From a virus, in IMG/VR virus record IMGVR_UViG_3300046525_000104, positions 1 to 22,200 of that record: DNA of 22,200 bases; one strand, 5' to 3'. A program made the position numbers and the translations under genes. The notes under the pieces were generated by a model that was not told the origin of the DNA, did not search any database, and saw nothing but the letters and a program-made list of their open reading frames with translations. Below are positions 1 to 22,200 of this stretch, piece by piece. Position 1 is the first letter of the stretch, and each line of letters starts with the position of its first letter.

Positions 1-75
1 GGCGTTTCATCTGAACAAAAACACGTTGTTGTCAAATTAAATAGCCCAACAAAGGGTGGAGTGAAATTGGTATGA
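1..75 (+). CDS. C-terminal end of an upstream phage gene (probably head maturation protease)
   Basis: An open frame enters the window at base 1 and stops with TGA at 73-75, giving 24 residues ending in GGVKLV. Its stop overlaps the capsid ATG (ATGA), so the two genes are translationally coupled. The gene just before an HK97-type capsid is usually the prohead protease or scaffold, and that is the likely identity. This rests on position only: no diagnostic motif lies within the 24 residues. Confidence 0.6.
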   Translation, partial: GVSSEQKHVVVKLNSPTKGGVKLV

Positions 76-1400
76 ACAAATATTTAAAACAGTTGCTTGA
101 TGCTTTAGCTGCAAAAAATTTAGAGCTACAAGGGCATATTACAAAGTCATTAGATGGTGGCTCTACACCAGACGATGAAACTGAAGCGGCTATTCAAACT
201 GTTGAAGCAGAAATTGCCGCGATCGAAAAGAATATCGAACGCGTCAAAAAACAAATCGCAGCTGCTAAACATGCCGCTGAAACGGGGACACCAGTTGCTG
301 GTGAAAATGAAGAGGAAGCAGAAGCATCTGCTAAAGGCGATCCTGAACCAGATAAAAAGAAATCAGTTATTACTACTTCTTCTAACTTGCCACCAGGTAT
401 TGGGTTTGCTCAGTATGCCCGAGCGAAACTTGCTTCAGCTCTTGAAGCTAAAAAGGGTAATTTTGTATCGCCATCTGATATGGCTAAACAAATGGGGTTT
501 AATGCCGAAGTCCAAGACCTTGTTACTAAAGCAACACTTGGTACTACCACCGATGTTGGATTTGCATCTGCATTGGTTGCAGAAAATCGCTTAGTGGGCG
601 AATTTGTTGAATTACTTCGTGCAAAAACAGTGTTTGATAAATTAACAGGATTTAAAAGCGTACCCTTTAATTCCAAAATCCCAAGCCAATTAACTGGTGG
701 CCAAGCACAATGGGTTGGTGAAGCTCAGAAAAAACCTTTAACGAATCCGACATATGGTGAAGTTGAAATCAAAGAGCATAAACTGGCAGCTATTACTGTT
801 TACTCACAAGAGTTAATTCGTCGCTCTGACCCAGCAGTAGATGTATTAGTTCGTGATGATTTAATTGAAGCCTCTAAGACGTTAATTGACAACACATTCT
901 TGGACGCAGGTGATGCTACAGCTATTCGGCCAGCAGGTGTTTTAAATGGCGTTGCTGCAATTCCAAGTACGGGGACAACAGCTGAAGCATATGATGCTGA
1001 TTTAGAAAAATTAACAGATGCATTTATCGAGGCGAATTTGTCATTGGATGGGGCTTTCTATCTGATGTCTGAAACACGTGCATCGCGGATGTCTAAATTA
1101 CGTGATGCTCTAGGTAATAAGTATTACAGCGGCATGCAAGGCGCACAAAAGGAATTGGATGGATTGCCTGTTATTACATCTCAGGCAATCGGTGACAAAA
1201 TCGTATTGGTAAAAACCTCTGAAATTCTCTTGGCTCAAGATGGGGGTGTGGATGTTTCATATTCTGATCAAGCCACGCTTGTTGATGGTGGTGTAACTCA
1301 CTACTTATGGCAAGAAAACAAATTTGCTGTACGTGTAGAAAAATTCATTACGTGGGCAAAACGTCGTCCAATTGCTGCAGCTTGGATTGAATACACCTAA
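72..1400 (+). CDS. Major capsid protein, HK97 family
   Basis: This 442-aa protein forms the icosahedral head shell. Residues 1-75 are a charged heptad-like coiled coil (repeated AIQTVEAEIAAIEKNIERV type), followed by a low-complexity acidic/lysine linker to about residue 100. That is the layout of the HK97 delta (scaffolding) domain, which the head protease removes. Residues from about 115 form the HK97-fold body, with the typical stretch TLGTTTDVGFASALVAENRL, a long central region, and the ending VEKFITWAKRRPIAAAWIEYT. The start overlaps the upstream stop and a GGTGGAGTG Shine-Dalgarno region precedes it. The exact cleavage site cannot be seen; it probably lies between residues 95 and 115. 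A terminator follows the gene. Confidence 0.93.
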   Translation: MNKYLKQLLDALAAKNLELQGHITKSLDGGSTPDDETEAAIQTVEAEIAAIEKNIERVKKQIAAAKHAAETGTPVAGENEEEAEASAKGDPEPDKKKSVITTSSNLPPGIGFAQYARAKLASALEAKKGNFVSPSDMAKQMGFNAEVQDLVTKATLGTTTDVGFASALVAENRLVGEFVELLRAKTVFDKLTGFKSVPFNSKIPSQLTGGQAQWVGEAQKKPLTNPTYGEVEIKEHKLAAITVYSQELIRRSDPAVDVLVRDDLIEASKTLIDNTFLDAGDATAIRPAGVLNGVAAIPSTGTTAEAYDADLEKLTDAFIEANLSLDGAFYLMSETRASRMSKLRDALGNKYYSGMQGAQKELDGLPVITSQAIGDKIVLVKTSEILLAQDGGVDVSYSDQATLVDGGVTHYLWQENKFAVRVEKFITWAKRRPIAAAWIEYT

Positions 1401-1416
1401 TAGTTTTGAAAATTTG

Positions 1417-1446
1417 AAAAACAGCTCCTTAATTGGGGCTGTTTTT
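1417..1446 (+). terminator. Rho-independent terminator after the capsid gene
   Basis: AAAAACAGCTCC, loop TTAATT, then GGGGCTGTTTTT: an 8-bp core stem with one G-T wobble, extended by A-T pairs and ending in a run of five T. It lies 17 bases after the capsid stop and could set capsid expression apart from the downstream portal. Confidence 0.75.
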
Positions 1447-1486
1447 ATATCTAAGCATCAAAGTTGTTTAGCTATGAGAACAGTCT

Positions 1487-1777
1487 ATGAAAATTAAATA
1501 TTTAAGAAAGGCACCGCAAGGTATGCCTGGTGATGTAGCTGAAGTTCCAGATCTACAAGCCAAAATCTTAATTAAGTTGAAGTTTGCAGAACCTTTAGAT
1601 GGTGAACCTTCAATTGAGTTCTTGAAAAACTTAAATGGAACTCTAGTTGTTGATGATTTCGGAAGTTTGGTTGAATTACCTCTGATAGTCGATCGTTCAT
1701 TAGAAAATATTCAACAACCAGTGCAAGAAGTTGAGCCAGTCAAAGCCAAACGAAAACGTGTAAGCAAAGCAAAATAA
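1487..1777 (+). CDS. Small phage head-region protein, 96 aa, unknown function
   Basis: This 96-aa protein lies between capsid and portal. Its N-terminal half (MKIKYLRKAPQGMPGDVAEV followed by an A-x-x-L-I-x-L-x-x-A pattern) resembles short phage proteins found in head modules, which carry a small beta-barrel-like motif reading roughly: polar start, G-x-x-G-D-x-x-E-V, then a helix ending in A-E. The C-terminal 15 residues are very basic (KAKRKRVSKAK), which would suit contact with DNA or with the acidic capsid lumen. Function is not established; a head decoration or completion role is only a positional guess. No transmembrane segment or signal peptide is seen. The portal gene begins 11 bases after its stop. 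Confidence 0.75.
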   Translation: MKIKYLRKAPQGMPGDVAEVPDLQAKILIKLKFAEPLDGEPSIEFLKNLNGTLVVDDFGSLVELPLIVDRSLENIQQPVQEVEPVKAKRKRVSKAK

Positions 1778-1788
1778 GGCGGTAAATA

Positions 1789-3237
1789 ATGGGCATTTTT
1801 GGCAATTTATTTAAGAAAAAATCGCTTCAAGGTGTTCATTCAGGCAGTGGATGGCACTCGATGTTTGTCCATGAGCCTTATTCGGGTGCATGGCAAAAAA
1901 ATGATGAACTAACCCGTGAAGATGTTACTGCACATCATGCTGTTTTTTCATGTGTCTCATTAATTTCACAAGATATTGGTAAGATGCCGATTCAATTGAA
2001 GCGCCATGAAAAAGGTGTTTTGGTCAATGCAGATATACCAAGCAAATTTCGCGTATTAAAAAAGCCTAACCGGTTTCAAATTTGGCAGCAATTTAGTGAA
2101 CACTGGACAACTTCATTGTTGTTACGTGGCAATACTTATGTGCTGAAACGCAGAGATATTTTTGGTGAAGTGACGGAGCTTGTTGTGCTCAATCCTGATC
2201 TTTGTAAACCGTTGATTGATGACAACGGAAATGTTTTTTACCAATTGGGTAACGATCGACTTACACAGACTGATTCGGTAGTAATACCAGCATCCGAAAT
2301 CATCCATGACCGTATTAACTGTTTTTATCACCCACTTGTGGGGCTAACCCCAATTATGGCGTGCTCATTGGCTGCGGGACAGGGTATTGAGATTCAGAAA
2401 AACTCTAGAAATCTCTTTAAAAACTTCAGTCGGCCAGCTGGAGTTTTAACTGCTCCCGGTTCAATTGCAAAAGATAAAGCTCAAGAAATTCAAGACCGCT
2501 GGAATGCTAATTATTCAGGAAATAATGTAGGTAAAACAGCCATCCTTGGTGATGGTTTAACTTTCCAAGCCATCACCATGAATGCTGTAGATGCACAATT
2601 AATTGAACAGCTTGAGATGACGGCTAAAGTAATATGTTCAGTTTTCCATGTGCCCTTATTCAAAGTAGGTTTAGGGCCTACGCCGACTGGGAAAATTTCG
2701 GATTTAAATGAAATTTACTATTCTGATTGTTTGCAAAGTACGATCGAGGCACGGGAAAACTTACTCGATGATGGTTTAGGTCTTAAAGATAGTGGTTTGG
2801 AAGCATTTTTAGATATTAGTGTGCTTATCCGCATGGACTCAACATCGCAAATGGCACGTTTAAAAGAAGGTGTTGGTGCTGCAATCCTTACGCCTAATGA
2901 AGCGCGTGTGGAGGTTGGACTATTGCCGATTGTTGGTGGTGACACGGTTTATATGCAACAGCAAAACTTTTCACTGGAAGCACTTTCTAAGCGTGATCAG
3001 CGGGAGGATCCTTTTAATACAAGTTCAACAAATAAGGCTGACCAGAAACCACCTGATTTACCCAAACCTAACAGTGAGAAATCGCTGTATAAGGGCGTAT
3101 TTAAGTCTGAAAATCGATATGAAAAAGGCTGTTTTGTTACTCATAAAGGGTCTTTGTGGCACTGTGAAAAAGGTCATTCAGGTGAGTTTGACTATGAAAA
3201 TTTCAAGCTGGCTCAGAAAAAATGGGGAGAAACATGA
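1789..3237 (+). CDS. Phage portal protein, HK97 family, with extra C-terminal domain
   Basis: This 482-aa protein forms the dodecameric portal at the head vertex through which DNA is packaged and ejected. The N-terminal 390 residues have the HK97-type portal layout: MGIFGNLF start, a VFSCVSLISQDIGKMPIQL helix, the GNTYVLKRR segment, PLVGLTPIMAC, and a C-terminal helix with TGKISDLNEIYYSDCLQSTI followed by LTPNEARVEVGLLPI. After a Pro/Lys-rich linker (about 405-432), residues 433-482 form a separate small module (YKGVFKSENRYEKGCFVTHK then GSLWHC and LAQKKWGE) resembling the Tyr/Gly/Trp pattern of carbohydrate-binding modules of family 5/12. The start has an AAGGCGG ribosome site. In most HK97-like phages the portal precedes the capsid; here it follows it. 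Its stop overlaps the next ATG. Confidence 0.92.
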   Translation: MGIFGNLFKKKSLQGVHSGSGWHSMFVHEPYSGAWQKNDELTREDVTAHHAVFSCVSLISQDIGKMPIQLKRHEKGVLVNADIPSKFRVLKKPNRFQIWQQFSEHWTTSLLLRGNTYVLKRRDIFGEVTELVVLNPDLCKPLIDDNGNVFYQLGNDRLTQTDSVVIPASEIIHDRINCFYHPLVGLTPIMACSLAAGQGIEIQKNSRNLFKNFSRPAGVLTAPGSIAKDKAQEIQDRWNANYSGNNVGKTAILGDGLTFQAITMNAVDAQLIEQLEMTAKVICSVFHVPLFKVGLGPTPTGKISDLNEIYYSDCLQSTIEARENLLDDGLGLKDSGLEAFLDISVLIRMDSTSQMARLKEGVGAAILTPNEARVEVGLLPIVGGDTVYMQQQNFSLEALSKRDQREDPFNTSSTNKADQKPPDLPKPNSEKSLYKGVFKSENRYEKGCFVTHKGSLWHCEKGHSGEFDYENFKLAQKKWGET

Positions 3238-3524
3238 GTATCGTTGATTTAGAGGAAGTAAAACACCACTTACGCTACGACGATGACAGTAATGACACTT
3301 CTTTAAATGGATACATTGCTGCAGCTGAGTCTGTCATTAAGAATTACATCACAGACACTTTTGAAGCTGATTATCCCGCTGCTATTAAACAGGCAGCATT
3401 ACTGTTGATTGGTTATTGGGATCAATTCCGTAATGCTGAAGGTGATGCACCTGTGAATGGCAATTTCTTACCTATGCCAGTGCAGTCATTACTTTATCCA
3501 TATCGTAAACCGACGGCTATATAG
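3234..3524 (+). CDS. Head-tail connector protein, gp6-like
   Basis: This 96-aa protein resembles the HK97 gp6/SPP1 gp15 head-tail adaptor family that forms a ring below the portal. The start is placed at ATG 3234, overlapping the portal stop (ATGA) behind a GGGGAGA ribosome site; an upstream in-frame ATG at 3222 lies inside the portal gene and lacks a ribosome site. The N-terminal motif SIVDLEEVKHHLRYDDDSND, then a helix (LNGYIAAAESVIKNYI) and a second helix (AIKQAALLLIGYWDQFRN), is the family signature. It sits between portal and head-closure genes as in lambdoid head modules. Confidence 0.88.
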   Translation: MSIVDLEEVKHHLRYDDDSNDTSLNGYIAAAESVIKNYITDTFEADYPAAIKQAALLLIGYWDQFRNAEGDAPVNGNFLPMPVQSLLYPYRKPTAI

Positions 3525-3531
3525 GTGATGT

Positions 3532-3870
3532 ATGGGACAACGAGCAAGTGAACTCTGCCACCGAATCCGTATTGAAAAGTTAACTTCAGCGCGTGATGAC
3601 GATGGCAACATCCTAGATCCATTATGGACCACACATGCAACTCTTTGGGCGAAGGTCACATGGCTTTCTGTCAAAGACACATTAGTTGCACAGGCCAATA
3701 ATTCTGAAATTGTCGCGCGTTGTATGATCCGTAAACGATCCGATATCGATACAACCATGCGTGTTGTATACGATGGGAAAATTTATAGCATTACTGGTGA
3801 GCCTTTACCCGATGCTGAGAATGGAAAAATCTATTGCACTTTGATGCTCAGTCATGGTGTAGAGAAATAA
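3532..3870 (+). CDS. Head closure protein (SPP1 gp16/HK97 gp7-like)
   Basis: This 112-aa protein matches the phage head closure family, small beta-barrel proteins that form the stopper ring and receive the tail. Diagnostic features are the N-terminal RIRIEKLTSARDDDGNILDP (strand, then a D-x-x-G-N turn), the central LWAKVTWLSVKD strand, the R-x-x-D-I-D-T-T-M-R-V loop, and the YDGKIYSITGEP strand near the end. Length is normal for the family (about 105-120 aa). The ATG lies 7 bases after the connector stop. The next gene starts 10 bases downstream, which suggests one tightly packed connector operon. Confidence 0.88.
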   Translation: MGQRASELCHRIRIEKLTSARDDDGNILDPLWTTHATLWAKVTWLSVKDTLVAQANNSEIVARCMIRKRSDIDTTMRVVYDGKIYSITGEPLPDAENGKIYCTLMLSHGVEK

Positions 3871-3880
3871 GGAAGTGCTT

Positions 3881-4399
3881 ATGTCTGTCGAATTTAAGAT
3901 TGAGGGCATGGATGAACTTTCTAAGAAACTCCAAACTTTGACAGATGGCAAAGCTGTTAACCGCCGCGCTCGATCCGCTGCACGTAAAGCTATGCAACTA
4001 GTGCTCTTTGCTGCCAAGGTTGGAGCTTCACGTATTGATGATCCTGATACGCGAGAAAGCATTCAAGAAAACTTAGTGATTCGTAATGGTAAAAGCCGCG
4101 ATATAAACACCGTTCGCATGCGAGTAGGTGTGCTTGGGGGTGCAAAAAACTATGCCAACACTAAGGACAATATTCGTAAAGGGCGCGCTGGTAAACAATA
4201 CACCACCGACGGAAGCAGCAAGAACCCGGGCGGCGACACTTTTTACTGGCGCTTTATTGAGTTTGGTACATCATCATCACCACCAGTTCCATTTTTAAGA
4301 CCAGCATTAGCTCAAAACATTGAGGCAGTAACAGCTGAATTTAACAAGGCGTTTATGAAGTCGATTGAATCTGCAATTAAAAAGGGCAAGATCGAATGA
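3881..4399 (+). CDS. HK97 gp10-like tail/connector protein
   Basis: This 172-aa protein resembles the HK97 gp10 family of virion proteins involved in head-tail joining. It opens with SVEFKIEGMDELSKKLQTL, the typical I-x-G-x-x-E-L-x-x-x-L start, continues with a basic helix (NRRARSAARKAMQLVLFAAK) and ends with the F-Y-W-R-F-I-E-F-G-T-S-S-x-P-x-x-P-F-L-R-P-A motif that defines the family. The ATG at 3881 is chosen over GTG 3875 because GGAAG lies five bases upstream of it. The stop overlaps the next start (ATGA). The basic charge is normal for the family. Confidence 0.9.
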   Translation: MSVEFKIEGMDELSKKLQTLTDGKAVNRRARSAARKAMQLVLFAAKVGASRIDDPDTRESIQENLVIRNGKSRDINTVRMRVGVLGGAKNYANTKDNIRKGRAGKQYTTDGSSKNPGGDTFYWRFIEFGTSSSPPVPFLRPALAQNIEAVTAEFNKAFMKSIESAIKKGKIE

Positions 4400-4749
4400 A
4401 GCAATTACCTATCTACCGAATCTTGAAAGCTGATGCTCAAGTATTCGGAATGTTGGGTGCACACATTTATGAAGATGTGGCACCTGAAAAGACACCTACG
4501 CCGTATTTGGTTTGGTCTGACTTATCGGGCACCCCAAATACTTCACTGGATAACATCACTAATCAAGATAATGTTTTGTATCAGGTGATGGTCTATAGCC
4601 CAAACCAAAAGACAGCTTTAGATATTCGAACAGCTGTATGTAATGTGCTTCAAGAACACAGCTTGATCGAACAACGTATCGGACACTATGAGTTAAATAC
4701 AAAGCTCTTTGCTCGTGGGTTCTCAGGTAGTTGGTGGCTTGATCGTTAA
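4396..4749 (+). CDS. Tail completion/terminator protein (DUF3168-like)
   Basis: This 117-aa protein resembles DUF3168 tail-completion proteins (lambda gpU / SPP1 gp17 role), which cap the tail tube and join it to the head. The family pattern is visible: an N-terminal helix with I-Y-R-I-L-K-A-D, then G-A-H-I-Y-E-D-V-A-P-E-K-T-P-T-P-Y-L-V-W, a D-N-x-x-x-Q-V-x-V-Y-S strand, an ALDIRTAVCNVL helix, and a C-terminal strand. The start overlaps the preceding stop. A terminator separates it from the tail tube gene. Confidence 0.85.
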   Translation: MKQLPIYRILKADAQVFGMLGAHIYEDVAPEKTPTPYLVWSDLSGTPNTSLDNITNQDNVLYQVMVYSPNQKTALDIRTAVCNVLQEHSLIEQRIGHYELNTKLFARGFSGSWWLDR

Positions 4750-4770
4750 TACACAGTGTATTTTTTACTG

Positions 4771-4793
4771 AGCACCTTTAGAGGTGTTTTTTT
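4771..4793 (+). terminator. Rho-independent terminator before the tail tube gene
   Basis: AGCACCT, loop TTAG, AGGTGTT: a short stem with one wobble, followed by seven T in all. After the T-run come ATGCTT and then the GAGGAG ribosome site of the tail tube gene, one of several terminator-linker-ribosome site joints in this late region. Confidence 0.7.
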
Positions 4794-4821
4794 ATGCTTA
4801 AAATTTGAGGAGAAGTAACTC

Positions 4822-5304
4822 ATGGCAACAAAAAAAGGTGTTTTATCTAATGGGACCGCTGTATGGATTGTCCACGGTGCTGTGCCCACATTAACAAAGA
4901 TGGGTTGTATTAAAGCATTGGCATTAGGAGACGACAGTGCAGCTGAAATTAATACAACATGCTTAGAAGAAACAAGTACTGCGACTTCTGAGTATGGACT
5001 TGTTACTCCTGGCGAAGGTTCAGTGCAAATCGATACTGATCCTAAAAATCAATCGCATATGACATTACTGCAACTTGCAGCGAATAAAGAAAAAGTTGAA
5101 GTGTATGTTGGTTGGTCTGATGGAATTGCAGAACCAACATTAACAGGCAGTGATATTGAGCTACCAGAAACACGTACATGGTCTAGCTTTGAAGCTATTT
5201 TAAGAAAAGGTTCTCCAGTGTTTGCACTAGATGCCATGGTTAATCACACCATTCCAATGAAACGCCAATCAGAAGTGATTGATCAGTTTAAGGTGAATCC
5301 ATAA
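4822..5304 (+). CDS. Major tail tube protein (lambda gpV-like)
   Basis: This 160-aa protein is the probable tail tube subunit. It starts MATKKGVLSNGTAVWIV, then shows the beta-rich pattern of siphophage tube proteins: a conserved C-L-E-E-T-S-T (classically T-x-L-x-S) strand, EYGLVTPGEGSVQIDTDP, a short helix (MTLLQLAANKEKVEVYVGWSDG), and the FEAILRKGSPVFALDAMVN strand ending in a short tail. The shape and position (after tail terminator, before G/GT chaperones and tape measure) fit lambda gpV; length is a little under gpV because there is no C-terminal Ig-like domain. GAGGAGAAG is a strong ribosome site. TAA and the next ATG share one base. Confidence 0.87.
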   Translation: MATKKGVLSNGTAVWIVHGAVPTLTKMGCIKALALGDDSAAEINTTCLEETSTATSEYGLVTPGEGSVQIDTDPKNQSHMTLLQLAANKEKVEVYVGWSDGIAEPTLTGSDIELPETRTWSSFEAILRKGSPVFALDAMVNHTIPMKRQSEVIDQFKVNP

Positions 5305-5798
5305 TGGCTAAACTTACCTTAAATGCGGCAAAGGCTGCTGTTGGAACAGGTGCTTTTGCCGAAAAGACAATTAAGTTTCGTGATTCGAAAGGGGCAGAAT
5401 TTGAAGGTGAAATTCTTGTAAAGCGCTTGTCGCATGATGAAACAATAACCGCTGTTGATGCATGGGATTTGGAAGATCGGAAGACGGCAACGATTGATCA
5501 AATTACTAAGGCCATTATTTTTAAAGCAATTTATACTTCGGTTGATGAGCCATTTTTCCCAATGGTTCAAAGCACAGGTGAAGTTTCATCTGAAATTGTG
5601 GATGTGATGTATCGCGTAGCCGATGAGGTTAATGATTTTTCGGGAAAGGAGTGGATCTGGAAGAAGAAGAGTTCTGGTGTGAACTCGTCCTCAACGGAAT
5701 TGGTGGAAGAACCATTGAAAAAGCCAAAAAAACGATCAGCCCGCGCGAGTTTGCAATCTGGAGAGCGTATAGAGAAAAAAGAGGATCACTCTTCATAG
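5304..5798 (+). CDS. Tail assembly chaperone G
   Basis: This 164-aa protein is the equivalent of lambda gpG, which binds the tape measure and keeps it soluble until the tube assembles. The N-terminal 115 residues look globular (KLTLNAAKAAVGTGAFAEKT, then L-V-K-R-L-S-H-D-E-T, then IIFKAIYTSVDEPFF). The residues after the slippery site are charged and low-complexity (lysine/serine/glutamate), so the zero-frame tail looks expendable. The zero frame ends at TAG 5796-5798. A GGGAAAG slippery site at 5642-5648 diverts a fraction of ribosomes into the -1 frame to make the longer GT protein. The gene lies directly after the tube gene, as in lambda. Confidence 0.88.
   Translation: MAKLTLNAAKAAVGTGAFAEKTIKFRDSKGAEFEGEILVKRLSHDETITAVDAWDLEDRKTATIDQITKAIIFKAIYTSVDEPFFPMVQSTGEVSSEIVDVMYRVADEVNDFSGKEWIWKKKSSGVNSSSTELVEEPLKKPKKRSARASLQSGERIEKKEDHSS
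5642..5648 (+). promoter_or_regulatory. Programmed -1 ribosomal frameshift site GGGAAAG
   Basis: GGGAAAG is the same heptamer used by lambda G/T. It lies in the required phase, G-GGA-AAG, with the zero-frame codons reading TCG GGA AAG GAG. After slipping back one base the ribosome reads GGA GTG GAT CTG and continues in the T frame to 5965. The predicted GT product is 220 aa (115 from G plus 105 from T). A stimulatory downstream structure was not worked out. Confidence 0.9.
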
Positions 5799-5965
5799 GG
5801 CGAAGAATTGAGCAGGGCTTTGGTAATTTAATGGCCCATTACACAATGTTTAAAGTGAAAGATCCTGAATCCGTCTCTGCTTTGACTTATATGCCACATG
5901 AAGATGCTCCAGTGACAACTTTTGAAGAAGAACGTTTGAAAGCGATTAAAAAGAAATCTGCCTAG
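5651..5965 (+). CDS. T extension of the GT tail assembly chaperone (made by -1 frameshift)
   Basis: This -1 frame runs on from the slippery site at 5642-5648 to TAG 5963-5965 and gives 104-105 residues fused to the first 115 residues of G. It probably has no start of its own: the GTG at 5651 lies inside G without a good ribosome site, so it should be read as the C-terminal part of a 220-aa fusion. In lambda, gpGT recruits tail tube protein to the tape measure, and the T part is the tube-binding half. The sequence VDLEEEEFWCELVLNGIGGR, then a helical S-P-R-E-F-A-I-W-R-A-Y segment and a C-terminal lysine-rich end, is compatible with that role. It overlaps the last 148 bases of G. Confidence 0.85.
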   Translation: MDLEEEEFWCELVLNGIGGRTIEKAKKTISPREFAIWRAYREKRGSLFIGRRIEQGFGNLMAHYTMFKVKDPESVSALTYMPHEDAPVTTFEEERLKAIKKKSA

Positions 5966-6000
5966 GTAGGTTTCTTTTCATAAACATTTCAATTAAATAT

Positions 6001-6028
6001 AGCTACTTGTGATGAGTGGCTTTTTTTT
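6001..6028 (+). terminator. Rho-independent terminator after the GT chaperone
   Basis: AGCTACT, loop TGTGATG, AGTGGCT (one G-T wobble), then eight T. The terminator ends where a promoter for the next gene begins. Confidence 0.75.
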
Positions 6029-6055
6029 GTGCATTAACTTAGTATTTCCCATAAT
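6027..6055 (+). promoter_or_regulatory. Candidate sigma-70 promoter of the zinc-ribbon membrane gene
   Basis: TTGTGC at 6027-6032 and CATAAT at 6050-6055 are separated by 17 bases. Transcription would start near 6062, giving a short leader with a GGGGGAG ribosome site. The promoter sits directly behind a terminator, as expected for an independently expressed prophage gene. It is a pattern match only. Confidence 0.45.
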
Positions 6056-6078
6056 TTATAAAACTCTTTGGGGGAGAA

Positions 6079-6732
6079 ATGGCAGTTAATCCATGTAAAG
6101 AATGTGGTGGGCCAGTGAGTGATAAAGCTGAAAGTTGTCCCATGTGTGGTGCAAGGCAAAAGAAAAAGACATCGGTGCTAGCTTGGATTGGTTTAGTACT
6201 TTTGGTTTTGGCTGGTATTGGAATGTGTACAGAAAAAACTTTAGACAAAAATCCATCAGCTTCAGCGTCTACTCAATCCAATGAAAGTGGTGCAGCTGAG
6301 CCGATTCAAAATTGGGAATATAAAAACTCAAAAGACGAAATGCGTGGTATCGAAACCAAATTTGCAAGTACAGTTAGCGCCAACACGGTAAATTTTGATT
6401 TCCCATATAACGGTGGATCTAAGTTAATTATGGCATTACGTAAAACTGGAACGGATACGGATGTGATGTTATCAATTTCAAAAGGGCAAATTCTATGCGA
6501 TTTCCGAAATTGTGAAGTAGCCTTTAAGTTTGATAATGGGAATGTTCAATCAATTACTATGTCTAGACCATCAGACCATTCTTCTGACTTGCTGTTTGTA
6601 GCCTATGACAAGACAAAACATAATATTATTAACGAACTAAAAAAAAGTAAGAAGTTAGTTGTAGAGGTTCAGTTTTATCGTGAAGGTAAAAAGCAGTTCA
6701 CCTTTGATGTAAGTGGTCTTAATTGGGATTAG
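6079..6732 (+). CDS. Zinc-ribbon membrane protein, probable lysogenic-conversion gene
   Basis: This 217-aa protein interrupts the otherwise universal chaperone-tape measure junction. Residues 6-23 form a short zinc ribbon (C6-x2-C9 and C20-x2-C23). A hydrophobic segment at about 33-49 follows (VLAWIGLVLLVLAGIGM), then a Ser/Asn-rich linker to about residue 75 and a folded 140-aa domain rich in beta strands. The topology suggests a zinc ribbon inside the cell and the large domain in the periplasm. It is not a known tail component. With a promoter just upstream and terminators on both sides it has the build of a moron expressed from the prophage. Candidate roles such as superinfection exclusion or envelope modification are inference. 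Confidence 0.85.
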   Translation: MAVNPCKECGGPVSDKAESCPMCGARQKKKTSVLAWIGLVLLVLAGIGMCTEKTLDKNPSASASTQSNESGAAEPIQNWEYKNSKDEMRGIETKFASTVSANTVNFDFPYNGGSKLIMALRKTGTDTDVMLSISKGQILCDFRNCEVAFKFDNGNVQSITMSRPSDHSSDLLFVAYDKTKHNIINELKKSKKLVVEVQFYREGKKQFTFDVSGLNWD

Positions 6733-6755
6733 TTTTTCATCATTTAGTTTTAATC

Positions 6756-6780
6756 AAAGCACCCTAAAGGGTGCTTTTTT
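6756..6780 (+). terminator. Rho-independent terminator before the tape measure gene
   Basis: AAAGCACCC, loop TAAA, GGGTGCTTT: a perfect 9-bp stem with a run of six T. It ends the zinc-ribbon gene and lies 18 bases upstream of the tape measure start. Confidence 0.88.
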
Positions 6781-6797
6781 ATTGCCTGAGGTTTTAC

Positions 6798-9341
6798 ATG
6801 AGTGCCAAACTTGGAACGTTAACACTAGATCTAGTCACCAAAATTGGCAACTTTGTAGGGCCAATTAAAGAAAGTGAAAAGCAGGTCAAAACAAGCTTTG
6901 CCAGTATGAAAAAGGATGTACTTGCATATGGGGCTGTAGCAGTATCTGGTGCGACAGCAGCTGGAGCAGCAGTGTTTGCAATGGCAAAAAATTATGCTGA
7001 TGCAGCGCAGGAGTTAAAAACATTTGCAGCCATTTCTAATGCGACAACACAAGAATTTCAGGCAATGTCTGCAGCGGCTCAATCGGTAGATATTAACCCA
7101 GATAAATTGGCAGACCAATTAAAAGACTTTAATGAAAAGCTCGGAGAGTTTATTACCATCGGTTCGGGTGGTGCCGTCGACTTCTTTGAACAAATCGCTA
7201 TTCAAACGGAAGGTAGTGCTGAGGGGGCGCGAAAACTTGCACTTGAGATGCAGAACTTATCAGGCCCACAAGCACTGCAGCTTTATGTCGACAAGCTTGA
7301 GGAGGCAGGTGTTTCCCAACAGCAAATGTCTTTCTATCTGGAATCCATGGCTTCAGATACCACTAACCTGATTCCATTACTTAAAAATGGTGGGGAAGGG
7401 TTTAAATTCTGGGCAGATGCTGCAGAGCGTTATGGCTTAATCATGGATGAATCTGCGATCCAAAAAGCGTCTGAATTTAAAGTTCAGTTAAAGCTTTTAG
7501 ATATGCAGGTACAAGGGGCTAAAAATCAGTTTATCCAAGGCTTAATGCCAGCACTTGTTTCTGTTGGTGATGCGATGACAAATGGTTCAAATCAGACAAA
7601 TAGAATGTCGGATGCTGGTGAAACATTAGGGGATGTATTTAAAGGTGTAGCTGCAACAGGAATGGGTGTTTATGCGGTTGTTCAAATGCTAGCAAATGCA
7701 ATTGCAGGGCTTGCACTTACCGCAGTAGACGCCAAAAAAATGGTTGATGGGGCTGGTGAGCAGGGCTCCTTTGCCGATAGATTACCAGGAATAAAGCTTG
7801 GTAAGGCGTTAATTACTGGAGGCATCTTAGCAAAGGCACCTAATAGTGGTGTAGGAATGGCTGCCCAAGATAATCGTGCTATAGCGGATGACTCTTTAGC
7901 TGTGATTAAAAAAATGTACACGGATACAGTAAATGAGTCCGTGGCAGCACAGGCCAAATTAGACAAGTCGCAGGCTGGAGTAATTAAAGGTTCAGACGAG
8001 TGGATTAAAAAACAAAATAAGGCTGCAGATGCAACAAATGCTGCAACTAAGGCCTTAAAAGAACAGCAGGCACAGGCGCGAGATTCCATTGCATATGAAT
8101 ATTTGGATGATTTCGCAAAGTTTGCCGAAGACTATAAACGTCAGGTGACGGAAATTGGTAAAGCAAACTTTGGTGCTGAAGAGGCTTCATATATCGCTAA
8201 AGCCAAAAGCCGTTATGAGTTTGCTGAAGAAATGTATCTTCGTCAGATTACTGAGGAAATAAATACCTTTAAGTGGTCTGAAGAGGAAAAGCTTAAATAT
8301 GCGTTTGAAACACAGCGCATTATGATTAGTGAATCGGGCAAATATAATAGCGAACTGAAAGAGTTAAAGCTGAAAGCACTAGATGAACAGCATGCGATTG
8401 AGTTAAGAAAAACTCAGTGGCATGCACTTGAAATGCGCCAAACCTTAGAAGATTCAATCATAGGTCTTTCTGGTGGCGCTGATGATATTTTTGCGAAATC
8501 TACGATGACTCCGCAAGAATATTCTCAGTGGAGTCTGGAAAGTGATCGTTCAAAGGCACAAGGTTCATTAAACAACCAGCGTGTTGGTGTTGAACGAGAC
8601 ATTATGACGAGTGATACTTACACGACAGATGATGAACGTTATGAAGCACTTTTGCAGGCACATCAAGAATACCGTGATGGGTTGTATGCTTTAGATCTGC
8701 AATATGACCAGCAAGTTAAAGAACTCGCACAAAGTCAACATGATGCACAAATGGGGATATGGCAGGACTTACTGACTCGAACTGGAACCATATTTAATGA
8801 TATGGCTGCCATGGTCAAAGAAACATCTGGTGAATCTAGTGCAGCCTATAAAGCGATGTTCTTGGTGAATCAGGGTATCTCCATGGCTCAAGCACTGATT
8901 AATACTGAAGTTGCAGCCACAAAAGCCATGGCTGAGGGTGGAATGGTTGCAGGTATTCCAATGGCTACAGCAATACGTGCTTTGGGTTATACATCTGTAG
9001 CAATGATCGCTGCTCAAACCATTGCTGGTATGGCGCACGATGGTATTGATAACGTGCCATATGAAGGGACATGGCTTTTAGATAAAGGTGAGCGGGTAGT
9101 CGATAGTAGAACGAATGCTGATTTGAAGAGTTACTTGAATAATTCATCCAATTCCTCAAATGGCGACATCATCATTAATAACAATGGTTCAAACAAAGTT
9201 GCTGCAACCAAAGGTAGCGATGGGAAAACTTACGTGACGATTGAAGAAGTTGAGCAATTTGTGTCGCAATCCATAGCTAGACCGAATAGCCGAATTTCAA
9301 AAGCTGTTGGCCAAAATACTACAGCGAGTCGGAGAAGATAA
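6798..9341 (+). CDS. Tail length tape measure protein
   Basis: This 847-aa protein determines tail length, fills the tube, and is ejected at infection. The start is ATG 6798 (SAKLGTLTLDLVTKIGNFVG), with TGAGG upstream; the in-frame GTG at 6771 lies inside the terminator stem. Features: a hydrophobic Ala-rich segment at 41-63; long helical, Gln/Ala/Lys-rich stretches; a hydrophobic segment at about 285-320; and a C-terminal part at about 685-750 with alternating Ala/Met/Gly hydrophobics followed by HDGIDNVPYEGTWLLDKGER, typical of tape measure C-termini. By the usual 0.15 nm per residue it predicts a tail of about 125 nm. No lytic transglycosylase or peptidase motif was noticed. Confidence 0.93.
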   Translation: MSAKLGTLTLDLVTKIGNFVGPIKESEKQVKTSFASMKKDVLAYGAVAVSGATAAGAAVFAMAKNYADAAQELKTFAAISNATTQEFQAMSAAAQSVDINPDKLADQLKDFNEKLGEFITIGSGGAVDFFEQIAIQTEGSAEGARKLALEMQNLSGPQALQLYVDKLEEAGVSQQQMSFYLESMASDTTNLIPLLKNGGEGFKFWADAAERYGLIMDESAIQKASEFKVQLKLLDMQVQGAKNQFIQGLMPALVSVGDAMTNGSNQTNRMSDAGETLGDVFKGVAATGMGVYAVVQMLANAIAGLALTAVDAKKMVDGAGEQGSFADRLPGIKLGKALITGGILAKAPNSGVGMAAQDNRAIADDSLAVIKKMYTDTVNESVAAQAKLDKSQAGVIKGSDEWIKKQNKAADATNAATKALKEQQAQARDSIAYEYLDDFAKFAEDYKRQVTEIGKANFGAEEASYIAKAKSRYEFAEEMYLRQITEEINTFKWSEEEKLKYAFETQRIMISESGKYNSELKELKLKALDEQHAIELRKTQWHALEMRQTLEDSIIGLSGGADDIFAKSTMTPQEYSQWSLESDRSKAQGSLNNQRVGVERDIMTSDTYTTDDERYEALLQAHQEYRDGLYALDLQYDQQVKELAQSQHDAQMGIWQDLLTRTGTIFNDMAAMVKETSGESSAAYKAMFLVNQGISMAQALINTEVAATKAMAEGGMVAGIPMATAIRALGYTSVAMIAAQTIAGMAHDGIDNVPYEGTWLLDKGERVVDSRTNADLKSYLNNSSNSSNGDIIINNNGSNKVAATKGSDGKTYVTIEEVEQFVSQSIARPNSRISKAVGQNTTASRRR

Positions 9342-9399
9342 TGATTTTTTTCATGAAAACTTTTTGTTAAATTGTTCTGGATTAAATAAGGGGTGTTAA

Positions 9400-9852
9400 A
9401 TGAAAAAAATATTAGTGGGTATTTTCCTTGGGTGTTTTGCTTTTGTGAGTGGCTGTACTTCAATTCAAGTAAATAATGCGAAATCTTTTAATGCAGAATC
9501 ATTAAAGTACATTTGTATTGCGCACAATCCAAAAGTCATTATTAAAGACTTTGACGGTATTGTTGAACGAAGCTTTGCGCGTCATGGTATTAGTTCAAGA
9601 ACGTTTAATAATGAAGCCGATTTGAAAAATTGTAATACTGTATTGCATTACACAGCCTTGCGTTCTTGGGATTTTGCACCCTATATGACGTATGCACAAT
9701 TTAATTTACTTAATGATGGCCAGCAGGTTTCAGAGTCTTCTTTTAAATTAAAAGGAAACGGTGGTTTGGCGCTAAATAAATGGCGTAGCACTGAAACCAA
9801 AGTAAATGAATTGGTTGATGTTCTATTAGGTGTTAAACCGAGCGTAAATTAA
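9400..9852 (+). CDS. Small lipoprotein, probable lysogenic-conversion gene
   Basis: This 150-aa protein has a clear lipoprotein signal: MKK, a hydrophobic core ILVGIFLGCFAFV, and lipobox V-S-G-C with the modified Cys at 19. The mature part is about 130 aa with a short helix and several strands; an N-terminal motif FNAESLKYICIAHNPKV and a C-terminal segment with L-x-x-W-R-S-T-E-T-K-V-N-E-L are noticeable. It resembles small outer-membrane lipoproteins of gammaproteobacteria (the Sbal_3080-type family is a candidate, not verified). Asp at +2 is absent (Thr), so Lol sorting would send it to the outer membrane. It lies between tape measure and minor tail genes, where a tail protein is expected, and is followed by a terminator. 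The upstream promoter is unclear. Confidence 0.82.
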   Translation: MKKILVGIFLGCFAFVSGCTSIQVNNAKSFNAESLKYICIAHNPKVIIKDFDGIVERSFARHGISSRTFNNEADLKNCNTVLHYTALRSWDFAPYMTYAQFNLLNDGQQVSESSFKLKGNGGLALNKWRSTETKVNELVDVLLGVKPSVN

Positions 9853-9870
9853 ACCAGCAATGCAAATATA

Positions 9871-9892
9871 AACCACCTTCGGGTGGTTTTTT
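9871..9892 (+). terminator. Rho-independent terminator after the lipoprotein gene
   Basis: AACCACC, loop TTCG, GGTGGTT, then T-run. The stable TTCG tetraloop and 7-bp stem make this a strong terminator. The linker AATGCCTAAGGA follows and supplies the ribosome site of the next gene. Confidence 0.88.
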
Positions 9893-9910
9893 AATGCCTA
9901 AGGAAAAATC

Positions 9911-10399
9911 ATGACCTTAAATACAATGCAGCATTGTGTTCTTCAAGCTGGGTACAGCGCCAACATTGGAAATGGTGTTATTGCTCAAGTGTTGGATGGT
10001 GGAGCACCACGTTTCCGTAGAGCGTTAAAAGGAACTGTCCATAGCGGAAATGTTTCGTGGGCTGTGAATGCAACGGGATACCAGTATCTCATGGCTTTTT
10101 ACCGTGTTTGGGCAAGAAATCCAAATCAACCATTTCTAATTGATCTATGTATCGATAATGGAGTTGTTGAGCCATATGAAGCATTTTTTGATGGTAGCCC
10201 ATCGCTCACAGCTAAAAATGGAAAATCATATTCAGTCTCTGCAACTTTAATCGTTAAACCGCTTTCCACCAGTGAAGACATGGATGATCTTTTGGTTGGC
10301 GTAGGCAATGAAGGTGGTAGTTTTGTTGATCTAATGCAACCACTTGAAGAACTTGTGAATGAGGATTTACCAAATGCAATAGGAGGTTTTGATGGGTGA
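9911..10399 (+). CDS. Minor tail protein (position of lambda gpM)
   Basis: This 162-aa protein has no recognised catalytic motif. The first 120 residues are beta-rich (QAGYSANIGNGVIAQVLDGG, then W-A-V-N-A-T-G-Y-Q-Y-L-M-A-F-Y-R-V-W-A-R) with the conserved-looking L-C-I-D-N-G-V-V-E-P-Y-E-A-F-F-D-G segment, typical of proteins found between the tape measure and the DUF1833/NlpC genes of siphophages. The C-terminal 40 residues are acidic. Lambda gpM/gpL occupy this place at the tail tip. The gene overlaps the DUF1833 gene by 8 bases. Family assignment is by position, not by sequence identity. Confidence 0.75.
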   Translation: MTLNTMQHCVLQAGYSANIGNGVIAQVLDGGAPRFRRALKGTVHSGNVSWAVNATGYQYLMAFYRVWARNPNQPFLIDLCIDNGVVEPYEAFFDGSPSLTAKNGKSYSVSATLIVKPLSTSEDMDDLLVGVGNEGGSFVDLMQPLEELVNEDLPNAIGGFDG

Positions 10400-10868
10400 T
10401 TACACTTCATTCTTTTTAAACAACTATGGTGGTGCTGTCATTTTAGAGTGTTTAGAAATCACGCATTCAACATTCACTGAGCCTACACGGTTTGTTAAAA
10501 ATGATACAAATGGTGTCATTGCTGAAGGGCTTCACTACAAGTTTCAACCCATGTCAATCAAGCGAAACAATGTCAGTAATGATCTGGAGCAGACATTATC
10601 AATTACGCTTGCCGACATGGATGATAATTTTTTTAAAAAAATTCTATTGGCAATGGAAACGAATGAGCGACCAAACGTGATTTTTAAATTATTCAGTGAC
10701 CAAGACTTAACATCGCCACTGATGACCATGCAAAAACTTGAAATCGCAAGCTTATCCAAAGATGGCTCAGGGCTGGCAACATTTGAGGCTCAAGCACCAG
10801 AGCTGAATAGTGTAAAAACGGGTCGAATTTACACACTAGATGACTACCCATTGTTGCGGGGGATTTAA
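10392..10868 (+). CDS. DUF1833 family tail tip protein
   Basis: This 158-aa protein fits DUF1833, a phage tail-tip family usually found just before the NlpC/P60 and host-specificity genes. Motifs include Y-G-G-A-V-I-L-E-C-L-E-I-T-H-S near the N-terminus, F-Q-P-M-S-I-K-R-N-N-V-S-N-D-L-E-Q-T-L-S-I-T-L-A-D in the middle, and a repeat of beta strands near the end (TRIYTLDDYPLLRGI type). ATG 10392 is chosen because AGGAGG lies five bases upstream; TTG 10389 is in frame but lies between that site and the ATG. TAA shares a base with the next start (TAATG). Confidence 0.85.
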   Translation: MGDYTSFFLNNYGGAVILECLEITHSTFTEPTRFVKNDTNGVIAEGLHYKFQPMSIKRNNVSNDLEQTLSITLADMDDNFFKKILLAMETNERPNVIFKLFSDQDLTSPLMTMQKLEIASLSKDGSGLATFEAQAPELNSVKTGRIYTLDDYPLLRGI

Positions 10869-11185
10869 TGAACTTAGATCAATTTTTAGATCGCACGTGG
10901 AGTAAAACTTATACCTGCAATGAATTTGCATGTGAGGCTTGGCAGCACATTACAGGAGAGGACCTAACACAGCGGTTGCAAGATTTTCTTAATGGAATTG
11001 GTTCTTTTATTCCAATTGATGTGCCAGAAAGCCCATGTATCGTCCTATTGAACCGAAAAAATGCTGACTCCCATGTCGGCATTTTTTTTGAGGGTAAGTT
11101 ATTACATTTGACCCCAAAGGGTGTGCATTACGTTTATTTGGAAATTGCACAAAATGGGTTTCAGCAAACGAGATTTTACAAATGA
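10868..11185 (+). CDS. NlpC/P60-like cysteine peptidase of the tail tip (gpK-like)
   Basis: This 105-aa protein has the spaced residues of an NlpC/P60 fold: C17 in Y-T-C-N-E-F-A-C-E-A-W, H69 in S-H-V-G-I-F-F-E-G-K, and a third polar position at H80 in L-L-H-L-T-P-K-G-V. This is the layout of peptidases that cut peptide crosslinks of the cell wall during DNA injection. The domain is small and lacks the N-terminal JAMM-like half seen in lambda gpK. It lies between DUF1833 and TipJ genes, the normal place for gpK. Its stop overlaps the next ATG. Activity is not proven from sequence. Confidence 0.75.
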   Translation: MNLDQFLDRTWSKTYTCNEFACEAWQHITGEDLTQRLQDFLNGIGSFIPIDVPESPCIVLLNRKNADSHVGIFFEGKLLHLTPKGVHYVYLEIAQNGFQQTRFYK

Positions 11186-14040
11186 AAAAGACCGTTATTA
11201 TTTGTCGTGACCCATATGACCAAACAACATGGACCACAGAACAAGTTAGTGATGTTTGTGCATATTTAAAGCAACAGTTTGAGGTCTTTCCCGAGTTTGC
11301 CAAGATTTACCATGGTGTAGTTGCTGAAAGTCAGGATGTCACACCACGATCAGAGGCAGATATTGAAAAGTTACAACAACTCGAAGGCACCCTTTATGTG
11401 GTTGTTTATGGCGGGTGGATACAAATCATCTATTACGCTGTAGTTGCAATTATGGCTGCGTATAGTGTCTATTCGATCCTCACAATGCCGAAACCTCAAA
11501 GTCAGCAACAGGGGTCATCAAATAATGAGCTGCAAGGCCGGGCAAATAGAGCGCGTTTGAAAGGGCGTATTCCAGATATTTATGGGACAGTTCGTTCGTA
11601 CCCAGATTTAATTGCGGTTCCATATACATACTATGAAAATGGTATTGAAGTTGAAGAATGCTTGATGGCAATTGGGCGCGGATACTACCAAATTCATGAC
11701 TTCAGAGACGGAGATACGCCTACGGGTGCAATTAGTGAATCAAGTGTAAGTGTTTATGATCCAAATACACCCATTACTGGCGACACAGCTTTTTATCGAA
11801 TTGGTGATATTTTTAATAATTTACCTTTATCGATTAAAAAATCTGAATCAATTAATGGGCAATCGCTTAAACCGCCAAGCGATACGGTTATCAGTGATGA
11901 GGAAAGCAGTGCTGGGATCTACTTTACAACTGGTGGGGTGATTAACCGTAAAAATAGTGCAATCAACTTCAGCAGTTACTTTAATCCAGGTGACGCGATT
12001 ACCATTAATGGTGCGGAGTTTGGTATCGCTGATGCGATTTTATCTGGTCTCGCTACCATCAAAGCAGGTGGAATAGTCACCGTTCAAAGTGATGAAGATA
12101 TTAAGGATTATGATGACTACAAAGGATTGTTACTTACAGGTGCGACCTTTGAATACATCATTGCAACGACAGATCCTGAAACCGAAGAAGTTACCACAGA
12201 AAGCACATTCCGAGATTTATCGGGTCAATACGACGTAATTAGTGTTTCTCGATCTGCAAGTGGGTCTGGTTATCTATACACAATAACTTTAGACCAACCC
12301 AAGAACGTAAACTTTAACTGGGATTTTGTGACACAGGATCATACGATTGCTGCGGGTATTACGTTAAACCAGTCGGCAAATGGAGTTGTGTTGGATGGAG
12401 CGTATACAGTTGAATCTGTAACTGAAAGCACTATTACATTAACCACGCCAAGTGGGATTAATAGCGACTGGTTAAAGGTTCCCGATGTTCTTGGGGGTAC
12501 AACCGTTAATTTAGAATCTTCTGTTGATTTGGATTTGGTTTCTGATAAATGGGTTGGCTGGTTTGATGTGGAATTTGATGATCCAACCGAAGCTATTTTT
12601 AACTTTTACTTCCCTCAAGGCCTATACAACATGACCTCAAAAGGGAAAGTAGGTGAAGGCTTTGTTGAAATCACAATTCAGTATAAGTACTTAGGCGAGT
12701 CAACGATTCACACTCGCCAGCACTATGAGTATCGAAACGGAAATAAAGACACGTTCGGAATTACGATTCGCGAAACATTACGTGGTCTTGGTACGGGTAT
12801 TAGTTTTCGTATTGCCAAGACTCGGCAAAAGTATGGTAATTCGCCTGTTACTGAGTGCAAGGTTAAGGATGTATTCTTGGCAGTTCAGACACAGAAAAGC
12901 AGCTATCCGGATGTAACGGTTGTAAGGACCCGGACAGTCGCAACTGATGGTGCTTTATCAGTAAAGGAACGCAAAGCAAATTGCTTGGTGACTAGAAAAC
13001 TGCCGCTTGATGGTATTGGAGCCTTAGTTGCAACAAAAGATGCAGGGCAGGCTCTAATCAATATGGCGTTTGATCCGTATATTGGCCGACGTTCAAATAA
13101 TGAAATTGATGTTGAGCAAATAAAGGCTGAAATTGAAACAATTAAGGCTTACTTCGACTCAAATGCACCTGCAGAATTTAGCTATACATTTGATGATGCT
13201 GGGCTTAGTTTTGAAGAGCAAGCGGGGATGGTGGCCAGTGCATGTTTTGCAGAATGCTACCGCTATGGCAATAAGTTGAGAATGCGTTTTGAGCAACCAC
13301 AAGAGACTTCAGTCTTGCTTTTTAACCATCGCAATAAAGTGCCTCAATCTGAGAAGAGAACTTATACCTTTGGTATCCAAAAAGATTATGACGGGATTAA
13401 GCTTGAATACACCGATCCAGATGATGATGAGCGCGTGAATTATTATCTGAGTTATAACCCGGCTACAGGTGAAGTTACAGAAGACAGTTCTGCAACCAAT
13501 CCTTTAGAGATTACGACTTCTGGTATTCGCAATGTTGCTGTAGCAAAGACGCGTGCATGGCGGGAGTGGAATAAACTTCAACATCAACGTGTATCTGTTG
13601 ATTTTGATGCATTGGATGAAAGTGAATTGCTAATGCGTAATGATCGTGTCTTGGTTGCTGATAATACGGTGATTTCAACACAAGATGGAGAGGTGGTTAG
13701 CCAAAATGGTTTTACCTTAACTTTATCTCAGAATGTAGAGTTTAAAGATGGGGTGGATTATTACTGCTTCTTACAGCTTTCAGATGGATCAACACAATCG
13801 ATTTTGTGTCACCCTGGGGAAATGACCAATGAAATCATTCTGACCGAATCACCACGTTTGCCGCTGGTGATTGACCCGGATAGATATGTCAAAACCTTGT
13901 ACACAGTGGTTGAGTCGACTGATACAGATAAACAGGCTTTCATGCTGACAGAAATGTCACCAAATGATCAGATGACGAATAAGCTAACCTGCATCAATTA
14001 CGATGCGCGTTATTATGCAAATGATCACAACTATATCTAA
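11182..14040 (+). CDS. Host-specificity protein J (TipJ family)
   Basis: This 952-aa protein forms the central tail-tip fibre and often sets receptor choice. Residues 1-75 form a soluble lead, then a hydrophobic segment at about 78-101 (YYAVVAIMAAYSVYSIL), as in lambda gpI, which suggests gpI-like sequence fused to the front. The TipJ signature starts at about 118 (GRANRARLKGRIPDIYGTV, then YPDLIAVPYTYYENGIEVEE, then G-R-G-Y-Y-Q-I-H-D-F-R-D-G-D-T-P). A long beta-rich middle and a C-terminal fibronectin-like/Ig-like part follow. ATGA overlap with the peptidase gene points to coupled translation. A terminator follows. Confidence 0.9.
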   Translation: MKKTVIICRDPYDQTTWTTEQVSDVCAYLKQQFEVFPEFAKIYHGVVAESQDVTPRSEADIEKLQQLEGTLYVVVYGGWIQIIYYAVVAIMAAYSVYSILTMPKPQSQQQGSSNNELQGRANRARLKGRIPDIYGTVRSYPDLIAVPYTYYENGIEVEECLMAIGRGYYQIHDFRDGDTPTGAISESSVSVYDPNTPITGDTAFYRIGDIFNNLPLSIKKSESINGQSLKPPSDTVISDEESSAGIYFTTGGVINRKNSAINFSSYFNPGDAITINGAEFGIADAILSGLATIKAGGIVTVQSDEDIKDYDDYKGLLLTGATFEYIIATTDPETEEVTTESTFRDLSGQYDVISVSRSASGSGYLYTITLDQPKNVNFNWDFVTQDHTIAAGITLNQSANGVVLDGAYTVESVTESTITLTTPSGINSDWLKVPDVLGGTTVNLESSVDLDLVSDKWVGWFDVEFDDPTEAIFNFYFPQGLYNMTSKGKVGEGFVEITIQYKYLGESTIHTRQHYEYRNGNKDTFGITIRETLRGLGTGISFRIAKTRQKYGNSPVTECKVKDVFLAVQTQKSSYPDVTVVRTRTVATDGALSVKERKANCLVTRKLPLDGIGALVATKDAGQALINMAFDPYIGRRSNNEIDVEQIKAEIETIKAYFDSNAPAEFSYTFDDAGLSFEEQAGMVASACFAECYRYGNKLRMRFEQPQETSVLLFNHRNKVPQSEKRTYTFGIQKDYDGIKLEYTDPDDDERVNYYLSYNPATGEVTEDSSATNPLEITTSGIRNVAVAKTRAWREWNKLQHQRVSVDFDALDESELLMRNDRVLVADNTVISTQDGEVVSQNGFTLTLSQNVEFKDGVDYYCFLQLSDGSTQSILCHPGEMTNEIILTESPRLPLVIDPDRYVKTLYTVVESTDTDKQAFMLTEMSPNDQMTNKLTCINYDARYYANDHNYI

Positions 14041-14058
14041 TTTATATTAAACGCAAGG

Positions 14059-14080
14059 CCGCCTTAATGGGCGGTTTTTT
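14059..14080 (+). terminator. Rho-independent terminator after the TipJ gene
   Basis: CCGCC, loop TTAATG, GGCGG, then six T. The following linker ATTGCTTGGAGAA supplies the ribosome site of the tail fibre gene. Confidence 0.88.
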
Positions 14081-14098
14081 ATTGCTTGGAGAAAAGTA

Positions 14099-16423
14099 AT
14101 GGCTGAAGTTATTACTAAAGAACAGCTTGAAAATGCAAGTGTTGATGCAAAAGATTTGGGTGAATGTGTCCATGGAAATGAGTCTGGAATGGTGACGCCA
14201 CGCATTGGTGATCCGTACCCTACATTACCCGCTGCTATTGCTGCAGTTGAGAATAAAGGCGGTTATATTACTACACCAACTTTAGCAGCATTAAGTGCAA
14301 TTGTTCCTGAGTTTAATCATCAGGTAGCACGAGTAGAAGAAAGCGGTGATGAATATCGTTGGGACCCAAGTGCTACACCTTTGGCAAAGTGGGTGCCTAC
14401 AGGTAAGAACTGGTTAAATGCAGCTAAAGCCTATGCAGATGCGAACCCAAATTTCAAAGCTGGTTCTATCGGAGCAGGTGTAAATTTAAGAACCTTAACG
14501 ACCTCAGGTACGTATTACAAAGTAGGTAGTGCCGACATCACACCTGATTTAAATTATCCTGTGCCACTGGCGGGTAAATTGCGCGTTGACACTACCACAT
14601 CGGGCGTAACGCTCCATGAGTACACTGTTTCTTCTACAGCTGAAACATTTAAGTGTTTTTTACTTGGCGGTGTTTGGTCAGCATGGAAACAAGTAGAAAC
14701 AGCTTCCAGTGGACAAGCAAAAATTGATGCTGCAATTAAATCAAATGTTTCACATTTTGAATGGTTTATGACAGCAAATAATACATCCCCAACGTTTAAT
14801 GCTGATACTAAAACATTGTCTTGGTCATCACCATTAATTGCACCTTCACGTAATCATACAGCAGGCCGTATTTATATTCCTTCTGGATCAATTATATGTG
14901 ATCTTGTGGCTGTTCCGAATGCGGTTCTTTATTTAGATCTAACTAAAGTTCCAAACACTGGGACTTTAACTGTCGAAGACATTCCAAATTGTTTGTTTTA
15001 TGCTTCATATCCTACTTGGCGAGGTGAACCGAACTTAATCCCGCTTGCTAAACAGGATCGCACTCAAAATGGTGGTATTGCACTTACAGCTTGTGATGGA
15101 TTTGTACGCATCAAAAACAGCTTTGATAAATCTGATCAGGTAAATTTACGAGGACGCTCCTTAGAGTGGCAAGCGGTTACAGCAGCAACTATTGCGACAT
15201 TTAATCCGAACACCAAAGTTTTATCTTGGAATGGATTTATTTTAGCCCCATTTGCCGATGGAATAGGGAATGTGAAACGCATTCGTTTGGCGGCATTAAG
15301 CGTACAACTTAATGCTAATTTTGATGTTGTGTATATAGATTTAACGCAGCTCAATGCCACATCAAAAGACATTGTACAAGCAGATGTAGGTACTGTTTTA
15401 AAAGTGGGTTCGTATTCGACTGGTTTTGAACATACTGCTAACCAGATTCCCATTGCCAAATATGATGGTAATCGAAATAAGATTTTCCCTGCTGCGGGTT
15501 TTGTTAGCATTATTGATACAGGTACAGTAGATCCTAGTGATACTGATTCGAGTGATTATTTTCAGTATACAAAAACGGAGAACCAACTAGATATGTTTCT
15601 TCCTACTACTTCAGGGAAGAAATTAAAAATCGGTCTTAAAAGACAGGTGGTTCCGTTTGATGGAACGTCCCCAGATAGTCAATCTGATTTATGGAGAATA
15701 TATGAAGCATGGCGTGTTGATCCAGAAACTATGGCTTCAGAATTAATGATCTGTAATAACGGAGAGTGGGAGTGCGCAATACAGGTAATTGGCTCAACTG
15801 ACCATGTGGGGGGATATCATGGCGATGAGTTGCAGACATCATCTATTTTTTATATGGATGGAATAGCTTACTCGCAAGACACAGTGAAAAGTGGAAATGT
15901 CAAAGAGATTATTTTCTCACAAGATTCAATCATATATTTCCAAAACACACAAACCGCTATGGCCAAACACAAGAAAATGCTTGTTTTTAGTAAAGCGGGT
16001 ATTGTGTTAAGACAAATTATTGAATTTTTAGCCGATGCAAACTTAGCAACAGCTTGGCTGACTATGGTTCCAATTATGAGGACAGTTGGTGAAATCCAAA
16101 TCACTGATAAATCATCTCGATCGGACGATTACTTCCAACAGGTGGATGATAATAGGGTAGAAGGATTTGCAAGACGATATACGCCAGTTAAGGATGGATC
16201 AAAGGTTAAAGTATGGGGTGACACTTCAAAAGTATCTTTGGAGGTGGAATTAATCAAGACTGCAGGCTGGAACCCCAATCAGAACGTATTTGTCACAAAT
16301 GGTGGTGGATATAACAAAATATATGTCAGTGCCTTTAATGGATCAAATACCGCAGGTACACCAGTATCTATCGGAACAACTTGGGAAAATGAGACATTGT
16401 ATAAACTCAATATTGCAATTTAG
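14099..16423 (+). CDS. Tail fibre / receptor-binding protein with pyocin-knob domain
   Basis: This 774-aa protein is the distal fibre. Residues 1-110 form a base that would attach to the tail tip. Residues at about 120-200 match a pyocin-knob domain (GVNLRTLTTSGTYYKVGS, then P-V-P-L-A-G-K-L-R-V, E-Y-T, and F-L-L-G-G-V-W-S-A-W-K-Q-V). Residues at about 219-339 and 354-473 are two copies of one module (FN-x-x-T-K-x-L-S-W, then I-A-P, then V-Y-x-D-L-T, then P-x-A-K-x-D, then G-F-V-x-I). The last 300 residues are a separate globular part containing W-R-I-Y-E-A-W-R, H-V-G-G-Y-H-G-D-E, and a beta-rich end. No depolymerase-type beta-helix repeats or lyase motifs were noticed. It is followed by a terminator. 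Confidence 0.85.
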   Translation: MAEVITKEQLENASVDAKDLGECVHGNESGMVTPRIGDPYPTLPAAIAAVENKGGYITTPTLAALSAIVPEFNHQVARVEESGDEYRWDPSATPLAKWVPTGKNWLNAAKAYADANPNFKAGSIGAGVNLRTLTTSGTYYKVGSADITPDLNYPVPLAGKLRVDTTTSGVTLHEYTVSSTAETFKCFLLGGVWSAWKQVETASSGQAKIDAAIKSNVSHFEWFMTANNTSPTFNADTKTLSWSSPLIAPSRNHTAGRIYIPSGSIICDLVAVPNAVLYLDLTKVPNTGTLTVEDIPNCLFYASYPTWRGEPNLIPLAKQDRTQNGGIALTACDGFVRIKNSFDKSDQVNLRGRSLEWQAVTAATIATFNPNTKVLSWNGFILAPFADGIGNVKRIRLAALSVQLNANFDVVYIDLTQLNATSKDIVQADVGTVLKVGSYSTGFEHTANQIPIAKYDGNRNKIFPAAGFVSIIDTGTVDPSDTDSSDYFQYTKTENQLDMFLPTTSGKKLKIGLKRQVVPFDGTSPDSQSDLWRIYEAWRVDPETMASELMICNNGEWECAIQVIGSTDHVGGYHGDELQTSSIFYMDGIAYSQDTVKSGNVKEIIFSQDSIIYFQNTQTAMAKHKKMLVFSKAGIVLRQIIEFLADANLATAWLTMVPIMRTVGEIQITDKSSRSDDYFQQVDDNRVEGFARRYTPVKDGSKVKVWGDTSKVSLEVELIKTAGWNPNQNVFVTNGGGYNKIYVSAFNGSNTAGTPVSIGTTWENETLYKLNIAI

Positions 16424-16441
16424 ATTTTTGAACACACTAGC

Positions 16442-16461
16442 GCACCTTCGGGTGCTTTTTT
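16442..16461 (+). terminator. Rho-independent terminator after the tail fibre gene
   Basis: GCACC, loop TTCG, GGTGC, then six T. It separates structural genes from the lysis cassette. Confidence 0.85.
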
Positions 16462-16485
16462 ATTGCCAAAAATTAGGGGAAATAA

Positions 16486-16872
16486 ATGGAACCAGTGTCC
16501 ACAAGTGGTTTTGCTACATTTTTAAAGTTCTACGGTGCAGCGATCATGGTCACTTTAGCGATAGCACTTGTTGCAACTGTTGTCATCATGATGCGTTTGC
16601 CTCGCTCGCCACAAGAATGGGCAGTGGGTTTGATTTGTACGGTTGTATCCAGTTTGACTGGTGGAGCTTTCATTATCGTAAAGTGGGGGCTACATGAATG
16701 GGTAACGGATATTTGGGGGATGATTGCCTTAGGTGGATTCTTTTTTGTATGTGGCTTACCGGGTTGGGCTGTGGTTCGGTGGACCTTTAACTTCATCAAT
16801 AAACAGGAGGGGAAAACTATTATTGAAGTAGTTAAAGAGCTGAAAGAAGTCAGAGAAGATTTGAAGAAATAA
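16486..16872 (+). CDS. Phage holin-like membrane protein (three TM)
   Basis: This 128-aa protein lies directly before the endolysin gene, so a holin is the best call. It has three hydrophobic segments at about 14-36, 45-66 and 74-98 (class I topology) and a charged C-terminal tail with alternating Glu/Lys/Arg (KELKEVREDLKK). A GTG/ATG choice is not an issue: ATG 16486 follows AGGGGAAATAA. Holins are very diverse, so assignment is by position and topology, not by a known motif. A terminator follows, before the endolysin. Confidence 0.8.
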   Translation: MEPVSTSGFATFLKFYGAAIMVTLAIALVATVVIMMRLPRSPQEWAVGLICTVVSSLTGGAFIIVKWGLHEWVTDIWGMIALGGFFFVCGLPGWAVVRWTFNFINKQEGKTIIEVVKELKEVREDLKK

Positions 16873-16888
16873 CGTACCAAATGATATG

Positions 16889-16908
16889 CCGCCTTAGGGC
16901 GGTTTTTT
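16889..16908 (+). terminator. Rho-independent terminator after the holin gene
   Basis: CCGCC, loop TTAG, GGCGG, then six T. It lies between holin and endolysin, so the endolysin needs read-through or antitermination from the late promoter, or a promoter of its own. Confidence 0.85.
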
Positions 16909-16928
16909 AATACTTAAAGGAAAGTGAA

Positions 16929-17723
16929 ATGAAACTCATTGAAAATTGGCAACAGGCTTGGAAACTCAAGTCAGTACAAGTAGGCGCAGCAAGCGCCTTT
17001 TTTTATGCCTTGATTTTATTATCAGAGCAGTTTTTAGGTGTGTGGAATGTCATCCCACAAGAACTAAAAAGTAAGATCCCTGAAGACGTCGCTGAGTGGG
17101 TGGGGATGTTTGTTGGCGTAGCCATGGTGCTCGCACGCCTGAAAAAGCAGCCTGAAATTCATCCTGCACCACAATTACTAAGCTTTGCCACATTACCAGT
17201 AAATTCGATTACCTTTGATCAAGCCTTTCAACGATTGATTGGCCATGAAGGTGGGTACAGCAATGATGAGCGTGATCCGGGCAACTGGACAGGCGGAAAG
17301 GTCGGTGTGGGTACGCTAAAAGGCACAAAGTTTGGTTTGGCTGCTAATACCTATCCAAGCATTGATATTAAAAACATCACATTGGGCCAAGCCAAAGAAA
17401 TCTATAAAAAGGACTGGTGGGATAAATTAGGCGGTCACGGTCTGCATTCAGCCATTACATTCCAGCTTTGGGACTTTGCAATTAATGCAGGGAAGAAAAG
17501 GGCAATCATTGAGCTTCAGCAAGCCGCTGGTGTGACTGCTGATGGTATGATTGGACCTAAAACCATTGCAGCAGTGAATGCTTTAGATCTGAATGATGTA
17601 TTGCTCAGCTTAACCGCAGAGCGGTTGAAGTTCTACACATCATTAGGCACTTGGTCCACGTACGGCAAAGGTTGGACGAATCGTGTAGCAGATAATTTGA
17701 AATATGCTGCTCAGGATAACTAG
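16929..17723 (+). CDS. Endolysin: holin-like membrane domain fused to GH108 muramidase
   Basis: This 264-aa protein has two parts. Residues 1-75 carry two hydrophobic segments (about 18-37 and 54-70) and look like the small holin-like proteins normally encoded separately (KLIENWQQAWKLKSVQVGA start). Residues 94-175 are a glycoside hydrolase 108 muramidase domain with F-Q-R-L-I-G-H-E-G-G-Y-S-N-D at 101-113; E107 is the likely catalytic acid. Residues 176-260 are the C-terminal peptidoglycan-binding domain of this family (F-A-I-N-A-G-K-K-R-A, G-V-T-A-D-G-M-I-G-P-K-T). The membrane part may hold the enzyme on the inner membrane until triggered, as in signal-anchor-type lysins. Such fusions occur in this family; the export mode is inferred. 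Confidence 0.88.
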   Translation: MKLIENWQQAWKLKSVQVGAASAFFYALILLSEQFLGVWNVIPQELKSKIPEDVAEWVGMFVGVAMVLARLKKQPEIHPAPQLLSFATLPVNSITFDQAFQRLIGHEGGYSNDERDPGNWTGGKVGVGTLKGTKFGLAANTYPSIDIKNITLGQAKEIYKKDWWDKLGGHGLHSAITFQLWDFAINAGKKRAIIELQQAAGVTADGMIGPKTIAAVNALDLNDVLLSLTAERLKFYTSLGTWSTYGKGWTNRVADNLKYAAQDN

Positions 17724-17731
17724 GAGTTGAT

Positions 17732-18037
17732 ATGACTGAAGATGTAATCCAACTCACTCCTTATTTGGAACATTGGAGAAGTGGTATGTATTTATTCAAA
17801 TGCCCTGGCTGCAAATATCTACATCCATTTCATGTGGGTGGACATCCAAATGGCAGCAAATGGACTTTTAATGGTGATGTAAATAAACCAACATTTACAC
17901 CATCCTTACTGGTGAATGATCATCACCCAGAAAGTCGCTGCCACTTATTTTTGACAGATGGAAAGGTTCAATTTTTATCTGATTGTCATCATGAATTGGC
18001 AGGGAAAACTGTTGATATGATACCAATTGATGTTTAG
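17732..18037 (+). CDS. DUF6527-like small protein
   Basis: This 101-aa protein has a zinc-site-like pattern: C24-P-G-C27 in the N-terminal half and R-C-H near residue 69 with D-C-H-H near 84-87. The C-terminal motif (C-H-L-F-L-T-D-G-K-V-Q-F-L-S-D-C-H-H-E-L-A-G-K-T-V) is the hallmark of DUF6527, a family often found next to lysis genes of prophages. Function is unknown. There is no membrane segment. The gene starts 8 bases after the endolysin stop with GGAGTTGAT as ribosome site, so it belongs to the lysis transcript. Confidence 0.8.
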   Translation: MTEDVIQLTPYLEHWRSGMYLFKCPGCKYLHPFHVGGHPNGSKWTFNGDVNKPTFTPSLLVNDHHPESRCHLFLTDGKVQFLSDCHHELAGKTVDMIPIDV

Positions 18038-18131
18038 GGTTTTCATGCTGTGCATCCTGCTTTCAGGCTGCACAGCACATTCGATTTCGACAAAGGTGCA
18101 TGTCACTGTTTGTGTTCAGTGTGTGAATTGA
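18030..18131 (+). CDS. Tiny Rz1-like lipoprotein
   Basis: This 33-aa ORF overlaps the last bases of the DUF6527 gene. It has a lipoprotein signal: MFRVFMLCILLSGC, lipobox L-L-S-G-C, modified Cys at 14. A second start at ATG 18045 has a better ribosome site (AGGG) but would leave only eight residues before the Cys, so 18030 gives a more normal signal peptide. The mature part is about 20 aa (TAHSISTKVHVTVCVQCVN), the size of outer-membrane spanins such as Rz1. The position at the end of a lysis cassette agrees. No inner-membrane Rz partner is seen nearby, so it would be an orphan or a false ORF. It is below the length usually called automatically. Confidence 0.5.
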   Translation: MFRVFMLCILLSGCTAHSISTKVHVTVCVQCVN

Positions 18132-18158
18132 AAAGGGCCCACATATTGTGAGCCCTTT
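18132..18158. terminator. Bidirectional terminator between lysis genes and leftward operon
   Basis: AAAGGGC-C-CAC, loop ATATT, GTG-A-GCCCTTT: a 10-bp stem with one internal mismatch. Leftward transcripts (from the umuDC side) pass it just after the 54-aa gene and read a TTTT tail; rightward lysis transcripts meet a TTT tail. The convergent position fits a shared terminator. Confidence 0.7.
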
Positions 18159-18166
18159 AATAAAAA

Positions 18167-18331
18167 CTATTTAGGTTGATTTTGTATTTGATCGTGTAGT
18201 GGCAAACCTGTTGATAGTTCATCAAGTTCAGGAATCATGCCTTCAGTTGTTGCTCGACCAATCGGAGCTATCTCTGAATCATAATCAAACAATTCGTCTT
18301 CTTGTTGAGATGGATTATTTTCACCGCCCAT
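18167..18331 (-). CDS. Small acidic protein, 54 aa, unknown function
   Basis: This 54-aa ORF starts three bases after the stop of the 3-TM membrane gene and has GGGAAAT, inside the end of that gene, as a possible ribosome site. It is rich in Asp, Glu and Gln (GGENNPSQQEDELFDYD, then P-E-L-D-E-L), with no membrane segment or known motif. Tight spacing suggests coupled translation with the membrane protein, so it may be a partner or regulator. It could also be a chance ORF; the ribosome site and the close coupling support a real gene. Confidence 0.55.
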   Translation of the reverse strand: MGGENNPSQQEDELFDYDSEIAPIGRATTEGMIPELDELSTGLPLHDQIQNQPK

Positions 18332-18334
18332 ATT

Positions 18335-18949
18335 TTATTTCCCGCTTTTACAATCGCTATAATTTAATTTAATTTCATGTTTTATACTATTTTTTTCAAG
18401 TAATGCCGTCAACTGCTCTTTAGAGCAATTTTCGTCAGTTGCGGTCAAAATCATACCTCCTAACATCAAGAGATATATTACGAAAAGGATTTTCGCACAA
18501 AATAATGCATAATAAGATACGCTGTAATATTTGGTTTTTATTAAATTTGTTACCATATTTTGATTTACGTAGGTGCTATATGCTTTAGCAATATAAAAAT
18601 AACTTCTGTTATCAGAGTATTGTTGTATTTTATCAAAAGTCTCTTTTCCAATCGGCATATTCTGAATAGTGATCAAGCGTAGACACTTTAGAGTGAAAAT
18701 TAGACAGATAATATTACTAATTACGTATAATATTATCAAAAGCCAATAAAATGTTTTAAACGTTAAGTGTGAGTTGCTATAGAGTTCAGTCACTGTGGAG
18801 TTGGCAGCGATTGCTGTAAATGCAACTATAAAAATACTTGTCAATGTTAGTAACTTGTTTGCTTTATCTTCTATTCGAACAAATCTTTCAACTTCTTTTT
18901 CGTATTCTAGCTTTGTAACTTCATATAAGAGTTCATACTTTGGGTTCAC
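18335..18949 (-). CDS. Membrane protein with three TM segments, possible phage-exclusion or effector protein
   Basis: This 204-aa protein starts with GTG. Residues 1-30 are a charged amphipathic helix (YEVTKLEYEKEVERFVRIEDKA) leading straight into TM1 (33-49). TM2 spans about 64-88 and TM3 about 143-169. A helical cytoplasmic loop (90-142) links TM2 and TM3, and the C-terminal 35 residues would be periplasmic with Cys175 and Cys200. The helix-D-K-A-x-x-L-L-x-TM layout recalls membrane effectors of bacterial defence systems (Pycsar/SLATT-like), but no specific family is proven. It lies between umuC and a terminator, with a 54-aa gene behind it. GC is lower than that of its neighbours, a sign of separate acquisition. 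Confidence 0.75.
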   Translation of the reverse strand: MNPKYELLYEVTKLEYEKEVERFVRIEDKANKLLTLTSIFIVAFTAIAANSTVTELYSNSHLTFKTFYWLLIILYVISNIICLIFTLKCLRLITIQNMPIGKETFDKIQQYSDNRSYFYIAKAYSTYVNQNMVTNLIKTKYYSVSYYALFCAKILFVIYLLMLGGMILTATDENCSKEQLTALLEKNSIKHEIKLNYSDCKSGK

Positions 18950-18993
18950 TATTTTTCTACCAGACTTAAGTTTAAATATCTAAGACGTAATAT

Positions 18994-19023
18994 TTTATAC
19001 ATAATTATTCGAAATGAATTGAA
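18994..19023 (-). promoter_or_regulatory. Weak candidate promoter of the membrane protein gene
   Basis: On the - strand TATAAA (18994-18999) serves as -10, and TTCAAT (19018-19023) is a poor -35 with 18-bp spacing. The region between umuC and the GTG start is otherwise AT-rich. No terminator is seen here, so read-through from umuC is equally possible. Confidence 0.3.
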
Positions 19024-19027
19024 CTTA

Positions 19028-20326
19028 TTACTTATTTATAGTCAACATACCTTCCCAGCTAAAATAATCCCTCGTCAAACTCCCTCGACTCATCGACCAG
19101 CCACGGTTCGGCAATTTACATGGGCCGATCGCAAGCTTCTTGTCCCCAAACCTTTCCTTAACGCCTTCCATTGCAAGCTGCAGCTTCTCATTGCGTTCGA
19201 TAGATTCAACATCTGCGAGTAAGTCAGGAATATAGGCTGCTTTGTTCTCGATACACGTTAAAATCACACCGCACTTTTTAAACTCAATACCTTCTTGAAA
19301 TAGTTCATCCATTTGCTTCATCACGGCTTTATTCATGACTGCAGCGGAATCTGTCGGTTCAGCAAAACCAACGCTGATTGATTTCTTATAAAACGGTTTA
19401 TTTTTATCAAATGGATTGGACTCAGCAAATGCAATCACACAACCGCATAAGCTTTTATCCTCACGTAGACGTTTAACAGCTGACTGCAGGTAATCGCTCA
19501 TTGCTTCAGACAGTGATTCTTTATCCGTTACACGTTGACCAAATGACCTCGATGAGATGATTTGTTTCTTGGCGGGTGGGGCATGTTCAATCTCTATGCA
19601 GGAAATACCTTGCAACTCGGCAACCGTCTTGGCCATAACTATGGAAAAGAGTCTTTTCATATTTCGTGGTTCGGTTCGGGTGAGATCCTGAACGGTATGC
19701 ACACCCATGGCATTCAGTTTTTTGCTGTGCTGTCGACCGACTCCCCAAACCTCAGATACATCGATCAAACTAAAAAAGTAATCCTTATGTTTTGGGTCCA
19801 TAGATACTAAATTGCAGACACCCGAAAAGCGCTTGGCTTTCTTCGCCATATGGTTGGCAATCTTCGCTTCAGTTTTACTTCGACCAATGCCGACCGATAC
19901 AGGCAAGCCGATCCACTTAGAAATACGCTCACGCATGTCTTGAGCGTATTCAGTTAAATCGAATTTATGCTCATATGCGGTGAGATCTAAAAAGCATTCA
20001 TCGATCGAGTAGATCTCATGCTCTCCTGGTGCAACATATTCGGCAAGGATACTGTGAAAGCGTTTAGACATTTCTGCATAGACTTTATAGTTGCTCGAAA
20101 GCACTTCTACATTGTGCTTTTCAACAATGTCTTTGATTTGGAATAGGGGAACACCCATTTTAATTCCAAGATCTTTTGCTTCCTGCGAACGTGCAACTGC
20201 ACAGCCGTCATTGTTTGAAAGCACAATAACTGGTTTGTTATTCAACTTAGGATTGAATACACGCTCACAACTGACGTAGCAATTGTTCACGTCAATTAAG
20301 GCATAGATCTTGTTTTCGCTTCTCAT
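19028..20326 (-). CDS. umuC: UmuC-type Y-family DNA polymerase (Pol V catalytic subunit)
   Basis: This 432-aa protein is the catalytic subunit of translesion polymerase V. The N-terminal [18 protein letters not shown] contains the first metal-binding Asp. Further Y-family motifs are [29 protein letters not shown] (catalytic Asp-Glu), [14 protein letters not shown] and the helix-hairpin-helix region ([11 protein letters not shown]), with little finger and a C-terminal UmuC tail. The start is ATG 20326, overlapping the umuD stop (ATGA); a longer frame from TTG 20362 would run through umuD. A small stem (CTGAA/TTCAG) lies just before the start and holds the GAAGAG ribosome site, which may couple translation to umuD. 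Length is normal. Confidence 0.96.
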
Positions 20327-20889
20327 CTGAAGCTCTTCAGAACGCGGGTGACCACACCCCAAATAATAAATTCTTGTCCTTCACTAAAATGAATGTCGTC
20401 ATAATCTGGATTTTCAGCTTTTAGCCAACACACACCATTTTCTTCACACATGAGACGCTTTACGGTGAACTCATTGTCGACCAGTGCAATCACAATGTCC
20501 CAATGCTTTGCCTCAAGACTACGGTCGACAATCAACTCATCGCCAATATCGATACCAATATTGATGAGAGAAAGTGAATTAACACGCACGATGAACGTAG
20601 CTGCTGGATTCTTAATGAGGTGTTCATTTAGGTCTAGGGTCTTATCAACATGATCTTGGGCAGGGGAAGGGAAACCGGCTTGAACGCGCTCAGTGGCCAA
20701 TGGGATAGCCATATGTGTGACTGGATCAACTTGGCGTATGTGATCGATTTCAGGATCGGCTTTAGCCTTTTTGAGAAAAGCTTTGATTTCTAAAACAGAA
20801 GAGTTTGGTACACGGATAAGTGTGGTCAACTCAGAGCGTTTTCGCCCAGCACCTGGTCTTGTGCCACCGTGCATTTTTAGATCATTCAT
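20323..20889 (-). CDS. umuD: UmuD-like autoproteolytic subunit of Pol V (S24 family)
   Basis: This 188-aa protein is the partner of UmuC. After RecA-stimulated self-cleavage the short form would activate Pol V. The cleavage pair Ala71-Gly72 (V-Q-A-G-F) and the Ser107/Lys144 dyad (N-S-L-S-L and F-T-V-K-R-L) are visible. The usual G-D-S-M around the serine is replaced by N-S-L-S-L, which is unusual. The N-terminal arm before the cleavage site is about 70 aa instead of the 24 of Escherichia coli UmuD and contains a basic RPGAGRK motif that might bind DNA. ATG 20889 is chosen over TTG 20895, which lies closer to the operator, and over ATG 20874. It forms an operon with umuC. Confidence 0.92.
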
Positions 20890-20896
20890 AGCCAAA

Positions 20897-20921
20897 CTTG
20901 ATTTCTGTAACAGATTTCAAG
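20897..20921 (-). promoter_or_regulatory. SOS-type operator of umuDC (25-bp near-perfect palindrome)
   Basis: The arms read CTTGAwwTCTG and CAGAwwTCAAG around a central T-w-A, with only the w positions breaking perfect symmetry. It lies downstream of the -10 box and 8 bases before the umuD ATG, a position for repression. Acinetobacter lacks LexA and represses DNA-damage genes with UmuDAb and DdrR at related TTGAAA-type palindromes (established for the genus; the exact consensus was not checked here). Confidence 0.75.
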
Positions 20922-20950
20922 ATTGTAGATTTCGCTCAAAATAAATTCAA
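20922..20950 (-). promoter_or_regulatory. umuDC promoter
   Basis: On the - strand TTGAAT (-35, 20945-20950) and TACAAT (-10, 20922-20927) are separated by exactly 17 bases. Transcription would start inside the palindrome. A good match at both boxes and perfect spacing make this the best promoter in the window. Confidence 0.7.
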
Positions 20951-20980
20951 ATTTAAAAGCTGTGGATAATCAATGTACCT

Positions 20981-21631
20981 TCAAATTAAATTAGGTTGAG
21001 CTCCATTTTCGGATAAGCGGGATTTAGGAAAAGTGATGTACTCATCTTGCATTTCAAAGAAGAACTCATGCGCCTCTTTAAAGCTGCAATTTAACCATTC
21101 TTCGCGGTATTCGTCAGGTATAACGATGATCGAGCGCTTCTCATCTTTAGGCTTGTGAAATTGCTTCATGAAGGGGTGTTTATCGGCATTGATGGTCAGC
21201 ATGCTCATTGATCGGATTTGCTCCCCATCGATGACGGCATTCTCATATATCGCCGCCACGGTAAAGGGCATACCATCCTCACGTGCAATACCATACCAGT
21301 GCGATTTGCCATCTATGTATTTAGGCTCAAAGATGGTTTCAACAGGGATCAAACCAAACTGAGACTTATGCCAAGCATCTCTAAAACTGGGTTTCTCAGC
21401 GACCGTTTCAGTCCGGGCATTGTAGGTGTACTTGCCGAAACTCTTTTCCTTGGCCCACTTTGGAATCATTCCAAAATTAACGGATCGCCACTCGATCTTT
21501 CCGTCATTAGAAAAGATCAAAGGAGATGGGTAATTCGGGAAAATGTCTTCAGGGAACACCAATTGATCAGGTTCAGGGAGATCTAACAGAAATGCACGAT
21601 TCTTTCTGATCGCTTCGAAGTTTGCACACAT
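20981..21631 (-). CDS. SRAP domain protein (HMCES/YedK-like)
   Basis: This 216-aa protein crosslinks to abasic sites in single-stranded DNA and protects them. The nucleophile Cys2 is next to the start Met, as the reaction needs. Asn71 (Y-N-A-R-T-E), Glu102 (F-E-P-K-Y) and His159 (Q-F-H-K-P) fit the YedK catalytic residues (Cys2, Asn75, Glu105, His160). The usual G-F-Y-E-W around the glutamate is here T-I-F-E-P, a divergent branch. Start ATG 21631 has AAGG upstream and a TATAAA box at about 21645. It stands with umuDC as a DNA-damage set but has its own leader after the 49-aa ORF. Confidence 0.92.
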   Translation of the reverse strand: MCANFEAIRKNRAFLLDLPEPDQLVFPEDIFPNYPSPLIFSNDGKIEWRSVNFGMIPKWAKEKSFGKYTYNARTETVAEKPSFRDAWHKSQFGLIPVETIFEPKYIDGKSHWYGIAREDGMPFTVAAIYENAVIDGEQIRSMSMLTINADKHPFMKQFHKPKDEKRSIIVIPDEYREEWLNCSFKEAHEFFFEMQDEYITFPKSRLSENGAQPNLI

Positions 21632-21659
21632 AGAATGGCCTTTATTTATACTAAAAAAA

Positions 21660-21809
21660 TTAACTTCTAGAATTGCTCAAAAGAAAATCATTAATCGATC
21701 GCACATGATGAACACAGAGGGGATTCAGCACACCATATCCATGGTATTTGTAAAATGGCTCACCAATATCCAAAGTGTGCTTAATGTAATAGTAAAGCCA
21801 ATTATTCAT
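21660..21809 (-). CDS. Small protein of 49 aa upstream of the SRAP gene
   Basis: This short ORF (starting MNNWLYYYIKHTLDIGEP, ending F-L-L-S-N-S-R-S) has a proper ribosome site, GAGG five bases before its ATG, and lies 28 bases before the SRAP start on the same strand, so the two are probably one transcript. It is aromatic- and His-rich (H-G-Y-G-V-L-N-P-L-C-V-H-H-V) with no TM segment. I do not recognise the family. Its length puts it below usual gene-calling limits. Confidence 0.55.
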   Translation of the reverse strand: MNNWLYYYIKHTLDIGEPFYKYHGYGVLNPLCVHHVRSINDFLLSNSRS

Positions 21810-21949
21810 CCTTGCCTCAAAGTTATTTTTAAATATTTATGGTCAAAACTTTAGCTTTTTAGATTTTATATCGAAAGTGAAAATAGCACCAAATTTTCAT
21901 GATTTCATGCCGTCAAAATGGTCAATCTTTTCTATATTTTCGATAATAG

Positions 21950-21980
21950 TTTTGCAGGAATTTTGCATTTATTTTGCAGG
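21950..21980 (+). repeat. Three direct repeats of TTTTGCA with an 11-bp period
   Basis: TTTTGCAGG, TTTTGCATT and TTTTGCAGG begin at 21950, 21961 and 21972. The exact 11-base step, about one helical turn, places all copies on the same face of the DNA. This resembles an array of binding sites for a small protein, such as a regulator, excisionase or integrase arm. Chance in an AT-rich stretch cannot be excluded. Confidence 0.5.
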
Positions 21981-22108
21981 TGATTTTACAAACTCTAGAC
22001 AAAACATAAAGATAACGTTAATTTTCAGCTTTTTATTGATATTTGTTATATGCACGGCTGTTAAATTTGATAAAAACTGAACATTCTGCTGAAAACTGCT
22101 TTTGACAA

Positions 22109-22135
22109 TAAAAAAGACCGTCATTTTGACGGTCT
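22109..22135 (-). terminator. Leftward Rho-independent terminator
   Basis: GACCGTCA and TGACGGTC form a perfect 8-bp stem with a TTT loop. On the - strand it is followed by TTTTTTATT, so it ends a transcript coming from beyond the right edge of the window, or from a leftward gene not seen here. Confidence 0.75.
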
Positions 22136-22163
22136 AGATGGGTTACAAAAATAGAGAACCACT

Positions 22164-22200
22164 ATGAATGTAACTGATCTTTTAATGCATAAAGCTGCTG
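22164..22200 (+). CDS. Start of a rightward gene, truncated by the window edge
   Basis: ATG 22164 opens MNVTDLLMHKAA with a GAGAACC ribosome site. Twelve residues are visible, too few for identification. It may be the first gene of the region beyond the umuDC end. Confidence 0.45.
   Translation, partial: MNVTDLLMHKAA

What the first reader, a model, noticed from the sequence alone, without database searches (positions are those of the whole stretch)
6001..6780. Independent zinc-ribbon membrane gene inserted at the chaperone-tape measure junction
Terminator, promoter (TTGTGC-17-CATAAT), GGGGGAG ribosome site, gene and terminator form a complete moron in a place where chaperone and tape measure are normally adjacent. 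A CxxC-CxxC zinc ribbon and one TM carrying a large outer domain are not tail components.
Basis: partly seen in the sequence, partly recalled or inferred. Interest (0 to 1): 0.55.

Follow-up and report, generated by a model that had tools for sequence, protein, structure and literature searches.

The report
Exchangeable membrane-protein gene before tape measure
A small self-contained gene for a membrane-anchored protein sits just before the tail-length gene of an Acinetobacter phage; related phages keep many different exported proteins in the same slot, often behind one shared promoter-like DNA element, most likely so that the dormant virus can keep rival phages from injecting their DNA.

Summary
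The observation largely holds. Gene 6079-6732 (217 aa) lies between two terminator-like hairpins at the tail chaperone-tape measure junction. Two relatives with empty sites align to 5968 and resume at 6773: 804 bp here, 52 bp there. The promoter hexamers named are weak; the better signal is a composite element at 6018-6048 (T-run, 10 nt, TTAGTATTTC). The protein has a zinc ribbon, one TM helix and a beta-rich, probably periplasmic domain (phrog_1848, VasI/TagO-related). The slot recurs: occupied in 71 of 77 related loci, the gene before the tape measure looking exported in 68 of 71. The exact composite element gives 87 sites in 80 viral contigs; 80 of 83 following genes look exported, and a tape measure lies within 4.5 kb of 66 sites. 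HK97 gp15, a known exclusion moron, occupies the same slot, and one locus has a Pfam superinfection-immunity protein there. Best reading: a lysogen-expressed exclusion cassette acting on tape-measure-dependent DNA entry. Promoter activity, expression and exclusion are untested.

The parts
5969..6772 (+). Inserted block (moron) relative to empty sites L176/L178, where 52 nt (L176) stand in its place
   Evidence: blastn breakpoints
6001..6028 (+). Terminator 1 (hairpin and T-run) after the chaperone frames; its T-run is also the left half of the composite element
   Evidence: a similar hairpin in empty site L176 (by eye)
6018..6048 (+). Composite promoter-like element: T-run, 10 nt, TTAGTATTTC (variant of GGTTTCTTTTT-N10-TTAGTATNTT)
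   Evidence: 3 mismatches, 0 of 100 shuffles; exact in relatives
6027..6055 (+).
   Evidence: read directly; 8 of 12, below the scan threshold
6070..6076 (+). G-rich ribosome-binding stretch GGGGGAG
   Evidence: G-rich stretches near this place in many of the relatives printed
6079..6732 (+). 217-aa zinc-ribbon / TM / ectodomain protein
6094..6153 (+). Zinc ribbon aa 6-25 (C6, C9, C20, C23 invariant in 38 of 38 aligned sequences)
   Evidence: below Pfam's own cut-offs for the window protein
6172..6228 (+). Single TM helix aa about 32-50, preceded by KKK (N-in, C-out inferred)
   Evidence: sequence; helix 33-47 in the model
6310..6726 (+). Beta-rich ectodomain aa 78-216 (phrog_1848; C140 and C145 invariant in 38 of 38, possible disulfide)
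6756..6780 (+). Terminator 2, directly before the tape measure RBS
   Evidence: terminator-like hairpin here in 46 of 46 distinct stretches of occupied loci, 1.9 expected
5304..5798 (+). Tail assembly chaperone (phrog_1749)
5651..5965 (+). gpT-like frame, -1 relative to the chaperone
   Evidence: phrog_5297/337
6798..9341 (+). Tape measure protein, start taken as ATG 6798
   Evidence: phrog_2854/1506

Best explanation
The gene is a lysogenic-conversion cassette (moron) in a recurrent slot between tail chaperone and tape measure. It is transcribed from its own sigma-70-like promoter, which begins in the T-run of the preceding terminator, and its own terminator separates it from the tape measure. 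The product is held in the inner membrane by one helix, with the zinc ribbon in the cytoplasm and the beta-rich domain in the periplasm. From there it most likely interferes with the tape-measure-dependent DNA entry of superinfecting tailed phages, in the way of HK97 gp15. Shown here: insertion, slot, element, terminator-like hairpins, domain layout, exchange of anchor and ectodomain. Inferred: promoter activity, membrane topology, lysogenic expression, exclusion, and the tape measure as target.
For: Empty sites. Same slot as HK97 gp15, annotated there as moron product followed by a terminator and the tape measure; [quoted passage not shown] The slot gene of L244 is a Pfam superinfection immunity protein, E 2.6e-17. 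Gene directly before the tape measure exported-like in 68 of 71 genes and 14 of 17 families, against 54 of 588 genes and 8 of 62 families elsewhere in these loci, Fisher p 1.2e-7 on families. Element search: 80 of 83 following genes exported-like, 24 of 25 families; tape measure within 4.5 kb of 66 of 87 sites (some of these contigs are the same as, and the element was learned from those). The ectodomain occurs behind a lipoprotein-like signal 0.6 kb before a tape measure (L302, 55% identical) and behind lipoprotein-like or Sec-like signals elsewhere (L322, L013, L010), so it probably acts outside the cytoplasm. In 23 of the 24 cI-near loci a cI-like gene lies upstream on the same strand. Two of 38 relatives weakly match phrog_8545, named superinfection exclusion Sie-like, best E 1.4e-4 (which part matches was not found out, and none of 10 members scanned listed it). 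Slot family tracks tape measure similarity more than tail tube similarity.
Against: No activity or expression data. No sequence similarity to gp15; no PADLOC match at E 0.01; no solved structure at E 0.001 or better. The tape measure correlation is confounded by physical linkage. Six of seven full-length matches in bacterial genome contigs have no gene that my tail profiles label within four genes (one, L020, has an unlabelled 1404-aa ORF nearby). Four of six empty sites also carry a terminator-like hairpin (by eye), so a terminator before the tape measure does not by itself prove an independent unit. The window's copy of the element has 3 mismatches, one of them in the last base of its -10-like half. 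Exported morons can serve the host in other ways.
Confidence: 0.55

Rival explanations
1. A lysogenic-conversion protein that changes the host envelope or its interactions (stress, predation, competition), with no role in superinfection; the slot is only a tolerated insertion point.
For: Exported morons of mixed function are common (general knowledge); relatives on plasmids without listed phage tail genes; most of the slot proteins scanned match no family of known function.
Against: Preference for the place beside the tape measure, a known exclusion moron (gp15) and a superinfection immunity family in the same slot, and cI-side relatives.
Confidence: 0.27
2. A late-expressed helper of tail assembly or of DNA injection, made with the tail genes and acting at the membrane.
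For: Codirectional with the tail genes; some gene stands there in 71 of 77 loci of this tape measure group.
Against: Six loci have no ORF of 60 aa or more there; 17 families without detected similarity fill the place; relatives lie near cI or in opposite orientation; terminator-like hairpins on both sides.
Confidence: 0.08
3. A modulator of the host type VI secretion system through its VasI/TagO-like domain.
For: Profile match to a Pasteurella prophage protein that passes the Pfam VasI threshold.
Against: PF11319 is not listed for the window protein (E up to 1) and not among the 25 shown of 46 families for 38 relatives; phage tail context. None of 10 other slot proteins scanned matched it at E 0.01.
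Confidence: 0.06
4. A blocker of tail assembly like Tab of JBD26, acting on newly made tape measure protein in the cytoplasm.
For: Tab is a prophage moron that targets the tape measure (PMC10884400, passages read).
Against: The conserved domain here follows lipoprotein-like or Sec-like signals in homologs, and Tab is encoded between the terminase genes.
Confidence: 0.04

Closest known systems
HK97 gp15 superinfection exclusion moron
   Same: Same slot between chaperone/frameshift product and tape measure, annotated terminator before the tape measure, hydrophobic N-terminal stretch
   Different: 62 aa, no zinc ribbon, no domain of this kind; no sequence similarity
Imm_superinfect (PF14373; a link to T4 Imm is recalled)
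   Same: A member occupies the same slot in L244
   Different: Unrelated protein; the window protein does not match it
TP-J34 Ltp
   Same: Membrane-tethered exclusion lipoprotein whose target is the tape measure (passages of PMC10883804 and PMC11480721)
   Different: Gram-positive host, HTH repeats; not compared by sequence here
VasI / TagO (PF11319)
   Same: Ectodomain related to a TagO-annotated Pasteurella protein
   Different: No PF11319 match for the window protein, tail genes as neighbours, zinc ribbon and TM anchor instead
phrog_1848, phrog_14275, phrog_38187
   Same: Sequence matches E 8.9e-10, 5.8e-12, 1.2e-14
   Different: All of unknown function, so they add no mechanism

Membership tests
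Phage moron | Inserted between genes that are adjacent in relatives | tested here: met
   L176 and L178
Phage moron | Own terminator | tested here: met
   (sequence prediction only)
Phage moron | Own promoter | tested here: inconclusive
   Named hexamers weak; conserved composite element present as a 3-mismatch variant; activity not measured
Phage moron | Base composition differs from flanks | tested here: met
   GC 0.354 at 6251-6750 against 0.416 (5251-5750) and 0.436 (7001-7500); a modest difference
Phage moron | Expressed from the prophage | not testable with these tools
   needs RNA-seq of the lysogen
HK97 gp15 exclusion protein | Position before the tape measure | tested here: met
HK97 gp15 exclusion protein | Sequence homology | tested here: not met
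   hhalign probability 0.2
HK97 gp15 exclusion protein | Blocks DNA entry | not testable with these tools
   no activity data
VasI/TagO (PF11319) | PF11319 match | tested here: not met
   not listed for the window protein (E up to 1), nor among the 25 shown of 46 families for 38 relatives
VasI/TagO (PF11319) | Ectodomain homologous to a PF11319 protein | tested here: met
   hhalign probability 99.4, E 2.6e-21; the PF11319 match of that protein (aa 22-96) overlaps the aligned part (50-196) only partly
VasI/TagO (PF11319) | Type VI gene neighbourhood | tested here: not met
   tail genes on both sides
Imm_superinfect (PF14373) | PF14373 match of the window protein | tested here: not met
   met by the L244 slot protein
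Ltp lipoproteins | HTH repeats behind a lipoprotein signal | not tested
   no Ltp sequence was compared
Tail structural protein | Conserved at the place in relatives | tested here: not met
   6 of 77 bare junctions and 17 families in the other 71

The most novel reading that the evidence does not exclude
Acinetobacter-type siphophages carry a cassette system: units of the form promoter element, exported-protein gene, terminator are stacked and exchanged at one slot before the tape measure, recombination occurring in the shared terminator T-run and promoter element, which keep a fixed register. The cassettes (some 25 protein families, with anchors and ectodomains recombined) form a repertoire of periplasmic exclusion proteins matched to tape measure types.
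Probability: 0.4. Interest if true: 0.8.

Novelty: new variant of a known kind. Interest (0 to 1): 0.6.

Why it matters
A single DNA element finds whole families of unknown exported phage proteins and gives them one testable function, control of DNA entry at the tape measure. It would turn the known case HK97 gp15 into a more general rule about where tailed phages keep exclusion genes, and would help predict which prophages make Acinetobacter resist other phages.

Tried and rejected
Tail component: rejected because of empty sites, unrelated replacements and relatives elsewhere. Fold comparison with solved structures gave nothing at E 0.001 or better; the 11 viral model matches at that level were uncharacterized, hypothetical or unnamed, one being a DUF5067 protein. 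PADLOC gave nothing for this protein at E 0.01, Rfam nothing in the window at gathering thresholds. E. coli genomes: no blastn match for two relatives (collection of 5,426 genomes). Phage records: no near-identical DNA to the window. The 14-mer AATTAGTATCTTGT alone gave 120 or more stretches of mixed viral contigs; their contexts were not studied, and the composite pattern was used instead. A second element, TTGTTARATT, was not specific (9 distinct sites at slot genes, 10 elsewhere), so no claim is made, although the window has one (9364) before its post-tape-measure lipoprotein. Correlation with the tape measure (57 of 77 loci usable, 50 after removing near-copies) is kept only as weak support. 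In a sample of the order of an Alcanivorax genome, 16 of 390 genomes matched, mostly by the zinc ribbon only; contexts not studied. In script a label called KilAN was seeded with a wrong ORF; it entered no count. Papers: the HK97 gp15 paper is not held; its content is cited through PMC10883804 passages or recall. None of the nine searches that ran listed a paper on this protein family or on the element, judged from titles and abstract starts; (zinc ribbon, moron, prophage, transmembrane) found 0 papers.

Limits of counts: gene calls are mechanical ORFs; export is a hydropathy rule (an uncharged 12-mer of mean hydropathy 1.9 or more in the first 55 residues; with cut-offs 1.6 and 2.2 the family counts are 15 and 12 of 17 against 11 and 8 of 62), not a trained predictor; families are single-linkage clusters at E 1e-5; many loci are near-copies. 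For the junction survey 77 of 80 loci were used; L231, L238 and L239 were left out because the match does not include the tape measure start; one locus (L202) had no chaperone hit, so 2.5 kb before the tape measure was taken.

Full report
The window is a 22.2-kb virus record, by its tail genes a siphophage. The host is most likely Acinetobacter: all 16 plasmid-collection records with similar DNA are Acinetobacter, though the 12 rows listed cover only 1-7% of the window. Gene order: capsid, tail tube, tail assembly chaperone with a -1 frame, the gene in question, tape measure, further tail genes.

Observation. The gene lies at 6079-6732 between two terminator-like hairpins. The hexamers TTGTGC and CATAAT exist with a 17-nt spacer but match only 8 of 12 positions (threshold). 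Two related contigs without the gene, L176 and L178, align to 5968 and again from 6773, which defines an insert of 804 bp where L176 has 52. That 52-nt stretch carries a hairpin resembling terminator 1 of the window (by eye), so the cassette seems to sit between that T-run and the tape measure leader.

The protein. Zinc ribbon (aa 6-25), one helix (about 32-50) and a beta-rich domain (81-217 at 84-96 mean pLDDT per 10-residue block). C6, C9, C20, C23, C140 and C145 are invariant in 38 of 38 aligned sequences. The ectodomain matches phrog_1848 and, by profile, a TagO-annotated protein of a Pasteurella multocida record, next to phage regulator genes, which passes the VasI threshold. The same ectodomain follows a lipoprotein-like signal in an A. 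variabilis plasmid protein and in viral contigs L302 and L322, and a Sec-like signal in a Salmonella prophage between gpL- and gpK-like genes (signals judged from sequence). L302 lies 0.6 kb before a tape measure; for L322 none was seen in the 1.55 kb held. The ectodomain is therefore probably periplasmic. By eye, other ribbon-anchored ectodomains (L163 type with NSFGGY, L168 type) also occur behind lipoprotein-like signals (L367, L399), so anchors and ectodomains seem to be recombined.

Where the family lies. Of 80 viral loci kept (of 181), 68 match beyond the ribbon: 37 are followed at once by a long ORF (36 with a tape measure profile hit), 24 lie within 4 kb of a cI-like gene (23 with it upstream on the same strand; mostly near-copies of the Pseudomonas phage gene), and 7 are otherwise or cut short. 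Of the 12 ribbon-only loci, 7 are directly followed by a tape measure hit and 2 by a long ORF without a hit. Citrobacter and Pantoea records carry relatives at the same annotated junction. Against this, of 7 full-length matches in bacterial genome contigs only the Pantoea one is next to a labelled tape measure.

The slot. A search with the tape measure, not using the inserted gene, gave 80 loci, 77 usable. Six have no ORF of 60 aa or more in the junction. In the other 71 the gene directly before the tape measure has an export-like N-terminus in 68 cases, 14 of 17 families, against 54 of 588 genes and 8 of 62 families elsewhere on the same strand of these loci. Seventeen of the 71 are zinc-ribbon proteins of this family. 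All 46 distinct stretches between that gene and the tape measure have a terminator-like hairpin; shuffles give 1.9. HK97 has gp15, annotated as moron product, in the same place, followed by a terminator and the tape measure. L244 has a superinfection immunity protein there.

The element. TTAGTATNTT occurs at 24 distinct slot gene starts of 13 families and at 2 distinct places elsewhere on both strands of 707,455 bases. In all 24 it follows a run of T at the same distance, which puts TATNTT 17 nt after TTTCTT (C in 19 of 24), a spacing normal for a sigma-70 promoter although the -35 letters are poor. The exact composite GGTTTCTTTTT-N10-TTAGTATNTT was then sought in the viral contigs: 93 stretches, 80 loci given, some of them contigs already seen. 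They hold 87 sites, seven loci having two; 83 sites are followed by an ORF, 80 of them exported-like, in 25 single-linkage families; a tape measure lies within 4.5 kb of 66 sites, was not seen for 8, and 13 have under 1.5 kb left. The window has a variant with 3 mismatches at 6018-6048, its only match. Many relatives outside this group (for example L145, L157) lack the element; short extended-10-like stretches there were seen by eye only.

Mechanism. Membrane-tethered proteins that probably act in the periplasm, encoded beside the tape measure, apparently with their own promoters, and a known exclusion protein in the same slot: the simplest function is exclusion at DNA entry. A paper passage states that gp15 and Ltp exclusion is overcome by changes of the tape measure region (PMC10883804). 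In 50 dereplicated loci, slot family correlates with tape measure identity after correcting for tail tube identity (partial r 0.21-0.34, permutation p 0.002), while the reverse partial values are 0.02-0.12; the tape measure is also the nearer gene, so linkage may explain this. The role of the zinc ribbon is not known; it may be an anchor or a cytoplasmic contact.

Verdict. The gene resembles exclusion morons by position and layout, not by homology. The wider finding, one promoter-like element serving some 25 families of exported proteins in one slot, was not found in the papers searched (listings; passages of five papers read).

Noticed in passing
5304-5965: Chaperone frame and a -1 frame that could be joined at a run of seven A (A AAA AAA, about 5726-5732), fitting the usual programmed -1 frameshift of tail chaperones.
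   Followed up: partly
9400-9852: Sbal_3080-family lipoprotein directly after the tape measure; by eye, similar lipoproteins occur before the tape measure in other loci (L185, L415), so cassettes may move between both sides. A TTGTTAAATT stretch lies at 9364.
   Followed up: partly
18335-18949 (-): AT-rich gene for a membrane protein, phrog_23273 (E 5.2e-12, unknown function) and a weak PADLOC match PDC-M42A (E 0.0011); a possible defence gene.
   Followed up: no
19028-21631 (-): UmuC-like (by eye), UmuD-like and SOS-response-associated-peptidase-like genes at the end of the record; similar DNA on Acinetobacter plasmids.
   Followed up: no
L005 2113-2925 and the L217-type loci: Antirepressor-like genes (by eye) and small reverse-strand genes also lie in the chaperone-tape measure junction.
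   Followed up: no
L187 2502-3890: A transposase-like ORF (by eye) sits directly before the tape measure, so the slot also takes insertion elements.
   Followed up: no
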